Origin: Desulfobacterales bacterium
GTDB lineage: Bacteria; Desulfobacterota; Desulfobacteria; Desulfobacterales; Desulfosalsimonadaceae
Length of the DNA: 64,000 nucleotides
Direction: 5' to 3'
Assembly (NCBI GenBank): GCA_034520365.1
Contig: JAXHNP010000006.1
Coordinates: 365,001-429,000 of the forward strand
Both the position numbers and the translations under genes were made by a program. Position 1 is the stretch's first letter; each line of letters opens with the position of its first letter. Below are positions 1 through 64,000 of the stretch, in pieces. Below the pieces are notes generated by a model. The model had not been told where the DNA came from and made no database searches. It was given only the letters and a program-made list of their open reading frames with translations.

Positions 1-1
1 G

Positions 2-163
2 TATCCGGACAAAAAAGAATTGTTTGAGCTGCTGGGACTCGATGAACCCTTAGATACAGCCGGTTCCGGCAAAAATACCATCCAGGGCGCCGGCGTGATT
101 TCTCTTACGGGCAGCACAACGGCGGCTTCCGGGGAATGCTGTCCGGGAGGGGGGTGCTGCTGA
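2..163 (+). CDS. arsD: ArsD C-terminus (arsenite metallochaperone/repressor), cut by window edge
   Basis: Only the last 53 residues are in the window. The visible part begins YPDKKELFELLGLDEP and ends with two vicinal cysteine pairs in ECCPGGGCC, the arrangement seen at the end of classical ArsD. In that family ArsD binds As(III) through vicinal thiols and hands it to the ATPase ArsA; it is also a weak operon repressor. The stop codon overlaps the start of the next gene (TGATG), the usual arsD-arsA coupling, which supports the call. The upstream part, probably with further ars genes, lies outside the window. Confidence 0.8.
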   Translation, partial: YPDKKELFELLGLDEPLDTAGSGKNTIQGAGVISLTGSTTAASGECCPGGGCC

Positions 164-414
164 TGAAAGAGATTATGCAAAGCGCTCCGCGGTTCATATT
201 TTTCACCGGCAAAGGGGGCGTGGGCAAAACTTCCGTATCCTGCATGCTGGCCACGGCCCTGGCCGCACACGGATTAAACGAATTGAAATATTTCAAAGAG
301 GTGCAGTCAAGCGCCGCCGGCCGGGTGGCTATCTTCCCGTGGATGGCGGACCAGGGAGAAAAGATGGTCCTTTCCGGTGCGGAAGAAAGTATTTTTAATC
401 CAACCCTGCAGTGA
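163..414 (+). pseudogene. arsA: Truncated ArsA (arsenite efflux ATPase) 5' fragment
   Basis: The reading frame begins as ArsA, with the P-loop GKGGVGKTS at residues 16-24, and follows the family for about 37 residues, to near base 273. Real ArsA continues for several hundred residues with the switch regions and the DTAPTGHTLR signature. Here the frame runs into unrelated sequence and stops at residue 83. The join contains the perfect palindrome TTGAAATATTTCAA (283-296). The gene is therefore broken after its first P-loop and cannot make a working pump ATPase. I do not recognise the sequence after the join. A functional copy could exist elsewhere. Confidence 0.75.
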
Positions 415-507
415 CGCTTAATCAGGACAAGCAAGAGCCCTGCTCTCCACGCCGGCTAGTTTTTTTGCCGCCCAGGACGCGGTGGGGTCTTTTCACCGGT
501 CTTATCT

Positions 508-564
508 TGAAACATTTGCTAAAACATTTGTTGAAACAGTTTCATGCGTTGAAACAGATGTTTT
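508..564. promoter_or_regulatory. Candidate activator-binding array (TGAAAC-N-GTTTCA) upstream of a sigma-54 promoter
   Basis: The gene-free stretch 415-735 holds this array and the promoter at 651-667; I see nothing else in it. The array has one perfect site, TGAAACAGTTTCA (532-544), flanked by looser TGAAAC half sites at 508-513 and 550-555, the latter followed by GTTTTG. The perfect site ends 107 bp before the -24 element, a normal distance for an enhancer-binding protein. The same palindrome with a different central base occurs at 16395-16407, 109 bp before the next sigma-54 promoter. Binding is inferred. Confidence 0.6.
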
Positions 565-650
565 GCCCTGTCTTTTCCTCTGTCCTGCTGTTTTGTTTTA
601 AAACACCCTTATTTCAGAATCTTAAGCTGTGCTCCTGGCATAGGCATGAA

Positions 651-667
651 TTGGCACGAGAGTTGCT
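651..667 (+). promoter_or_regulatory. Sigma-54 (-24/-12) promoter
   Basis: TTGGCACGAGAGTTGCT matches the consensus TGGCAC-N5-TTGC, with GG at 653-654 and GC at 665-666 separated by exactly ten bases. The start codon of the NifX-like gene lies about 70 bases downstream. No competing sigma-70 element is evident. Confidence 0.8.
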
Positions 668-735
668 ATAACTATGGTAAAGCCATGGGAAAGGTCGACT
701 TGTCCCGGCAACATTATGAAATAAGGATATATAAT

Positions 736-1110
736 ATGAACAAGCCCGTTGTTACAGCCATTCCGGTCTGCTGCAACCGGGTCGCGTTTCACTTTGCATG
801 GTGCAGCCATGTGCTCCTTGTTGAAACCATTGGAGACAGGGTCTTGGGGCGGCGGAAAAGACCCATGCCTTATGAGGAGCCATGGGATCTGGCCCGCACC
901 CTGGTGGCCCTGAACATTGATCAACTGTTGTGCAGGTTCATGCCCCTGCATTTCCGCGACTGGTTCGAGCGCAAACAGGTCCGCGTCATCGACTGCGATG
1001 TCGGCGATACCCGGTTGCTTCCGGAACCTTTCGGGCAGGAGATTGAAGAGGCCGAATGCGCCAGGGACACAGCCGACAGCGGACCGGATCAAAAATATAC
1101 CCGGAAATAA
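736..1110 (+). CDS. NifX/NifB-like (dinitrogenase iron-molybdenum cofactor family) domain protein
   Basis: A 124-residue single-domain protein. The pattern RVAFHFAWCSHVLLVE near the start and LVALNIDQLLCRFMPLHF in the middle resembles the NifX/NafY/NifB C-terminal fold, which binds metal-cofactor precursors; relatives in sulfate reducers include orange-protein-type proteins. I chose the ATG at 736 because AAGGAT sits 8 bases upstream; in-frame codons from 646 lie across the promoter. It is first in a likely operon with the radical SAM gene 63 bases downstream, under the sigma-54 promoter. A paralogue with a similar promoter is at 16585. The ligand is unknown and no nif structural genes are visible, so nitrogenase maturation is not implied. 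Confidence 0.65.
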   Translation: MNKPVVTAIPVCCNRVAFHFAWCSHVLLVETIGDRVLGRRKRPMPYEEPWDLARTLVALNIDQLLCRFMPLHFRDWFERKQVRVIDCDVGDTRLLPEPFGQEIEEAECARDTADSGPDQKYTRK

Positions 1111-1173
1111 CGGATTTTGAGAAACCGGGGAAACAACACGGCAGCAATATGACAATGGATTAAGGAGGTCATT

Positions 1174-2678
1174 ATGACGCTGCATTTAAAAACATGGCAG
1201 GAGATGATGCATAGGCGCCTCATGGCCGAAAAGGCCCTGGGGCAGGCATTGAAGTATCTGGGAAAGGATCCGGATAAAAACGCAAAGTACTTGTTAAAGG
1301 CGGTGGACCATATTGCCAGCGGTGAAAAGCAGGAAATGATCCGCAGCTGGTTTCATCACTGGATGCGTGAAAACGGGCCGGGCCGGCAGTTTCTGCACCG
1401 GCTGGTGCAAAACACCCATCCGCGGGTGCGGGAACGTTATGTGGCCCGGATGGTGGCCGGCATGTTCTTCCGGGATCCGGAAGCCCGGACCGTGCGCAGA
1501 AAAAATTCGGCATCCAGCCGCCGCCTGTCATGCTCATATCTCCGAGCATGCGGTGCAACTACCGGTGTGAGGGATGCTATGCCGGCAGTTATGAGCGCAA
1601 AGACGACATGAGCCCGGAAGTGTTTGACCGCCTGCTCATCGAAGCCGAGGAAATGGGCATCAATTTTTTTACCATCCTGGGCGGCGAGCCGTTTGTCTAT
1701 CCCCATTTGTTCGAAGTGCTGGAAAAACACGACAAATCATTTTACCAGATTTATACCAACGCCTCGCTCATTGATGAAAAGACCGCAGAACGCCTGGTGG
1801 AGATGGGCAACGTGGCCCCGCAGATCAGTATCAACGGGCCGCGGAAGTACACGGATTCGGTGCGGGGCAAAGGCTCCTTTGATGCCTGCGTGCGGGCCAT
1901 GGACCGGCTTTATGAAGCAGGATGTGCCTTTGGGTTTTCTTCGCTGGTCACCCGCAAGAACATGGACGTGCTCTGCTCAGACGAGTGGATTGATTTTCTG
2001 GTCGAAAAAGGTGCGCTCTACGGATGGTATTTCCTGTTTATGCCGGTGGGCAGTGATCCGGAGATGGATCTCATGCCGACCCCCGAACAGCGGGACCAGA
2101 TGCGGCGTTTCCAGTCCCATATACGCGAAGAAAAGCCGCTGCTGCTGGTGGATTTCTGGAATGACGGGGTCCTGTCGGGCGGCTGTATCGCAGGCGGCCG
2201 GCTGTATTTTCACATCAACCATCGCGGGGATGTGGAACCCTGCATTTTCTGCCATTTTGCCACTGACAACATTCATGACAAGCCATTGGCCGAAGCGCTG
2301 GATTCTTCATTTTTTCAGGAAATTCGCGCCGGGCAGCCCTTTTGCTACAATACCCTGCGCCCCTGTCCCATGATTGATCATCCGCAGACCATGTGGCGGA
2401 TTATCCGGAAACACGGTGCCAGCCCAACCCATGAAGGCGCCGAAATCATGTTTACCCGCCTGGAGGGAGAAATGGACCAGTACGCCGAAGGCGTCAGGAA
2501 GATAATGGATCGGGCCTGGCAGGAAGACGGCTACAGCAACTGGGCAGGCAGGTGGATGGCGCACTGCGGCCTGGACCGGGATCAGATCGAACGCCGGCGC
2601 CGGGAATTTGAAGCAGACTCCGGGGCATCAGATGAAAAACCACTGGAAACGGCCAATACCGCCGCCAGAAAATCATAA
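1174..2678 (+). CDS. Radical SAM protein, interrupted by a -1 frameshift at a six-A run
   Basis: Two overlapping frames together encode one protein of about 500 residues. The first (from 1174, good AAGGAGG site) gives a helical N-terminal region; the second continues with the radical SAM cluster motif CNYRCEGC (about residue 127), the loop GGEPF, and a C-terminal cysteine region around PCIFC and RPCPMI that could bind a further cluster. The switch is at 1500-1506 (A AAA AAT): slipping back one base joins the frames exactly. This could be a missing A, a sequencing error or programmed slippage. The substrate is unknown. The placement behind a NifX-like gene and a sigma-54 promoter suggests cofactor or peptide modification, but that is inference. 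Confidence 0.75.
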
Positions 2679-2739
2679 TGTGTGAAAAATCACTGTAAAC
2701 AATAATCCGATTCCATAAGAGCAAAAAAGGGAGATCGCT

Positions 2740-3021
2740 ATGGGGGTGCCAACCAAAGGACGCAGGAGGATTGTTTTCCGGCTGACCGCCCCGGATGCCA
2801 ATGAAGTCTGTATCTGTGGAGATTTTAACGGGTGGAATCCCCAAAAACACATCTTGAAAAGAAAACCGGGAGGATTTTGGGAAAAAGTAATTATGCTGCA
2901 ACCGGGCCGATATGAATACAAGTATAGAATCGACGGCACCTGGCAACTCGATCCCGTCAATTCCAATCGATGTGCAAATGATTACGGGACGTTGAACAAT
3001 GTTATTGTTGTCAGTGCCTGA
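2740..3021 (+). CDS. Stand-alone CBM48/AMPK-type glycogen-binding domain protein
   Basis: A 93-residue protein that consists only of an early-set glycogen-binding domain: VFRLTAPDANEVCICGDFNGWN, then a tryptophan in GGFWEKVIML, then YEYKYRIDGTWQLDP. These match the N-terminal domain of branching enzymes and the AMPK beta subunit. No catalytic domain is attached. The glucan phosphorylase gene starts 101 bases downstream on the same strand, so a role in tethering or sensing glycogen during its breakdown is reasonable. AAGGGAGA precedes the ATG. Confidence 0.8.
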   Translation: MGVPTKGRRRIVFRLTAPDANEVCICGDFNGWNPQKHILKRKPGGFWEKVIMLQPGRYEYKYRIDGTWQLDPVNSNRCANDYGTLNNVIVVSA

Positions 3022-3122
3022 CTGGAGCCGGATGCGCGTAAAAACAAAGACTCCCTCGTATTGCGGGCAGAAAACAAGTTGAAGCAGGAGTTTTGAACTG
3101 TAATTTTTTCAAGGAGTCTTAA

Positions 3123-5246
3123 ATGGAAGCCGACATTCCGGGAAACGAAACTTTTTCTCACCTTCCCGAAAACCTGAAGGGCCTGGAGGACCTGGCCGAA
3201 AACCTCTGGTGGAGCTGGAATCCCCAGGCCAGGATGCTTTTTAAAATGCTTGACCGCCAGGCATGGAAAGAAAGCGGGCACAATCCGGATCTCATGCTGC
3301 GGCAGCTTCCGGCCTCCATCCTGGAGCCAGCGGCTGCAGACCCGAACTACATGCGACACTACAACCTGGTGATGTATCACTTCAATCAGTGCATTACTGA
3401 GGCGCCGCCGCAGTGGGGCCACCGGCGGGATTCCGGCCCTGTGGCATACTTTTCCGCGGAATTCGGTCTCCACCATTCCCTTCCTTTTTATGCCGGCGGG
3501 CTGGGTTTTCTGGCAGGAGACCACCTCAAGGAATGCAGCGACATGGGGATTCCTCTTGTGGGTATCGGGTTCATGTACCCGGCCGGCTATCTTCGCCAGA
3601 TCATAAACAGGGACGGATGGCAGGACAATCATACCCAGCACCTGGACAGGGAATCGGCTTCCATCAACCGGGTACTGAACGAACACGGCAGCCAGCTCAG
3701 GGTGAAGGTGCCCTACATAAACCATCCCCCCGTTGAAGCCGGCCTGTGGGAAGTCTCTGTGGGGCGGGTGAGTCTGCTTTTAATGGACACAGACATTGAA
3801 CAAAACGATCCTGCCTTCAGGGGCATTTCTCAACAGCTCTATACCGGCGACCGGGAAAAAAGGCTTCTCCAGGAAATCGTGCTGGGAATCGGCGGTTCCC
3901 GGGTCCTGGAAGCCCGGGGCAGGAAGTGCTCCATGCTTCATTTAAACGAAGGGCACGCAGCCTTTGCCCTTCTGGAAAAGGCAAGGGAATTCGTGGAGCA
4001 GGGAGACGATTTTGAAACAGCCAGGCAGAAAATAAGGAACATGAGCCTTTTTACCACGCATACGCCGGTGCCGGCGGGCCATGACGTGTTCCCGATTGAA
4101 CTGATCGAAAAATACTTTCAGACTTACTGGCCCAGGCTGGGACTGGAAAAAGAAAGCTTCCTGGATCTGGGGCGCCATCCGGAGCGCCCGGAGGAGGGAT
4201 TTAACATGACGGTACTGGCCCTGAAGCTTTCAGGAGGATGCAATGCGGTAAGCCGCAGACACGGGGAAGTTACCAGGAAAATGTGGCAGGCCCTGTGGCC
4301 GGACAGGGATGACAAACAGGTTCCCATCGATCACGTCACAAACGGGGTCCACCTGGCCAGCTGGATAGAGCCCAAAATCAGACTTCTCTATAACAAGTAC
4401 TTCGGCGAAGGCTGGTACAGCGCTCATGATAATGAGGCCATATGGGAGTTCATAGAGGAAATACCCGACCGGGAGCTGTGGCAGACCCATTACTGGCTGA
4501 AACTAAAACTCATTGACTATGTCCGGCACAAGGCAAGAAACAGATGGCACGCCGGGGAGACAGAGCCCTCCCAGGTTGCGGGCATGGGGACTATGCTCGA
4601 TTCCTCGGTTTTAACCCTGGGCTTTGCCAGGCGGTTTACCGAATACAAAAGACCGGATCTGATATTTACCGACATCGAGCGGCTCAAAAAAATGCTGAAC
4701 CATCCCTGGCGGCCGCTTCAGATCATTTTTGCAGGCAAGTCCCATCCTGATGACGCAAAGGGGCACGAACTGATCCACAGGGTATTTGAATTTGCCCGCA
4801 GCCCCGAACTCGGGGGAAGGGTGGCCTTTGTGGAAAACTACAACGAGCAGCTCTCCCAGTACATGGTCCACGGTGTGGATGTGTGGTTAAATAATCCTGT
4901 GCCGCCGATGGAGGCAAGCGGCACCAGCGGAATGAAGGCGGCATTAAACGGGGTGCCGCACCTGAGCATCCCGGACGGCTGGTGGCTGGAAGGCTTTACC
5001 GGCAAAAACGGCTGGAACTTCGGCAGCTCCGCAGAAAAAACCGGCAGGAACCACGAGGATGCAGACCAGCTATACCGCCTGCTGGAGGAAAAAATAATAC
5101 CCGCCTACTATAAGGCGGATGAAGACGGCGTGCCCCACGAGTGGGTCAGGTTTATGAAAGAGGCCATAAAGACATGCGCCCCGAAATTTTCTGCCAGAAG
5201 GATGATAAAGCAATACGCGGAAAAGTTCTACGGATGCGGCCGGTAA
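3123..5246 (+). CDS. glgP: Alpha-glucan (glycogen/maltodextrin) phosphorylase, short GT35 type
   Basis: Releases glucose-1-phosphate from glycogen or maltodextrin using PLP. The 707-residue length and the N-terminal domain beginning LEDLAENLWWSWNP identify the short bacterial type, not the longer GlgP of Escherichia coli. The PLP site is clear in EASGTSGMKAALNG (Lys about 605), followed by the DGWWLEG segment typical of this branch. HLNEGHAAF and TTHTPVPAGHD contribute to the substrate site. The CBM48 protein upstream and a 50-residue protein downstream may be co-transcribed. AAGGAG lies just upstream of the start. Together the genes suggest glycogen storage and use. Confidence 0.92.
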   Translation: MEADIPGNETFSHLPENLKGLEDLAENLWWSWNPQARMLFKMLDRQAWKESGHNPDLMLRQLPASILEPAAADPNYMRHYNLVMYHFNQCITEAPPQWGHRRDSGPVAYFSAEFGLHHSLPFYAGGLGFLAGDHLKECSDMGIPLVGIGFMYPAGYLRQIINRDGWQDNHTQHLDRESASINRVLNEHGSQLRVKVPYINHPPVEAGLWEVSVGRVSLLLMDTDIEQNDPAFRGISQQLYTGDREKRLLQEIVLGIGGSRVLEARGRKCSMLHLNEGHAAFALLEKAREFVEQGDDFETARQKIRNMSLFTTHTPVPAGHDVFPIELIEKYFQTYWPRLGLEKESFLDLGRHPERPEEGFNMTVLALKLSGGCNAVSRRHGEVTRKMWQALWPDRDDKQVPIDHVTNGVHLASWIEPKIRLLYNKYFGEGWYSAHDNEAIWEFIEEIPDRELWQTHYWLKLKLIDYVRHKARNRWHAGETEPSQVAGMGTMLDSSVLTLGFARRFTEYKRPDLIFTDIERLKKMLNHPWRPLQIIFAGKSHPDDAKGHELIHRVFEFARSPELGGRVAFVENYNEQLSQYMVHGVDVWLNNPVPPMEASGTSGMKAALNGVPHLSIPDGWWLEGFTGKNGWNFGSSAEKTGRNHEDADQLYRLLEEKIIPAYYKADEDGVPHEWVRFMKEAIKTCAPKFSARRMIKQYAEKFYGCGR

Positions 5247-5291
5247 AAGGCCCTTGCCAAAGAGATCTTTTTTCAATATCGGGAAATAACA

Positions 5292-5444
5292 ATGCGAAGA
5301 CTCAAAGACATACAAATGGAACTTTCTAAAGAAGAAGTCCGGCAGATTCTCTCCATTGCCCTGGACGAGGACCGGGATAAGGCCATGGAATTTGTCCGGG
5401 ATCACCTGGCCAAAAAGGTGGACAAAAAACTCCAGGAGCATTGA
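5292..5444 (+). CDS. Small hypothetical protein (50 aa)
   Basis: A short frame starting MRRLKDIQMELSKEEVRQ and ending KKVDKKLQEH. It is highly charged, lacks Cys, Gly and Pro, and is predicted mainly helical. It begins 45 bases after the phosphorylase stop on the same strand; the sequence before the ATG (GGGAAATAACA) is only a fair ribosome site. The absence of helix breakers and the clean reading argue that it is real. I do not recognise the family; a helical partner of the upstream enzyme or an independent small protein are both possible. Confidence 0.5.
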   Translation: MRRLKDIQMELSKEEVRQILSIALDEDRDKAMEFVRDHLAKKVDKKLQEH

Positions 5445-5550
5445 GTGCCGGTCTTCGAGGTCAGTTATGGCCCCGGCCAGACAAATCGTTTCTCATAATC
5501 CATTTTGCTGTTTTGCGGCAACATCCATTGCCCCTGTCTTATGATCGGTC

Positions 5551-5779
5551 TCCCCCGGACCATGGGACAGACCAGCCGGGCACATAGCTTTCCTGGCATT
5601 TCGGGCACAACAGGGGGGCCACATGGTAAATTTTCTGTATCACCTGCACCCATTTCCGCCGCATGGCCGAAGATGTCAGCGTCGGCGCCGCCATGGCCGA
5701 TACATTGTTATCAACGCGCCTTTTTTCGCCTCCCGGGGGCCTTGTCAGAGCAAGAGCCGTAATAGCGCACCATCTGCTT
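5551..5779 (-). pseudogene. Remnant of IS91-like transposase C-terminus
   Basis: This otherwise gene-free stretch (5445-5789), read on the minus strand, contains two pieces of a familiar transposase tail: KQMVRYYGSCSDKAPGRRKK followed by a stop, then WVQVIQKIYHVAPLLCPKCQ. The VRYYG...S...G.RRK element followed by W..I.K.Y..DPLLCPKC is characteristic of the zinc-ribbon end of IS91-family-like transposases. Stops and missing upstream domains show that it is dead. It directly follows the MOSC gene stop, so it probably marks an old insertion or deletion boundary. Confidence 0.6.
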
Positions 5780-5789
5780 CCGCTTATAT

Positions 5790-6227
5790 TTATTTCTTTA
5801 TATCTATTTTAGCCCCTGCCTTCACAGATCCTCCTTGGATCACCCTGGCGAATAGTCCCTCTTTTGGCATGATGCATCTGCCTATCTCACGATAGATGGC
5901 ACAGCCCGTATGACATCTTTTGCCGAGCTGGGTAACCTCCAGGAGGACCTCAAACCCAACAGAAAGACAGGTGCCCACCGGCAGGGAGGTCAGGTCAACC
6001 CCCTCTGTCGTAAGATTCTCGGCGAAGTCGCCGGGGCTGACATTAAAACCCTGATTGTGCATCTTGTTAATACTTTCCATCGCCAGCAGGCTTACCTGAC
6101 GGTGCGTGCAGCAATCGGCATGGGCATCACTCAAAAGGCCGTAGTCCTCTTTTAAAAACCCCTCGGTTACAGGCTCTTTTCTGGTGCCCTTGTCGAAACT
6201 TTGACAAACAGCGATTATTCTGCCCAT
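5790..6227 (-). CDS. MOSC domain-containing protein
   Basis: A 145-residue protein with the MOSC core: SPGDFAENLTTEGVDLTSLPVG, then GFEVLLEVTQLGKRCHTGCAIYR, where the conserved cysteine lies in KRCHTGCAIY. MOSC domains (as in molybdenum-cofactor sulfurase tails, YiiM and YuaD) carry sulfur or bind molybdopterin-type groups. GGAGAG precedes the ATG. It overlaps by 13 bases the end of an mnmA remnant on the same strand. In related anaerobes such short MOSC proteins accompany molybdenum or tungsten cofactor functions; no cofactor genes are adjacent here. Confidence 0.85.
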   Translation of the reverse strand: MGRIIAVCQSFDKGTRKEPVTEGFLKEDYGLLSDAHADCCTHRQVSLLAMESINKMHNQGFNVSPGDFAENLTTEGVDLTSLPVGTCLSVGFEVLLEVTQLGKRCHTGCAIYREIGRCIMPKEGLFARVIQGGSVKAGAKIDIKK

Positions 6228-6500
6228 ATCTTGTTCTCTCCTTTTTTCTCTATTATCCCCCCGCCCACTACGGTATCGCCATCGTAAAAGACTATCGTTT
6301 GGCCCGGGGCAATTGCCATCTGCGGTAGCTTGAACTCCACGTGGAGCCTCTCCTTATCCAGAGGAGTAACCATGACTTCAGCTTCCCTGTGAGCGTATCT
6401 GATCTTGGCTTTCAGTTCAGCAGCCTGCTTTAGCCCATCCACCGCGATCCAGTTTATCTGGGAAGCTATCAAAATCCTTCTTGCCTTTGTATAGCTGTTC
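6215..6500 (-). pseudogene. mnmA: MnmA (tRNA 2-thiouridylase) C-terminal fragment
   Basis: On the minus strand this frame encodes only the last ~90 residues of MnmA: ASQINWIAV, then KIRYAHREAEV and the ending MAIAPGQTIVFYDGDTVV-GGGI, the beta-barrel tail of the enzyme. The PP-loop ATPase core and both catalytic cysteines, which would lie upstream in a ~360-residue enzyme, are absent; upstream is the near-perfect palindrome at 6520-6562 and a gene on the other strand. The fragment is in frame and its stop overlaps the MOSC start, so it may still be translated and couple MOSC translation. It is most simply a decayed gene end. Confidence 0.65.
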
Positions 6501-6519
6501 GTGGCCCCCGAAGCATTCA

Positions 6520-6562
6520 CATATTGACTTGTATGCCACATTGTGGTATACAAGTCAATATG
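6520..6562. promoter_or_regulatory. 43-bp near-perfect palindrome over the start of the HTH regulator gene
   Basis: Two 21-base arms (6520-6540 and 6542-6562) separated by one base match at 20 of 21 positions; the core is TGTGGTATACAAGTCAATATG. The right arm includes the ATG of the helix-turn-helix gene at 6560. An autoregulatory operator is the simplest reading. An RNA hairpin hiding the start codon is also possible. Confidence 0.65.
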
Positions 6563-6937
6563 GACAGCAAAGAATTTTCAATCGTCCGAAAGAAACTCAA
6601 TAAAACCCAGCGGCAGCTGGCGCAGCTCCTTGGCACCTCGATCAAGGCTGTGCACAGCTATGAGCAGGGGTGGCGCTCGGTTCCGGTTCATGTGGAAAGA
6701 CAGATGCTCTTTCTGGTGACCAGAAAGAGGGCTTTGCAGGAGGAATTAAAACCCTGCTGGGAGGTTATGGGCTGTCCTTTGGAGCAGATGAGGAACTGTC
6801 CCGCCTGGGAGTTTCAGGCCGGAACCCTGTGCTGGTTCATCAACGGCACCATCTGCGAGGGAGATGCCCTCAAAACATGGAAGGAAAAGATGATATTGTG
6901 CAGATCCTGCACGGTATTGAAATCTCAAGTTTCTTAA
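6560..6937 (+). CDS. XRE-type helix-turn-helix protein with C-terminal Cys/Trp domain
   Basis: A 125-residue protein. Residues about 6-50 form an XRE-type HTH (VRKKLNKTQRQLAQLLGTSI-KAVHSYEQGW). The second half carries a cysteine/tryptophan pattern, CWEVMGCP, RNCPAWEF, LCWFINGTICEG and ILCRSC, suited to binding a metal or Fe-S cluster. This makes a metal- or redox-sensing regulator likely. I chose ATG 6560; there is no clear Shine-Dalgarno, and the codons upstream lie in the palindrome. The gene is divergent from the mnmA remnant/MOSC pair and 25 bases before the sulfhydrylase gene, so these may be its targets. Confidence 0.7.
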   Translation: MDSKEFSIVRKKLNKTQRQLAQLLGTSIKAVHSYEQGWRSVPVHVERQMLFLVTRKRALQEELKPCWEVMGCPLEQMRNCPAWEFQAGTLCWFINGTICEGDALKTWKEKMILCRSCTVLKSQVS

Positions 6938-6962
6938 TAAATCCTTACCAGGGAGATTCGAG

Positions 6963-8225
6963 ATGAACCAAAAAAGCGATTACCAATTTAATACCCGGGT
7001 TATACATGCCGCACAGTCCCCCGGTGACTGGCAGGGCTCAACCCTTCCGCCCATTTTTCAAACAGCCTCGCACCATCACCACACGGCTGAAAACCTAAGC
7101 GATACCTTTGCCGGAAAGACCGACGACCACATCTACATGCGGCTTACAAATCCGACAAACCGAAGCCTGGAAGAAAAACTGACGGCATTGGAGGGAGGCC
7201 GGAAGGGCGTTGTAACGGGTTCGGGAATGGCGGCCATAACCAACGCCTGCCTTGCGCTTTTGCGTGCCGGCGATGAGTTTGTTACCGGAAATTCTCTTTT
7301 CATGTCTACCTATGTTCTTTTTGCCAATATATTTAAAAAGTATGGTATTACGGCGCGCCTGGTTGAATCAACCGATATGGATGCAATAGAAAACGCCATA
7401 AACGCAAAAACCCGGTTTGTCTACCTGGAAACCATTGGAAATCCAAAGATGGATGTTCCGGATCTGTATCGGGCAGCCGGGATTGCGCACGGAAACAAAA
7501 TCCCGCTGGTTGTGGACAACACCATGGCGACCCCCTGTCTTTGTCGTCCCCTGGAGCTTGGCGCCGACATTGTGATCCATTCCACCACAAAATACCTTGC
7601 CGGCCACGGCGCCGCCACGGGCGGAATTATAATAGACGGCGGAAATTTTTCATGGCCTGAGCAACGGTTTCCGGATTTCAAGCCCTTTATCGAGAAAAAA
7701 GGCCGGCTGGCATACATAGACAAGCTGTGGCGGGAGCATCACATCAATTTCGGAACGACCCAGGCGCCTTTGCATTCATATTTGACCATGATAGGAATCG
7801 ATACGCTGGCGCTTCGCATGGAGCGGCACAATGCCAACGCGATGGCAGTGGCGCAATATCTCCAAAAAAGACCCGAGGTTTTGTGGGTCAATTACCCGGG
7901 ACTGCCGGATCATCCGTCAAACCCTGTTGCCCGGAAACAATTCGGAGATAAAGGATGTGGCGGGGTGGTGGCGTTTGGCCTGAAAAACGAGGATGAGTGT
8001 TTCAAATTCATCAAGGGCTTGAATCTGGTTTATCATCTTGCCAACCTCGGAGACTGCAAGACCCTTGTCATTCACCCCTATTCGTCCCAGTATCTCTCTT
8101 TTGACGAACCAACACGGCAGAAGCTCTCCATTTCCCCGGATTTGGTCCGGCTTTCGGTGGGCATCGAAGCGGTGGAGGACATCTGTGAGGATCTGGGCCG
8201 GGCCCTGGATCGCCTGTCAGGATAA
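6963..8225 (+). CDS. O-acetylhomoserine sulfhydrylase / Cys-Met metabolism PLP enzyme
   Basis: A 420-residue member of the Cys/Met-metabolism PLP family. The PLP lysine is in STTKYLAGHG (Lys about 210), the phosphate-binding segment is GSGMAAI, and the aspartate pairing with the pyridine nitrogen is in VVDNTMATP. The ending LVRLSVGIEAVEDICEDL is typical. The length, and NPTNRSLEEKLTALEGG, fit the MetY branch that joins sulfide to O-acetylhomoserine, but cystathionine gamma-synthase or methionine gamma-lyase activity cannot be excluded from sequence alone. AGGGAGA precedes the start. Direct use of sulfide would suit a sulfidogenic cell. Confidence 0.85.
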   Translation: MNQKSDYQFNTRVIHAAQSPGDWQGSTLPPIFQTASHHHHTAENLSDTFAGKTDDHIYMRLTNPTNRSLEEKLTALEGGRKGVVTGSGMAAITNACLALLRAGDEFVTGNSLFMSTYVLFANIFKKYGITARLVESTDMDAIENAINAKTRFVYLETIGNPKMDVPDLYRAAGIAHGNKIPLVVDNTMATPCLCRPLELGADIVIHSTTKYLAGHGAATGGIIIDGGNFSWPEQRFPDFKPFIEKKGRLAYIDKLWREHHINFGTTQAPLHSYLTMIGIDTLALRMERHNANAMAVAQYLQKRPEVLWVNYPGLPDHPSNPVARKQFGDKGCGGVVAFGLKNEDECFKFIKGLNLVYHLANLGDCKTLVIHPYSSQYLSFDEPTRQKLSISPDLVRLSVGIEAVEDICEDLGRALDRLSG

Positions 8226-8228
8226 ATC

Positions 8229-8369
8229 GTGCCTGAACGAAAACCGTCTTTTTCGCCAATATCTGTGTCAGGCTCAAATTTTAATCCTCAGAATACTTCG
8301 AGTATGCCTGCGGTTAAAATTTTCGCCTTCCTTGATCTTAACAAAAAATCCTGGTTTTCGTTCGGGCAC
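8229..8369. repeat. MITE-like 141-bp element with terminal and internal inverted repeats
   Basis: Terminal arms GTGCCTGAACGAAAACC (8229-8245) and the complementary GGTTTTCGTTCGGGCAC (8353-8369) differ at one base. Inside, AATTTTAA...CAGAATACTTCGAGTATGCCTG...TTAAAATT forms a second nested stem. The element is non-coding and fills the space between the sulfhydrylase stop and the next ribosome site. It could be a miniature transposable element or a processed hairpin. Confidence 0.6.
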
Positions 8370-8394
8370 TAATCATTTTATAAGAGGGGGAAAT

Positions 8395-8703
8395 ATGATT
8401 GCCAGTTTTTCTGTCGTTCCTGTCGGAACCGGCGAGGAACTCAAGGAAAACATCGCCCGGATCGTTCCCATTATCGAGCAGTCCGGACTGGTTTATGTCA
8501 TGGGTGCGATGCAAACAACCGTGGAAGGCGATTCGGAAAAAGTAATAGAAGTAATTATGAAGTGCCATCAACATATGAAGACGGCCGCGCCGCGCGTTCT
8601 CACCCATATCGCCATCGATGATCGCCAAGGGGCAAAAGGGCGGCTGAAGGGGAAAGTCAGTGACGTTGAGGCGGTACTTGGAAGGAGTGTCTCCCATGAA
8701 TGA
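8395..8703 (+). CDS. MTH1187/YqgV-family thiamine-binding protein
   Basis: A 102-residue protein beginning MIASFSVVPVGTGEEL and containing IVPIIEQSGLVYVMGAMQTTVEGD, the signature of the MTH1187/YkoF-like (formerly DUF77) family. Members have a ferredoxin-like fold and bind thiamine or related pyrimidines. The ATG at 8395 follows AGAGGGGGAA; longer in-frame readings run back through the MITE-like element and the previous gene and are not credible. The last codons overlap the start of the AIR-synthase-like gene by 8 bases, so the pair is translationally coupled. Confidence 0.85.
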   Translation: MIASFSVVPVGTGEELKENIARIVPIIEQSGLVYVMGAMQTTVEGDSEKVIEVIMKCHQHMKTAAPRVLTHIAIDDRQGAKGRLKGKVSDVEAVLGRSVSHE

Positions 8704-9739
8704 GAATCGTGTGGGAAAGCCGCCGCCCAGTCGCCTGAAGGCGCTTCTCGGATCCCGTTTCGGGGCCTTTTCGGAACAAATCCTTCTCGGCCCCGGCCCC
8801 GGTTTGGATGCGGCTGTTCTGGACCTTAAAGACGGCAGGGTAATGGCCATCGCTGAGGATCCGATTTTTCCTGCTCCGGGTCTGCCGCTGGACCTGATGG
8901 GATGGTTCACCGTGCATATCGGTGCAAGCGATGTCGCCGTAACAGGGATTGCGCCGCAGTTTATGACCTATAGCCTGCTTCTGCCTTCGTCATCCACGGA
9001 AGATGATGTCAAAACCATTGTAACGTCAATTTCCGATGCGGCATCCGATCTTGGCATCAGCATTGCGGGCGGCCATACGGGCTGGTATGACGCCGTAACC
9101 GTCCCTATTGTCGGCGGCGTCACGGTATGGGGATTTGCGGACCGATCGGCCTGGGTTTCGCCGGGGGGCTCACAAGACGGCGACGTTATTTTGATGACCA
9201 AAGGACCTGCCATAGAGGCCGTGGCGCTGCTTTCTGTAGTTCATAGGGGTCGGCTCGGCAGCCGTATCTCAAACGAGGCGCTGCAACAGGCGCTGGCACG
9301 CGTACGGCAGATTTCTGTGGTAAAAGACGCATTGACGGCGTTTGCTGAAGGGGGCATTCACGCGATGCATGATGCCACCGAGGGAGGGGTTCTCGGCGGC
9401 GTGCACGAGATGGCTGCAGCCGCGGGCATCCCGGCGCATGTAAACCCGGACGGTGTGAATATACCGCCTGATATTGTTGCCGTGGCCGACGCCCTGGGTT
9501 TTGATCCGTGGTACGCCATAAGCGAGGGCACCCTTCTGGCCTCAGTGTTGCCGGAAAGTGCGGCGCGAATCCGAAATGCCTGGAGCAAAGCGGGTATTGA
9601 CAGCTATGAGCTCGGGTTTTTCAATAAAAGCCCTAACCATTCCACGGTGTGCAAAAACGGCAAAACAACGCAACTGACAGAACCCGGTGTGGATCCTTTC
9701 TGGGAATTGTTCTTTTCACCGGGCAACAATGATGGATAA
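8696..9739 (+). CDS. AIR synthase-related (PurM/HypE/ThiL-like) ATP-binding protein
   Basis: A 347-residue protein of the PurM superfamily. The N-terminal half has GPGLDAAVLDL and the alternation SDVAVTGIAP; IAGGHTGWYD and VTVWGFADR resemble ThiL/HypE, and the C-terminal half has HDATEGGVLGGVHEMA, the classical C-domain motif. Family members catalyse ATP-dependent phosphorylation or dehydration (PurM, ThiL, HypE, SelD). No Cys/Sec of SelD type is seen. Coupling to a thiamine-binding protein favours a thiamine- or HMP-related role, but this is inference. GGAAGGAG precedes the ATG. Confidence 0.8.
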   Translation: MNENRVGKPPPSRLKALLGSRFGAFSEQILLGPGPGLDAAVLDLKDGRVMAIAEDPIFPAPGLPLDLMGWFTVHIGASDVAVTGIAPQFMTYSLLLPSSSTEDDVKTIVTSISDAASDLGISIAGGHTGWYDAVTVPIVGGVTVWGFADRSAWVSPGGSQDGDVILMTKGPAIEAVALLSVVHRGRLGSRISNEALQQALARVRQISVVKDALTAFAEGGIHAMHDATEGGVLGGVHEMAAAAGIPAHVNPDGVNIPPDIVAVADALGFDPWYAISEGTLLASVLPESAARIRNAWSKAGIDSYELGFFNKSPNHSTVCKNGKTTQLTEPGVDPFWELFFSPGNNDG

Positions 9740-9801
9740 ATTAAGTGATCTGAATTCGCTGTTTTCCGCCCGGAGCGGTGAAGAGAAAAAGGGGTGAACC
9801 C

Positions 9802-10857
9802 TTGAATAAAGAGAGCAAGCCGCAAGCGGAGTACAGGGAAAGGATCAGGCAGATCAAATCCAGGCTCGGCAGCAGGCTGATTATCCTGACCCATCATTAC
9901 CAGAACAGCCGGATCGTGGAGCTGGGAGACTACGTGGGCGATTCCTTCGGCCTGGCCCGCAGGGCGGCGTCGGATACCAAGGCGGAATACATCGTCTTCT
10001 GCGGCGTGCACTTTATGGCGGAGAGCACCGCTATTCTGGCCAGGCAGGAGCAGCGCGTGCAGATCCCGGATGCGGAGGCCGGCTGCTGGATGGCGGATAT
10101 GGCGGATCCTTATATCGTGGAGCGGAGCTGGGAGGAGTTGACCGATTTATGGGCAGCAAAATCCGTGGTCCCCATCGCCTACATGGACTCCGAAGCCGAG
10201 ATCAAGGCCTTCTGCGGCCGCAACAAAGGCTTGATCTGTACCTCCTCCAATGCGGAAAAGGCGTTTTCCCGGGCCCTGGAACAGGAAAAGCGCATCTTTT
10301 TCCTTCCCGATCAGTATCTGGGGTTAAACACTGCGGACAAACTGGGCATTGCCAGGGGGGAGGTCGCGATCTGGGAGCCCGGGGTCGCCCGGGGCGGCAA
10401 TTCCGAGGAGGATCTGGCAAGAGCCAGGATCGTTCTCTGGAAAGGCCATTGCCTGGTGCACACCAGATTCAATACGCGGATGATCGAGGAGATGAGGCAG
10501 ACCCGTCCCGCAGCCCGGATCGTGGTCCATCCGGAGTGCACACCGGAGGTGGTGGCGGCGGCTGACGCATCCGGATCCACGGAATTCATGGTAAGATATG
10601 TGGAAGAGTCCTCTCCCGGAGATGAGATCGTCATCGGCACGGAGTGCAACATGATTGACAGGCTCCGGGAGCACTACAGGGATCGGACCATATTGCCCCT
10701 GTCACGGTCCTTTTGTCCGAACATGGCCAAGATCGACCTGCAAAAGCTTTGCTACACCCTGGAGCATCCGGGACAGGTCAATGTGGTCCGTGTGGATCCG
10801 GAAATCGCAAAACAGGCCCGTAAGGCCCTGGAGAGGATGCTGGCCCTGCAGGACTGA
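9802..10857 (+). CDS. nadA: Quinolinate synthase A
   Basis: Condenses iminoaspartate with dihydroxyacetone phosphate to quinolinate, using an oxygen-sensitive [4Fe-4S] cluster, for NAD synthesis. The start ILTHHYQN, then VFCGVHFMAES, HPECTPEV and SFCPNMAKIDL give the three cluster cysteines and conserved histidines of NadA. I start at TTG 9802 because AAGGGG lies 7 bases upstream; an in-frame GTG at 9778 has a poorly spaced site. The resulting 351 residues fit the family. No nadB or nadC is next to it; instead an Fe-S assembly operon follows, a sensible neighbour for a cluster-dependent enzyme. Confidence 0.9.
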   Translation: MNKESKPQAEYRERIRQIKSRLGSRLIILTHHYQNSRIVELGDYVGDSFGLARRAASDTKAEYIVFCGVHFMAESTAILARQEQRVQIPDAEAGCWMADMADPYIVERSWEELTDLWAAKSVVPIAYMDSEAEIKAFCGRNKGLICTSSNAEKAFSRALEQEKRIFFLPDQYLGLNTADKLGIARGEVAIWEPGVARGGNSEEDLARARIVLWKGHCLVHTRFNTRMIEEMRQTRPAARIVVHPECTPEVVAAADASGSTEFMVRYVEESSPGDEIVIGTECNMIDRLREHYRDRTILPLSRSFCPNMAKIDLQKLCYTLEHPGQVNVVRVDPEIAKQARKALERMLALQD

Positions 10858-10866
10858 GAGGCAGGC

Positions 10867-10971
10867 CGCACAAGAAGGAGGTTCTTCAAAGAGATGGGGC
10901 CCGCCTGGGCGGTAAGCGCAGTGGCCTGTGGGCATGCCATTATCGCCGGCCTCGAAACCCAAGCTACATAG
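10867..10971 (+). pseudogene. Possible Nramp-type metal transporter N-terminal remnant
   Basis: In the 230-base gap after nadA a short frame reads RRRFFKEMGPAWAVSAVACG and stops at 10971. The phrase GPAWxVSAVACGPAT is the usual first helix of bacterial Nramp (MntH) transporters. Here it breaks off after about 25 residues, and no other transporter sequence follows. AAGGAGG precedes it. I regard it as a relic of a lost gene; a short leader peptide is the alternative. Confidence 0.35.
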
Positions 10972-11005
10972 ATTGTGGATCAAGGGTTCCAAGCTCAAAT
11001 TCGCC

Positions 11006-11034
11006 TTGACAGCTTAACCTGCAGGTCATATCCT
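11006..11034 (+). promoter_or_regulatory. Sigma-70-type promoter of the Fe-S assembly operon
   Basis: TTGACA (11006-11011) and TATCCT (11029-11034) are separated by 17 bases, 54 bases ahead of the TusA-like start. Between promoter and gene lies an inverted repeat AGTATA-N11-TATACT (11043-11048 and 11060-11065), a possible target for the Rrf2-family regulator encoded downstream; it is not a textbook IscR box. Confidence 0.5.
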
Positions 11035-11087
11035 ATTAATACAGTATATATAATTTTAGTATACTTTAATTTTCAGGAGGCAAGGAT

Positions 11088-11339
11088 ATGAAATTTGTGG
11101 AAAACATGTCCGCTGACGATACGCTCGACCTGGTGTGCCGCATGTGTCCCATGCATCTTCTGGAGCCCGGGGAAAAGCTGAAGTGCCTGAAAAAGGGCCA
11201 GGTCCTGGAGGTTTTAACCGACTACGACCAGGCCCTGGAAGACATCCCGGATTGGTGCTCCAGGTGCGGGCAGGAGTTCGTCGGTGTGGAGGAGGACGAG
11301 GACTGTTACAAGCTCTACATTCGCAAGAAAAAAGAATGA
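11088..11339 (+). CDS. TusA-like sulfurtransferase-fold protein
   Basis: An 83-residue acidic protein. DTLDLVCRMCPMHLLEPGEKLKCL resembles the TusA motif in which a CPxP cysteine carries persulfide sulfur; here the motif is CRMCPMH, so the second proline is missing. More cysteines follow in DWCSRCGQEF and DEDCYKLYI. With six cysteines it could carry sulfur or hold a metal. AGGAGG precedes the ATG, and the desulfurase-like gene starts 35 bases downstream. Its most likely role is to receive or relay sulfur within this Fe-S operon. Confidence 0.65.
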   Translation: MKFVENMSADDTLDLVCRMCPMHLLEPGEKLKCLKKGQVLEVLTDYDQALEDIPDWCSRCGQEFVGVEEDEDCYKLYIRKKKE

Positions 11340-11374
11340 GGGCTGTTGAAATCTGTCAAAATGGAGGAGTGTTT

Positions 11375-12559
11375 ATGGAGACTGTATATATGGATCACGC
11401 CGCAGCGACACCGGTTCGCAGCGAGGCCATAGAGGCGATGCTTCCCTACTTTGACCGCGAATTCGCCAATCCTTCGACTCTCTATGCTTCGGGGGCCAAG
11501 GTCCAAAAAGACATAGAGGAGCAGCGGGAAAAGGTGGCCGGGCTGATCGGGGCCGAAACCGGGGAGATCGTTTTTACCGCTTCCGGGGCAGAGGCCAATA
11601 ACATGGCCCTCAAAGGCGTTCCCCTGGCCCGGCGCAAGAAGGGCAGCCATGTTGTTATATCCGGTATTGAGCACCATTCCGTGCTCAACTCGGCCAGGTT
11701 TCTGCAACAGATGGATTTTGAGGTCAGCTATCTGCCGGTGGATGAAACCGGGCTCGTGGATCCGGAAAAGCTTGAAAGGAGCATCCGCCCGGAGACCGTC
11801 CTGGTCTCTGTTATGCACGGTAACAACGAAATCGGCACCGTGCAGCCCATAGACGAGCTGTCGGCGGTCTGCAGGAGCCGGGGAGTTTTGATGCACACCG
11901 ACGCGGTGGCCACGGCGGGACAGATCCCGGTAAACGTGGATGAGCTGAATGTTGATCTGTTGAGCCTTTCCGCCCCGTCTCTCCGGGGTTCCAAAGGGGT
12001 CGGCGCCCTTTACATTCGCGGCAGCACCCGGGTTATGCCCCTTATACACGGCGGCATCCAGGAGCGGGGAAGACGGGCGGGAACAGAGAACGTTCCCGGC
12101 ATCATCGGCTTCGGCAAGGCCGCGGAGTTGGCCGTACAGGAATTGGAGGAAAACGCCGCCGGGCTAAGGACCCTAAGAGACAGATTAAAGGCCGGTATCC
12201 AGGACAGAATCGGCAAGATCCGCTTCACCGGGCATCCCGAAAAACGCCTCCCCGGACATTTAAGCCTGTGCTTTGAGGCCATAGAGGGCGAGGCGCTGGT
12301 CTTTCTGCTCAGCCAGCAGGGGATCTGTATCAACACCGGTTCCGCCTGCGCCTCCAAGGCCCTGAAAACCTCTCCGGTGCTGACAGCCATCTCCGTAAAG
12401 CCCGAAATCGCCCATGGATCCGCGGTCTTTACCCTGAGTCCGGTCAACACCCAAGAGGACGTGGATTATGTGATAGAGACCCTGCCCCAGGTTGTCGACA
12501 AACTGCGTTCCTACTCGCCTCTGTGGGAAGAAAAGGCCGCTGCAGGATCCAAAGTTTGA
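11375..12559 (+). CDS. IscS/NifS-like cysteine desulfurase homologue lacking the PLP lysine
   Basis: A 394-residue protein that follows the IscS/NifS family from end to end (VYMDHAAATPV, ASGAEANNMALKG, GRRAGTENVPGIIGF). The sulfur-accepting loop is kept: NTGSACAS, Cys325. However, the strand that should read S-x-S-G-H-K reads SLSAPSLRGSKG, so the Schiff-base lysine is Ser202 and its neighbouring His is Pro201. The glutamine stacking near Asp176 (DAxQ) is Ala179, and the usual S-I-R-F-S-L-G-R segment reads SAVFTLSP. Standard PLP chemistry looks impossible. It may be a sulfur acceptor, scaffold or regulator, or an unusual enzyme. GGAGGA precedes the ATG. It sits between TusA-like and IscR-like genes. 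Confidence 0.75.
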   Translation: METVYMDHAAATPVRSEAIEAMLPYFDREFANPSTLYASGAKVQKDIEEQREKVAGLIGAETGEIVFTASGAEANNMALKGVPLARRKKGSHVVISGIEHHSVLNSARFLQQMDFEVSYLPVDETGLVDPEKLERSIRPETVLVSVMHGNNEIGTVQPIDELSAVCRSRGVLMHTDAVATAGQIPVNVDELNVDLLSLSAPSLRGSKGVGALYIRGSTRVMPLIHGGIQERGRRAGTENVPGIIGFGKAAELAVQELEENAAGLRTLRDRLKAGIQDRIGKIRFTGHPEKRLPGHLSLCFEAIEGEALVFLLSQQGICINTGSACASKALKTSPVLTAISVKPEIAHGSAVFTLSPVNTQEDVDYVIETLPQVVDKLRSYSPLWEEKAAAGSKV

Positions 12560-12572
12560 ACAAGGAGTCACA

Positions 12573-12968
12573 ATGAAGCTCTCTACCCGCAGCAGATACG
12601 GCGCCAGGTTGATGCTTGATATGGCCAGACACTTAAATAAAGGGCCGGTGCATTTAAAGGATGTGGCCAATCGGGAGGGCATTTCGGTCAAGTACTTGGA
12701 GCAGATCATCATCCCTTTGAAAAAGAAAAGTCTGGTTTACAGCATCCAGGGCCCCAAAGGGGGATACGTTCTGTCCAGGCCGCCCGGGGAGATCAACTTT
12801 GCGGAGATCGTCGAGACTTTGGAGAGATCCATCTCCCTGGTGGATTGCCTGGATAACCCCGAAAACTGCGATCGCATCCAGATATGCCCCACCCGGGACG
12901 TCTGGGAGCAGGCCAGGGATGCCATGTACCGGGAGCTCAAGAAAGTCACCCTGGCTGACAAGCTGTAG
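12573..12968 (+). CDS. iscR: Rrf2-family regulator, IscR-like
   Basis: A 131-residue winged-helix regulator: MKLSTRSRYGARLMLDMARH, then ISVKYLEQIIIPLKKKSLV and the beta-wing GPKGGYVLSR. Three cysteines in CLDNPENCDRIQIC match the spacing with which IscR-type proteins hold a [2Fe-2S] cluster. IscR senses Fe-S status and represses its own operon. The gene starts 13 bases after the desulfurase homologue and 39 bases before iscU, with AAGGAG upstream. I infer that it controls the promoter at 11006-11034. Confidence 0.85.
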   Translation: MKLSTRSRYGARLMLDMARHLNKGPVHLKDVANREGISVKYLEQIIIPLKKKSLVYSIQGPKGGYVLSRPPGEINFAEIVETLERSISLVDCLDNPENCDRIQICPTRDVWEQARDAMYRELKKVTLADKL

Positions 12969-13007
12969 GGAGAGGGGCAAGTCATCCATTTAAAAAAGGA
13001 GACCATT

Positions 13008-13379
13008 ATGTATAGCGAAAAAGTAATGGATCATTTTTCCAATCCCAGAAACATGGGCAGCATAGAGGAGCCCGACGGCGTGGGTGAGGTCGGCAATCCG
13101 GTCTGCGGTGATGCCATGACCGTATATATAAAGGTCAAAGACGACAGACTCGAGGACGTCAGGTTCAAGACCTTCGGCTGCGTTGCGGCCATAGCTGTCT
13201 CCAGCATGGTCAGCGAGCTGGCCAGGGGGATCAGTCTGGAAGAAGCCAAGCAAATTTCCAAGCAGGCCATAGCCGAATCGCTGGAGGGCCTGCCCAAAGA
13301 GAAGATGCACTGTTCCAATCTGGGAGCCGAGGCCCTGGGCAAGGCCATCGAGGACTACGAGCAGAAAAGGAATAAATGA
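13008..13379 (+). CDS. iscU: IscU/NifU-type Fe-S cluster scaffold
   Basis: A 123-residue scaffold protein on which Fe-S clusters are built. All three ligand cysteines are present: NPVCGD, FKTFGCVAAIA and MHCSNLG, with the aspartate after the first. The sequence MYSEKVMDHFSNPRNMG is the standard start. AAGGAG precedes the ATG. No hscA/hscB, fdx or iscA genes follow, so this is the short iscRSU-like arrangement found in many anaerobes, except that the desulfurase partner lacks its lysine. Confidence 0.92.
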   Translation: MYSEKVMDHFSNPRNMGSIEEPDGVGEVGNPVCGDAMTVYIKVKDDRLEDVRFKTFGCVAAIAVSSMVSELARGISLEEAKQISKQAIAESLEGLPKEKMHCSNLGAEALGKAIEDYEQKRNK

Positions 13380-13387
13380 TAGGCCTC

Positions 13388-13419
13388 AAGGAAGCTATAT
13401 AATAAGGAAGCTATATAAT
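13388..13419. repeat. Tandem 16-bp duplication
   Basis: AAGGAAGCTATATAAT occurs twice head to tail just after iscU (13388-13403, 13404-13419). It is AT-rich and non-coding, and probably a replication-slippage duplication. Confidence 0.7.
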
Positions 13420-13448
13420 ACGGTGCCGGCGCATTTTTTCGACCCTCT

Positions 13449-13859
13449 TCAGTCTTGTTGCCGGCCCGTATTTTTATTTGCATCATCAGTGTTATTTGCT
13501 ATCGACCGCTGCTTCCGCGTCCTGCACAATTCATCCGGCGGAAAGGACAAAATGGTTTCAAGCGCTTGTTTGTCCTTCCATATGATCCGGGAGCCGGCGA
13601 CTGAAGAGTTTGCCCAGTTTAAAAGCGCTTCCGGAAAGTTTTCGGACAACCGGTAGTGCACCCACCGGGCGTCCTTGCGGCTTTCAACCAGCCCGGCATT
13701 CTGCAGAATGCTCATGTGTCTTGAAACCGTGGGCGTTGACACCTGCAGAAGCTCGGTGATCTGGCAGACGCAAAGCTCATCGTGTGCTGACAGGGCCATG
13801 ACGACCCGAAGGCGGTTGCCGTCGGAAAGCGCCTTGATTTGTTTGAGTGTTTTTTCCAT
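13449..13859 (-). CDS. ArsR/SmtB-family transcriptional repressor
   Basis: A 136-residue winged-helix repressor. IKALSDGNRLRVVMAL opens the domain; ELCVCQITELLQVSTPTVSRHMSIL is the recognition helix, preceded by the CVC pair that binds As(III)/Sb(III) in ArsR. WVHYRLS is the wing. The C-terminal tail (DELCRTRKQRSIANNTDD) looks unstructured. The gene is convergent with iscU. A palindrome 32 bases upstream of its start is a likely operator. No efflux gene is next to it; its target may be itself, or the neighbouring membrane-protein gene. Confidence 0.85.
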   Translation of the reverse strand: MEKTLKQIKALSDGNRLRVVMALSAHDELCVCQITELLQVSTPTVSRHMSILQNAGLVESRKDARWVHYRLSENFPEALLNWANSSVAGSRIIWKDKQALETILSFPPDELCRTRKQRSIANNTDDANKNTGRQQD

Positions 13860-13890
13860 TTAGCATATCTTGGTCGTTTGAAAATTGCAT

Positions 13891-13910
13891 ATTTAGTTAA
13901 TTGGCTAAAT
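13891..13910. promoter_or_regulatory. Candidate ArsR operator
   Basis: ATTTAGTTAATTGGCTAAAT has 6-base inverted arms (ATTTAG/CTAAAT) in an AT-rich background just upstream of the ArsR gene, the usual form of an ArsR/SmtB site. Binding is inferred. Confidence 0.5.
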
Positions 13911-13963
13911 AAAAATATAAACATAGGCCGGGCATGTCAAGAAAAAATTCAATTTTTTATTTT

Positions 13964-14815
13964 TCACAAATCCGGCCGGCTGTCTGCGGCGCTTTTGATG
14001 ATTCCATAGACATCCGCAGGCTCCATCCCGTGCTGATCGGCAATCTGCCTGATGCTCGCATCCGGGGTGGCCGTTATATCGCGGTTCTTTAAGGCGGTTA
14101 TCACCGCCGCGGTATCCAGCCCGAATTGTCGGCAGATATCGGAAAGCGTTTGTTTGCCAAGACCCTGGGGCGGGTTTTCCGGAAGACTTGCATCCGGTGC
14201 CGGCATTTCACCGGGCTGCATTGCCTCATATACGTCTTGCGGGGTGATCTTGTTTTGCCGGGCGATTTCAAGAAGTGTCTGCTTTGGATTGTCCACCCGG
14301 ATGCCTGCCTGCTTTAATCTCGACAGGCTGTCTGCAAGGTCAAGCCCAGTTTTTCCGGCAAATGTGTCCAGGTCGGAGTCTTGTGCATGGCCGTAGGGCG
14401 GCTCCCCCTGGCTTTCGGCCACGCTGTTTTTGATTGCTTCGCTGAAATCCACCACCCACCTGAAAGGGGCGACCCCGGCGTAGGCGCCGATGGTGAAAAC
14501 AACGGTCAGTGCCAGGGCGATGTTGAAATTAGGCGTGAACACCTTGATCTTCCGGGACTTATTTTTCAGATAGGTTACAATCGGGTTCCAGTTGTAATAA
14601 ATATGGAGACACAGGGCGATCAGAAAAAGAAGGCCCACCAGGATATGCTGATCGGACCATTGCGTTTTGGTCAGCCCCAGAAAGCGCCAGTCCACCCAAT
14701 GGGCCACGCGGCCCTGGGGTGCAATATAGAGCGCAATGCTGTTTAGCACGACCACAAGAAATGACAGCAATGCGGTCAGGGAAACAATTTTTTTGATTTT
14801 TATCTGCTGATTCAT
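13964..14815 (-). CDS. DUF4405-like membrane protein with C-terminal helical repeats
   Basis: A 283-residue protein with three to four membrane helices in the first 130 residues (LTALLSFLVVVLNSIALYI, ILVGLLFLIALCLHIYYNW and FNIALALTVVFTIGAYAGV), with histidines at HWVDW, DQHILVG and LHIYYNW that could ligate heme, as in cytochrome-b-like DUF4405 proteins. The soluble tail holds related segments of the type L.eIaRQnkItPqDVYEAM and IRQIADQHGMEPADVYGII, which look like tandem helical repeats. AAGGGGAA precedes the ATG. It is divergent from the sigma-54 activator. Its function is unknown; a membrane redox or sensing protein is possible. Confidence 0.6.
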   Translation of the reverse strand: MNQQIKIKKIVSLTALLSFLVVVLNSIALYIAPQGRVAHWVDWRFLGLTKTQWSDQHILVGLLFLIALCLHIYYNWNPIVTYLKNKSRKIKVFTPNFNIALALTVVFTIGAYAGVAPFRWVVDFSEAIKNSVAESQGEPPYGHAQDSDLDTFAGKTGLDLADSLSRLKQAGIRVDNPKQTLLEIARQNKITPQDVYEAMQPGEMPAPDASLPENPPQGLGKQTLSDICRQFGLDTAAVITALKNRDITATPDASIRQIADQHGMEPADVYGIIKSAADSRPDL

Positions 14816-14988
14816 GCTTTTCCCCTTTTCAAAAAGAATTGCAGGTTTCCGCGGTCGCAGTTGCGATTCAATACTTTTTATGCAGGATCAGGGCAAAACA
14901 TACAAGCGGTTTTCATGTCACACGCCCGGGAAAAACAGGGAGAAACAGGGACGTTGACAAACAGGCAAAACAACCGGATAATAACGCC

Positions 14989-16392
14989 ATGGAAAAGGGT
15001 CGAAAACAAAAAAATCCGTCCTTGCCGGAAAACCTCCGGCCTGTTTTCTGCGACATCACCTCTCTTATCCAGTCGCCCTGCTGCACCATTTTGGAAAGCA
15101 TCAGTGACGGCGTCTTTACCATAGACAGGGAAAAACGGATCACCTCTTTTAACCGGGCGGCAGAATATATTACCGGCCTTTCCCGGCAGGAAGCCGTCGG
15201 CCAGTTCTGCTTTGATGTATTCCGGGCCGATATTTGTGCCAAAAACTGCGCACTGGAAAAAACGCTTTTAGATGAAGCCCCGCAGATTGATATTTCCGCC
15301 CGGATCATTACACAGCAGGGCGAGCAGAAGCCCATCAGCCTGAGCACCAATATCCTCCGCAATGCCAAAGGCGAGGTCATCGGCGGTGTGGAGACCTTCA
15401 GAGACCTTTCGGACTTAAAGGAATTGCAGCGCCGGCTTGACCGGCAGTATGTCAGGGAAGACATTGTCGGCAAAAGTCCCCAAATGCAGAAAATCCTTTC
15501 TTTTCTGCCCGATATTGCCGAAAGCGACAGTTCCGTTTTGATCCAGGGCCCCACCGGCACCGGAAAAGAGCTGGCTGCCCGGGCCATTCACAATCTGAGC
15601 CGGCGAAACAAGGGTCCGTTTGTTGCGGTCAATTGTGCCGCGCTGCCCGAAGGACTGCTCGAATCCGAGCTGTTCGGCCATGTCAAAGGGGCGTTTACCG
15701 GAGCAGTCCGGGATAAGTCCGGATATTTTCTTGCAGCCGACCAGGGGACCCTGTTTCTCGATGAAATCGGGACCACGCCGTTTGCCTTTCAATCCGATCT
15801 GCTCCGGGTTTTAGAAAGCCGGGAATTTACCCCGGTTGGCGGCACCCGCACTGTGAAATCGGATTTCCGGATCATTGCAGCGGCCAATCATCCGCTAAAA
15901 CAGCGGGTGGCAGATGGGGAATTCAGGGAAGACCTTTTTTACCGCCTGAATGTGGTCACACTGGAACTGCCGCCCCTGAGTGAAAGAAGAGAAGATACCC
16001 CCCTTCTGGCGGACCGGTTTATTGAAAAGTTCAATCTGAGCAAGGGGAAAAACATCCGGGAAATCGCACCGGATGCCCTGCAGTCCCTTATGGAGTATTC
16101 GTTTCCGGGCAATGTCCGGGAACTGGAAAACGCCATTGAGTATGCTTTTATTACCTGCAAGGGCAGCGTTATCCGCAATGCGCATCTGCCCCCGGAAATT
16201 GCGCGGAAAGAAGGTCCGGCTGCGCCGCGGCTCTCTGAAGAGCAGCATATGGAAGCCGAAAAGATCCGCACCTTTCTGAAGCAACACGCAAACAGCCGGG
16301 AAAAGACCGCAAAAGCCCTTGGTATCAGCCGGAGCACCCTCTGGCGCAAAATGAAGAAACTGGGCATCACCCCGCCTGAAAGTGAAACATAG
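14989..16392 (+). CDS. Sigma-54-dependent activator (PAS - AAA+ - Fis-type HTH)
   Basis: A 467-residue enhancer-binding protein. An N-terminal PAS domain ([20 protein letters not shown], about residues 35-140) includes the cysteine pair [13 protein letters not shown]. The AAA+ domain has Walker A GPTGTGKE (about 187), the sigma-54 contact loop GAFTGA (about 234) and Walker B LFLDEIG. The tail [20 protein letters not shown] is a Fis-type HTH. I prefer ATG 14989; earlier in-frame codons read non-conserved sequence. It has no receiver domain, so it responds directly to a signal, perhaps redox. Likely targets are the sigma-54 promoters at 16516 and 651, each preceded by TGAAAC-N-GTTTCA. Confidence 0.88.
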
Positions 16393-16394
16393 CC

Positions 16395-16407
16395 TGAAAC
16401 GGTTTCA
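16395..16407. promoter_or_regulatory. Activator-binding palindrome TGAAACGGTTTCA
   Basis: A 13-base palindrome with one central base, immediately after the activator stop codon and 109 bp before the -24 element of the next promoter. It has the same arms as 532-544. Further TTTCA/TGAAA half sites lie near 16462-16481. A copy at 18502-18514 came with the duplicated 3' end of the activator gene. Confidence 0.6.
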
Positions 16408-16515
16408 TTTTTTGCAACATCCCCGCCCATCCAAAACCGCCGCCGTTTTTCCTTTTTTCCTTTCAACATCCTGAAATTTCACCAATCTTTAGTATCGTGC
16501 CGACGTATGTTCATG

Positions 16516-16532
16516 TTGGCATCAATTATGCC
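16516..16532 (+). promoter_or_regulatory. Sigma-54 (-24/-12) promoter
   Basis: TTGGCATCAATTATGCC has GG (16518-16519) and GC (16530-16531) ten bases apart. It lies about 54 bases ahead of the NifX-like start and directly downstream of the sigma-54 activator gene. Confidence 0.72.
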
Positions 16533-16584
16533 TGTGAAAAAGTAAAGGCATGTTTGAACCAGGAACATATTATTGGGAGCAGAA

Positions 16585-16896
16585 ATGATTGTAGGTGTCC
16601 TTTTATTCGGCAGCCGGGTGGCTCCTTATTTCGGAAGTTCCCCTGCCATCGTGTTTTATGAAGTGCAACAGGGAAACATCCTTGAAAAATGGATAATGGA
16701 ACCGGACACCGATGACCCCATGGAAATGGCCCGTAAAATCGCCGGGGTTAAAACAGATGTCCTGGTCTGCGGGGGCATTCAGAAATTTTGCAGGCGGTGG
16801 CTGCAACTGCAGGGAGTTGTTGTTGTGGAAAATCAAAAAGGAGAGGCTGAACAGGTAATAGAGAAACTGATGAAATCGGAATGGTTTTCGGCATAA
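16585..16896 (+). CDS. NifX/NifB-like domain protein (paralogue of 736-1110)
   Basis: A 103-residue protein: MIVGVLLFGSRVAPYFGSSP, then MEMARKIAGVKTDVLVCGGI, the core of the dinitrogenase Fe-Mo cofactor-binding fold. The cysteines in CGGIQKFC could be ligands. The ATG at 16585 has GGGAG upstream; an in-frame TTG 12 bases earlier is less suitable. It shares layout and promoter type with the NifX-like gene near the window start. The TauE-type permease follows after 36 bases. The ligand, a metal cluster or oxyanion, is unknown. Confidence 0.7.
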   Translation: MIVGVLLFGSRVAPYFGSSPAIVFYEVQQGNILEKWIMEPDTDDPMEMARKIAGVKTDVLVCGGIQKFCRRWLQLQGVVVVENQKGEAEQVIEKLMKSEWFSA

Positions 16897-16932
16897 TGCC
16901 GGTCCGGCCTAAAAGAAAGGAGGTTTTTACCA

Positions 16933-17763
16933 ATGGAAATGGAAACTGTTCATATCATTGTATTGCTCATCACCGGCCTGGGGGTGGGATTTGCTTCAGG
17001 CCTTCTGGGAGTGGGAGGCTGTTTTATCATGGTCCCGATCCAGTTCTGGGTATTGAAGGCAATCGGCGTGGATCCGACCCTGGCTATTCGGATCGCGTTC
17101 GGCACCAATCTGCTGGTGGTGCTGCCCACTGCCCTGAGCGGTGCCCTGACGCATCATTTCAAGGGCGCCGTGCTCTGGAAGCAGGGCGTGATACTCGGGG
17201 TGATTGCCGCGTTCGGTGCTTTTCTGGGCGGCTACTTTGCCGCGCATATTTCCGGGGCAATCCTGACCAAGCTGTTTGGTGCGGCCATCATCCTGGGCGC
17301 CATCCGGATGCTGACAGCCAAACCGCCCAAGGTGGATGAGAACCCCTCTGAAAGCACACTCGCCTATGTTTTCTGGGGGATCATCCTGGGTATTGTCTCC
17401 GGGCTTATCGGCATCGGCGGCGGCGTGTTAATGATTCCGGTGATGGTGGTGTTTCTGAAATTCAAAATGCACCAGGCGGTGGGCACTTCCACGGCCCTGA
17501 TGATGTTTGCGGCCGTTGGCGGGGTGGCCGCCTATATCCTTAATGGACTTGGCATTGCAGGGCTTCCTCCGTATTCCACAGGCTATGTCAACTGGCTGCA
17601 ATGGATTCTCCTGGCCGGATGCAGCATTCCCATGGCCTTTGTGGGGGCCAGGGCCGCTCACCTTCTGCCCGCAAAGCAGCTCAGGTATCTCTTTGTCATT
17701 GTGATGTTTTACATGGGACTGAAGATGTGCGGCGTGTTTGCCTGGCTGGGGCTGCCGCTGTAG
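16933..17763 (+). CDS. TauE/SafE-family membrane permease
   Basis: A 276-residue inner-membrane protein with about eight hydrophobic helices and the two internal repeats of TauE/SafE: GVGFASGLLGVGGCFIMVPI near the start and GIVSGLIGIGGGVLMIPVMV in the middle. The family exports or imports sulfonates, sulfite and related sulfur anions. AAAGGAGG lies just upstream. Co-transcription with a NifX-like protein under sigma-54 suggests movement of a sulfur- or metal-oxyanion, but the substrate cannot be read from sequence. Confidence 0.85.
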   Translation: MEMETVHIIVLLITGLGVGFASGLLGVGGCFIMVPIQFWVLKAIGVDPTLAIRIAFGTNLLVVLPTALSGALTHHFKGAVLWKQGVILGVIAAFGAFLGGYFAAHISGAILTKLFGAAIILGAIRMLTAKPPKVDENPSESTLAYVFWGIILGIVSGLIGIGGGVLMIPVMVVFLKFKMHQAVGTSTALMMFAAVGGVAAYILNGLGIAGLPPYSTGYVNWLQWILLAGCSIPMAFVGARAAHLLPAKQLRYLFVIVMFYMGLKMCGVFAWLGLPL

Positions 17764-17777
17764 TTGGTTTCTTGGTG

Positions 17778-18003
17778 TCTTGGGGTCAAATCTTTAATCT
17801 TGACAATTTGTCGGCCACGTCCTCAAGCTCTTGCTTTAAAGTGGCATCCGATTCATTCTGAGGCGTAATCGCTTTCTGGCGACGCTCACGGCGCTGTAGT
17901 TGATTCCACCGGAAAGCCTTCCCACCGCAGCCTGCGGTGATATCGCAAAACCGGTATCTTTTTCTTCCTTATTTGTCAAAAATAAAGATTTGACCCCTTT
18001 TTT
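17778..18003. repeat. 226-bp repeat, copy 1: remnant of REP-associated (IS200-like) transposase end
   Basis: The repeat begins GGGGTCAAATCTTTAA and ends TAAAGATTTGACCCC, giving terminal inverted repeats. On the minus strand it encodes the HTH tail of a REP-associated tyrosine transposase (compare YSAVSVARKRLRLRMKSD in copy 2), but here a lost T shifts the frame. No catalytic domain remains. Copy 2 is at 18552-18778 and a partial copy at 21686-21770. Copies 1 and 2 are direct repeats bracketing a duplicated activator fragment. Confidence 0.75.
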
Positions 18004-18007
18004 CAGA

Positions 18008-18499
18008 CAGCGGGTGGCAGATGGTGACTTCCGCGAAGACCTTTTTTACCGCCTGAATGTGGTCACATTGGAACTGCCGCCCCTGCGGGAAAGAAGAGAA
18101 GATATTCCCCTTCTGGCAGACCGGTTTATTGAAAAGCTGAATCTGAGCAAGGGGAAAAACATCCGGGAAATTGCACCGGATGCCCTGCAGGCACTTATGG
18201 AATATTGGTTTCCCGGCAATGTCCGGGAACTGGAAAACGCCATTGAGTATGCTTTTATTACCTGCAAGGATTCGGTTATCAGAAAAACCCATCTTCCCCC
18301 GGAAATTGCCCAGAAAAAAGGCCCGGCAGCCCCCCGGCTCTCTGAAGAGCAGCAGGTTGAAGCCGAAAAGATCCGCACTTTTCTGAGGCAAAACGCAAAC
18401 AGCCGGGAAAAGACCGCAAAAGCCCTTGGCATCAGCCGGAGCACCCTCTGGCGGAAAATGAAGAAACTGGGCATCACCCCGCCTGAAAGTGAAACGTAG
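18008..18499 (+). pseudogene. Truncated duplicate of the sigma-54 activator (C-terminal third)
   Basis: The DNA from about 18008 to 18547 is a close copy of about 15900-16440: the end of the AAA+ domain ([20 protein letters not shown]) and the HTH tail, plus the 3' flank with the TGAAACGGTTTCA palindrome. Walker A, GAFTGA and the PAS domain are missing. The left join is at the end of repeat copy 1 and the right join just before copy 2. An open frame starting inside the repeat (17900) runs in frame through the fragment, so a DNA-binding-only protein that could compete with the full activator is conceivable. Decay after duplication is the simpler view. Confidence 0.8.
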
Positions 18500-18551
18500 C
18501 CTGAAACGGTTTCATTTTTTGCAACATCCCCGGCCATCCAAAACCGCGTTT

Positions 18552-18778
18552 CTTGGGGTCAAATCTTTAATATTGACAATTTGTCGGCCACGTCCTCAAG
18601 CTCTTGCTTTAAAGTGGCATCCGATTTCATTCTGAGGCGTAATCGCTTTCTGGCGACGCTCACGGCGCTGTAGTTGATTCCACCGGAAAGCCTTCCCACC
18701 GCAGCCTGCGGTGATATCGCAAAACCGGTATCTTTTTCTTCCTTATTTGTCAAAAATAAAGATTTGACCCTTTTTTTT
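18552..18778. repeat. 226-bp repeat, copy 2
   Basis: Nearly identical to copy 1. On the minus strand it reads GINYSAVSVARKRLRLRMKS-DATLKQELEDVADKLS, the C-terminal HTH of a REP-associated tyrosine transposase. The outer end replaces the natural 3' end of the rhodanese gene, whose last residues GQIFIFDK are read from repeat sequence. Confidence 0.75.
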
Positions 18779-19222
18779 CATCGCCTCGATAAAGTCGCGA
18801 GCCCGGTCCCCGCGAAGGTGTTCGGCCAGACCGATAAGGCCATCAACCAGGTACTTCGCCCGGTATCCTCTGGTCCGCAGATAGGCCATCGCCAGGATGG
18901 CGCGATCCTTGTGCGGACAGGCCGTGACGATAATCTTGTCCTTCTGCAGTTCGTCGAGACGACCGGGGAGTTCATCGAGCGGAATGGCGGTTGCAAACCC
19001 CGTCGCCCAGGCGCTTACTTCCTCTGTGAAACGGATGTCGATCAACTGGATACGCCCCTCTTCAAGTCCCCGGGTCAGTTCCGCGCTGTCGATTTTCATT
19101 TCCTTGCGGGCCTTGTAATCAAACCCGGAAAGATATTTCTCCAGGGTAATTTCATCTGCATGGGCGAATGCGAAACCGCCGAATATCAGGGCTATCACTA
19201 TGGTGCCGATGCGTATCATCAA
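18743..19222 (-). CDS. Periplasmic rhodanese-like sulfurtransferase with repeat-derived C-terminus
   Basis: A 159-residue protein with a signal peptide (MMIRIGTIVIALIFGGFAFA-HA). The rhodanese core is QLIDIRFTEEVSAWATGFA, IPLDELPGRL and the active loop VTACPHKDRA with the catalytic cysteine. The GYRAKYLVDGLIGL segment is the usual end. Residues from about KKKGQIFIFDK onward come from the adjacent 226-bp repeat, which supplies the stop codon, so the original end has been replaced. The likely job is transfer of sulfane sulfur in the periplasm. It is coupled with a small upstream gene at 19255-19407. Confidence 0.85.
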   Translation of the reverse strand: MMIRIGTIVIALIFGGFAFAHADEITLEKYLSGFDYKARKEMKIDSAELTRGLEEGRIQLIDIRFTEEVSAWATGFATAIPLDELPGRLDELQKDKIIVTACPHKDRAILAMAYLRTRGYRAKYLVDGLIGLAEHLRGDRARDFIEAMKKKGQIFIFDK

Positions 19223-19254
19223 TTATTTTCCTTTTCCTTTTCCTTTTTTTTTGT

Positions 19255-19407
19255 TTACCCGTCCAGGTGCGATTTCATTCCGGCCTGTTTCTGCTGTTCG
19301 ATCTGTTTGATAAACTCCTTGATGAGACGAAGCGCTTCTTTCCCGTCCTCATCGAGGACTGCGCCTTTCATTTGCATGTAATCACTTTCCGACAGGTTGA
19401 GAACCAT
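19255..19407 (-). CDS. Small hypothetical protein (50 aa)
   Basis: The frame reads MVLNLSESDYMQMKGAVLDE then DGKEALRLIKEFIKQIEQQK, ending MKSHLDG. It is charged, Cys-free and predicted helical, and the start is well supported by GAGGAG 6 bases upstream. It lies 32 bases ahead of the rhodanese on the same strand, so the two are probably one transcript. I do not recognise the family. It resembles in style the 50-residue protein at 5292-5444 but shares no clear sequence with it. Confidence 0.6.
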   Translation of the reverse strand: MVLNLSESDYMQMKGAVLDEDGKEALRLIKEFIKQIEQQKQAGMKSHLDG

Positions 19408-19533
19408 TTTTTTCTCCTCAATTTATTTTCCTTTTGAAAAACCCGGTCCTCTGGACCAGTTCAGCGTGCATTGGCTATATCTTAAGGAAATAGAAACTTT
19501 TAAATCCGAAACATGAAAATCGATAATACCCGT

Positions 19534-20799
19534 CTACGGACATATGATGATGCCTTCGGCCCACAGGCAGTCCCCGCAGGTGGGAAAGGGGGTGCCGAAG
19601 CAGTCTTCTTCATTGGATTCGGCCAGTTCGCAATCGCAATGATTGCAGGGGGCGAAATCAAAATCGATGACGCGTTTCCGGAACGTGACGTATTCCTGTT
19701 TTTTCCATATCTGATCGATGGTTTTCCGGTTCACATTGCCGACACTGTATCTTCTGACGGTTTTTTCCCGGTCAAGAATGAAACAGGAATGCGAATGCAT
19801 CAACGGAATGCAGGGACTGACCTCTCCGTCCCACCGCACCGCAATGCCGCCCTTGGCGACAAAAGGGCAGCATCTGGCTCTGCCGGCATCTTGCGGCGGA
19901 ACCGTTTTCATTCCGTTAAACCGGGTCAGGAAATCGGTCAGGGGTTCCAGAATCTCCGGACGCCGGTCGATTCGCGGTAGCACCACCCGCGCCGACGCCT
20001 GCCCGGTAGGGCCGTTGGATGTAACGGGGCTGCCGGCGGTCCGCCAGTACAGGATATCGGCCTTATCTTCCCGGGTGTAGGGGAGCACATTGCTGATATA
20101 GATGCGTGTTGCTTTCATCCGTCGGGCGATTTCCGCCAAATCCGGCAGTTCTTCGATGTTCTTCCGGGAAACGACGCATTCGATGCCGATTTCCGGCGTG
20201 TGCAGATTCAGGGCCGACTTACATGTGTTCAGGTGCTCGATGTTCCGGATTAGGTCATTGAGGTCTGCACCGCACCGGATAGCCGAGTAGGAAGCCGGCG
20301 TCGAGCCGTCGACCGACACGACCAGCAGGTCCAGGCCGGATAGTACCAGTTTCCGGGAAAGCTCGGCATTCAGCACCATGCCGTTGGTGATCAGTTCGGT
20401 CCGCACCCCGATTGTTTTCGCCAGTTTAATCATTTCAACGATGCCGGAGTGCATCAGCGGTTCGCCGATTCCCCAGAACGCCATGCGCTCCAATGTTTTG
20501 ACCGATGCCAGGTCTTGAATCAATTTATGAAAGGTACCCATCGGCATCGTGCCGCCGGGTTCATCCCAGGAGTGGCGCATGCAGGTGGTGCAGTCTAAAT
20601 TGCACCGGGTGGTGGGCTCCACGTAGACTTTTCTCAACGAGGAGATACAAAGACGCCGAAACAGCCTCCCCTCTTTTCCCCTGACCCTAAATTTCATGCC
20701 CGCCGGAAATTTCCACCCCCGCTGCCGATCGGCCGGCAGAAAAATTGAATTTTGCGGAATGCTTTTGGTTTTGCTTGTCATTTTGCCATTGATAATCAA
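19534..20799 (-). CDS. Radical SAM/SPASM protein, tungsten-cofactor oxidoreductase maturase type
   Basis: A 421-residue radical SAM protein. VYVEPTTRCNLDCTTCMRHS holds the SAM cluster cysteines; WGIGEP and SVDGSTPASY follow the fold. The C-terminus has many cysteines, ending CNHCDCELAESNEEDCFGTP and FPTCGDCLWAEGIIICP, the hallmark ending of the maturases found with tungsten aldehyde:ferredoxin-oxidoreductase-type enzymes. The partner oxidoreductase is not in the window. The first ~35 residues are poorly conserved, so translation may start later. It is followed on the same strand by lgt. Assignment rests on recalled C-terminal motifs; a different SPASM peptide maturase remains possible. Confidence 0.7.
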   Translation of the reverse strand: MIINGKMTSKTKSIPQNSIFLPADRQRGWKFPAGMKFRVRGKEGRLFRRLCISSLRKVYVEPTTRCNLDCTTCMRHSWDEPGGTMPMGTFHKLIQDLASVKTLERMAFWGIGEPLMHSGIVEMIKLAKTIGVRTELITNGMVLNAELSRKLVLSGLDLLVVSVDGSTPASYSAIRCGADLNDLIRNIEHLNTCKSALNLHTPEIGIECVVSRKNIEELPDLAEIARRMKATRIYISNVLPYTREDKADILYWRTAGSPVTSNGPTGQASARVVLPRIDRRPEILEPLTDFLTRFNGMKTVPPQDAGRARCCPFVAKGGIAVRWDGEVSPCIPLMHSHSCFILDREKTVRRYSVGNVNRKTIDQIWKKQEYVTFRKRVIDFDFAPCNHCDCELAESNEEDCFGTPFPTCGDCLWAEGIIICP

Positions 20800-20878
20800 C
20801 GGTTTTGAAAACCGGTGACGTTCGTCCAGCAGATGTGGCCATTTAAATCAAATGCATTTTTCAGAATTTTCAAGTCAT

Positions 20879-21685
20879 TCATACCGGTCCTCCATTTTTG
20901 CGTTCACAACAGTATGCCCGGGCTATAAACCCTGAGCCGATTATCGCCATGGGCAGGGACAGGAGCTGGCCCATGGTCAGAAAATCCAGGGCCACAAAGC
21001 CAAGCTGGATGTCCGGCTGCCGGAAAAATTCCACCAGAAAGCGGAACAGGCCGTAAAGAAGCAGAAAAAGTCCGAGAACCATGCCTCTGGGCCGCGGCTG
21101 CCGGGAAAAAAACCAGAGGATGAAAAATAAGACCGCGCCTTCCAGCAGGGCTTCATAGAGCTGGCTGGGATGGCGGGAAAACGGGCCGGCCGCCGGCCCG
21201 GGAAAAACCATCGCCCAGGGCACATCGCTGGGCCGGCCCCAGAGCTCGGCGTTGATAAAGTTGCCGATGCGGCCGGCAAAAAGGCCCGGCGGAGCCAGCG
21301 GGGCGACAAAATCCCCCAGGTCCAGGAAATGGATATCATTTCGTTTCGCAAAAACCAAACCCGCCACCCCAATGCCGAGCAGCCCGCCGTGAAAGGACAT
21401 TCCCCCGTGCCAGACTTTTATGATCTCCAGCGGCGCCCGGATCAATGCGGCGCTGTCGTAAAAGATCATGTAGCCAAGTCTGGCGCCGATGACAAGGCCG
21501 ACCATGGCATAGAAGGCCAGGTCCTGAAACTGCGCGGGAGTCATCGGCGAATCTTTGCGCCTGGCGCGCCTGGTGCCCAGGACCAGGGCGGCGGCAAAAC
21601 CGATCACATACATCAGCCCGTACCAGCGCACAGCCAGAGGGCCGATTTCAACGGCCACCGGATCTATTTCGGGCAAAACAATCAT
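20879..21685 (-). CDS. lgt: Prolipoprotein diacylglyceryl transferase
   Basis: Transfers diacylglycerol from phosphatidylglycerol to the lipobox cysteine of prolipoproteins at the inner membrane. The 268-residue protein is complete: VRWYGLMYVIGF, GARLGYMIFYD, VWHGGMSFHGGLLG, then the signature APPGLFAGRIGNFINAELWG-RPSDVPWAMVFP, RHPSQLYEALLEG and RFLVEFFRQPD. Seven membrane helices are expected. The start coincides with partial repeat copy 3. Fragments of another lgt gene occur at 24236-24379 and 30570-31020, so at least one duplicate has been lost. Confidence 0.92.
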   Translation of the reverse strand: MIVLPEIDPVAVEIGPLAVRWYGLMYVIGFAAALVLGTRRARRKDSPMTPAQFQDLAFYAMVGLVIGARLGYMIFYDSAALIRAPLEIIKVWHGGMSFHGGLLGIGVAGLVFAKRNDIHFLDLGDFVAPLAPPGLFAGRIGNFINAELWGRPSDVPWAMVFPGPAAGPFSRHPSQLYEALLEGAVLFFILWFFSRQPRPRGMVLGLFLLLYGLFRFLVEFFRQPDIQLGFVALDFLTMGQLLSLPMAIIGSGFIARAYCCERKNGGPV

Positions 21686-21770
21686 GTTAATCTTGACAAT
21701 TTGTCGGCCATATCTTCAAGTTCTTGCTTTAAGACGGCATCCGGTTCCATTCTGAGGCGTAACCGCTTTA
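21686..21770. repeat. 226-bp repeat, partial copy 3
   Basis: The first ~85 bases of the repeat (from TTAATCTTGACAATTTGTCG to AACCGCTTT) lie between the lgt start and the stop of the next gene. Divergence is greater than between copies 1 and 2. The outer GGGGTCAAATC terminus is missing. Confidence 0.65.
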
Positions 21771-22502
21771 CACCGCAGGTCGGATGCCTTTTGGAATCAG
21801 CATCGGGACTTTTCGTTGATAACTGAAATAGGCTTCTCCAAAAAAATTCGTAAGATCCCGTTCCTCCAGAAACGCCCCGGCAATGATCCATAATGTCCAC
21901 AACACATTAAACAGCATTCGATCCGCGGTTATCTCGGGGATGGCCCAAATAAGGAGGATAGCAAAAAGGTAGAGCGGGTGTCGCACCCACCGGTACGGCC
22001 CGCGGATGATCAGTTGTGCGGGGATTTCCGGTTTGCTCCGAAGCCGGTTGACGATGGGGGCCAGTCCCATGGGATCAAACGGCTGAAGAGACCACCCGCC
22101 CCAGGCCAATCCGGCGATAACCAAAAAGAAAGCGCACCGGATCACCAAGAGTGTCATTTCCGGGGCTGAAAAAAGAATCATCGGCGTCTTCTGCCAGAAA
22201 ATTAAAATTACCAGCAATACCATCGCAGATGAAATGGTAAAGAAGGCGCCGTAAAATTCCTTTGGAATCAATTTCGCCAGCCAGAGTCGAAATCTCTGAC
22301 GAACCATGGTGCTGTGCTGAATAAAAAAAATCGCGGAAAGAAAGGTGTCAAAAACCAGGCTTCCGGCAGTGCCCATGCCCAGATCCACCAGCTCAAAGGA
22401 ACCGTAAAACAGAAACAGCCCCAGTGCCAGGAAAGAGGCCTGCGCCAGGAGAGCCGCGATCAGAATAATTGCGTATCCGGTGGCTGTTTTTAAAATGCGC
22501 AT
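21768..22502 (-). CDS. Isoprenylcysteine carboxyl methyltransferase-like (NnrU/MddA-type) membrane protein
   Basis: A 244-residue integral membrane protein with five to six helices. The C-terminal catalytic motif is GPYRWVRHPLYLFAILLIW followed by LEERDLTNFFGEAYFSYQ, the S-adenosylmethionine-binding segment shared by ICMT, phospholipid methyltransferases, NnrU and the methanethiol S-methyltransferase MddA. The head group methylated cannot be told. It is divergent in phase from lgt and follows the 560-residue putative methyltransferase on the same strand, inside a lipid-flavoured neighbourhood. Confidence 0.7.
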   Translation of the reverse strand: MRILKTATGYAIILIAALLAQASFLALGLFLFYGSFELVDLGMGTAGSLVFDTFLSAIFFIQHSTMVRQRFRLWLAKLIPKEFYGAFFTISSAMVLLVILIFWQKTPMILFSAPEMTLLVIRCAFFLVIAGLAWGGWSLQPFDPMGLAPIVNRLRSKPEIPAQLIIRGPYRWVRHPLYLFAILLIWAIPEITADRMLFNVLWTLWIIAGAFLEERDLTNFFGEAYFSYQRKVPMLIPKGIRPAV

Positions 22503-22549
22503 AAAAAATTTTTTTTTGTGTCGGAAAAAAAATCAAAACGATATTTTCT

Positions 22550-24232
22550 TCACTCTACCAGAAGATAATCGGCAACCCATCCCGGAACACATGCCAATGC
22601 GACATTTCCCTTTATCGTATGCCCCAGGTAAAGCAGCGTATAGAGCCTGACCTTGGATTTGTAATAAACATCCTTTTCGTGCAGTTGTCGCATTTTTTCG
22701 GCAATGGTCAATATATTCGGAGGCAGCAGCGTGCCGTCTTTCCGAATCGTATACCCTGAGTTATGGCCGTCGGCCCCCGGCCAGGAGGCATACTGGGAAG
22801 CCAGTCCCGGCGATAAAGCCAGATATTTAACGTGGGGATGCAGCATGGCGTCAACCCCCCCGTCTGTTTTACCGTGCACAGCTCTTAAATATGCGTTTCC
22901 CCATTCACCGGTATCCTTTAAAAAAGCCTTCAACCGCCAGGAAGGAGAGGAAAAATCCACCGCATAAAATTTTGTGCATTGTCTGCTAATTTCCTTTGCC
23001 GCTTTTTCCATCAATCCTGACGGAATCGCGCCAAGAACATATGCGCTCATTCCAATGACGAGACTGTTTTCCAGATTAAAGTCCGGCCATTTTGACCCAA
23101 GCGTTTCCAAAGCGGTTTTTCCTTCGGTTTTAGCCTGATTCGGCGATTCCATCGGCAGGGTGATATCGTTTTTCAAAAAACATATATTCCCGTCAATCCC
23201 TGTGAGATCAATGCCGGACCCGTTTCTCCCGATTCCCATTTTTTTAAAGCGCACCCGCCCTCCGCAAATCTGCTCCCCGGAGGCTTCCCTTACAATGACC
23301 CGTACTCTTTTTTTCAGCAGCTCCCGGGTTTCCGCTTCCGAGTCGGGCATGGCATAGATCCGTTTTAACAGCTTCTCGGAAAGGTTGCCGACACCGCCGC
23401 CAAAATCAATGATATAGATGGGTTGTTCGGAGTTGACTTTTAAGGCGTCCTTTGCGTCTTTAAGAATCTGATGGCAAATCTCTTTTCGTGCCAGTTGGTC
23501 CTGGGAAACCCAGGGTGAGTCGGGCGACAGATGATTTTCAGGCACTTCGATAACCGGATATGCCCCCATAAATCTTCTTTTTTTACCCCAAACCAAAAAC
23601 TCGGCCGGTGTTTTAATTTTTTCTGTGCCGGCATGGATCAACGCATCCATGTTTGCCGCCACATAAGCGGGGATTCGCCGGGTCATTTCGGCGTGGTACA
23701 CCGGATACCCCGGACCCAGCACCTTATAAAGATCAAAACGGCCCATATCGCTGGCAAACGCGGTTGTCGTCAGGCGGATTTCCGGAGATGTGCTATGCCC
23801 GAGCACCACTCTTTTCGGACAAAAGAGGGCATTGATATTTAAAATCGCAGTGATGATCGCCCGCTGTATTCGGTAACCCGGCAGGCCTTTATAGTGTTGA
23901 CGGACATGCTGCATAAAAGGAAAATTCAAAATCGCCTCGGCCTGCATCGACATCATGTATGCAGGAACATCCTGGTTATGAAAACCGCTCAAGGCTCGAT
24001 GCCCTGGCCGGCCATTCCGCCAATAGGCGGCCGGGTCACCTTCAACCACGGATTGATTTATGGTTTTATTTTCCGTCAGCTTCCGATGGAGAATCTTCTG
24101 TCGACGCATTTTTAAATAGGCGGCGCATTTTCGAACCGGCAACGGAAACACGTCAGAGTATCGGACCGGCTCCCGAGATATATTAAAATCATGATCATTT
24201 CGGATCTCATCAAAAGTATGTTCAATACTCAT
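22550..24232 (-). CDS. Large putative SAM-dependent methyltransferase-like protein (560 aa), family not recognised
   Basis: No signal peptide or membrane helix is evident. The only familiar element is IYIIDFGGGVGNLSEKLLKR (about residue 270), which resembles motif I of class I SAM-dependent methyltransferases, followed by VRVIVREASGEQ and, later, KFYAVDFSSPSW. Residues 1-250, including PAAYWRNGRPGHRALSGFHN and RVVLGHSTSPEIRLTTTAFA, match nothing I know. AAGGATAAC precedes the ATG, and the stop of an lgt fragment lies inside that leader. Its place downstream of the acyl-activation cluster suggests that it modifies the same product, but this is inference. Confidence 0.5.
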   Translation of the reverse strand: MSIEHTFDEIRNDHDFNISREPVRYSDVFPLPVRKCAAYLKMRRQKILHRKLTENKTINQSVVEGDPAAYWRNGRPGHRALSGFHNQDVPAYMMSMQAEAILNFPFMQHVRQHYKGLPGYRIQRAIITAILNINALFCPKRVVLGHSTSPEIRLTTTAFASDMGRFDLYKVLGPGYPVYHAEMTRRIPAYVAANMDALIHAGTEKIKTPAEFLVWGKKRRFMGAYPVIEVPENHLSPDSPWVSQDQLARKEICHQILKDAKDALKVNSEQPIYIIDFGGGVGNLSEKLLKRIYAMPDSEAETRELLKKRVRVIVREASGEQICGGRVRFKKMGIGRNGSGIDLTGIDGNICFLKNDITLPMESPNQAKTEGKTALETLGSKWPDFNLENSLVIGMSAYVLGAIPSGLMEKAAKEISRQCTKFYAVDFSSPSWRLKAFLKDTGEWGNAYLRAVHGKTDGGVDAMLHPHVKYLALSPGLASQYASWPGADGHNSGYTIRKDGTLLPPNILTIAEKMRQLHEKDVYYKSKVRLYTLLYLGHTIKGNVALACVPGWVADYLLVE

Positions 24233-24235
24233 CTG

Positions 24236-24379
24236 TTATCCTTCCCGGTCGCGGTTCCCATCGGGTTTGGTTTTGGCGCGAAAAAGCCCCAATCGCCAGC
24301 CGGCCGTAAACCCCGCCACATACATCAATCCATACCAGTGAATTTGGAATGGCCCCAGGGTCAAGGCCACCGGATCCAT
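24236..24379 (-). pseudogene. lgt: lgt N-terminal fragment
   Basis: 47 codons reading [20 protein letters not shown] then [17 protein letters not shown], the first ~42 residues of a second Lgt, then a stop just before the ribosome site of the 560-residue gene. The continuation PAQFRDLAFYAIVG is found 6.7 kb away at 30961-31020. The fragment overlaps nothing functional; its upstream frame overlaps the end of the thioredoxin gene. Confidence 0.8.
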
Positions 24380-24402
24380 TTCCGGATAATACCACACGGA
24401 TT

Positions 24403-24639
24403 TTATGCCCGGGTCAGGAGCTGGAGAATTTTTTCTTTTTTGGGCAGCCATTTGCCCCGGTGCCGGATCTCGCCGTCCACGATCAGCACCGGGGTCATGG
24501 GAAAATGCTTGATCCAGGATTTAAAATTGGTCAGATGCTCAACATCCGCCTCCATGTTGTTTTCCTCCATCACCTCATTGACCCGCTTGTACAATGTCTT
24601 GCAAAACGGGCAGCCAGGGCCGATCACGTCGATTTTCAT
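24403..24639 (-). CDS. Small thioredoxin/glutaredoxin-fold protein (CPFC)
   Basis: A 78-residue redox-active disulfide protein: [20 protein letters not shown] holds the CPFC active site, and [20 protein letters not shown] contains the cis-proline. This is the short 'thioredoxin family protein' type common in anaerobes. GGAGAAGC precedes the ATG, 31 bases after the SplB-like gene. Its first ~26 codons plus leader are duplicated at 30830-30902. It may reduce a partner in this cluster or serve the radical SAM protein. Confidence 0.85.
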
Positions 24640-24669
24640 GATGCTTCTCCTTTTGTTTCGGGTTACGGA

Positions 24670-25605
24670 CTAATCCGGAAACTGTCCGTCAGTCCGGTCT
24701 TTCCTGTTAAATGGGTGACATACCCACTGGAAGGGTAGATCCTTCAACCTTTCGTCCTTGCATCCGCACACAGACATCGACACATTCTTTTTATGGCATA
24801 AGTTCTGGAAAAGAGCTAATTTTTCAACTTTTTTCACCAAAGGAAATGAAAAAAGGGACCGGTTGGATATGGTCGGCGTTTTTTCCGAAAGCGCTTCCAT
24901 GGACGCCCTGAGATATTCATTCTTTTTCAGGCTTTCCCTCATGGCTTCCGTCAAGATCAGGTATCCGAAAACCGCCTCCCGAACGCCAAGATGTCGGATA
25001 TCCGCGATCATTCTTTCAATATTCTCCACGGTGTCATCGATGCCGGGAAACAGCGGATCAATTCTGACCGCAAGACACCCCAGCCCGGGTATGCCCGCCA
25101 GTTTTTCGAAATTTTTCAACCGGGATTCATAGGCCGGCGCGCCCGGCTCGATGATTTTATTTCGTTTGGCGTCCGGGCTGGTGATCCCCACCTGAATCCC
25201 CATAAGGTCCGGCCGCATGCGGATCACGTCGATGAGATCCTCCGTAAAGAGCCCCTTTGTCAGGAAGAAAACCGAGACGTTGCGCGAAAAGAGAAGCTTC
25301 AGCACGGTTTTCGTGGTCTCAATAATGTCCGCGCGCGATAATGGATCCGATGCATAACTCAGATAAACCACGGGCGGAAATTCCTTCCTCTCGAGGAACT
25401 GGTCGATTTTTAGAGGAATCACGCGATTGTTGTAGTCTGGATGAAACAATTTGTGAACCTTTTTCTCGAGGGGTGAAAAAATGCAGTAAATGCAGTTGTG
25501 GGCGCACCCCAGCGACAGATCCATGACATACCCTTTGCAGGCATTGGGTTCGGGCCTCACATCGGCCTGCATGTCCTTTCGGATACCGAAATGAATGTTT
25601 TTCAT
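24670..25605 (-). CDS. SplB-like radical SAM protein
   Basis: A 311-residue radical SAM protein. LSLGCAHNCIYCIFSP supplies the three cluster cysteines (C-x3-C-x2-C); YLSYASDPL and VFFLTKGLF follow the spore photoproduct lyase/SplB-like pattern of many uncharacterised proteins. The C-terminus has CHKKNVSMSVCGCKDERL, a possible extra cluster site. I place the start at 25605, where GGAGAGGGGG precedes ATGAAAAAC; it overlaps the ACP stop by 4 bases (ATGA). A DNA-repair role is only one option; the coupling to ACP suggests acting on a carrier-bound or lipid substrate. Its 3' end is duplicated near 30903-30970. Confidence 0.7.
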   Translation of the reverse strand: MKNIHFGIRKDMQADVRPEPNACKGYVMDLSLGCAHNCIYCIFSPLEKKVHKLFHPDYNNRVIPLKIDQFLERKEFPPVVYLSYASDPLSRADIIETTKTVLKLLFSRNVSVFFLTKGLFTEDLIDVIRMRPDLMGIQVGITSPDAKRNKIIEPGAPAYESRLKNFEKLAGIPGLGCLAVRIDPLFPGIDDTVENIERMIADIRHLGVREAVFGYLILTEAMRESLKKNEYLRASMEALSEKTPTISNRSLFSFPLVKKVEKLALFQNLCHKKNVSMSVCGCKDERLKDLPFQWVCHPFNRKDRTDGQFPD

Positions 25606-25910
25606 TCCCCCTCTCCCTTCCGCATTTCCTGGATGATGAACCGGCATAATGAGTCAACCGTGAAAGGCTTCTCCTCCAACTGTGACTCCTCGTCAATCCA
25701 GGCTTCAAAATCTAAAACAATGGAAAAAGCCTCATTGACGGCGGTCAAAAGATCAATGGCGTCCAAAGAATCAAATTCCAGGTCTTCCGAGAGCGATGTT
25801 TCAGGAAATACCGGCCCGGCCACCTTGAGCGGCGCCACCCGGGGAAGCAATTGCACCAGGACCTGAAAAACAGCGGGTTTTGTCCATGAACGGTAAATCC
25901 TATCGGTCAT
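25602..25910 (-). CDS. Acyl carrier protein
   Basis: A 102-residue carrier protein. ETSLSEDLEFDSLDAIDLLT contains the DSL serine that takes the 4'-phosphopantetheine arm. Its N- and C-terminal extensions make it longer than housekeeping AcpP (~78 residues), so it is probably dedicated to this cluster. It overlaps the ligase gene upstream and the SplB-like gene downstream, so it is translationally coupled to both. I infer that it receives the acyl group from the adenylate formed by the ligase. Confidence 0.88.
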   Translation of the reverse strand: MTDRIYRSWTKPAVFQVLVQLLPRVAPLKVAGPVFPETSLSEDLEFDSLDAIDLLTAVNEAFSIVLDFEAWIDEESQLEEKPFTVDSLCRFIIQEMRKGEGE

Positions 25911-27636
25911 CTCGATCTCCGGACGCCCGTTTTTTGAAGGTTTCCAAGTACATCCGGCGGCAAAGGGGGCGTTGGACTTTCCCGCTGGTTGTCCGGGGAA
26001 TCGTCATGGGCGCGACAATAACCAGATCATCAAGCGTCAATTCGAGCCGCTTTGAGACGGCCCGCCGGCAATCCATCGCCAGCCGGTGTTTGCCGGCCTT
26101 GTCGCGGACGTCGGCCTCCACCATCATTACAATATCTTCGGTACCTTTTAGGGAAGAAAAAACGCCGAACGCCGCCACGCCGTTTTTTTGAATGCCGTCA
26201 ACGGTGGACACGGCCTGCTCGAAATGTTCCGGGTGATAATTCCCGCCGGCCCGAACAATGATGTCTTTTGACCGGCCCGTGACAAAAATGTCCGCGCCGG
26301 CTCGATATGCCAGATCCCCGGTATCCAGCCAGCCATCATGAAAAACCGCTTTCGTGGCCTCCGGATCACTGAAATATTGATTCATCAGGGACGGCGACCG
26401 GACATAAAGGTTTCCCTGGACCCGCTCGGCGGCCTCATTCCCGGCGGTATCCATGATCCGGACCTCGACCCCGGGAATCGATTTTCCCACCGAGACAACG
26501 GGCGTACTTTCCTTTAAATTCCGCGCTGGTTCGGCAACTCCCTCGGTTTCAAGCCGATGCCGGTCGATCCGGTCGATGGTCGGCCCGGCCCCTGGCGGGG
26601 TAAAACAGACGGCCACCGTGGCCTCCGCCAGGCCGTACACCGGCATGAATGCCCGGGCGCGGAACCCGGCCGGAGCGAATTTTTCCGAAAAAGCGGTCAT
26701 TGTCTCCTCGGTGGCCATTTCAGCCCCGTTCATCGCAATGCGCCATTTCGAAAGATCCATTTGCCCGGAATTCGGCGTTTTGATCTTGTCCACGCATAAT
26801 TGGTAGCCGAAGTTCGGCGCAACCCCGATGGTCCCGGACTTCTCGTGCATCAATCGCAGCCAGGCCCCGGGCGAGGAAATAAACCGGGTCGGAGGCATCA
26901 ATGCCAGGCCGCACCCGGAAAAAAGGGCTTGGCACACACAGCCGAGCAATCCCATGTCATGAAACAACGGGAGCCAGCAGACGATCACATCATCGGGCAG
27001 AGTCCCGATGACGGATCGGACAGCCGTCAGATTGGCGACGATGTTGGCATGGGTCAAGGCAACCGCCTTTTGTCTGCCACCGCTGCCCGAGGAAAATTGA
27101 ATCATAGCGAGTTGCGCGGGTGAAATTTCATCCCGGAATTCCCGCCCAGGGCCGCAACTGGCTTGCTCCAGAGCTTCGGCCGTAAATACATGGCGCATGG
27201 CGGGCGCCTGCGTCTTGATGTCAAGCCCCGTCTTTTTCCTGGCTGTTGAAACGATCAGGGCCGCGGCCCCGATTCCTTCAAGCATTTCGGCCCTGCTTCG
27301 GACAAAGGTATCCATTTTGCGGGGAAGAAACGGCGGAGCGACCAGGGCGGGAACCAGACCCGCCGTCATGGCGCCAAAATAGGCGAAAAGACATTCCACG
27401 CCGGTGGGAAGCATCACGGCCACCCGTTCCCCCGGCGCGAGCTCGGATGCGCGCATGGCCGCCGCATAGCGCAGCACGCCGTCATAAAGCCCGCCGAAAG
27501 AGATAGAGCGGTCGCCCCGGCTTCCCGCCACAGTGCAAAAAATCTTATTCTTCCGACGGACTGCATGATCGGCCATCACATCGCAAAGCGTCCGGGTGTC
27601 CGGTGTTATGCCATACGCCCATTTGAATGCATCCAT
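25900..27636 (-). CDS. Fatty-acyl-AMP ligase (FAAL-like adenylate-forming enzyme)
   Basis: A 578-residue ANL-superfamily enzyme. IQFSSGSGGRQKAVALTHAN is the P-loop-like motif; WLPLFHDMGLLGCVCQ and PTRFISSPGAWLRLM are typical of fatty-acyl-AMP ligases rather than CoA ligases; YGLAEATVAVCF, DTGDLAY and TTSGKVQR complete the set with the C-terminal lysine. FAALs activate a fatty acid as acyl-AMP and load it on an ACP, here presumably the next gene. The ATG directly follows the stop of the acyl-ACP-reductase-like gene. Substrate chain length is not predictable. Confidence 0.88.
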   Translation of the reverse strand: MDAFKWAYGITPDTRTLCDVMADHAVRRKNKIFCTVAGSRGDRSISFGGLYDGVLRYAAAMRASELAPGERVAVMLPTGVECLFAYFGAMTAGLVPALVAPPFLPRKMDTFVRSRAEMLEGIGAAALIVSTARKKTGLDIKTQAPAMRHVFTAEALEQASCGPGREFRDEISPAQLAMIQFSSGSGGRQKAVALTHANIVANLTAVRSVIGTLPDDVIVCWLPLFHDMGLLGCVCQALFSGCGLALMPPTRFISSPGAWLRLMHEKSGTIGVAPNFGYQLCVDKIKTPNSGQMDLSKWRIAMNGAEMATEETMTAFSEKFAPAGFRARAFMPVYGLAEATVAVCFTPPGAGPTIDRIDRHRLETEGVAEPARNLKESTPVVSVGKSIPGVEVRIMDTAGNEAAERVQGNLYVRSPSLMNQYFSDPEATKAVFHDGWLDTGDLAYRAGADIFVTGRSKDIIVRAGGNYHPEHFEQAVSTVDGIQKNGVAAFGVFSSLKGTEDIVMMVEADVRDKAGKHRLAMDCRRAVSKRLELTLDDLVIVAPMTIPRTTSGKVQRPLCRRMYLETFKKRASGDRDDR

Positions 27637-28791
27637 TTACCGCAACTCCCGGATTCTGCCGATTTGATCCTTGTTCCAGATTTTTTCGTCAAAAAAAAAC
27701 GGCGCGGGCTTAAATCCATGTTTCATGGCCAGATCCCAGATGATCCGCATTTTTTCCGGCGTGATGCGGCCCCTGCCCAGGGAAAAACTTTGAAAACGGT
27801 CCTCCAAGGCCAGCACGATAGTTTCGGACCAGCAGCCATAGAGGATATTCGGGTCGGGAAGCCCGGCGTCATAGCTCATCAGCACCGGAGAAGGTGATGC
27901 CAGGAGTCCGCCGGAAAAGAGGAAAATTTTTGATTGATCCATCTCATAATCGGTGAAAATATTTTTGGGATATCCCACATCGCACACAATGGCCCCCGGC
28001 TTGAAATCTCCCGGACAGAAAATGGGGGCCGCGGCGCTTGCCGCGGTGATGACCCCATCCGCCTTTGCCAGCGCCTTTTCACGCCCCATGTCCGCTATCA
28101 CTTCGGCCCTTCCGTTCGTCTTGAGTTCGTCCGCAATCCGTCGCAGATTGAACGCAAACCGCGATACCAGGATCAGCCGCTTGACTTTTGAAACCAGGAA
28201 GCGGCAACAGGCGGTTCCGATATCGCCGGCGGCGCCGATCACGGCGATCGTGGCTTCAGTCATATCCACTCCCAGCAGTTTGCTCGCCCGGATCACACCG
28301 TCCACCGCCGCCATGGCTGTGAGCGTATTGCCGGATGATACGGCCATTTCCGGGACTTTTTCAGCCACCCGCCCGCCCTGATCCCCATCGGCGATGGAGG
28401 TGAACCCGCCCAGTCCGGCTATTCTCGTGCCTTGACGCCCCGCAAGTTCAAGGGCGCCAATTACCTTCTCCACGCACAAAGTACGAAACCGCCGGTTATC
28501 GGATACTTCCAGCATTTCCGGAAGCAGCGGACAGATGATCATGCTTCCCCTGATGGTCCGTCCGGTCCGGGACGTCACCGATATCTGTCGATCCGCAAAC
28601 GGCGGCGTCCATTCAAACAGTTTCAAGAGGAGTTCCCGCCGGGGTTGTTTCAGATCCGGTTTATGATGCTTCAGATACCGGTACAGGTGATCCATATTAA
28701 AAGGATGACCGATAAGGGCGAAATCAGGGGGATCGGTTTTCGTTTGCATCGGATTCAGGCCGTTGTTATCTGCTGTCCGCATCTTATTCAT
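27637..28791 (-). CDS. Long-chain acyl-ACP reductase-like (AAR-type) oxidoreductase
   Basis: Resembles the cyanobacterial reductase that turns acyl-ACP into fatty aldehyde. Shared elements are FALIGHPFNMDHL at the start, ITSRTG-like VTSRTGRTIRGS, CPLLPEML, GLGGFTSI, SSGNTLTAM, the Rossmann motif ATIAVIGAAGDIGTACCRFL, VCDVGYPKNI, and LYGCWSETIVLALED with a cysteine (about 320) at the place of the catalytic cysteine of AAR. The ending EKMRIIWDLAMKHGFKPAP also agrees. The start is uncertain: ATG 28791 overlaps the GMC stop, and MQTKTD is another option. No aldehyde-deformylating oxygenase is near, so the aldehyde or alcohol is probably used otherwise. Confidence 0.78.
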   Translation of the reverse strand: MNKMRTADNNGLNPMQTKTDPPDFALIGHPFNMDHLYRYLKHHKPDLKQPRRELLLKLFEWTPPFADRQISVTSRTGRTIRGSMIICPLLPEMLEVSDNRRFRTLCVEKVIGALELAGRQGTRIAGLGGFTSIADGDQGGRVAEKVPEMAVSSGNTLTAMAAVDGVIRASKLLGVDMTEATIAVIGAAGDIGTACCRFLVSKVKRLILVSRFAFNLRRIADELKTNGRAEVIADMGREKALAKADGVITAASAAAPIFCPGDFKPGAIVCDVGYPKNIFTDYEMDQSKIFLFSGGLLASPSPVLMSYDAGLPDPNILYGCWSETIVLALEDRFQSFSLGRGRITPEKMRIIWDLAMKHGFKPAPFFFDEKIWNKDQIGRIRELR

Positions 28792-30061
28792 TCGCAAGTC
28801 GTTTTCCCAGCCATTTGCCCAGGGCGCAAATGGTCACGATGGGCGGACGGCCCGGCGATTCCGGAAATACGCTGGCGTCGCAGACATATAGATTGCCGAC
28901 GGATTTGCATTCCAGGTCCGGATTGACCACCTCCCCGATCGCCGCCGTGCCGCCGGGATGCCCCCCGGCCGGCTCGGAAACCGTGAGCGCGGATATCGGC
29001 GCGCCGGCCTGTTGCAATATCTTCCCGGCCAGGGCCTCGCCATGTGAAAGGCGGCGGCGATCCTCGTCCGTCAGGAATTTGGAAACCCGCCCGTTTCTGT
29101 CTATCGTTCCAATATGATCATCTTTGGCCTTTACCATGATCCCGTAGGGCGGCCGGTCCCCGAACCAGCCTTTCACTCCCTCAAACATCAACGCCGCGTC
29201 CGCATAGGGGAAAAGAATATATCCCCGGCCGCTATGTTCCTCGATCACCGTGGACATGCATGGCTCGGCAGCCGCAGTGAAATTTGTGCTTCGCCCGTAG
29301 ACAATGCGAAATACATCCAGAAACAAATGGCTTCCCGACGATATCCCGGAATTTTGAAGGATCACCGGCGTACCAAGGCCGCCGGCGCAAAGGATCGTCA
29401 GATCGGCGCTGATTTCGATCGGACCCGCGGCTGTTTCACATGACACGCCAATGGCGCGGCCCCCGGAAACAACAACGGCCATCACCTTTGTTCCGGTCAG
29501 AACCCGCACATTATCCATGAGGCGCAGCTTATCCATCACCCGGCTGGAAGACCATTTGGCCCCCATCGGGCACGTGAGCGTACATTGCCCGCAATGGGTG
29601 CAACGGTCAAAATCAATGAATTTGTCCCACCGGGTGACCGAAAGTTTTAATGCCTTGGCCGACCGGTTGAGCAGCGCGGCATTGGGGCCGATGTGCCGGT
29701 CGGGCATGGGGCGAAGGCCCAGTTCCGTTTCGGTTTCCCGAAACGTTTCCTCCAGATCGATCCCCAGTCCCCCGAATTTATCCTCCAGGCAACGCACCCC
29801 GTGGCCCGCGGCCAGCACCGTGCTGCCGCCCATATTGATTCCTCGTAGAAGAGAATATCCTTCACGGGTTTTGGGGTATTTTCCGTTTTCCTGGTAGAGT
29901 GCCCGGCCCAGCTCCAGCTCCTTCATTCCGGCGAATCTGGACATGTCCGGCCCCTGCTCGACGATCACCACGTCCTTTCCGGCCCGGACGAGTTCCCGGG
30001 CCACCATGGCGCCGCCGGCGCCGGTTCCCACCACGACGGCTTCGGCACGGATACCCTTCAT
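28784..30061 (-). CDS. GMC-type FAD oxidoreductase with internal Fe-S-like cysteine motif
   Basis: A 425-residue flavoprotein. EAVVVGTGAGGAMVARELVR is the FAD-binding GxGxxG fold; GINMGGSTVLAAGHG and the C-terminal GGHPGGTAAIGEVVNPDLEC, VCDASVFPESPGRPP fit the choline-dehydrogenase/long-chain-alcohol-oxidase superfamily. At about residue 150, DRCTHCGQCTLTCPMGAKW could bind an Fe-S cluster. The ATG overlaps the SRPBCC stop (ATGA). In context it may interconvert a long-chain alcohol and aldehyde, or oxidise another lipid group; the cysteines hint at electron transfer to a carrier rather than to oxygen. Confidence 0.75.
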   Translation of the reverse strand: MKGIRAEAVVVGTGAGGAMVARELVRAGKDVVIVEQGPDMSRFAGMKELELGRALYQENGKYPKTREGYSLLRGINMGGSTVLAAGHGVRCLEDKFGGLGIDLEETFRETETELGLRPMPDRHIGPNAALLNRSAKALKLSVTRWDKFIDFDRCTHCGQCTLTCPMGAKWSSSRVMDKLRLMDNVRVLTGTKVMAVVVSGGRAIGVSCETAAGPIEISADLTILCAGGLGTPVILQNSGISSGSHLFLDVFRIVYGRSTNFTAAAEPCMSTVIEEHSGRGYILFPYADAALMFEGVKGWFGDRPPYGIMVKAKDDHIGTIDRNGRVSKFLTDEDRRRLSHGEALAGKILQQAGAPISALTVSEPAGGHPGGTAAIGEVVNPDLECKSVGNLYVCDASVFPESPGRPPIVTICALGKWLGKRLANE

Positions 30062-30573
30062 TCCCAACCTTTTTTTCCGGCGGTTGGTTGTTGTCCGGTT
30101 AATCGGCCGGCGATGGCCTTAAGCATCATTTCGCTGTTTGCCGCTATCTTCTCCCGGAGGATCGGCCCCAGGACCTCTTCAATGATCGGAATGCCGAGTT
30201 TGTATTCTATCGACAGGACCAGGGAAATCCGCCCCTCCGATTCACCCACGCGCCATCTACCCTGAAAAACATCGAAATCGCCTTCAATCGCTTCGAAAAG
30301 AATTTCACGGGTATCATTCCTCATCCGAATATGCTGAACCCAGCAGATGGGCGCCCCGTCGATCTCGGCATCCCAGCGGGTGGTCATCTCGCTTTCCTTC
30401 CGGTCCAGCACCGCGATGGCATTTACCGAAGGCATGTAGAGCGGGTAATCCTCGACATTTTTCATTATCTCATACGCCCGCCGGCCGGTATCGTTTCGGT
30501 CAAGAGAGGAACACGGAACGGGAATCATGGCGGTTACGGCGGTTAAATCCGGTTTCGAATCCTTCATTTTCAT
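30058..30573 (-). CDS. SRPBCC (polyketide cyclase/START-like) lipid-binding fold protein
   Basis: A 171-residue protein. RAYEIMKNVEDYPLYMPSVN followed by the strand-rich ISLVLSIEYKLGIP and the long C-terminal helix VLGPILREKIAANSEMMLKA match the SRPBCC fold (Coq10, aromatase/cyclase, START). These bind hydrophobic ligands in a deep cavity. Its start overlaps the stop of the lgt C-terminal fragment (ATGA), so translation of the remnant could feed into this gene. It heads the coupled cluster SRPBCC-GMC-reductase-ligase-ACP-radical SAM. Confidence 0.75.
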   Translation of the reverse strand: MKMKDSKPDLTAVTAMIPVPCSSLDRNDTGRRAYEIMKNVEDYPLYMPSVNAIAVLDRKESEMTTRWDAEIDGAPICWVQHIRMRNDTREILFEAIEGDFDVFQGRWRVGESEGRISLVLSIEYKLGIPIIEEVLGPILREKIAANSEMMLKAIAGRLTGQQPTAGKKGWE

Positions 30574-30829
30574 TGCGTTTGTTCTTCCCCTTTATGGAAT
30601 GAACGGATTAGCAGGAAAGCGCCGATCAGGACCATGGGAATGGACAGGATCTGCCCCATCGTGACCCAATTCCACAGCAGAGAACCCAACTGCGCATCCG
30701 GCGCTCGTAAAAATTCCACACAGAAACGGAAGACCCCATAACCGAATAAAAACAAACCGGACGCTGGCCCTTCCGGTCGCCAGGGTTCGGTCATAAAACC
30801 GGATAAATCATAGAAGAGCATATAGCCGA
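30570..30829 (-). pseudogene. lgt: lgt C-terminal fragment with internal deletion
   Basis: Reads GLGYMLFYDLSGFMTEPWRP then GPASGLFLFGYGVFRFCVEF and ends NWVTMGQILSIPMVLIGAF, i.e. Lgt residues around 70-80 joined directly to about 190-260. The ~100 residues containing the catalytic signature GRIGNFINAE are missing, so it cannot be active. The frame stays open to the natural stop, which overlaps the SRPBCC start. Its upstream edge joins a duplicated thioredoxin start. Confidence 0.82.
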
Positions 30830-30970
30830 GACCCGCTTGCACAATGTCTTGCAAAACGGGCAGCCAGGGCCGATCACGTCGATTTTCATGATGCTTCTCC
30901 TTCCCGTCCTTTCCTGTTAAAAGGATGACATGCCCACTTTAGCGGAAAGGCTTTTCAGTCTTTCCTCCGG
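30830..30970 (-). repeat. Duplicated SplB-end/thioredoxin-start segment
   Basis: Bases 30830-30902 equal 24580-24652 with one mismatch (first ~26 codons of the CPFC thioredoxin plus leader). Upstream, 30903-30970 is a diverged, frameshifted copy of the 3' end of the SplB-like gene (compare WACHPFNRK with WVCHPFNRK). The segment is embedded between two parts of an lgt remnant. Confidence 0.8.
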
Positions 30971-31020
30971 ATGAGAATGCCGACTATGGCATAGAAAGCC
31001 AGGTCCCGGAATTGTGCGGG
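30961..31020 (-). pseudogene. lgt: lgt internal fragment
   Basis: Reads NPAQFRDLAFYAIVGILI, equal to the second Lgt segment MTPAQFQDLAFYAMVGLVI of the intact copy, then runs into the duplicated SplB end. On the other side it abuts the stop of the BASS transporter gene. Confidence 0.75.
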
Positions 31021-31027
31021 ATTTATG

Positions 31028-32005
31028 TTATTCAAAGTATCGTTTCACCCATGGCGATAATTTCCATATGCCAAGCATGAGCAGGACCTGGAACATGGGC
31101 ACAACCGACGGCGGCAGAACAGAAAGCCCGCCGAATGTGGTGGCAGCCAGTGCCAGGGTGATGCCGTGGTTTTTGGCTGTGGTCCCGAAGCCGATGGCAA
31201 TGCCGTATTCGTAGGACAGGCCGGATTTCTTGGCAACAAAAATTGAGATCAAAAACAGCAGCGGGTATACAATGAACACGGAAGCCGCCAAAATCCAGAA
31301 CAGGTTCAGATTCTGCAGGATCAGCTCCGATTCCCCGGAAACGGCGATAAAAATGACGAAAAACATGGCAATGCTTGCTAACGGCGGCAGAAAAGGCTTT
31401 ATGTCCTGATTAAACCCCTGTTTTCCGTATCTGGGAATGATCAGGCCCTCTCGTGCGCCAATGCCGACGATCATGGGCAAAATAATGATCCAGAATATCT
31501 GTTGGGCGATAAACCAGAAATCGATGACCACAAATTTGCCGGCCAATACAGTCAGCCAAAAGGGAATGGCTGCAATTGCCACCAGAAAGCTCAGCACCTG
31601 AACGATAAGGGCGGTTTCCGTCTTTCCGCCGGAAAGCCCGGTCCAGGCGACCATCATGCCGCTGCAGGGCACTGTTAATTTGAGAATCCATCCGGCAATA
31701 AACTTGGGATCAAGCGATGTAAAAAACAGTTCGGCCCAGAGATAGGCGACCACGGGGGAGAGCACAAAATTGATCAGCACCGCGATTAAAATCACTTTTT
31801 TGTCGGTGGCGATCTGCTTTAACTCCCGGATCGCTATCCCCATCATTATGGGAATCAGCATAAGCATCATCCCATAGGGTATCAGCGGCTTTAAGGAATG
31901 GACCAGGTCGGGATACCGGCTTCCGACGGTTATCGCCGCGGCCAGATCTGCCAAAATGATAAAGGGCAGATATCTTTGCAAGTATTTTGAGACTTGTTGT
32001 ATCAC
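31028..32005 (-). CDS. BASS/ACR3-superfamily transporter
   Basis: A 325-residue protein with about ten membrane helices. LTVPCSGMMVAWTGLSGGKT contains the cysteine of the ACR3 signature, and YGIAIGFGTTAKNHGITLAL is the conserved crossing helix of the bile-acid/arsenite superfamily. It is more distant from canonical ACR3 than the protein at 45900-46991. It is last in a six-gene block with two RND systems, 5 bases after the RND permease. Possible substrates are arsenite, antimonite or an organic anion. Confidence 0.75.
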   Translation of the reverse strand: MIQQVSKYLQRYLPFIILADLAAAITVGSRYPDLVHSLKPLIPYGMMLMLIPIMMGIAIRELKQIATDKKVILIAVLINFVLSPVVAYLWAELFFTSLDPKFIAGWILKLTVPCSGMMVAWTGLSGGKTETALIVQVLSFLVAIAAIPFWLTVLAGKFVVIDFWFIAQQIFWIIILPMIVGIGAREGLIIPRYGKQGFNQDIKPFLPPLASIAMFFVIFIAVSGESELILQNLNLFWILAASVFIVYPLLFLISIFVAKKSGLSYEYGIAIGFGTTAKNHGITLALAATTFGGLSVLPPSVVPMFQVLLMLGIWKLSPWVKRYFE

Positions 32006-32010
32006 TATCT

Positions 32011-35000
32011 CTACGCTCCTTTCAGACCGGCTCTATGTCCCCGTAGCAGGCCGGAAAGCCCATGGCCGACGCTGTCCATGCCCGAGTAGACCACCGGCAC
32101 TACGATCATGGTCAGGAACGTGCCCACCAGCAGGCCGCTTCCGGCTACGATTCCGAGGGGACTCAGGCGCTCTAAGCCCACCGCGGTTTCGAAAATCAGT
32201 GGCGACAAGCCGATGATCGTGGAAAACGTGGTCATCAGAATGGGCCGGATGCGCAGCTCCACTGCGCGGACGATGGCGTCGTTTTTCTCCGAGCCCTGTT
32301 TTCTGGCCTGGATGATGAAATCGAGCAGCAGCACGCTGTTGTTGATGATAATGCCGGCCAGAAAGATCATGCCCATGGTGCCGGGCATGCACATGGGCTT
32401 GTCAAACAATAAAAGCCCCCACATGGAGCCGGCCACGGCCAGGGGAATGGCCGCCATGATGGTAATGGGATGGGCAAATGAGCCGAACATCGCCAGAAGC
32501 AGAAAATAAAGCAGCACAATGCCGATGATCAGGGCCTGGCGGAGCTGCTTTTGCGTGCTTTTCATGTCCGAGGCGGTGCCGGCAAATTCAATGTTATAGC
32601 CGCCCGGCGGATCCAGACCGGCCAAGGCCTTTTTGGCCATGCCTGTGACCTGGGCGATGGTCATATCAAAGTTGACACCGGTCACATCAATGGTGGCCTG
32701 CAGATCCTCCCGGGTGATAAAGGGGCGCTGGGTTTGCGTTTCTACTTCTGCCATGGCCCGCAGCGGTATGGGGCCGAAATCCGATCCCACATAGGCATGT
32801 TCCAGGGCGGACAGGCTGTTGCGATCAGACCGGCCGTACTGCACCCGGATGGGAATATCGAGAAAATCTGCAAGCCGCATGGAGGTGGCAGGCACGCCCT
32901 GCACCGCTGCACTGACCTGTCGGGAGACTTCTTCCGGGGAGGTACCGTACATGCGCGCCAGGGCCGGGTCCACGGTCACATCCACTTGTTTTTGATCAAA
33001 ATGCCAGCTTCGGCGTACATCGGTAAGGCCTCGCACGCCCTGCAGCCGCTGCATGGTTTGGTCGGCCAGTCGGTCCAGTATCCTGGCGTCCGGTCCGCTG
33101 ATAATAATATCCACGGGCGCCTTGGTGGTGGCCATGGGCGTGGCCCCGTACTCGCTGACCCGGAAGCTTTTGATCCCCGGCACCTGCCGCAGCTTTTCCC
33201 GCCAGGTTTCCTCGATCGCCCAGATGGACTTTTCCCGCTGTGTCCGGTCCACCAGTTCAACCGTGATGGATGCGGACTGGGTGGTGGCGCCGCCGGTGCC
33301 AAAGGAAATGGCACCGGGCTCCGAACCGATCACCGAGGAGACCTTTTCGATGCCGGGCTGGGCATAGATGATTTCCTCCACCCGGTTCAGGGTTTTTTCC
33401 ATCTGCCCGATGCCGTCTGTGGCCGGCAGATCAAATTCGACAATGGCAATGCCCGTATCCATAGGCGGCATGAGAGCCCCGCCGATAATCGGCGGGATAG
33501 TCCGGACCGTGACCACGAAAAAAGCCGCGGCCAGGATCAAGGTGACCAGGCGCCAGCGCAGGGCGCCTTTTAAGATAAATACATAGAAGCGCCGGATAAA
33601 ACCGACGCCCACATCTACCCGGGAGGCCACGCGTTCAGCGATATTCTTTTTTTCCCGTTTTCTGCCCAATACCTTCGAGGCCAATAGCGGCACCAGGGTC
33701 AGGGCGAGAACCAGCGAGGCCACCATGGTGATGGAGATGGTCAGGCTCAGCCGGCCGATGGTCCGCCCGGGATAGCCGCCGATAAAGATGATGGGCACCA
33801 AGACCGCCACCGTGGTCAGCATGCCGGCGGTGATGGCCAGGGCGATTTCTCTGGCGCCGGTGTCGGCGGCGGTTTTGGCATCCGGTTGGCCCTCTGTTCC
33901 ATCCGGGCCTTTGCCGGCATGAAAATGGCGGTAGATGTTTTCCAGGGCCACCACGGAGGCGTCCACCACCATACCGGTGGCCACGATCAGGCCAGACAGG
34001 GTGACCATGTTTAAGGTATAGGGCGTAAACCAGAGCACGGCCAGGGTGAACAGAAACGAAAGCGGGATCGTGATGCCGGCCACCAGGGCGGCCCGCGCCT
34101 CTGCCAGAAATAAAAAGATCACCGCCACGGTAAAGATCACGGCCTCGATGATCGACAGCACCATGCCGTGCATGTTGATGTCAATCAACGGCTGCTGGTC
34201 CTGGGTGAGTTCAAAGGCAATATCGGGATATAGGGCGCCGAGTTCCGGCAGAAAGGACTTGACCCGTTCAATGGCGGCCACGGTATTGCCCCCCTCCGGC
34301 TTGATGACGCCCAGGGCGATGGCTGCCTTGCCGTTTCCGTGATAGGCCGAGCGTGGCTCCTGTTCGGTAAGTTCCACCTCGGCCACATCGGATATGCGCA
34401 GCAGACCACGGCCCGGCCGGCGGATCGGCAGTTGGCGGATTTCGCTTAAATTTTTGAATTCTCCGGCAATACGTACCAGGTATTCGCTGTCGCCCGCATA
34501 AATATTGCCTGCCGGCGCCGAGATGTTTTGTTCGGCCAAAGCCGCAATGACCTCGCCGATGGAAACCCCGTTGGCGGCCAGTTCGTCCCGGTCCACACGT
34601 ACCCGGATTTCCGGCCGATGCCCGCCGAAGACGTCCACGTCCGCCACGCCTTCTATGGCCAGAAGCCGGTCCTGGATCTGGTTTTCCGCCAGCAGCCGGA
34701 TTTCGGAAAGATCGCGCCGGCTGTCATTTTTCGGCCGCAGGGCAAGGGTGAGCAGCGGGCGGGCCGTGGCATCGCTTAGGCGATAGAGTTTGGGTTCCTG
34801 TGCGTTTACCGGCAGATCGGCCCGGATGCGGGCCATGGCGTTTTGCACGTCCAGGATGGCCTGGCCCGGGTCTTTGCTGTAGGAAAATTCCGCCATCACG
34901 GCCGAGACCTGGTCGCGGCTGGTGCTGCGGATACTTTCCAGTCCGCTCAAGGTGTTGATTTCTTTTTCAATGACTTCCGTGATCTTGTCGCTGACATCGT

Positions 35001-35169
35001 CGGCTGAGGCCCCGGGCTGTACCGTCACCACCACCACCTGGGGCGGAAAGGTATCCGGAAAAAGCTCCGATGGCGTGCGTAGAAAGCCGATAAACCCCAT
35101 GGCCGCCACCAGCAGGACCGCGGCCGCAACCGCATAAGGATGATTCAGAGCTGCCCGGCTGATATTCAT
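32011..35169 (-). CDS. RND efflux permease (AcrB/CusA-like), system 1
   Basis: A 1052-residue inner-membrane proton antiporter with the RND duplication: ALNHPYAVAAAVLLVAAMGF at the start, GLIVATGMVVDASVVALENI in TM4 and GMIFLAGIIINNSVLLLDFI in the second half. TM4 has a single aspartate rather than the DD pair of AcrB. The ATG overlaps the stop of the adaptor gene (ATGA). With the adaptor and TolC-like gene it forms a complete tripartite pump; substrates are unknown. Confidence 0.9.
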   Translation of the reverse strand: MNISRAALNHPYAVAAAVLLVAAMGFIGFLRTPSELFPDTFPPQVVVVTVQPGASADDVSDKITEVIEKEINTLSGLESIRSTSRDQVSAVMAEFSYSKDPGQAILDVQNAMARIRADLPVNAQEPKLYRLSDATARPLLTLALRPKNDSRRDLSEIRLLAENQIQDRLLAIEGVADVDVFGGHRPEIRVRVDRDELAANGVSIGEVIAALAEQNISAPAGNIYAGDSEYLVRIAGEFKNLSEIRQLPIRRPGRGLLRISDVAEVELTEQEPRSAYHGNGKAAIALGVIKPEGGNTVAAIERVKSFLPELGALYPDIAFELTQDQQPLIDINMHGMVLSIIEAVIFTVAVIFLFLAEARAALVAGITIPLSFLFTLAVLWFTPYTLNMVTLSGLIVATGMVVDASVVALENIYRHFHAGKGPDGTEGQPDAKTAADTGAREIALAITAGMLTTVAVLVPIIFIGGYPGRTIGRLSLTISITMVASLVLALTLVPLLASKVLGRKREKKNIAERVASRVDVGVGFIRRFYVFILKGALRWRLVTLILAAAFFVVTVRTIPPIIGGALMPPMDTGIAIVEFDLPATDGIGQMEKTLNRVEEIIYAQPGIEKVSSVIGSEPGAISFGTGGATTQSASITVELVDRTQREKSIWAIEETWREKLRQVPGIKSFRVSEYGATPMATTKAPVDIIISGPDARILDRLADQTMQRLQGVRGLTDVRRSWHFDQKQVDVTVDPALARMYGTSPEEVSRQVSAAVQGVPATSMRLADFLDIPIRVQYGRSDRNSLSALEHAYVGSDFGPIPLRAMAEVETQTQRPFITREDLQATIDVTGVNFDMTIAQVTGMAKKALAGLDPPGGYNIEFAGTASDMKSTQKQLRQALIIGIVLLYFLLLAMFGSFAHPITIMAAIPLAVAGSMWGLLLFDKPMCMPGTMGMIFLAGIIINNSVLLLDFIIQARKQGSEKNDAIVRAVELRIRPILMTTFSTIIGLSPLIFETAVGLERLSPLGIVAGSGLLVGTFLTMIVVPVVYSGMDSVGHGLSGLLRGHRAGLKGA

Positions 35170-36353
35170 TGCACAACCTCTACTTTCTCTCCGGAGGAAA
35201 GGGTCGCCCAACCCAGATAGGTGTTTTCGACCACCTGTGTTTTTGCATCAATTCCCCGGACCGCCGCCCGGTTCGCAGTGCGCCCCAGGAATTGGACCGG
35301 CTTTGCGGAAAGGGTTTTGTCTTTCACCGTAAATACATGGGTACTGCCCTGCTGCGGGCCTTCGATCAGAGCGGATGCCGGAAGCAGGATCACGTCGGTG
35401 AGCTGCGCGACCTTTACGGTGACCGGCAGATAGGCGCCCGTGTCAAGACCGGCTGCGGCCGCCCGGTCCAGCCAGATCTCGGCCCGCATCATTTTCGCCT
35501 TGTCCAGGGCCGGCTCCATGAGCCGGATTTCGGCCTTTTGAATGCCGCCGTTCACCTCAAAAGCGGCTTTAAGTCCCTTTTGTACTTCGGGCAGGTCCTT
35601 CTGGGGTACGTCAAAGGCGATTTTGACCCCGGACGGGTCCTGGACCGTGAACAGGGTTTTTGCCGGGGCGGCCATGTCCCCGGGGTCTGCCAGGCGTCCG
35701 GTGACAATGCCGTCAAAAGGGCTTTTTATGGTGTAATAGCCGCGCCGGGTGAGCAGTTCAGCCTTCTGCTTTTTCAAGGCATCAATCTGTCTTTCAATAG
35801 CTGAAGATTTCGCTTGGGCTGCCGTCAACTTTCCCTTGATATCCGCGGCCTTTTGTGCTGTCTGCTCTGCCTCGGATTTGGAAATCGCACCTTTTTCTGA
35901 CAAAGCACGGGACCGTTTTTTTTCTGCCCGCCAATACGCATGGGATTCTCTGAGGGCTTCGACCGTGGCCCGGCTGCCGGAAAGCTCGGCCCTGGCCTGT
36001 TCAATGCGGGAAGATACCACGTCAATGGCGTATTCAACCTCTTTAGCGTCAAGTTCGGCAAGAACCTCTCCAGCTTTGACCCCGTCGCCTTCATCCACCC
36101 GGATGTCTTCCACCTCAGCCGTCACCCGTGCCGATACCCGCGCTTCATTAAACGGTTCCACCACCGCCAGATACTCTTTTTTCAGGGCCAGAACCCCTTT
36201 TTCAGCAACAGCCACAGTCACCGGCCGGGGCTTTAAGCCGTAGGCCGGTGTCTGGCCCAGGTCCTTTTTTTTCTGTTTGACCAGCAATATGGCACCGCCA
36301 ACCAGACAGATGATTACCAGTATCGGTATTCCGATGCGAAATATACGTTTCAT
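35166..36353 (-). CDS. RND periplasmic adaptor (HlyD/AcrA type), system 1
   Basis: A 395-residue membrane-fusion protein. A signal anchor (IGIPILVIICLVGGAILLV) is followed by a lipoyl/barrel-hairpin region (VSARVTAEVEDIRVDEGDGV), a coiled coil around residues 100-200 and YYTIKSPFDGIVTGRLADPG. It bridges the permease to the outer-membrane channel. It lies 6 bases after the TolC-like gene. Confidence 0.9.
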   Translation of the reverse strand: MKRIFRIGIPILVIICLVGGAILLVKQKKKDLGQTPAYGLKPRPVTVAVAEKGVLALKKEYLAVVEPFNEARVSARVTAEVEDIRVDEGDGVKAGEVLAELDAKEVEYAIDVVSSRIEQARAELSGSRATVEALRESHAYWRAEKKRSRALSEKGAISKSEAEQTAQKAADIKGKLTAAQAKSSAIERQIDALKKQKAELLTRRGYYTIKSPFDGIVTGRLADPGDMAAPAKTLFTVQDPSGVKIAFDVPQKDLPEVQKGLKAAFEVNGGIQKAEIRLMEPALDKAKMMRAEIWLDRAAAAGLDTGAYLPVTVKVAQLTDVILLPASALIEGPQQGSTHVFTVKDKTLSAKPVQFLGRTANRAAVRGIDAKTQVVENTYLGWATLSSGEKVEVVQ

Positions 36354-36359
36354 GTGGGT

Positions 36360-37793
36360 TTACTCCTTGCTCAGGATCATGCCCCGGGCCAGCTTGAGCC
36401 GGGCCAGGTCGATCTTGCATGCGGCCAGGGCCCGGGCGTGGTTGGTCTGGGCCCGCAGCAGGGCATCCTGGGCATCGAGGACATCGACAATGGTGCCCTT
36501 GCCCAGGTTGTACTTGGTCTGTTCGATATCCAGGGCTTCTTTTGCCTCCCTGATGGCCGCCTGGGTGGTCTGTACCCGTTTTTTATCCGCGATAACGGCA
36601 TCCCTTGCATTTTGCACTTCCCGGCGGATATTAAGCTCAAGTTCCCTGAGCCGCGACTGCGCGGCGGCCTGGTCGGCCCGCGCACCGGCGGTTCTGGCAG
36701 CAATCTCGCCGCCGGCAAACAGGGGCATTTCCAGGTGCAGGCCGATGCTGCCCACATCTTCCTCCTCCTCGGCCCCGGCCTGGACGGTGGTGTCGCCTTC
36801 GGCCCACCGGCCGCCGTAGGTGCCCTGCAGATCCAGGCGGGGAAAGTATTCTCCCCTGGCCGCGGCCAGGGCTTTTTCAGCCGCCTGGGCTTCGTTTTTC
36901 AGGGCCTGGTAGTCCCGGCGCGCGTCATAGACGTTTTGCCAGGAGACCTCCTGGGCGGATATATCCAAGCCTTCAAATGAGAGCTCGCCCTTGACCGGGA
37001 GGCGTTTCTGCTCGGTTTCCAGGCCCAGCAGGTTGGCCAGCAGCCGGTTGAGGGCATCCAGGCGGTTTTCTTCGGCGATGAGCTGCTGTTCGATGTCTGA
37101 GAGCCGGACCCGGACCCGCAGCAGATCCACCCGAACCCCTTTTTCCACCGCGATCATGTCCTGGATTTTTTGTTTCTGGCGCGCCACGGCTTTTCGCGAA
37201 AACCGCAGGGAATCGATTACCCGGCGCTGCTCCAGGATGGCGTAAAATGTGGAAGTCACGTTAAAGACGGTTTCTTCTCGGGTCCGGTTTAGCCTGTCCA
37301 TGGCGGCTTCGGCGAAAAGCCGGGCGGCCGAGGCCCGGTTGATCAGGCGGCCGCCGGTAAACAGCGGCAGCTCCAAAACCAGGTCCGCGCCGTACTGATC
37401 CGCGCTATAGGCCCCTGGTTCTCCAGGGGAACTCGCCGGCACCAGGCGCTGGTCGTCCAGGTACCGGCTGGCCGAGGCCGCCGCGCTGAGATGCGGCAGC
37501 CGTTTGCCCCGGGCTTCCCGCCAGTTGGCGCGCGCCGATTCGGCTTGATGCCTTTGGACTTCAATGCCGGGATTTCGCTGCAAGGCCAGCTCGATTGCTT
37601 CCGGAAGGGTCAGGTCCTGTTTCATTTCGGCCGGCTGCGCCTTGGACTCTTCCGGCGCCCTGGACTCCTCCGGTGCCGCCGGAATGCGGTCATATGGGCC
37701 GCTTTCCGGAGAAAAAGCCCCGGTGTCTTTTTGAAGCCCGCTGCATCCGCTCACAAGCAATATCAGAAAAATAACGGGAACGATTTGTTTCAT
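36360..37793 (-). CDS. TolC-like outer-membrane efflux lipoprotein
   Basis: A 477-residue outer-membrane factor. The start at 37793 is chosen for GAGGAAAG upstream; it gives a lipoprotein signal peptide with lipobox VSGC. Two OEP repeats follow (LTLPEAIELALQRNPGIEVQ and a second with long helices rich in Ala/Glu/Gln), the alternating coiled-coil pattern of TolC/OprM. It lies between the two permease systems and may serve both. Confidence 0.88.
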   Translation of the reverse strand: MKQIVPVIFLILLVSGCSGLQKDTGAFSPESGPYDRIPAAPEESRAPEESKAQPAEMKQDLTLPEAIELALQRNPGIEVQRHQAESARANWREARGKRLPHLSAAASASRYLDDQRLVPASSPGEPGAYSADQYGADLVLELPLFTGGRLINRASAARLFAEAAMDRLNRTREETVFNVTSTFYAILEQRRVIDSLRFSRKAVARQKQKIQDMIAVEKGVRVDLLRVRVRLSDIEQQLIAEENRLDALNRLLANLLGLETEQKRLPVKGELSFEGLDISAQEVSWQNVYDARRDYQALKNEAQAAEKALAAARGEYFPRLDLQGTYGGRWAEGDTTVQAGAEEEEDVGSIGLHLEMPLFAGGEIAARTAGARADQAAAQSRLRELELNIRREVQNARDAVIADKKRVQTTQAAIREAKEALDIEQTKYNLGKGTIVDVLDAQDALLRAQTNHARALAACKIDLARLKLARGMILSKE

Positions 37794-37839
37794 AGATTCT
37801 TTCCTCAAGTGTTGCTGTTGAAAAATTTGAGACCGGATA

Positions 37840-40800
37840 CTATTTTGCATCCTGCCGTCCCATTGCCAGCCCGTAGGCCGCGGGCAGAAAAAACAGGGTC
37901 AGCAGCAGGGAATACAGCAGCCCCCCGATGACGGCGATGGCCATGGGCACCAGCATGTCCCCGCCTTCGCCCAGGTTCAGGGCCAGGGGCATCAGTCCGA
38001 GGACCGTGGTCAGCTGGGTCATCAGGATCGGACGGACGCGGATCGGTGCCGCCTTTTCAATCGCCTGCCGGGCCGGTGCGCCCTCCGCCCGGTATTGCTC
38101 GGCCAGGGCCAGCAGGACCACGCCCTGGGAGGTAATACCGCCCATCATGACCACCAGGCCGATCAAAACCGTCACCCCGATGGGCGTTGCCGTTAAAAAC
38201 AGGGCCAGAAAGGCCCCGGTCAGCGTCAGGGGGACATTGGCCATGATCAGCATGGGCAGCACAAAGGATTCAAACTGAATGGCCAGGGCCACATAGGCAA
38301 ACAAAACGGCAAAGGCCAGGATAAGGCCCATGGCCTTGGTGTTTTCAGCCATCATCTGCGCCTGGCCGCCCATTTCCCAGCTCACCCCGGAAGGGGGCGC
38401 CAATTCCGCCATGGCCTGCTCGGCCCGGGTCACGGCCTCTCCCACGGATATGCCAGCGGAGTCGGCCCGGACAATAACCTGCTTGGCCAGGTTTTCCCGG
38501 ACGATTTCCACCGGGCCGGATGCCCGGCGGACATCGGCCAGATCCCGCAAGTAAATGGATTCCCCGTTTTTTTCCGCCACAACCAGGCTTTCCAGATCCT
38601 TCTTGCTGGTCAGGCGTTTTTCCGGGACCACCAGCCGGATGTTGTAGTACTCCATGCCTTCCCGGTACTGGGTGGCCACCCGCCCCTGCACCAGGGTCTG
38701 GAGCATGTCCGCCACCTGATCCACTGAAACGCCGAGCTCCGAGGCTTTGGCCCGGTCAATATGGACCCGGTATTCCGGTTTGGTCATGTCCATGGAGATA
38801 TTGATATTGCCCAGGCCGGACACGCCATCGAGGCGGTCGGCCGCTGTTTTGGCAAAATCAAAGATGGGCTTGATTTCCGAGCCCTGGACCTTGACCTCCA
38901 CCTCCTGTTCGCCCACTTTGCGGATGCCCTTGACCTTCATCTGCTTGACCATGAGCTTGCCCCCGGGGGTCGGAATTTGGGCGACCATGGGTTTGATCTT
39001 GGAGATGAATTGCCGGGTGCTCACATTTCTTTCCGCCCCGGGAACCAGTTGAATGTCGACTTCGCCTTCATTGGCGATCTCGTAGGTATACAGGCCCCAG
39101 ACCTTGCCCCCGGCCAGGGTGAATGTGCTTTCGATCTCCGGCAGCCCCTCCAGTTTTTTCTCCACCTGTTTTAAAATCCGGTCCACCTTTTCCACTGCGG
39201 TGCCCGAGGGCATCTTGAGCTTGACCATGACCCGGCCGTCGTCGACCTTGGGCAGAAATTCCGATCCGGTCAGATTGGCCAGCAGCAGGCCCCCGGCAAA
39301 CAACACCAGTGCCGCGCTGATAATGATCCACCGGGCCTGCAGGCATTTCTGCAACAGCCGGGCGTATTTTCGGGTCAGGGCTGAAAGCACGGCATCAAAT
39401 GCCCGGGCGACCTTTGACCCCTGTGTTGATTTTTCGCCCCGGAGAAAAGATTGGGTCAGCAGGGGGGTCAACGTCAGGGCCACGAGCAGGGAGATGACCA
39501 CAATGCCGGCCACCACCAGCACCAGTTCCTTAAACAGCAGGGCGGCCAGTCCGGGCACGAACAAAAAGGGCAGAAAGATGGCCAGAAAGGTCAGGGTGGC
39601 GGCCACGATGGCCGAGCTTACCTCCCGGGTGCCCGCAAGGGTATAATCGGCTTTGCCTTCGGCCTTGAGCCGGGTGATGTTTTCCAGGACAACCACGGAG
39701 TTGTCCAGGATTACGCCCAGGGCCACCACCAGCCCGCCCAGGGAAAACAGGTTGATGGAAAACCCGGCGGTTTTCATGACAAAGAAATTGGCCAGGAGGG
39801 TCGCCGGCAGGGCGATCATCATGACCGCCACCTGCCGCCAGCGGCCCAGAAACAGATACACCACCACAATGACTAAGATGGCCGCCAGGATGGCCGAGTT
39901 TTCCACGCTGTGAATCGCCCCCAGCACGTAATCGCCCTGATTTTCCACGTATCCGATGCGGATGCCGGAAGGCATGGAAGTCTCCAGGGTCTCCATTCTG
40001 TCCTGCACAGCACGGGCCACGGTCACGGTGTTGGCAGTGGCCTGTTTGAGCACGTTTAACTTGATGGCCGGTTCTCCGTTAAACCGGGTGTTGACCCGCA
40101 TGTCCTCGTGGGAATCCTCGACTTGGGCCACGTCCTTGACATAGACCTTGCCGCCGTTATCACCGCTGGCCACGACCAGGTTTTCGATTTCCGCGATGCT
40201 TTCAAACTCGCCCATGGTCCGGGCAATGATCTCCCGGTTTTCCACCGTGACCCGGCCGGCAAATATCTGGCGGTTTCCCGCAGAAAGCGCCCCTGCCACC
40301 TGGGCCGGCGAGAGCCCGAAAGCGGCCATGCGCTGCGGATCCAGGTGAACGCGGATTTCCCGCTCCAGGCCGCCGACGATTTCCACGCCCGCCGTGCCCG
40401 GCACGGTAATCAGGCGGTCCGAAAGCCAGTTGTCCGCCCATTCCCGGAGCCAGACCAGATCGTGCTGATCCGAAGACACCGTCATCTGCATGACCGGAAG
40501 CTGGGAAGGGTCGGCCTTGATGATCACCGGCGGGTCCATGGACTTGGGAAGCCTTCGGGAGACCCGGCCCATGGCCGTGATCACGTCCTGGTAGGCGACC
40601 TCCACATCCACCCCGTATTCGAAGTTCACCAGGAGGGTATACATCCCCTCGATGCTGGAGGACTCCAGGTAGTCGAGGTTGTCCACCGTGGCCAGCACTT
40701 CCTCGATGGGCTCGGCGATCTCGGTTTCGATCTCCCCCGGGGTGGCCCCCTGCCACCAGATGTGGATTTTGATCATGGGGTAGGTGACTTCCGGCAGATA

Positions 40801-40905
40801 GTCCACTTCGAGCTGGGTGAAGCTGAACAGGCCGGTGATCACAATGGCGATGGTCAAAACGACGACGGCTACGGGCCGCTTGAGGGTGGTTGCCGTGAGT
40901 TCCAT
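37840..40905 (-). CDS. RND efflux permease (AcrB-like), system 2
   Basis: A 1021-residue permease starting MELTATTLKRPVAVVVLTIA. The periplasmic loops contain YLESSSIEGMYTLLVNFEYG; TM4 reads VALGVILDNSVVVLENITRL with one aspartate; the second half has VLIGLVVMMGGITSQGVVLL. It follows the adaptor at 40909 by 3 bases. It differs enough from system 1 to suggest a different substrate range or a hetero-oligomeric pump. Confidence 0.9.
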   Translation of the reverse strand: MELTATTLKRPVAVVVLTIAIVITGLFSFTQLEVDYLPEVTYPMIKIHIWWQGATPGEIETEIAEPIEEVLATVDNLDYLESSSIEGMYTLLVNFEYGVDVEVAYQDVITAMGRVSRRLPKSMDPPVIIKADPSQLPVMQMTVSSDQHDLVWLREWADNWLSDRLITVPGTAGVEIVGGLEREIRVHLDPQRMAAFGLSPAQVAGALSAGNRQIFAGRVTVENREIIARTMGEFESIAEIENLVVASGDNGGKVYVKDVAQVEDSHEDMRVNTRFNGEPAIKLNVLKQATANTVTVARAVQDRMETLETSMPSGIRIGYVENQGDYVLGAIHSVENSAILAAILVIVVVYLFLGRWRQVAVMMIALPATLLANFFVMKTAGFSINLFSLGGLVVALGVILDNSVVVLENITRLKAEGKADYTLAGTREVSSAIVAATLTFLAIFLPFLFVPGLAALLFKELVLVVAGIVVISLLVALTLTPLLTQSFLRGEKSTQGSKVARAFDAVLSALTRKYARLLQKCLQARWIIISAALVLFAGGLLLANLTGSEFLPKVDDGRVMVKLKMPSGTAVEKVDRILKQVEKKLEGLPEIESTFTLAGGKVWGLYTYEIANEGEVDIQLVPGAERNVSTRQFISKIKPMVAQIPTPGGKLMVKQMKVKGIRKVGEQEVEVKVQGSEIKPIFDFAKTAADRLDGVSGLGNINISMDMTKPEYRVHIDRAKASELGVSVDQVADMLQTLVQGRVATQYREGMEYYNIRLVVPEKRLTSKKDLESLVVAEKNGESIYLRDLADVRRASGPVEIVRENLAKQVIVRADSAGISVGEAVTRAEQAMAELAPPSGVSWEMGGQAQMMAENTKAMGLILAFAVLFAYVALAIQFESFVLPMLIMANVPLTLTGAFLALFLTATPIGVTVLIGLVVMMGGITSQGVVLLALAEQYRAEGAPARQAIEKAAPIRVRPILMTQLTTVLGLMPLALNLGEGGDMLVPMAIAVIGGLLYSLLLTLFFLPAAYGLAMGRQDAK

Positions 40906-40908
40906 GGT

Positions 40909-42201
40909 TTAGTTATCCTGTCCGTTTTTTTTCTCTGAATCCTGTGTTTCTGCAATGCGCACGGCCGCGCCGTTTCGCAGGTTGTTCATTCCGGCCGCAA
41001 CCACCTTTTCGCCGGGCTCGAGTCCTTCGATCACCTGAATCCGGCTGCCCTGTTCAAGGCCGAGCCGGATCTCGCGCCGCATCGCCTTGCCGTCGCTGAC
41101 CACAAAGACCGCCTCCCGGTCGCCCGAGGTGCTCAAAAGGGCGCTTGCGGGAATGACGATCGCTTCATTTGCGGTTTGCACCGGCAGTAAAACCCGGGCA
41201 AACATGCCGGGCATGAGCTTCGGCGGATCGGTCAATTCGGCCTCCACCGGCACCGTTCCGGTCCGGCGGTCTAATTCCGGATATATCCGGGATATCTGTG
41301 CTTCAAAGTCCCGGCCGGCATAGGCATCCAGCCGGATGGTGGCTTTCATGCCCGGCTTGATGACAGATATCAGCGCTTCTGAGACGGAAAACCGCACGAC
41401 CAGGGAGGTGCGGTCCAGCATGTCCAGAAGAGCGGCCTGGGGCGTGGCCAGGTCTCCGGGATGCACGGAAACCTTGGTGATGATTCCGTCAAAAGGGGCG
41501 TAAATCCGGGTCTCATCCAGTTTTGCCCGGGCTTTGGCCAGCGCGGCCTCTGCCTTTTTGACTTCGGCTTCCTGGACGGCCAGTTCGGTTTGGGTGGGAC
41601 CGGTTTTGAGCATGGAGAGTTTCTCCCGGGCCGAGATCAAGTTGGTCTGGCACTCGGTATAGGATACCTGGGCCTTTTCCAGCTCTTCCCCGCTCACACC
41701 GCCCTTTTCGGCCAGTTCCCGGACACGCTCCAGGTTTTTGCGGGAAAATTCGGCACACTCCTCCAGGTACCGGACGTTTTGTTCGGCCTGGGCAATTTCT
41801 TCGGGCCGGGCCCCGGCTTTTAAATCCGCCAGCTTTGATTCTGCCACTGCCAGGTTTGCCTCGGCTTCCTTTAACTCCGCGGAATACAGGGGGCGATCAA
41901 TTTCAATGAGCTTTTCATTCTTTTCGACCCGGTCGCCTTCCCGCCAGGGGCAAAATCCCACCGGCCCTTCCACGGTGGCGCGAATGGTGATTTTGTTGGT
42001 GGCCACCGTATCGCCGGTCACCTCGACCGTGCGGGAAATTGTCTGTTTTTGCGCCGTTACGGTTTCGACCAGCGGGGCTTTTTTTTCTTTATTCTCGTTA
42101 TTCTCCTTGCCGGAGCTCGCTTCTGAGGCGCAGCCGATGAAAAATACCACGGCCCACAGCACGGGCAAAAGGCGCAATATAAGCTTTATGTTGTATGTCA
42201 T
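40909..42201 (-). CDS. RND periplasmic adaptor lipoprotein, system 2
   Basis: A 430-residue adaptor with a lipoprotein signal (LLPVLWAVVFFIGC) and a charged linker. The barrel/lipoyl parts VEVTGDTVATNKITIRATVE and IYAPFDGIITKVSVHPGDLA flank a long coiled coil (about 110-230). It is the first gene of the efflux block; the region upstream (42202-42453) holds a hexamer-repeat palindrome and no obvious promoter. Confidence 0.9.
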   Translation of the reverse strand: MTYNIKLILRLLPVLWAVVFFIGCASEASSGKENNENKEKKAPLVETVTAQKQTISRTVEVTGDTVATNKITIRATVEGPVGFCPWREGDRVEKNEKLIEIDRPLYSAELKEAEANLAVAESKLADLKAGARPEEIAQAEQNVRYLEECAEFSRKNLERVRELAEKGGVSGEELEKAQVSYTECQTNLISAREKLSMLKTGPTQTELAVQEAEVKKAEAALAKARAKLDETRIYAPFDGIITKVSVHPGDLATPQAALLDMLDRTSLVVRFSVSEALISVIKPGMKATIRLDAYAGRDFEAQISRIYPELDRRTGTVPVEAELTDPPKLMPGMFARVLLPVQTANEAIVIPASALLSTSGDREAVFVVSDGKAMRREIRLGLEQGSRIQVIEGLEPGEKVVAAGMNNLRNGAAVRIAETQDSEKKNGQDN

Positions 42202-42290
42202 TTACAGTTCCCCGATAATTTCGGTTTTTGGTTATCCGGAAAACTCCAGTGCGAAGGGATCAGCCAGTCAGAAAAATGATGGGAATGGTT

Positions 42291-42370
42291 TATCGAAATC
42301 GCTATCGGGATCGCTATCGAAATCGAAATGTTTCGATCCCGATCCCGATAGCGATTTTGATCCCGATACA
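42291..42370. repeat. Palindromic array of ATCGAA/ATCGCT/ATCGGG hexamers
   Basis: Overlapping hexamers such as TATCGAAATCGCTATCGGGA and the complementary CGATCCCGATAGCGATTTTG form two arms of an 80-base palindrome in the 252-base gap between the efflux and arsenic operons. The same hexamers flank the S23-type gene at 52188-52233 and 52615-52653. Translated, they would read as Asp-Pro-Asp/Phe-Asp runs. Confidence 0.75.
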
Positions 42371-42453
42371 ATTTCCACTGGAGTCAAACAGATAACCGGA
42401 TTTCGTTTTTACGACCTGAATTTAGGTTCAAAGCCGTTTAGATGGATGCTTTC

Positions 42454-42885
42454 TTAACTGCAACACCCGCTGCCGCCTCCGGGAACCCCTGCGGCGGCAG
42501 CGGGTTCATCCGTCGCGTTTTTCACCGCCTGCTTGACGAGGTCCACGTCGTCTTCGTTTAAGTTGAAATCTTTGTTTTTTTCGATTCCGTATTCGGTGAC
42601 CACCAGGTGCCGGTGCCGGGGAAGCGGGACGCCTGCTGCCTGCAGCGTGGCCTTGCCGCAGCCGATCTCGCATCCGTCTATGACGATCACGGATTCGGCG
42701 TCTTTGGCCGACTGGACAAACCCGGAGATACGGCCGCCGATGCCGGCCATGCAGAATATTTTGCCGAATCCCTCCGTGGTCAGTTCCACGGCGGCCCGGT
42801 TGGCCAGCTGGCCCACGTTGGAGCCTCCGGAGCAGGGCAGCAGCATGGTGGTGGCGCTTGTGGCTTCACAGCAGTTTTCAGTCAT
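42454..42885 (-). CDS. DGC-domain (putative zinc-binding) protein
   Basis: A 143-residue protein. TMLLPCSGGSNVGQLANRAA, then KIFCMAGIGGRISGFVQSA and VIVIDGCEIGCGKATLQAAG are the motifs of the DGC family, which has four invariant cysteines. The tail GVPGGGSGCCS adds a vicinal pair, and CCEA is near the start. Such proteins often sit in arsenic and sulfur operons; thiol ligation of a metal or metalloid is likely, but the reaction is unknown. It is the last gene of the operon headed by ArsR at 52045. Confidence 0.8.
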   Translation of the reverse strand: MTENCCEATSATTMLLPCSGGSNVGQLANRAAVELTTEGFGKIFCMAGIGGRISGFVQSAKDAESVIVIDGCEIGCGKATLQAAGVPLPRHRHLVVTEYGIEKNKDFNLNEDDVDLVKQAVKNATDEPAAAAGVPGGGSGCCS

Positions 42886-42928
42886 TTTTGTTCTCCTTAT
42901 AATCTATGATTGACCCGTAAAAAGCTAA

Positions 42929-44362
42929 CTATTCCGCTTTCTCATAAGCCCGCTGCAGTATTTCCAGCGGGTGAAACACCCGGATCTCCGGCATCAGGTG
43001 CCGGAACTGAAGCCGGCAGCTCAGGCAGTCGGTCACAATGGCCTCAGGGGCGGCTGCCCTGATTTTTTCGGCCAGCCGCCTGCCGAGCCGGATGGATGCT
43101 TCATGGAAACTTTCCTTAAATCCCAGGCTTCCGCCCATGCCACAGCAGTCCATGGCCCCGCCCGCTCTCTTGATCTCTAAGCCGGGAACCAGGGCAAGAA
43201 TTTTTTCATAGGGACTGCCCATGTCCTGTTCCCGCTGGTGGCAGGGGGCAAAGTAGGCCATGCGGGCATTGACAGGGTTAAACTTTGTGTCCAGGCGTTC
43301 CTTGTCATGCAGTTGGTCCAGGTACTGCCCCATGTCCCGGATTTTTTCCGAAAGGCTGATGCGCGCCAGCGGATCGATATCGGAAAAGCATGAATCGTCT
43401 TTCAGGATTTTGCCGTATACGGCTTTTTGAAGCGAAACATGCCGGTTTCCGCCCCTTCCATCCGGAATCCGGATTTCATCATCTCCGGCATTTACCGATT
43501 CCTGGTAGGGCCGGGAATAAAAAGCGCCTTCTTTGAGAAGCACTTTCATGAAGAATCCGCAGGTCGGGCAGGAACAGACAATGTCGCAGCCGGAGTCCGC
43601 GGCATCCAGAAGAGCCTGAAGATTGTGCTGCACACGGCTGCGCGTGATCTTTTCCGCGCCTTCGACCAGTGTCGGCATGCCGCAGCACTGCTGGGGCGGC
43701 ACATATACCGCAATACCGTTTTTTTTCAGTATGGCAACTGCGGCCCCGGCCACTTCGGGAAAGAGGTAGCCGGCCGTGCACCCGGCAAAATAGGCCGCTT
43801 TCGGGTGTTTGTCCGGCATGCGGTTCAAGCCGTTTCTGCGGGCCCGGGCAAAAAAACTTTCCGCCGGAAGCAAGGGCAATCTCCGTGCCTCCGCAATGCC
43901 GGCAAAACGTTTGGCTGCTTTTGCAGACGGGCTTATTCGGAGCAATTGATTGATCAGCGCCGGGAAACGGCCCGCATATTTTCCGGCATTCTGTAGGTCG
44001 GCCAGCATGCGGACCCCTATGGGCATGCCCTTTTCCCGGACCCGAGCGGCCTTTGCCCGGACAATGCCGGCCCGGATATCCGGGCACGGGCACAGACCGC
44101 AGAGCGTGCACATGTCTGCAAGCCGGTGAAGCGCTTTTTCCGTGGGCCGGGCGCCGGTTTGTTTTTTCCTGTCGTAAAGCCTGTAGAGTTCCGGGAAAAA
44201 CAGGCAGCTCTCATCCATTAGAAAGCGGCAGGTGTCGCAGTCCGCACATGCATCCATCACCTGCCTGATAAAGCTGTATGATGATTCCTGTTCCTGGTAC
44301 TCCTCTTTGGTCAAAGCGGTTAAAATCCTTTTAAATTTATAAGCAGCCCGGATTTTTTTCAC
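42929..44362 (-). CDS. CCG-domain Fe-S oxidoreductase (GlpC/HdrD-like)
   Basis: A 477-residue soluble protein. The first part has CADCDTCRFLMDESC and MCTLCGLCPCPDIRAGIVRA, two cysteine groups for [4Fe-4S] clusters; the second has two CCG modules (YFAGCTAGYLFPEV...QQCCGMP and FAPCHQREQDMGS...MDCCGMGG), as in GlpC and heterodisulfide reductase HdrD. A GTG start overlaps the DoxX stop (GTGA). It probably passes electrons between a membrane donor and a thiol, disulfide or metalloid substrate in this operon. Confidence 0.82.
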   Translation of the reverse strand: MKKIRAAYKFKRILTALTKEEYQEQESSYSFIRQVMDACADCDTCRFLMDESCLFFPELYRLYDRKKQTGARPTEKALHRLADMCTLCGLCPCPDIRAGIVRAKAARVREKGMPIGVRMLADLQNAGKYAGRFPALINQLLRISPSAKAAKRFAGIAEARRLPLLPAESFFARARRNGLNRMPDKHPKAAYFAGCTAGYLFPEVAGAAVAILKKNGIAVYVPPQQCCGMPTLVEGAEKITRSRVQHNLQALLDAADSGCDIVCSCPTCGFFMKVLLKEGAFYSRPYQESVNAGDDEIRIPDGRGGNRHVSLQKAVYGKILKDDSCFSDIDPLARISLSEKIRDMGQYLDQLHDKERLDTKFNPVNARMAYFAPCHQREQDMGSPYEKILALVPGLEIKRAGGAMDCCGMGGSLGFKESFHEASIRLGRRLAEKIRAAAPEAIVTDCLSCRLQFRHLMPEIRVFHPLEILQRAYEKAE

Positions 44363-44835
44363 GCGCTCAGGCCGGGCATATTGCCTGTTTTTCTCAGGGG
44401 CACAAACACGGCGCGCACCAGCAGGTACACCGACACCGCCAAAAAGAAGAGATCCCGGATCACGGTCAACAAGTTTGCCGGACCATGGGCGGCCTGGGTG
44501 GAAAAACAGCCGCAGTGGACATCCAGCCCCCGGATCTGGTTAAAAACCAGGGCGGCTGTAAACGCGGTCATCAGCAGGGTGCAGATCAGTGTTGCCCCGG
44601 GCAGCCATACTCCTGCAATAAGGCAAAGCCCTGCTGCCAGTTCAATCCACGGCAGAACCAGGGCAGCGGCGTTGACCGCGAAATCGGGCAGAATCTGGTA
44701 GTTGTAAACTGCCTCTGCAAAAGCCTGCGGGTGCAGGATCTTGTCATAGCTGGCATACAAAAACACCGCGCCCAGAAAAATCCTTGCAGCCGCAAACCAG
44801 GTTTTTTCTGTTTTTAAAAAATGCGCCTTATTCAT
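44359..44835 (-). CDS. DoxX/MauE-family membrane protein
   Basis: A 158-residue protein with four membrane helices. RIFLGAVFLYASYDKILHPQ and LVLPWIELAAGLCLIAG are typical of DoxX/MauE, which act with thiol-disulfide or quinone chemistry. A cysteine pair in DVHCGCFSTQAAHG faces the periplasm by prediction. Its start overlaps the rhodanese stop by 8 bases. It may link periplasmic sulfur oxidation to the membrane. Confidence 0.8.
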   Translation of the reverse strand: MNKAHFLKTEKTWFAAARIFLGAVFLYASYDKILHPQAFAEAVYNYQILPDFAVNAAALVLPWIELAAGLCLIAGVWLPGATLICTLLMTAFTAALVFNQIRGLDVHCGCFSTQAAHGPANLLTVIRDLFFLAVSVYLLVRAVFVPLRKTGNMPGLSA

Positions 44836-45337
44836 TGCCCTGATCTCTGGTTTGTGTGGGCAGTCCTGCCTGTCGCCATTTTGTCCAGCCGTTTACCAGT
44901 ACGCGGGAGTTTTCAAACCCCATGTCCGAAAGAAACAGCGCCAGCTCGTGGCTCAGTTCACAGTTTTCCCCGTCGCAGTAACAAATGATGGTTTTTCCGC
45001 CCTCCAGTTGGTCTGCGACTTCGATGAACCGTTCATTTACTTCCTGCCAGGGCAAACTCACTGCCCCTTCGATGCGGCCCCGGTCATACTGGCTTTTGGG
45101 GCGGGCATCCACGAACACGGCCTCGTTTTCCGCATACATGCGGCTGGCCGCTTTTAAGCTGATTGCCAGGCTTTGCCCGGAATTGTCGACAAAGCGCGAA
45201 TCAGTGGACCAGTCGCCCACAAACGCTATGCCGTCTTCGCGCAACAGGTTTACACACGCCGCGAGTACGCAGGCAGCCGTAATGATCCCTGCCATCTGCC
45301 CCATTGCTTTAATCTGCCTCGTCCTGTGGAAATACAT
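44828..45337 (-). CDS. Membrane-anchored rhodanese-like protein
   Basis: A 169-residue protein with an N-terminal hydrophobic anchor (MAGIITAACVLAACVNLL). The rhodanese domain has AVFVDARPKSQYDRGRIEGA and the active loop IICYCDGENCELS, then GFENSRVLVNGWTKWRQAG. The loop has an extra cysteine beside the catalytic one. It is exported or periplasmic by prediction. No strong ribosome site precedes ATG 45337; MGQMAG downstream is an alternative start. Confidence 0.82.
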   Translation of the reverse strand: MYFHRTRQIKAMGQMAGIITAACVLAACVNLLREDGIAFVGDWSTDSRFVDNSGQSLAISLKAASRMYAENEAVFVDARPKSQYDRGRIEGAVSLPWQEVNERFIEVADQLEGGKTIICYCDGENCELSHELALFLSDMGFENSRVLVNGWTKWRQAGLPTQTRDQGNE

Positions 45338-45358
45338 TTTTTGGTACTTTATTTTAAA

Positions 45359-45874
45359 TTACTTGGTTTCCGGGGCCGCCTCACTGTCGCCGGCCACCGG
45401 CACGAGAAATACCGGTATGGGGCTGTGCCGGAGCAGCCCCTTGGCTGCGTGCCCGGTTATGGCACCTTCGACAAGTCCGTAATCATGACGCCCCATTACC
45501 AGCACATCGTAATTGCCGGTTTCGGCATGGTTGAGAATCATCTCCTGGGGCCGGCCGAATTCCACCATCACTCCGGCAAGGGAAAACCGGCAGGCCGGGA
45601 GCTGACAGCCGAGTTCGTCGCACATTTGTCCCAGGCGCTCTTTTATTTCTTCGGTGATCTGCTCCCGGCTTTTCTGCTTGACCTCCTCCCGGCTGGGGTA
45701 GCCCAGAAAGGCGCTGATCAGCAGTTCCGCATTGGGCGAAGTCTCCCTGATGACATGAATGACGGTCAAAGATGCTTCACAGGCGTCGGCCAGGGCCACG
45801 GCGTAGCCCAGCGCCTTGCGCGCCCCGTCGGAGAGATCTGTTGCATAGAGAATATGATTTATTTTGGGAACCAT
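45359..45874 (-). CDS. Universal stress protein (UspA family)
   Basis: A 171-residue UspA-fold protein. KINHILYATDLSDGARKALG opens the domain; VLVMGRHDYGLVEGAITGHA then LLRHSPIPVFLVP form the ATP-binding loop G-x2-G-x9-G(S/T) region, slightly altered. It is cytoplasmic. AAGGAAG precedes the ATG. Its position inside the arsenic operon suggests a stress-accessory role. Confidence 0.88.
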   Translation of the reverse strand: MVPKINHILYATDLSDGARKALGYAVALADACEASLTVIHVIRETSPNAELLISAFLGYPSREEVKQKSREQITEEIKERLGQMCDELGCQLPACRFSLAGVMVEFGRPQEMILNHAETGNYDVLVMGRHDYGLVEGAITGHAAKGLLRHSPIPVFLVPVAGDSEAAPETK

Positions 45875-45899
45875 TTACTTCCTTTTAAAGATCGATTTC

Positions 45900-46991
45900 T
45901 TATTCTCTGCATACCACGTGACAGACCCCGGTCGGCGTTTCCACGGCATAGGGGAAATACTTGCGCTTAAACCATAGCGCCACGTTGACCAGCGAGATCA
46001 GCACCGGCACTTCCACCAGCGGCCCGATCACCGCGGCAAACGCCACCCCGGAGTTGATGCCGAAAACCGAAATCGCCACGGCAATGGCGAGTTCAAAGTT
46101 GTTGGAAGCCGCGGTAAAGGATAACGTGGTGGTCTGCTCGTAGGTGGCCTTGAATTTCATGGACATGTAGAAGGTGATCAAAAACATGGCCACAAAGTAG
46201 ATGCAAAGCGGAATGGCGATGCGGATGACGTCAAAGGGCAGTTTGACGATGTATTCGCCTTTGAGCGAAAACATGACCACGATGGTAAACAAAAGCGCGA
46301 TCAGGGTGAGGGGGCTGATTTTGGGGATGAATTTTTCCATGTACCATTTCTCCCCCTTGGTCTTTAATCCGATAATGCGCGAGATAATGCCGGCGATAAA
46401 CGGGATGCCCAGGTAGATGAACACGCTTTCGGCGATCTGGCCGATGGTGACATCCACGGCCGAACCCTCAAGGCCGAACCAGCCCGGCAGAATGGTGATG
46501 AAAAACCAGGCATACACGGAAAAAAACAGCACCTGGAAGACCGAGTTAAACGCCACCAGCCCGGCGCAGTATTCGGCGTCCCCCTTTGCCAGGTCGTTCC
46601 ATACCAGCACCATGGCAATACAGCGCGCCAGGCCGATCAGGATCAGGCCCACCATGTACTCGTGATGGCCGGATAAAAAAGCGATGGCCAGTCCAAACAT
46701 GAGGATGGGGCCGATGACCCAGTTCTGCACCAGGGACAGACCCAGGATCTTGTAATCCCGAAATACCTCGCCCAGCTTTTCGTAGCGCACCTTGGCCAGC
46801 GGCGGATACATCATCAAAATCAGGCCGATGGCAATGGGAATGTTGGTCGTGCCAACGGTCACATGGTCCAGCAGGTCCGTGACGCCGGGATAAAAGTAGC
46901 CGGTCGACACACCGGCGGCCATGGCCAGAAATATCCACAGGGTCAGAAACCGGTCGAGAAGCGGCAATTTTTTAACGGTTGATTCAGCCAT
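45900..46991 (-). CDS. acr3: ACR3-family arsenite efflux transporter
   Basis: A 363-residue, ten-helix permease. [20 protein letters not shown] holds the conserved cysteine and [20 protein letters not shown] with [20 protein letters not shown] are ACR3 signatures. It expels As(III), and in some members Sb(III), using the proton gradient. I place the start at 46991, with GGGAGGA upstream; longer in-frame readings are arginine-rich and not conserved. It is the central detoxifier of this operon. Confidence 0.92.
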
Positions 46992-47013
46992 GAACAGATC
47001 CTCCCTATTTGAT

Positions 47014-47535
47014 TTACTCAAATCGGAACCCGGCAAGATAGGCGTCCAGTTTTTCCTTGTTTTCCGGGTCGATTTCCGGGCAGTCCTCTGCCCCGCGGCC
47101 GCCTTCGGCCGCCTGGGCGGCAAAGACCATGCAGGTGGCAAGGCCGCATTTTTTGCAGTTGGTTTTGGGCAGCAGCTTTAAAATCTCAAACACCTGCGGT
47201 TTTTTTCGGCTTTCCTCGCTGGGGGTGATGGTATCTTTTTCCGCCCAGACCCGGTTTACCTCGTTTTTCAGCCACTCCAGGATCTTGTCCGCCTCTGCCT
47301 CATCCTTAAGGGCGTTGATGGCGATTTCGGTCGCCCCCACCTTGATGATCTTGCCGTGCACGTGGAGCATCACCGCCGGCGGATCCCTGAAATACTGGGT
47401 GCCGCCCAGCTCCGCGTTCAAGTAGGGCAGGGCGGCCGAGATGTCTTCATCCAGCCGGGCGATGCAGTGCACCGATTGGAAGCTGGGGTTGCATTCCGGC
47501 CGGAAGATTTGTTTTTGATAGGATTTGAGCAGCAT
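47014..47535 (-). CDS. Fe-S (4Fe-4S, PF04060-type) domain protein
   Basis: A 173-residue protein ending with [20 protein letters not shown] then EDCPEI, the four-cysteine 'FeS' domain found in corrinoid/acetyl-CoA-pathway proteins and arsenic-operon accessory proteins. The N-terminal ~120 residues ([20 protein letters not shown]) form a separate mixed alpha/beta region. I start at 47535, where AAGGAG lies upstream. In arsenic operons of anaerobes this type commonly sits next to ArsG/ACR3; an electron-transfer role is likely. Confidence 0.75.
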
Positions 47536-47549
47536 TTGCAAAAACTCCT

Positions 47550-48245
47550 TTATAGTGCACCGCCGAATGTATAGGTCACGGTAAAATAGATGCCGATGCC
47601 GATAAATACAGCGGCTGTAATGCGGCGCAGGTAACGCTCCATGGCCGTAAGCCCCCGGACGAAACCGGCGGCGGCCCGGGTGCCGTAGGCCAGCAGCAGG
47701 GCAAAGCCGATGACGGGAAGCGCCGTGCCGATGCCGTACCACAGGGGCAGCCAGAGGCTGGATTCAAACTTTAAGGCCAGGGGAATCACACTGCCGAAAA
47801 ACAGGGCCGCCGATACCGGACAGAATGCCAGGGCGAACATAAAGCCCAGAAAGATGGCCCCGATGGCGCCGCCGTTGCTTAACCGGCGGATAAAAGCTGA
47901 ATTTCCGCCCCCCCAGGCCGGCAGGCGCAGGGGAATGATATCGGCAATGAGCAGGCCCACGACAATTAAGACCGGCCCGAGCAGCTTGTTCATGTATTGC
48001 TGCAAAAACATGGACACCCCGGGGATGGAAAACAGCCCGGCCACGATGATAAAGCAAATCAGTATATACGCCAGGGCCCGGCCGCCGGTGTAGGCCGCAC
48101 CGGCGACCAGGGTCCCGTACCGGCTTTTGATCTGCTTGCCGACAAACGTGGTGGCGGCAATGTTGGTGGCCAGCGGGCACGGCGAAATCGAGGTCAGAAT
48201 ACCGAACCACAGCGCCGATATCATGGGAAGAGCGGTCAACTCCAT
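47550..48245 (-). CDS. arsG: ArsG-family (DsbD/CcdA-like) aromatic arsenical efflux permease
   Basis: A 231-residue protein with six helices of the CcdA/DsbD fold: SISPCPLATNIAATTFVGKQ and FALAFCPVSAALFFGSVIPL carry the two membrane cysteines. It matches proteins called ArsG, linked with ArsF. Its ATG overlaps the ArsF stop by one base. Such cysteine pairs move electrons or thiol-bound cargo across the membrane, so redox relay to ArsF is an alternative to direct export. Confidence 0.8.
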   Translation of the reverse strand: MELTALPMISALWFGILTSISPCPLATNIAATTFVGKQIKSRYGTLVAGAAYTGGRALAYILICFIIVAGLFSIPGVSMFLQQYMNKLLGPVLIVVGLLIADIIPLRLPAWGGGNSAFIRRLSNGGAIGAIFLGFMFALAFCPVSAALFFGSVIPLALKFESSLWLPLWYGIGTALPVIGFALLLAYGTRAAAGFVRGLTAMERYLRRITAAVFIGIGIYFTVTYTFGGAL

Positions 48246-48712
48246 TAACTTTTCTCCATGAATGCCTGGATTTCATTGCTTACGTAATCGGCGTATTTTT
48301 CCTGATTTCGCAGAAGCCGCCAGACTTTTTCCAGGTTTTTCCAACGGAGCGTTTCCCCGTTGTTTTGCTCCACAATGACCACGGATTTGGTGTAGAGACT
48401 GAAATCCTTGATAAAATGCCTGTTTTCCGGCTGGTCCACGCTGACGGTCCGCCAGTCGAGCCGGCCCTTTTCAATTTCCTGCTGGAAATGATTTTTTACT
48501 GCGGTTTCCGTCCACTGTTCAAGCCGATAGCAGGCGCCGCAGCGCTGGCTGGTATAGAAGTAGTAGGCGATGAATCTGGGCTGCTCATCGGTTTGCGCCG
48601 CGATCGCCTGTCCGGCGGACGGCCCGGATGCTGCCGGCCATCCGCCGAGCATCGCAAAAACCGCCAGAGCAATGGCGACGACAACTCCTGTGGCAAAACG
48701 CTGTAGTTTCAT
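48245..48712 (-). CDS. arsF: ArsF-family periplasmic thioredoxin-like protein
   Basis: A 155-residue exported protein (signal VVVAIALAVFAMLGGWPAAS). The active region IAYYFYTSQRCGACYRLEQW has a CGAC motif, followed by VDQPENRHFIKDFSLYTKSV and WKNLEKVWRLLRNQEKYADY, the pattern of ArsF-family 'nitrophenyl compound nitroreductase subunit' proteins. AAAGGAG precedes ATG 48712. It is coupled to arsG, its usual partner. Confidence 0.82.
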   Translation of the reverse strand: MKLQRFATGVVVAIALAVFAMLGGWPAASGPSAGQAIAAQTDEQPRFIAYYFYTSQRCGACYRLEQWTETAVKNHFQQEIEKGRLDWRTVSVDQPENRHFIKDFSLYTKSVVIVEQNNGETLRWKNLEKVWRLLRNQEKYADYVSNEIQAFMEKS

Positions 48713-48723
48713 TTTTGACTCCT

Positions 48724-48954
48724 TTATCCCAGCCATTTTTTGACGTCTTCTTTTTTGGGCACCTTGCCCACGGATTTGACCTCGCCGTCAACAACCACGG
48801 CCGGGGTACCGAAAACACCGTAGCCCGCGATTTCCATGGTGTCGGTGACTTTTGTCACATCTGCTGCCGCACCGGATTCGGAAATGACTTCCTTGACGAT
48901 TTTTTCGGTTTGCTGGCATTTCGGGCAGCCAGGGCCCAGAATTTTAATGTCCAT
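48724..48954 (-). CDS. Small thioredoxin-family protein (CPKC)
   Basis: A 76-residue redox protein: MDIKILGPGCPKCQQTEKIV with the CPKC active site and GVFGTPAVVVDGEVKSVG with the cis-proline. It belongs to the same short family as the protein at 24403-24639 but has a different active-site pair. It lies 11 bases ahead of arsF, so it is probably the cytoplasmic electron donor to the ArsG/ArsF relay. Confidence 0.88.
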   Translation of the reverse strand: MDIKILGPGCPKCQQTEKIVKEVISESGAAADVTKVTDTMEIAGYGVFGTPAVVVDGEVKSVGKVPKKEDVKKWLG

Positions 48955-48977
48955 GAGAGTTCCTCCTTTTATTGTTT

Positions 48978-50201
48978 TTATTTATCCATGATGCCGCCGC
49001 CCATGAGGTAAAAATAGGTGGTCGCCCAGTTGGCCAGCACCACGGTGATCCCGAATAAGACGTTGCCGAGGCTCATCAGCGCAAATCCGCTCATGATGTT
49101 GCCCACCACGCAGCCGCCGGCAATGGCGGCACCGGTGCCCAACAGAATGCCGCCGATAAAGGCGATCACCGTCTGGTCGGGCGGCCGGGGCAGAAACTGC
49201 GTTTTTCCGGACAGCCGGGCGCTGAAGGCCGCGCCGGCAACCAGGGCCACAATTTCGAAAAGCAGCCACCAGGACACTTTTTTGGCGGGCGCAGGCGTTT
49301 TCGAACCCTCAGATGCCGCCGCTTTCGGCAGCGAAGGCGCGGCAGGCGGCCCATGTACATGCTTTAATGGTGCATCCGTAAACAGCAGTTGCGCATGCAT
49401 TACCCCATGAGTCACGCCCAACGGATAGTTGCGGCCGCTGGATGCCGATGACATGTAAGCGAATATCGCCAAAAGACCAATGGCAATGCCTGCCTGCCAG
49501 GGCCGCCAGGGCCGAAGCACCAGACGCTGCATCAGGGGCATATCCTGCTTGATCACAGCTGTCTGTTTTTTCTTTTGGTTTTGCTTGATCCGCCAGGCAG
49601 CCGCCAGGGTAATGGCGCCGATAATGACAGCCAGCACCCCATAAGACAGGCCGGTGACCGATGACAGCGTCACCGGTCCGCCGTCTGCCGCCTTGACGAT
49701 AAATGACTTCAAATATACGGTGAACCCATGCAGCGGGCCGTATTCCACAGCCGCCACGCCCAGCGGAATACCGATTAAGCCGGCCATGGAATTGATGTTG
49801 CCCTGGCCGGATTTAAACAGGCAGCCGCTGACGCATCCCCCGGCCAGCACGATGCCGATGCCGAAAAGCACCCCGCCGACAAGATAATTGGCCCAGATAA
49901 ACGGCTTGGGGTTTAAGCTCACCCAGCCCAGTGCCGAAATCAGGGCAAAACCGATCATGCTCACAGCGATAATCACCCAGAGCCCGGCGATTTTTGTCCA
50001 GTCCTTCATGAGCAGCACCTCGCTGAACGCCGATGCCCCGCACAGATCCGCCTTTTCCAGGAAAAACCCGAACAAAAAGCCCAGGGGAATGGCCGTAAAC
50101 ACCCACAGGCCGGTTATCAGCGACAGTCCGGTAAAGACAATAATCATAATGCCGATTATTAACAATGGCTTTTTCCAGCTTTTCTCCGCTGCTTCCGCCA
50201 T
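48978..50201 (-). CDS. YeeE/YedE-family sulfur transporter
   Basis: A 407-residue membrane protein with two YeeE/YedE halves. VLAGGCVSGCLFKSGQGNIN and AIAGGCVVGNIMSGFALMSL hold the conserved membrane cysteines that pass thiosulfate or sulfane sulfur in TsuA. The start at 50201 has GGGAGGCAGT upstream. Within the operon it may import sulfur used to thiolate arsenic or to feed the rhodanese. Confidence 0.82.
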   Translation of the reverse strand: MAEAAEKSWKKPLLIIGIMIIVFTGLSLITGLWVFTAIPLGFLFGFFLEKADLCGASAFSEVLLMKDWTKIAGLWVIIAVSMIGFALISALGWVSLNPKPFIWANYLVGGVLFGIGIVLAGGCVSGCLFKSGQGNINSMAGLIGIPLGVAAVEYGPLHGFTVYLKSFIVKAADGGPVTLSSVTGLSYGVLAVIIGAITLAAAWRIKQNQKKKQTAVIKQDMPLMQRLVLRPWRPWQAGIAIGLLAIFAYMSSASSGRNYPLGVTHGVMHAQLLFTDAPLKHVHGPPAAPSLPKAAASEGSKTPAPAKKVSWWLLFEIVALVAGAAFSARLSGKTQFLPRPPDQTVIAFIGGILLGTGAAIAGGCVVGNIMSGFALMSLGNVLFGITVVLANWATTYFYLMGGGIMDK

Positions 50202-50276
50202 ACTGCCTCCCTGCCTTAAATCAGTAAAATGAAATTGCACCCAATGCTATTATCTTAAGCTCCATGCAAACTCAAC

Positions 50277-50349
50277 TGTCATTTCGAGCGGCAGCGAGAA
50301 ATCTTTTAATAAGCAAGATTCCTCGTCGCTATCGCTTCTCGGAATGACA
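50277..50349. repeat. Dispersed palindrome (REP-like), copy A
   Basis: TGTCATTTCGAGCGGCAGCG ... to GGAATGACA: two arms meeting around AAGATT, located in the 181-base gap between the YeeE and ArsP genes, inside the operon. Related copies are at 54249, 54951 and 63909. Confidence 0.8.
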
Positions 50350-50382
50350 GCAGCGGAAAATTTTTAAGTTAAAACATCGAAA

Positions 50383-51618
50383 TCATACAAACAGCCACCC
50401 GTAAATCAGCCCGCACACCGTGGAAAACGCGATCACGATGGCGATGTAGGTCGCGGTTTTTTTCGTGCCCAGGATACCGCGGATGACCAGCATGTTGGGC
50501 AGCGACACCGCAGGACCCGCCAAAAGCAGGGCCAGCGCCGGGCCCTTGCCCATTCCGGAGCCCATCAGGCTTTGCAGAATCGGCACCTCGGTCAGGGTGG
50601 CAAAGTACATGAAGGCCGCGGAGATAGAGGCGAAAAAGCAGGTCCACACCGGCCAGATCACCGAAATCAGGTCGTGTGCCGCCCCCTGACCCATGCCGGT
50701 GAGGGCGAAAAACTGTGCCGGGCTGTTGCCCACGATGGCTTCCACGTATTTGGACGGGATAATGGCATCATGGGTGGGCCGGCCCAGGAAAAACCCGGCA
50801 AACATCACCCCGGCAAACAAAAGGGGCATGATCATCAGGGTGTAGTTATAGGTTTCGCCGACCCATTCTTTGAGCTCGTCTTTTTGGAACCAGCGCCACA
50901 GCACCGGCGCCAGCAGCACCAGCGAGATGCCGGCGATATACCAGCGGATGGCATAAATCGTTGCCCAGAAGCCCTCCTCCGATGCCGGCTTGCCCCAGTT
51001 GGCAAATACCAGGAAGATCACCATCAGGCCGAAAAAGATCAGATCCTGCCACAGCCGGCGCGGCATTTCTTCTTCCGGCATCTGCATGGCGCCGGTCTGC
51101 CGCTGCCGCTCTTCCTTTCGGTATATGCCGGCCATGGAAAGGCCGATGACAATGGCGAAAATAATGGCCCCGATGGCCCGGGCCAGGCCCATTTCCAATC
51201 CCAGCACCCGGGCGGTTAAGATAATGGCCAGCACGTTGATGGCCGGGCCGGAATACAGAAAGGCAATGGCCGGTCCGATGCCGGCGCCGCGCTGGTAGAT
51301 GCTGGCAAAAAGCGGCAGCACCGTGCACGAGCAGACCGCCAGGATGGTTCCCGATACCGAGGCCACGCCGTAGGACAGGATTTTTTTGGCCTCCGCCCCG
51401 AAATACTTGACCACCGCGGCCTGGGAAATAAAGACGGCAACGCCGCCGGCGATGAAAAACGCCGGCACCAGACACAGTATCACGTGCTGCTGGGCGTATT
51501 CCCGGAGCATCAAAAATGCTTCCAGGATGGCCATTTTGACCCGGGGATGGGAAAAGGGGACAAAATAGGCAAACAGGAAAAACAGAATCAAATACAGGAA
51601 TTTTCTTTTGTCAGTCAT
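50383..51618 (-). CDS. arsP: ArsP/YraQ-type (DUF318) permease
   Basis: A 411-residue permease with eight to ten helices. SGTILAVCSCTVLPLFASIY carries the cysteine pair typical of ArsP-like permeases; YSGPAINVLAIILTARVLGL and the C-terminal LLLAGPAVSLPNMLVIRGIL are the two family repeats. ArsP exports trivalent organoarsenicals; homologues may handle other soft metals. I start at 51618 with GAGGA upstream. It is the first structural gene after ArsR. Confidence 0.8.
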   Translation of the reverse strand: MTDKRKFLYLILFFLFAYFVPFSHPRVKMAILEAFLMLREYAQQHVILCLVPAFFIAGGVAVFISQAAVVKYFGAEAKKILSYGVASVSGTILAVCSCTVLPLFASIYQRGAGIGPAIAFLYSGPAINVLAIILTARVLGLEMGLARAIGAIIFAIVIGLSMAGIYRKEERQRQTGAMQMPEEEMPRRLWQDLIFFGLMVIFLVFANWGKPASEEGFWATIYAIRWYIAGISLVLLAPVLWRWFQKDELKEWVGETYNYTLMIMPLLFAGVMFAGFFLGRPTHDAIIPSKYVEAIVGNSPAQFFALTGMGQGAAHDLISVIWPVWTCFFASISAAFMYFATLTEVPILQSLMGSGMGKGPALALLLAGPAVSLPNMLVIRGILGTKKTATYIAIVIAFSTVCGLIYGWLFV

Positions 51619-51682
51619 AGGGGTTCCTCTTGTATATGAGTAATTAGCAACATTTCGGTACAAAAATATAATGGGCAAAAAA

Positions 51683-52045
51683 TTATTTGCGGCAGATGGT
51701 ATCCCGCCGGACTTCCGGCAGCCGCTGCGTAATCTCAGAAACATGCGGATCATCTTCCAGCCACTCATTCAAGTGGGCGAGAATCGTTCGGGCATAAGTG
51801 CTGTCCCCTCCGTCCGCCAGCCGGTAATTGACCCACAGGCCGTCCTTCTGAAATGTCGCAAGTCCTGCGTCTTCCAATATTTTTAGATGTTTACTGGCGG
51901 TTGACTGGGCAATGCCCAGGGCTTCCTGGATTTCGCACACACACATCATCCGGCGCTGAAGCATCTTCAGGATCTTGACCCGGCTGGGGTCGGATAACGC
52001 CTTCATGATTTTAATAAACTGCTTCACTGCGCAATTCCTTGTCAT
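51683..52045 (-). CDS. arsR: ArsR-family arsenic-responsive repressor
   Basis: A 120-residue repressor: IKIMKALSDPSRVKILKMLQ, MMCVCEIQEALGIAQSTASK with the CVC metalloid site, and FQKDGLWVNYRLADGG. It heads the 13-gene operon down to 42454. A palindrome covering its start codon (52043-52070) is a probable operator. It differs from the ArsR at 13449 in wing and C-terminus. Confidence 0.9.
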   Translation of the reverse strand: MTRNCAVKQFIKIMKALSDPSRVKILKMLQRRMMCVCEIQEALGIAQSTASKHLKILEDAGLATFQKDGLWVNYRLADGGDSTYARTILAHLNEWLEDDPHVSEITQRLPEVRRDTICRK

Positions 52046-52070
52046 TATATCGTTAAATCGGAATATAGTG
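52043..52070. promoter_or_regulatory. Candidate ArsR operator
   Basis: CATTATAT (52043-52050) and ATATAGTG (52063-52070) are inverted with one mismatch and enclose CGTTAAATCGGA. The left arm includes the arsR start codon. This layout would let ArsR block its own operon. Confidence 0.5.
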
Positions 52071-52158
52071 TTTCATTTTGTGGGTGTCAAGGCGTCTTTT
52101 TTATTTCCACGGCTAATTTGTTCTAACCGCAAAATCCATACCCCCGGTCCTGTTAACG

Positions 52159-52611
52159 CTAAGGTTGGGATTCGTTTTCTTCGCTAGCGGGATCGAAATC
52201 GGGATCGAAATCGCTATCGGGATCGAAATCGATGCTGTAGACTTCCTGATCCTCTCGAACTTGGTATCCTCTTCCGCCGAGACGGCTGAGCATCGCGGCC
52301 ATACGGTCGGGTTCATCCTTGCGGTTCCGGCTTTCCATCTTGTCCAGCGCCTTGCCGACAACCAGCACATCTTGAATCGCCGCGCACTCAAGCGCGGAGC
52401 CACGAGCGATTTCGAAATAACGCCTTCGGTCGGCTTCCGCGGTCTTGCCATTACCTTCGGCGATATTGAGCGGTATCGACTGGCTGGCCCGAAGCCATTG
52501 ATCCCGGGCGGGCCGATAAACTCCGTTCAGGCTGTCGGCCTTCTCGTAAACCCATGCAACGTAGCCTATTGAAAGGCGATAGACGTCCAGTTTTTCGCGT
52601 CCAAGGGTCAT
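52159..52611 (-). CDS. Four-helix-bundle (S23/23S rRNA intervening-sequence type) protein
   Basis: A 150-residue protein. LDVYRLSIGYVAWVYEKADS, DQWLRASQSIPLNIAEGNGK and YFEIARGSALECAAIQDVLV are the S23 family pattern, a small helical bundle of unknown action often carried on mobile insertions. The C-terminus FDPDSDFDPDFDP is encoded by the hexamer repeat array (52188-52233). Inverted hexamers also precede the gene (52615-52653), so gene plus arrays look like one transposed unit. Confidence 0.8.
   Translation of the reverse strand: MTLGREKLDVYRLSIGYVAWVYEKADSLNGVYRPARDQWLRASQSIPLNIAEGNGKTAEADRRRYFEIARGSALECAAIQDVLVVGKALDKMESRNRKDEPDRMAAMLSRLGGRGYQVREDQEVYSIDFDPDSDFDPDFDPASEENESQP
52188..52233. 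repeat. Hexamer array within S23 gene 3' end
   Basis: Repeats of GATCGAAATCGG/GATCGAAATCGC code for the Asp-Phe-Asp-Pro tail of the S23 protein. Confidence 0.8.
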
Positions 52612-52614
52612 ATT

Positions 52615-52653
52615 TTTTCGATTTCGATCCCGATAGCGATAGCGATTTCGATT
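52615..52653. repeat. Inverted hexamer array upstream of S23 gene
   Basis: TTCGATTTCGATCCCGATAG and following hexamers are the inverse of the array at 52188-52233, giving the S23 gene flanking inverted repeats. Confidence 0.75.
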
Positions 52654-52694
52654 TGGATACAGAACAAATTAGCCCTGTTTTATTTCCGCCAGCA

Positions 52695-52745
52695 TTGACA
52701 AAAGACCTGTTTTTGGACTATATTTAGTCATACCTAAATTTAGGT
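52695..52745 (+). promoter_or_regulatory. Promoter and operator of the toxin-antitoxin pair
   Basis: TTGACA (52695-52700) and TATATT (52719-52724) are 18 bases apart. Just downstream is the perfect 14-base palindrome ACCTAAATTTAGGT (52732-52745), overlapping the expected transcription start and suited to autorepression by the antitoxin or the toxin-antitoxin complex. Confidence 0.7.
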
Positions 52746-52771
52746 CATATTTATTAATGGGGGGTATTTCC

Positions 52772-53047
52772 ATGAAAGTCGCAGACCAGATTAAACCAAT
52801 TAGCTACCTGAAAGCCCATGCGGCGGAAATTATAAAAAAAATGGGCGAACACCGGGAACCCCTAATCATCACCCAGAATGGGGAAGCCAAAGTGGTGCTT
52901 CAGGACATTGAAAGCTATGAGCAAACCCGGCAGACAATGGCGTTGTTGAAAATGCTGGCCTTGGGCATGGATCAGATTGAAGCCGGAAAGGTTCAACCCG
53001 CTGATGATGTGGTTAAGCGCTTGCGCGAGCAGCCAAAGGATCAGTAA
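52772..53047 (+). CDS. Phd/YefM-family antitoxin
   Basis: A 91-residue protein: MKVADQIKPISYLKAHAAEI forms the DNA-binding part, then PLIITQNGEAKVVLQDIESY is the Phd/YefM core. The C-terminal part probably wraps the toxin. I start at ATG 52772 with GGGGGG upstream; the ATG at 52757 lacks a site. The stop overlaps the toxin start (TAATG). Confidence 0.88.
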   Translation: MKVADQIKPISYLKAHAAEIIKKMGEHREPLIITQNGEAKVVLQDIESYEQTRQTMALLKMLALGMDQIEAGKVQPADDVVKRLREQPKDQ

Positions 53048-53376
53048 TGCCTTTTACGATCCTGTTGACAGATGATGCGGCCCGGGATCTTGAAGACCTT
53101 TATAATTATATTGTTTTGTATGACAGTCTACAGAAAGCGGATTATGTCTTAACCCAGATTGAAAAGGCCTTTTCCAGCCTGTCTGACCTTCCCGAGCGGG
53201 GCCTCTCCCCCCAGGAATTGACGGCTTTGGGAATTCGGGCGTATCGGGAGATTTTTTTCAAGCCCTATCGAATTATTTATCGCATTATTGATCAGACCGT
53301 CTATGTCATGCTGATTGCCGACGGCCGACGGGATATGCAGTCCCTATTGGAACGACGACTGCTGGGCGGAACCTAA
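53047..53376 (+). CDS. RelE/ParE-family toxin
   Basis: A 109-residue toxin: ILLTDDAARDLEDLYNYIVL, ERGLSPQELTALGIRAYREI and KPYRIIYRIIDQTVYVMLIA match the RelE/ParE superfamily. RelE members cut mRNA on ribosomes, ParE members poison gyrase; the sequence does not settle which. It is translationally coupled to the antitoxin. Confidence 0.88.
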   Translation: MPFTILLTDDAARDLEDLYNYIVLYDSLQKADYVLTQIEKAFSSLSDLPERGLSPQELTALGIRAYREIFFKPYRIIYRIIDQTVYVMLIADGRRDMQSLLERRLLGGT

Positions 53377-53384
53377 GGAAAGTA

Positions 53385-54188
53385 TTAACTGCTTTGATAA
53401 TAGGCCATGGCTTCGGGCATCAATTTTTTGATCTGCTCGATCCGTTTTTTGTCCGCCGGATGGGTGCTTAAAAATTCCGGAGGGGATTTGCCGCCCTTCT
53501 TTGCCGCCATGCGCTGCCAGAAATCCGCGGCCTCCCGCGGGTCATAGCCGGCCATGGCCATGAAAATAAGCCCCAAATGATCCGCCTCGGATTCATGCAG
53601 GCGGCTGTATGGCAGGATGACGCCCACCTGGGCGCCCAGGCCGAAGGCCATCATCCAGAGCTGTTGAGTCTGGGCAGGCTTATCCTTCATGGCCTGGGCC
53701 AGGGCAACCGTTCCGAACTGGGCCAGCATGGCCTGGCTCATGCGTTCATTGCCATGTCTTGCCACGGCATGGGCGATTTCATGGCCCATGACCACCGCCA
53801 GCCCGGTTTCATTCTGGGCCACCGGCAGAAGGCCTTCATAAACGACCACCTTGCCCCCGGGCATGGCCCAGGCATTGACCTGATCGTTTTCCACAAGGTT
53901 GAACTCCCAGTCATAGTTGGCCAGCCGATCGGCCTGGCCCTGCTCGGCAAAGTACTGCGCCACCGCCTCTTGAATGCGCCGGCCCACGCGTTTGACCATT
54001 CGGGTTTTTTCCGGGTCATCGCTTAACTTGTTTTCCTTGAGGAACTGATCATACTGCTGGAAACTCATGGAGAGCATGGACGCGGACGGCACCAGGGTCA
54101 GCTGCCGCCTTTCGGTAATCGGCACCGAGGCGCAGGCGGCCAGCACCAGAATGACAACGGTAACGAAGATAAATTTTAATCTATACAT
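53385..54188 (-). CDS. M48-family zinc metalloprotease, lipoprotein
   Basis: A 267-residue protein with a lipoprotein signal (FVTVVILVLAAC). The catalytic motif VVMGHEIAHAVARHGNERMS has HExxH, the third ligand is in SRLHESEADHLGLIFMA, and LSTHPADKKRIEQIKKLMPE is the typical end. It resembles LoiP/YcaL-type periplasmic proteases that remove misfolded outer-membrane proteins. It is convergent with the toxin gene. Confidence 0.9.
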   Translation of the reverse strand: MYRLKFIFVTVVILVLAACASVPITERRQLTLVPSASMLSMSFQQYDQFLKENKLSDDPEKTRMVKRVGRRIQEAVAQYFAEQGQADRLANYDWEFNLVENDQVNAWAMPGGKVVVYEGLLPVAQNETGLAVVMGHEIAHAVARHGNERMSQAMLAQFGTVALAQAMKDKPAQTQQLWMMAFGLGAQVGVILPYSRLHESEADHLGLIFMAMAGYDPREAADFWQRMAAKKGGKSPPEFLSTHPADKKRIEQIKKLMPEAMAYYQSS

Positions 54189-54248
54189 AATGAGTAATTA
54201 ACCCATGTCATTAACTTAAATCTAAATTTAGGTTGAATTTTCCGCTGA

Positions 54249-54320
54249 TGTCATTCCGAGGAGCGACAGCGACGAGGAATCTTAAGCGTAAGATTTCTCG
54301 CTGCCGCTCGATAAATGACA
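54249..54320. repeat. Dispersed palindrome (REP-like), copy B
   Basis: TGTCATTCCGAGGAGCGACA ... TAAATGACA, upstream of the M48 gene. Its arms match copy A in the opposite order. Confidence 0.8.
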
Positions 54321-54373
54321 ATCGAACCCTTTTGCGGTCTTAAGTGAATGTCATTTAGCAATATAGGGCCGGC

Positions 54374-54790
54374 TTAGCCTTTGGCCGCCATTTCATACGC
54401 TTCATCCAGGCGCTTGGCGGCATAGGCGACTTCTGATGCCTCATATTCATAAATGTCAAAACAGTGGGCATCCTCGCCGAGCAGCCCTTCGGGCACCATA
54501 TCGCCTTTTTCTTCCGGGTCATTGATCATTTCACCGAAAAAACAGACAGACAGCCAGCGCGGGTCATCCTCGATCACATCGACCATGCCGAAGAGCAGCC
54601 GGGCGGTTTGGTTGGGGTGACTGGCCCGCAGGGAGTAGGTCAAACCTTCCCGGGGAATGAACTCAAGATTGATCGGATCTTTTTTTTTCAAATGGGCCAG
54701 TAACTCCAAAAATGCGTTTTTTGCCTGATTGGGCGAATCGGTCCACTGGTTTAAGAATGCATCCAGTTCGGAAATCTCCGTGTCAGTCAT
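54374..54790 (-). CDS. Hypothetical acidic protein (138 aa)
   Basis: A soluble acidic protein beginning MTDTEISELDAFLNQWTDSP and including LTYSLRASHPNQTARLLFGM, VCFFGEMINDPEEKGDMVPE and HCFDIYEYEASEVAYAAKRL. No signal or membrane segment. The family is not one I can name. GGAGCGCAACCC precedes the ATG. It is a single gene between two REP-like palindromes. Confidence 0.65.
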   Translation of the reverse strand: MTDTEISELDAFLNQWTDSPNQAKNAFLELLAHLKKKDPINLEFIPREGLTYSLRASHPNQTARLLFGMVDVIEDDPRWLSVCFFGEMINDPEEKGDMVPEGLLGEDAHCFDIYEYEASEVAYAAKRLDEAYEMAAKG

Positions 54791-54950
54791 GGGTTGCGCT
54801 CCTTTTTCAATTTTTTCAGAATATTAAAAATAAAAAATAACTTTTACCACATAATATTCAAGCGGTTCAATGCTTTTAATTGCCTCAAACATTATGGGGT
54901 TTTACCAATAACTTGTTTCTGCTATAAAGATTGACAGACTCGTATATTGG

Positions 54951-55019
54951 CATTCGTGGAGCGACAGTGACAAGGAATAATCTTATTGTAAGGATTTCTC
55001 GCTCCCGTTCGAAATGACA
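54951..55019. repeat. Dispersed palindrome (REP-like), copy C
   Basis: CATTCGTGGAGCGACAGTGA ... GAAATGACA, diverged from copies A and B. With the hairpin at 55058 it fills the gene-free stretch 54791-55113, where I see nothing else. Confidence 0.7.
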
Positions 55020-55057
55020 GTATGGACGGAGTTTGAGCATCTTTTTGAGGGACTTTC

Positions 55058-55089
55058 TGCCAAAATGCCGTTGCAGCGGCATTTTGGCA
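55058..55089. promoter_or_regulatory. Perfect 13-bp hairpin upstream of the surface-repeat protein
   Basis: TGCCAAAATGCCG and CGGCATTTTGGCA surround the loop TTGCAG and end 24 bases before the ATG at 55114. There is no T-run, so it is not a classical terminator. It may stabilise the leader, act as an attenuator or be a protein-binding site. Confidence 0.6.
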
Positions 55090-55113
55090 CATATCGATGA
55101 GTGGAGACAGGAG

Positions 55114-55833
55114 ATGAAAAAAATATTCTTGATCGGCATGTTGTTGGCGGGTCTGTTGTTTGCACCATCAGCGGCGGCTGCCAACTGGAGTCCGCTTCAG
55201 GTGGCCTTGTGGCATCCGGCGCAGCTGGTGCCGGATGACTGGAATGTTTACGGGCTGCGGATGAATTTTTTGTACGGCAAAAATCAGAATGTGTGGGGGC
55301 TGGATTTGGGAGTGGCCAATACCACGGAGAAAAAAGTCCGCGGTTTCCAGGCGGGGCTGATTAACGGCCCCGGCGACCTGGGGGGTATCGGTATCGGGGG
55401 CATCAACTCCACCCGCCGGGTAAACGGGTTTCAGGCCGGGGTGTTCAGCGTGGCCGAAGAGGGGACAAACGGCATGCAGTTCTCCGTGCTGTTCAATCAC
55501 AGTCCCGTGGTCCGGGGCATCCAGCTTCATGCCGGCATTGCCGGCAATTTTTCAGATGACGTGGCCGGCGCCCAGATCGGGGCGGGGCTGCCCACCTTTA
55601 ATCAGGCGGAAACCGTCCGCGGGCTTCAGATCTCGGCCATCGGCGCAAACAATGTGAACCAGTCCATGCGGGGATTTCAGTTCTCCATTTACAATTTTGC
55701 CAAAATCATGTCCGGCGTGCAGCTGGGTATTGTCAATTACGCCGAGGAGATGAAGGGGCTTCAGGTGGGGCTTCTGAATGTGGCCAAGGACAGCCCGATC
55801 CCGTTTCTGCCGATTTTCCAGGTGGGGCTGTAA
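55114..55833 (+). CDS. Exported surface-repeat protein (LA_2272-like)
   Basis: A 239-residue protein with a signal peptide (IFLIGMLLAGLLFAPSAAAA). The rest is built from ~20-residue units such as GFQAGLINGPGDLGGIGIGG, GFQAGVFSVAEEGTNGMQFS and GVQLGIVNYAEEMKGLQVGL, the beta-rich repeat of the LA_2272 surface family. It is likely periplasmic or outer-membrane. ATG 55114 follows GACAGGAG. The next gene begins 2 bases after its stop. Confidence 0.75.
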   Translation: MKKIFLIGMLLAGLLFAPSAAAANWSPLQVALWHPAQLVPDDWNVYGLRMNFLYGKNQNVWGLDLGVANTTEKKVRGFQAGLINGPGDLGGIGIGGINSTRRVNGFQAGVFSVAEEGTNGMQFSVLFNHSPVVRGIQLHAGIAGNFSDDVAGAQIGAGLPTFNQAETVRGLQISAIGANNVNQSMRGFQFSIYNFAKIMSGVQLGIVNYAEEMKGLQVGLLNVAKDSPIPFLPIFQVGL

Positions 55834-55834
55834 A

Positions 55835-57472
55835 ATGAATTTAAGAACCTGCGTCAATCCCTCCGGCGAATTCGTCTACGGCCTGCACAAGCCCGCCTAT
55901 CGGGTGGAAAACCTGCGGGAGAACAATTTTATCCGGCCGCTTGGCTGGTTTAGAAACGGCGAGGCCTGCGACAACCGGGTCAATTTTCCGCCCGGGCAGG
56001 TCGAGGTGCCCAATGCCGATCCGGTCTTTGAGGTGCCGAACCCCTTTCCGTTTAAAGGGGTGACTTATATTCTAAAGCGCTGGGCGGATCAGAATGCCGC
56101 GAATCCGTCAGGCATTTGTCTGCCCAGCGCGCCGCGGACTTCTTTTACAGAGACATTGCAGGACTGGGCGGATCAAAAGGTGGTGGCCGCCAGCGCCATC
56201 TCCGATCTTTTCTGCGATCTTCCGGATTCGGTGAAGCTTGCCATTGCCGAAACGTCAACCGACCCGGCGGATCTGGTCACCCTGGCCGAGCTTTCCTGCC
56301 ATTTCATCCATGACAAAAAGACCGGCCGGCCGGTAGGCCTTCGGTATCAGGCCGATCAAGCCGGGCGCACCCGGCCGGTGATTTACTTTCCGCTCCTTTT
56401 TGAGATGACCGCCAATAACCCCTATCTCCCGGATGATTATAAAGAGGTCATGGTGCTTCGCCCCGGGGTGCAGGGCGACAGCGAAATTGTCGGTGAATTT
56501 CCGGATATGGGCTCGGGCCAGCATGTGTTTGAGTATCTGCGGCAGAACAGCTATATTCCCGGCGGCCACTATGCGGCAAACAACGCCCATGATGCGGTCC
56601 GCTACCGGCTTTCGGATCTGGGCGAGAGAGACATGCGGGCCATGCGCCATCTCTATTACCAGCGCACCTACGTGCGGCTGGCCGGGGAGCTGGGCGTATC
56701 CGTCGAATGCGGGCGCCGGACCCTGTCGGCCCAGGAACTGGAAAGTCTGCGCCGGGATATCGTCAACGCCCTGTCCATTCCGGAAAAGCAGGGGCGCCTC
56801 TCTGCCAGCCGGACCCTATGGGGATGGAATTTCGGGTTTGATTATGCGCCCAGCGGCTACCGGCTTCATGCCTCCCACCAGCAGATCCATCAGCAGTATG
56901 CCATGGTGCCGCAGGAGTTTGAAATCCACGGCGCCGGGGATTCGCATCTAACGCCCTATGCCTGCGGCGATTTGATCGCAGATTTTATTGAAGCCTATCG
57001 CCGGCAGACCGGCACCCGGTTTTTTGACGCCTATATCCAGGCGATCAATAATAATGAACGGATGGATGGCGGGCAAGGGGCGAATAGCCTGATCATCTAT
57101 TCGGATGAAAACATTCTTCTTTTTGTTCCCAAAGCGCAGACCTCCCAGTGGGAGATCCAGCTCATGACGCTTGGGCCGGTGGGCAACATCATTGAGGCGG
57201 ATCAGACGGTGCGGAAATCGCTTGATCACGGCATGCTGCTTGCCGTTCAGGTTTTAGAGGCCATGGGTGCCCGGATGATCACGACCATCGAGTATTCAAA
57301 AGCCATGGATGACCCATCAGACAACCACCAGCGGCTGATTTATGCATTTCTGCCCAGGCTTCCGGAGTCCCCGGGCGCGTTCAGCGAGGCCCAGCTTCGC
57401 TGGATCAACGGCCATTACCCCGAGGATTTTGCCGCCGCCTGCCGGGAGAACATTTCCAAATTGAATTTCTAA
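55835..57472 (+). CDS. Hypothetical protein (545 aa), coupled to the surface-repeat gene
   Basis: A soluble protein without signal peptide or membrane helix, starting MNLRTCVNPSGEFVYGLHKP. It contains histidine clusters, GYRLHASHQQIHQQY and ECGRRTLSAQ, and near the end MITTIEYSKAMDDPSDNHQR. SHQQIHQQ superficially recalls histidine-triad/GalT nucleotidyl-transferases, but the spacing is not right, so I make no functional claim. It begins 2 bases after the previous stop. A long, well-formed frame with normal codon use supports a real gene. Confidence 0.65.
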   Translation: MNLRTCVNPSGEFVYGLHKPAYRVENLRENNFIRPLGWFRNGEACDNRVNFPPGQVEVPNADPVFEVPNPFPFKGVTYILKRWADQNAANPSGICLPSAPRTSFTETLQDWADQKVVAASAISDLFCDLPDSVKLAIAETSTDPADLVTLAELSCHFIHDKKTGRPVGLRYQADQAGRTRPVIYFPLLFEMTANNPYLPDDYKEVMVLRPGVQGDSEIVGEFPDMGSGQHVFEYLRQNSYIPGGHYAANNAHDAVRYRLSDLGERDMRAMRHLYYQRTYVRLAGELGVSVECGRRTLSAQELESLRRDIVNALSIPEKQGRLSASRTLWGWNFGFDYAPSGYRLHASHQQIHQQYAMVPQEFEIHGAGDSHLTPYACGDLIADFIEAYRRQTGTRFFDAYIQAINNNERMDGGQGANSLIIYSDENILLFVPKAQTSQWEIQLMTLGPVGNIIEADQTVRKSLDHGMLLAVQVLEAMGARMITTIEYSKAMDDPSDNHQRLIYAFLPRLPESPGAFSEAQLRWINGHYPEDFAAACRENISKLNF

Positions 57473-57596
57473 ACGTTTTTGAAAACCCGGTGGAGGGGCA
57501 GCCTCTGTCCCCCATCCTGATCAGCTGATCCAGGCAGAAAATCCGAACAAAAAATAGAGGTTTGTCTTTATGTATTTTACATTTTTGTTTTTGTGT

Positions 57597-57703
57597 ATTA
57601 CAAAATTGTAATATCGGCTTTTGGTTTAAATATTTTGAATTTTTATAAAACATTGATTTAATTATTAATTTTTTTTATATACCGGGTTGGCATACCGGTT
57701 GCA
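57597..57703 (+). promoter_or_regulatory. Sigma-54 promoter of the nitrogen-control block, with upstream palindrome
   Basis: TTGGCATACCGGTTGCA matches the -24/-12 consensus with GG at 57689-57690 and GC at 57701-57702, ten bases apart. The imperfect palindrome ATTACAAAATTGTAAT (57597-57612), with arms ATTACAA/TTGTAAT, lies about 75 bases upstream. It differs from TGAAAC-N-GTTTCA and is not a standard NtrC box. The glnD start is 25 bases after the -12 element. Confidence 0.72.
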
Positions 57704-57726
57704 ATGCTATGGGCAACGGAGGAGAG

Positions 57727-60402
57727 ATGACGGTCAAAACAGAAGCACATAACCATATCACCCTGGCGCAGCAGCTGGACAAACAGCGCAAATGGCTGTT
57801 TGAATCGGTGTCGCGGCGAAATACCCCGGAACTGCTCAAAGATCATGCGCGGCTGATTGATGAGTATCTGCGGAACAGCTTTGCGGCGAGCGCAATCGGA
57901 CCGAAAATGCATATTGCCGCCAATCCCTATGCGATTGTCGCATTGGGCGGCTACGGCCGGGCGGAGCAGTGCTATCATTCGGATGTGGATCTGCTGTTTC
58001 TGTTCCGAAAATCCGTTCCGGACGAATCCGAGCAGCTCATCCGGGAAATCGTCTATCCGCTGTGGGATATCAAGCTGGAGGTGGGCTATACCATCCAGTC
58101 CATCAGCGCTTGTGTCCGCCTGGCCCGGGATGATCACGAGGTGCTGACCGCGCTTTTGGATGCCCGGTTTGTCTGCGGGATCTCTTCGGTGTACGCGGAG
58201 CTGATGGAGGTCCTGCGCCGGCGGCTGCTGACGCGCTCACCGCGAAAAATCATGAAATGGCTGGTGGAGAGAAACCGCCAGCGGCATGAGGATTTCGGTG
58301 ATTCCAGCTATCTTCTGGAGCCCAACCTGAAAGAGGGCAACGGCGGCCTTCGGGATTATCATACCCTGCGGTGGCTTGCCGCTATTAAATACGGGCTGAA
58401 AGAAACCCGGGATATGGAATACATGGGGGTTCTCTCCCACTATGAATACAATGAGCTGATGGATGCGCTCGCCTTTATCTGGACGGTGCGAAACCACCTG
58501 CATGCGCTGGCCGGCCGCAAATTGGACCAGCTCTACTTTGCCTATCAGTCCGGCGTGGCCGAGGCCATGGGGTTTGCGGAAGCAGAGGGGCAGTCAGCGG
58601 TGGAGCGTTTTCTGAGCACCCTGCACGCCCACATGACCTTTATCAAACAGCAGCTTTTGCTGATTCTCTATGAGTCCGGCTTTGAGCAGACCGGCCGGAA
58701 AAAACCGGGCGAGCACAAGCTGGCGCAGTGGGAGGGGCTGCATCTGTACAAGGACCGGCTGAGCTTTGATTCCCCGGAATATATTGTCTCAAGCCCGGAG
58801 ATGCTGATCCGGATCTTTGAGGCCAGCGCCCGGCTAAAAGTCCCCCTGAGCCGGGAGGCTTTCCGGCTGGTCCGGGAATTCCGGTATCTGGTGGATGACC
58901 GTTTTCGCACAGCCCCCGGGGTTCGCCGGTCCTTTGAGAATATTTTGCTTGCGCCGGCGCCCACGTTTAATGTGCTTGAGCAGATGCAGAATACCGGTTT
59001 TTTGGCCGCCTTGATCCCTGAATTTCAGCGGATTTCCGACCGGATCGAATACGATATTTATCATCTGTACCCGGTGGACCGACACATTCTGCGGACCGTA
59101 TTTGTCATGAAAACCTTCGGCGATACCGGCGATCCGTGTCTGGATAACATTTGCGGCCGGCTTTACCGGGGGCTTAAACGAAAGAAGACTCTGCTCTGGG
59201 CGGCCCTTTTGCATGATATCGGCAAAGGACGCTCCTTAGATGACCATTCCAGCCGGGGTGCGGCCATCGCCGAAGGCATTCTGGAGCGGTTCGGGCATGC
59301 CGGACGGGAGATCGAGACCGTCAGGTTCCTGGTGGAAAATCATCTGGCCCTGGCCAGAACCGCGACCCGCCGCGATATCAATGATGAGGAGACCGCCATT
59401 AATTTCGCCCGCAAGGTTCGGGATCTGGCCCGGTTGAAGATGCTTTTTCTGCTGACCGTGGCGGATTCCGTGGCCACAGGGCCCAAGGCCTGGAATGAGT
59501 GGCGGGCGGCCCTGATCCGGGATTTTTTCCTGAAAGTCTACGGCATATTGGAAAAGGGCGAACTGGCCACCCGCTCGGCGGTTAAAGAAATCGACAAGAA
59601 GCGGGCGTTTGTGGCGGGGCTTCAGGATAAGGCATTTTCCGGCCTGGATCTTTCAGGGGTGTTTGAGCTGATGTCGCCCCGCTATGTGCTTTCCGTTGAT
59701 ACCCAGGATATGATGAAGCACTTGAGTCTGTATCATCAGCTGGGGAATGCGGCATTCGTCTGGGATGTCATCCGCGACACGGGCACCAACACCCGAACGG
59801 TCACCATCTGCGCAAACGACCGGCCCGGGCTTTTTTCAAAGATCGCCGGGGTGTTGACCCTGAACAATATCAATATATTCAATGCTCAGATCCATACCTG
59901 GCGAAACGGGATTGCCTTAGACATTTTCCGGGTGTCCCCGCCGCCGGATCAGATTTTTGAAGATGAGCGCTGGGAGAAGGCTGAGGATACGCTGCAGCGG
60001 GTATTGACCGGGGATCTGGATCTTTCCGCGGCCATGGCCCGAAAACAGTATGATTTTTCGTCGGCTGAGCCGCATATTTTCACCCAGCCCAATCGCGTGG
60101 TGGTGGATAATGAGAGCTCGAGTTTTTTTACCATTATCGAAGTGTTTACTTATGACTTTAAGGGCCTGCTCTATCGCGTCACCAATGCTATCAGCAGCTG
60201 CAGTTTAAATATCCGGGTGGCCAAGATCGCCACTAAGCTCGACCAGGTGGTGGATGTCTTTTACATAAGAGACGAGCACGATGAAAAGGTGCGTTCACCG
60301 CAGCGGCTCGAGATGGTGCGATCAGCAATCCGGGATGTGTTGCCGGAGAATTCCCATGGGACGGTAATGCATACGGGCAATGTACTGGCGGATTCACCGT
60401 AA
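57727..60402 (+). CDS. glnD: [Protein-PII] uridylyltransferase / uridylyl-removing enzyme
   Basis: An 891-residue bifunctional nitrogen sensor. The nucleotidyltransferase domain has VALGGYGRAEQCYHSDVDLL (about residues 77-100); the HD hydrolase domain has LLHDIGKGRSLDDHSSRGAA (about 497); two ACT domains close the protein (TVTICANDRPGLFSKIAGVL and TYDFKGLLYRVTNAISSC), which sense glutamine. GlnD uridylylates PII when nitrogen is short. I start at 57727 with GGAGGAG upstream. It heads the block whose third gene encodes its substrate. Confidence 0.93.
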   Translation: MTVKTEAHNHITLAQQLDKQRKWLFESVSRRNTPELLKDHARLIDEYLRNSFAASAIGPKMHIAANPYAIVALGGYGRAEQCYHSDVDLLFLFRKSVPDESEQLIREIVYPLWDIKLEVGYTIQSISACVRLARDDHEVLTALLDARFVCGISSVYAELMEVLRRRLLTRSPRKIMKWLVERNRQRHEDFGDSSYLLEPNLKEGNGGLRDYHTLRWLAAIKYGLKETRDMEYMGVLSHYEYNELMDALAFIWTVRNHLHALAGRKLDQLYFAYQSGVAEAMGFAEAEGQSAVERFLSTLHAHMTFIKQQLLLILYESGFEQTGRKKPGEHKLAQWEGLHLYKDRLSFDSPEYIVSSPEMLIRIFEASARLKVPLSREAFRLVREFRYLVDDRFRTAPGVRRSFENILLAPAPTFNVLEQMQNTGFLAALIPEFQRISDRIEYDIYHLYPVDRHILRTVFVMKTFGDTGDPCLDNICGRLYRGLKRKKTLLWAALLHDIGKGRSLDDHSSRGAAIAEGILERFGHAGREIETVRFLVENHLALARTATRRDINDEETAINFARKVRDLARLKMLFLLTVADSVATGPKAWNEWRAALIRDFFLKVYGILEKGELATRSAVKEIDKKRAFVAGLQDKAFSGLDLSGVFELMSPRYVLSVDTQDMMKHLSLYHQLGNAAFVWDVIRDTGTNTRTVTICANDRPGLFSKIAGVLTLNNINIFNAQIHTWRNGIALDIFRVSPPPDQIFEDERWEKAEDTLQRVLTGDLDLSAAMARKQYDFSSAEPHIFTQPNRVVVDNESSSFFTIIEVFTYDFKGLLYRVTNAISSCSLNIRVAKIATKLDQVVDVFYIRDEHDEKVRSPQRLEMVRSAIRDVLPENSHGTVMHTGNVLADSP

Positions 60403-60444
60403 TCCGACAAAATGAACTTAAAAAAAAAGAAGGAGAGGTTAGCT

Positions 60445-61734
60445 ATGAAATTTAAAATCGCCCTATGGCTTTCATTCATATTCCTGTTGCCGGTATCCAG
60501 CGCATTCGCCGCCCAGGGCATCGACACCGGGGATACGGCCTGGATTATCGTGGCCACCGCCCTGGTGATGATGATGACACCGGCGGGTCTGGCGCTTTTC
60601 TACGGGGGGATGTCCAGATACAAAAATCTTTTGAACACGATTGCCATGACCCTTGTGGCCTATTGCCTGGCCAGTGTCATCTGGGTGGCATGGGGCTACT
60701 CCCTGGCCTTTGGCCCGGATGTGGCCGGCATTATCGGCGGGCTCTCATATCTGTTTTTAAACGGCATTGATATCAATCATGTGAGCGGCACGATTCCGAC
60801 TCTGGTATTCGTGCTGTTTCAGTTAACCTTTGCCGGCATCACTGTGGCGCTGGTCCTGGGCGCAGTGGTGGACCGGATGAAGTTTTCCGCCTGGATCATT
60901 TTTACGATTCTGTGGGTGACCGTGATCTACTGCCCCATGGCGCACTGGGTGTGGGGCGGCGGCTGGATGGGTGCCATCGGCGCCCTCGATTTTGCCGGCG
61001 GTAATGTGGTGCATATCAATGCGGGTGTTGCCGGACTGGTTCTGGCCATCATGCTGGGCCGCCGCTTAGGTTATGGCAAAGAGGCCATGTTTCCTTCGAG
61101 TGTGACGCTTACATCACTCGGCGCGGCCATGCTGTGGTTCGGATGGTTCGGCTTTAACGCGGGCAGCCAGCTGGCTGCAGACGGGGTCGCGGCCTCCGCC
61201 TTTATGGTCACCAACACCTCCGCGGCCATGGGGGCCCTGGCCTGGATGTTTGCGGAATGGGTCGGCACCAATAAGCCTACAGTGCTGGGCCTTGCTTCGG
61301 GCATTGTGGCCGGGCTTGTGGCCATTACCCCGGCGGCCGGGTTTGTGAATCTGCCGGCCGCCCTGGTAATCGGGCTGGTAGCCGGCGTGATCGGCTTTTT
61401 CAGTGTCTCCAAGTTAAAACACAGGTTCGGCTATGATGATACCCTGGACGCATTCGGCGTGCACGGCATCTGCGGGATATGGGGGGCACTGGCCACCGGC
61501 ATTTTCGCCAATCCGGCCATTACCGAAGGGGCTGCCGGCCTGATTTACGGCAATCCCATGCAGGTGGTCATCCAGGCCGTCTCTATTGTGGCGACCATCA
61601 TTTTTGTGGCCGTGGGTACATGGGTGGTCGTGCTGGTGACCAAGCTTTTAACCGGCGGCATCCGGGTGGATCAGGAAAGTGAAATTGCCGGCCTTGACAG
61701 CTCATTTCACGGGGAGCGGGCCTTTGAGATGTAG
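60445..61734 (+). CDS. amtB: Ammonium transporter
   Basis: A 429-residue membrane protein with a cleavable signal (LWLSFIFLLPVSSAFA) and about eleven helices. MMTPAGLALFYGGMSRYKN, AHWVWGGGWMGAIGALDFAG and DAFGVHGICGIWGALATGIF contain the phenylalanine gate and the two pore histidines of AmtB. GGAGAGG precedes the start. The C-terminal GGIRVDQESEIAGLDSSFHG is the site where PII (GlnK) docks. It is followed by glnB, the usual amtB-PII pair. Confidence 0.95.
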   Translation: MKFKIALWLSFIFLLPVSSAFAAQGIDTGDTAWIIVATALVMMMTPAGLALFYGGMSRYKNLLNTIAMTLVAYCLASVIWVAWGYSLAFGPDVAGIIGGLSYLFLNGIDINHVSGTIPTLVFVLFQLTFAGITVALVLGAVVDRMKFSAWIIFTILWVTVIYCPMAHWVWGGGWMGAIGALDFAGGNVVHINAGVAGLVLAIMLGRRLGYGKEAMFPSSVTLTSLGAAMLWFGWFGFNAGSQLAADGVAASAFMVTNTSAAMGALAWMFAEWVGTNKPTVLGLASGIVAGLVAITPAAGFVNLPAALVIGLVAGVIGFFSVSKLKHRFGYDDTLDAFGVHGICGIWGALATGIFANPAITEGAAGLIYGNPMQVVIQAVSIVATIIFVAVGTWVVVLVTKLLTGGIRVDQESEIAGLDSSFHGERAFEM

Positions 61735-61798
61735 GCTAACCGGGTAGACAGCCCGGGATAAAAAACCCTTTAATTCAGAAGGCCAAGCGTTTTAATAA

Positions 61799-62152
<354 letters not shown>

Positions 62153-62230
62153 AAACTGGAGACTAGAAAATATGTTAAGCAATCAGGGTTTTAGCTAAAC
62201 AATAAACCAACAAGTAGAGGAGGTATGACC

Positions 62231-63646
62231 ATGACAACCCCAAGTGACGTTGTGAAGCTCATAAAGGACAAAAACATCCGGGTGGTGGATATCCGGTTCA
62301 TGGATTTCCCGGGCGTGTGGCAGCATTTTACCGTTCCGTCCACAGAATTTGAGGAATCAAGCTTTGAAGACGGATTCGGCTTTGACGGGTCAAGTATCCG
62401 CGGGTGGCAGCCGATCAATGCCAGCGATATGCTGGTGGTGCCGGATGCCGGCACCATGAAAATGGATCCGTTTTTTGAGGAGCCCACCATGGTGCTGATC
62501 GGAAATATCGTGGATCCGGTGACCCTGGAACCCTACTCCCGCGACCCCCGGCATATCGCCCAGAAGGCGGATGCCTATCTCAAGCAGTCCGGCATCGGGG
62601 ATACGGCTTTTATCGGCCCGGAAGCGGAATTTTTTATCTTTGACGATGTACGGTTTGAATCCGCCCGGAACCATTCCTTTTATATGGTGGATTCGGAAGA
62701 GGGCATCTGGAACAGCGGCCGGGATGAATTCCCGAATCTTGGCTATAAGCCGCGCCATAAAGAGGGCTATTTTCCGGTGCCGCCCATGGACAAGTTCCAG
62801 GACATGCGAACCGAAATGATGCTGACGCTGCAAGATCTGGGTATTGATGTGGAGTGCCAGCATCATGAGGTGGCAACCTCCGGGCAGGCGGAGATTGATA
62901 TGCGGTTCAAACCCTTGCTGGAAATGGGCGATCAGCTGGTGTGGTTCAAGTATGTGCTGAAAAACGTGGCGCGCAAGCACAACCGGACGGTCACATTCAT
63001 GCCAAAGCCCTTATTTGAAGATAACGGCACCGGCATGCATACCCATATCAGCCTCTGGCGGGACGGTGAGCCGCTTTTTGCCGGCGATAAATATGCCGGC
63101 CTCTCCCAGGAGGCCCTGTATGCCATGGGCGGGATTTTAAAGCATTGCAAGGCGCTGTGCGCATTCGCCAACCCCACCACCAATTCCTACAAGCGGCTGG
63201 TGCCCGGGTTTGAGGCGCCGGTGAATCTGGCCTATTCCAGCAGAAACCGGAGTGCTGCGCTGCGGATTCCCATGTATTCCGCATCGCCCAAGGCCAAGCG
63301 GATTGAGTTCCGGACGCCGGATCCGTCCTGCAACGGGTACCTCGCATTTTCTGCCTTGTTGATGGCAGTGATCGACGGGATTGAAAACAAGATCGATCCG
63401 GGAGATCCCCTGGACAAGAACATCTATGACCTGCCGCCTGAGGAACTGGCGGAGATCGATTCCACCCCGGGTTCCCTGGATGAAGCGCTGATTGCCCTGG
63501 ATGAGGACCATGAGTTTCTTTTGAAGGGCGATGTGTTCACGCCGGATGTGATCGAGCGCTGGATTGAATACAAGTCGGAAAAAGAGGCGGATGCGGTAAG
63601 GCTCCGGCCCCATCCGCATGAATTCTACCTCTATTTTGATATTTAA
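62231..63646 (+). CDS. glnA: Glutamine synthetase, type I
   Basis: A 471-residue ATP-dependent ligase of ammonia and glutamate. [17 protein letters not shown], then [20 protein letters not shown] and [11 protein letters not shown] and NRSAALRIP are the active-site motifs. [10 protein letters not shown] carries Tyr399, the adenylylation site of the type I-beta subgroup, so GlnE control is expected. I start at 62231 because GAGGAGG lies 7 bases upstream; ATG 62225 is too close. It is last in the block and followed by a terminator. Confidence 0.96.
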
Positions 63647-63683
63647 ACTCAATATGTAAGTCTATTGGATGATAACGCCCGGA

Positions 63684-63732
63684 CCGGGCGGGGCTGGATG
63701 GACAGCCCTCGCCCGGAGCCGGGTTTTTTTTA
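63684..63732 (+). terminator. Rho-independent terminator after glnA
   Basis: CCGGGCGGGGCTG and CAGCCCTCGCCCGG form a GC-rich stem around GATGGA; after AGCCGGG there is a run of eight T. It ends the nitrogen block. The rest of 63647-64000 has no gene: it holds only this and the REP-like copy D. Confidence 0.85.
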
Positions 63733-63908
63733 TTTCAGCGCCTCTGACTGCGTTTTTTTCAACCTCTGAAAATGCTTGACAACCGAATTTTTCTCAGTAA
63801 TGTAAATTACAGCAACACCGTCACGATATCCACTATCTCCAACTCTTGCGCCAGGCAACCCGAATTGACAGATGAAAACCAATGTCAATAACTTTAGCAT
63901 TCCTTTCC

Positions 63909-63992
63909 TGTCGTTTAAAGAACGAGAGAGCCGAGAAGTCTTAACAAATTATGCAATCGTAAGATTTCTCGCTGCCGTCGCTCGATATGACA
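63909..63992. repeat. Dispersed palindrome (REP-like), copy D
   Basis: TGTCGTTTAAAGAACGAGAG ... CTCGATATGACA near the window end. It shares AAGATTTCTCGCTGCCG with copies A and B but its left arm has decayed. Confidence 0.65.
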
Positions 63993-64000
63993 ACCGAATC

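Follow-up and report, generated by a model that had tools for sequence, protein, structure and literature searches.

A joined gene run for acyl-ACP reductase, fatty acyl-AMP ligase and acyl carrier protein with putative redox and tailoring partners in a Desulfobacterales genome

The familiar setting of acyl-ACP reductase (AAR) is alkane synthesis that depends on oxygen. A different use of an AAR-homologous domain has been described for tambjamine in Pseudoalteromonas tunicata, where it acts as the reductase of TamH, is fed by TamA (a ligase with an ACP) and yielded no product when given free acyl-CoA (PMC9594044). The locus considered here lies in the window, the whole 64,000 nt stretch of DNA analysed, from a Desulfobacterales bacterium (Desulfobacterota; GCA_034520365.1, contig JAXHNP010000006.1, positions 365,001-429,000), and in it a free-acid ligase, an ACP and an AAR-homologous reductase are encoded by three adjacent genes. 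As in TamA/TamH, a free fatty acid would be activated by an adenylating enzyme with an ACP and the aldehyde released by the AAR-homologous reductase; unlike in TamA/TamH, each of ligase, ACP and reductase is a protein of its own, and GMC, SRPBCC and radical SAM genes stand in the place of the transaminase, of which there is none among the ten proteins scanned.

With the cyanobacterial AAR-ADO alkane pathway (PMC7089970) the locus shares the AAR family, the acyl-Cys position, the nucleotide loop and Tyr247. It differs from that pathway in having no ADO among the proteins scanned, in the change of two of the four ADO-contact residues, and in the position of the AAR beside a FAAL and ACP of its own. 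PigE-type clusters, on plasmids of Pseudoalteromonas xiamenensis and Methylocystis iwaonis, likewise bring together genes for an ACP, an AMP-binding protein and an AAR-like domain, but in them this domain is part of an aminotransferase fusion and branches in the tree apart from the AAR studied here. The Ger and PlsA ether-lipid and plasmalogen synthases (PMC11150832, PMC12838417) raise the same matter of oxygen-independent reduction of fatty acyl esters, although their chemistry is on the phospholipid and that of the window would be on the ACP.

In the ORF analysis, the genes for six proteins are adjacent on one strand, in a host group that is largely anaerobic:

30058-30573, minus strand: SRPBCC / Polyketide_cyc (RatA/Coq10-like) lipid-binding protein (PF03364 61.2 bits, cut-off 23.4)
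28784-30067, minus strand: GMC flavoprotein with a [4Fe-4S]-type motif, C156-x2-C-x2-C-x3-C166 (Pfam and motif)
27637-28797, minus strand: acyl-ACP reductase (AAR), catalytic Cys322 (PDB 6jzq, E 4.7e-41)
25900-27636, minus strand: fatty acyl-AMP ligase (FAAL) (PF00501 199.5 bits)
25602-25910, minus strand: acyl carrier protein, phosphopantetheine Ser48 in DSLDA (PF00550 25.6 bits, cut-off 20.8)
24670-25605, minus strand: radical SAM protein of PA0069/Rv2578c (SPL-like) type, C34-x3-C-x2-C41 (PF04055 41.8 bits)

In this order neighbouring genes overlap by 10, 14, 0, 11 and 4 bp, taking the longest GMC and AAR starts, both of which are TTG. The GMC gene has an alternative ATG at 30061, which would form an ATGA join with the SRPBCC stop, and an ATG at 28791 is also compatible with the AAR frame. 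The ACP stop and the radical-SAM start share an ATGA at ATG 25605; there is a further ATG upstream in this frame, at 25647, the one at 25605 being that which overlaps the ACP stop. The original prediction of six tightly joined genes with ATGA-type joins is therefore borne out by overlaps and abutments on one strand, although the interval given for them, 25602-30573, contains five, with the radical-SAM gene just outside. The six family assignments also hold, by Pfam and NCBIfam in a scan of ten neighbouring proteins, with sequence matches in the PDB as further confirmation of AAR and FAAL; AAR, FAAL, ACP and radical SAM all score under the NCBIfam equivalog or subfamily cut-offs. Sequences resembling promoters and terminators are about as frequent as in shuffled sequence, and the run is not clearly marked as foreign by its GC content.

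The AAR is identical to the cyanobacterial AAR in 110 of 298 aligned columns (37%). Catalytic C294 of the latter aligns with C322, so that the catalytic-type cysteine anticipated for this reductase is present and its loss can be rejected. The nucleotide loop, GATGDIG in the reference, is GAAGDIG (GAxGDIG), Tyr247 is kept as Y276, and two of the three NADPH-phosphate arginines are retained (R189, R193 and R314 correspond to R213, N217 and R342). The score against TIGR04058 is 158.5 bits where the equivalog cut-off is 449.7, which places the protein in the same superfamily and not as the cyanobacterial equivalog. It had been said that a grouping with shikimate-dehydrogenase-like enzymes would count against the assignment; the tree pairs the window and cyanobacterial AARs with support of 95/93, in a data set whose only cyanobacterial sequence sits on a long branch and from which shikimate dehydrogenases are absent. 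The single-sequence structure model is too poor for use (mean pLDDT 41.3). At the ADO-contact positions R73, R79, K80 and R118, two of the four residues are kept, R79 being replaced by E and R118 falling on P within a gapped stretch of the alignment. The expected lack of an oxygen-dependent deformylase holds for the ten neighbouring proteins in the Pfam and NCBIfam scan, among which there is no ADO.

For the FAAL, the highest NCBIfam score, 398 bits with a cut-off of 600, is to the fatty acyl-AMP ligase model, and the top PDB matches are FAAL or FAAL-like chains rather than acyl-CoA ligases, including the fatty acyl-adenylate ligase 3pbk (E 8.4e-73). The GMC protein matches both GMC_oxred_N (PF00732, 74 bits, cut-off 23) and GMC_oxred_C (PF05199, 55 bits, cut-off 24.6), and the cysteine cluster predicted for it is confirmed as C-x2-C-x2-C-x3-C, with a Fer4 match of 27.5 bits that is over the cut-off. 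One of its two nearest relatives has the same four cysteines and is encoded directly after an NRPS in genome G349, this NRPS having a terminal thioester-reductase-type domain. The SRPBCC protein scores 30.5 bits against the RatA model, for which the cut-off is 258. The radical SAM protein matches NCBIfam Rv2578c (47.0 bits) and PA0069 (45.7 bits), both under cut-off.

Beyond the radical-SAM gene are four further features:

24403-24639, minus strand: small thioredoxin-like protein (trx; PF13192 67.1 bits)
22550-24232, minus strand: U560, with a class-I SAM-methyltransferase-like core (core fold matches)
21768-22502, minus strand: NnrU/MddA-like membrane methyltransferase-type protein (NF045656 125 bits, cut-off 270)
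20879-21685, minus strand: intact lgt (PF01790 278 bits; TIGR00544 264 bits, cut-off 118.9)

The thioredoxin-like gene is separated from the radical-SAM gene by 30 bp and may belong to the run, while membership of the NnrU/MddA-like gene and of lgt is uncertain. U560 is tied to the run by its position. No Pfam or NCBIfam family was matched by U560, nor any PDB chain by its sequence profile; its structure model has a mean pLDDT of 49.8 and is poor outside the core, so the fold matches speak for the core alone. Relatives of U560 adjoin fatty-acyl reductases (FAR), unrelated to AAR, in two other genomes.

The series from fatty acid to acyl-AMP, acyl-ACP and aldehyde, as originally proposed, remains the natural reading of FAAL, ACP and AAR. 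It is judged somewhat probable that a free fatty acid is turned into a fatty aldehyde by a dedicated route on a carrier protein, with flavin and Fe-S redox and tailoring afterwards. The FAAL would adenylate a free fatty acid and load the neighbouring ACP, from which the AAR would take the acyl group onto Cys322, with NAD(P)H releasing the fatty aldehyde. Family membership and conserved residues point to these steps. For what follows, family, motif and position suggest that the GMC flavoprotein may interconvert aldehyde and alcohol, with a [4Fe-4S] cluster as its probable link to an electron carrier, that the SRPBCC protein may hold the hydrophobic chain, and that the radical-SAM protein, perhaps with U560, may tailor it. 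As the product, a minor lipid or a secondary metabolite is more probable than the bulk ether lipids. In favour of this pathway are the six joined genes, the kept AAR residues, the ACP serine, the FAAL structure matches, the pairing of the AAR, the TamA/TamH precedent (PMC9594044), and the GMC relative that follows a reductase-ended NRPS in G349. Against it are the lack of this gene order in any other genome examined, the sub-cut-off NCBIfam scores, the changed NADPH-phosphate arginine, the broken lgt paralogue that adjoins the run, and a radical-SAM role that the pathway leaves without explanation.

In another reading the radical-SAM protein, or another enzyme, would replace the oxygen-dependent deformylase after AAR in an anaerobic route to a hydrocarbon or modified lipid. 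The AAR is kept without an ADO among the ten proteins scanned, two of its four ADO contacts are changed, and an intact radical-SAM motif ends the run; but the protein is of the SPL/PA0069 type, for which this analysis found no link to aldehydes, neither of the two regions around radical-SAM relatives holds an AAR, and the GMC and SRPBCC genes would be left without explanation, which makes this route very improbable. A further proposal, also unlikely, is an oxygen-independent route: AAR would reduce the carrier-bound fatty acid, the Fe-S GMC protein would process it, and radical SAM and U560 would finish an undescribed lipid or hydrocarbon-like product. U560 would then be a new family of methyltransferase fold, linked with two kinds of fatty-acyl reductase whose folds are unrelated, AAR in this genome and FAR in two others.

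The original prediction favoured fatty alcohols for ether lipids. In such a scheme the aldehyde would be reduced, and the resulting alcohol joined to glycerol in membrane lipids. AAR and GMC could indeed yield a fatty alcohol, the organism's kin are Desulfobacteraceae, and a sulfate reducer of similar kind makes ether lipids. However, in Desulfatibacillum alkenivorans it is Ger that reduces the ester bonds of intact phospholipids, converting them to ethers (PMC11150832). The window's genome encodes two proteins of Ger-like make-up, both combining BadF/BadG and DUF2229 domains and 1524 and 1414 aa in length; they lie outside the run, in which there is none. Because Ger makes ethers from phospholipids in that organism, and this genome has Ger-like proteins, the ether-lipid suggestion is not supported. 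There is also no alkyl-DHAP-synthase-like protein among the ten neighbours scanned, and the cluster is absent from the sampled relatives. A role for the run in supplying ether lipids is therefore quite unlikely.

Conservation of the cluster across genomes was largely not found in the sample. A close AAR is present in one of 395 genomes of the phylum and one of 232 of the order, in both cases the window's own. Searches among relatives, the phylum and the order returned paralogues at about 30% in larger open frames and nothing at stricter limits, and a single-protein scan of genome contigs confirmed no AAR relative. There was no AAR (tblastn, 1e-4) near the relatives' genes in 20 GMC regions, one of them around the second GMC of the window's own genome, 14 FAAL regions and 2 radical-SAM regions, which are part of the matches listed and include several short contigs. 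On plasmids, the searches turned up AAR domains fused to aminotransferases, and GMC proteins that are distantly related. The six-gene order is in no other genome examined, and no description of the combination was found in titles and abstract beginnings of the open-licence PMC literature. The cluster is rare in this sample, which does not show absence of function. Other bacteria are known to carry out the basic chemistry; it is this gene set that is unusual.

This rarity would also fit a chance or decaying assembly, in which rearrangement brought together genes of no common pathway. The lgt paralogue next to the run (lgt2) is broken, and therefore the run may be decaying; there are, moreover, fragments of lgt, trx and radical-SAM sequence and other partial duplications nearby. 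All six genes are nevertheless open and overlapping or abutting, the catalytic motifs of AAR, ACP and radical SAM are intact, and the functions fit a single chemical sequence, so that chance assembly has a rather low probability. Should the carrier-protein route be correct, the presence in the Desulfobacterota of AAR beside a ligase and carrier of its own, with no ADO in the run, would mean that the step from acid to aldehyde is a portable module, able to supply chemistry without oxygen. A possibly new anaerobic lipid could then be approached by experiment through the GMC protein with its Fe-S motif and the U560 family.

The sequence upstream of the run, from about 30570 to 31021, is pieced together from parts of lgt, trx and radical-SAM genes, with one further piece of lgt2 at the other end:

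30970-31021, minus strand: middle lgt2 fragment (84.6% DNA identity to intact lgt over 52 bp)
30830-30938, minus strand: copies of the trx start (73 bp) and the radical-SAM gene end (35 bp), between lgt2 fragments
30570-30854, minus strand: ORF with the C-terminal lgt2 fragment (PF01790 52 bits; 49% identical over 30597-30827)
24266-24385, minus strand: N-terminal lgt2 fragment (57.5% identical to the start of intact Lgt)

The N-terminal fragment lies within an ORF at 24236-24451 (PF01790 34.9 bits), and the stop of the ORF at 30570-30854 overlaps the SRPBCC start by ATGA. The trx copy is 99% identical to 24580-24652, and the radical-SAM copy is 86% identical to 24694-24728.

The window lies on contig C6 (1,419,338 bases) of a 4.33 Mb genome in 8 contigs. 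In the original prediction a six-gene cluster was placed between 25602 and 30573, and six successive minus-strand frames are indeed present, but the radical SAM gene is outside this interval:

30573-30058, minus strand: SRPBCC protein, open frame
30067-28784, minus strand: GMC protein, open frame, with the motif C156-x2-C-x2-C-x3-C166
28797-27637, minus strand: acyl-ACP reductase (AAR), open frame, matching Synechococcus AAR
27636-25900, minus strand: fatty acyl-AMP ligase (FAAL), open frame
25910-25602, minus strand: ACP, open frame, with Ser48
25605-24670, minus strand: radical SAM protein, open frame

The successive overlaps, taking the longest GMC and AAR starts, are 10, 14, 0, 11, and 4 bp. 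Past the radical SAM gene the minus strand continues with a thioredoxin-like (trx) gene, a fragment of an lgt paralogue, the gene for U560, an NnrU/MddA-like gene, an intact lgt, and a radical SAM/SPASM gene.

The window reductase matches Synechococcus AAR with an E-value of 4.7e-41 and is identical to it in 110 of 298 aligned columns. C294 of the Synechococcus enzyme, reported as the carrier of the acyl group (PMC7089970), aligns with C322, and the catalytic-type cysteine that had been predicted is therefore kept. The nucleotide loop is GAAGDIG, Tyr247 is kept, and two of the three arginines for the NADPH phosphate remain, as do two of the four residues at the interface with ADO, the oxygen-dependent deformylase that follows AAR in cyanobacteria. 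In a tree of 17 sequences, the window AAR pairs with cyanobacterial AAR (support 95/93), apart from the PigE-type domains and the AAR-containing proteins of about 700 aa in its own family; this pairing is tentative, because the cyanobacterial side is a single sequence on a long branch.

AAR paralogues are present in 25 of 60 genomes in the set of relatives, the window genome included (E 1e-20), mostly in reading frames of roughly 700 aa whose AAR part is toward the C-terminal side. Of the 33 locus proteins besides that of the window, 29 keep the cysteine by pattern search, and the misses include one fragment truncated where its contig ends. There are at most three of the ~700-aa AAR/PigE-domain proteins per genome (L002, L003, and L004 in the window genome, L005-L033 in relatives), and their N-terminal part is without a Pfam match.

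Among the genomes sampled, no second case of the six-gene order came to light. A close AAR is found in the window's own genome only, both among 395 genomes of the phylum (at 1e-42) and among 232 of the order (at 1e-37), and an AAR match at 1e-4 is absent from the 20 GMC, 14 FAAL, and 2 radical SAM regions examined. Relatives of the GMC protein are found in 22 of 297 genomes, of the FAAL in 21 of 198, and of the radical SAM protein in 23 of 198, the window's included in each case; among the 60 relatives, the radical SAM protein is in the window's genome only.

By analogy, the best precedent for the run is TamA/TamH, in which a ligase-ACP protein is described as delivering its fatty acyl cargo to a reductase domain homologous to AAR; with a free acyl-CoA, this domain yielded no product (PMC9594044). 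On this precedent, the FAAL and ACP would convert a free fatty acid to acyl-AMP and then acyl-ACP, which the AAR would reduce to an aldehyde; redox by the GMC protein and tailoring may follow. The host is probably an anaerobe, judging from its probable kinship to the Desulfobacteraceae.

The leading guess had been that the run makes fatty alcohols for ether lipids. This is disfavoured, because Ger, the ether-lipid synthase of Desulfatibacillum alkenivorans, is reported to make ethers from phospholipids (PMC11150832) and the window genome has two BadF/BadG-DUF2229 proteins, of 1524 and 1414 aa. These two may be Ger, but BadF/BadG-DUF2229 proteins can serve other roles. The DUF2229 search was also positive in 4 of 14 control genomes, including Thermotoga maritima, for which Ger activity is reported (PMC11150832), and Lactococcus lactis; plasmalogen synthesis is reported in Lactococcus cremoris (PMC12838417).

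The full four-cysteine motif of the GMC protein is present in its nearest relatives among the matches listed, L035 and L036 (41% and 37% by blastp), while the others listed have C-x2-C-x3-C or fit none of the search patterns. In genome G349 (L065 2510-10147) a four-cysteine GMC gene directly follows that for a 2130-aa NRPS with a terminal NAD_binding_4 reductase domain, another case of this GMC type beside a carrier-thioester reductase.

Two further minus-strand genes lie downstream of the run:

22550-24232, minus strand: U560, 560 aa, with a class-I SAM methyltransferase-like core in the model
19534-20799, minus strand: radical SAM/SPASM protein, two genes past U560, resembling TIGR04317

U560 is linked to the window AAR by position only. 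No family was matched in Pfam or NCBIfam, and the predicted model is confident in the core only (approximately residues 250-430), which matches class-I SAM methyltransferases. It is found in 2 of 148 and 3 of 395 genomes of the phylum, counting that of the window, and at four distinct loci in the genome_contigs search. In two MAGs (L094, and L087, which is the same contig stretch as L096) it adjoins a same-direction NAD_binding_4/Sterile fatty-acyl reductase. No reductase was noticed beside U560 at L095 (the same stretch as L092); on another contig of that genome (L166 4904-14970, Thermodesulfobacteriota MAG PL23b_bin.63) an unfused reductase of the AAR/PigE family is surrounded by five ketosynthases, an ACP, a keto-reductase, and a FabA-like protein; this may be a dedicated aldehyde-releasing fatty-acid or polyketide line. 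The fourth locus, L093, is 88% identical over residues 383-560 and is truncated where the contig ends; no close AAR was found in its genome.

The radical SAM/SPASM protein scores 314.9 bits against TIGR04317, a tungsten-oxidoreductase maturase family, under the cut-off of 380. Aldehyde oxidoreductases are among the tungsten enzymes.

Pieces of the broken lgt paralogue (lgt2) flank the run:

24266-24385, minus strand: N-terminal piece, downstream of the run
30970-31021, minus strand: middle piece, upstream of the run
30597-30827, minus strand: C-terminal piece, upstream of the run

Between the upstream pieces are a 73 bp copy of the trx start (99%) and a 35 bp copy of the end of the radical SAM gene (86%), and the C-terminal piece ends in a stop codon that shares ATGA with the SRPBCC start codon. 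The order of the pieces, C-terminal upstream and N-terminal downstream, is not what a simple insertion into lgt would give. The arrangement would suggest tandem duplication of a trx-lgt2-SRPBCC-GMC-AAR-FAAL-ACP-radical SAM unit followed by deletions, in which case the gene that once preceded SRPBCC was probably the lgt paralogue, now broken; misassembly is a possible alternative source of the patchwork.

The region between 15.9 and 31 kb seems rearranged, with partial direct duplications at 15900-16199/18007-18306 (90%), inside a sigma-54-activator-like reading frame, at 17852-18003/18626-18777 (99%), and at 17775-17853/18548-18626/21668-21746 (97/68%).
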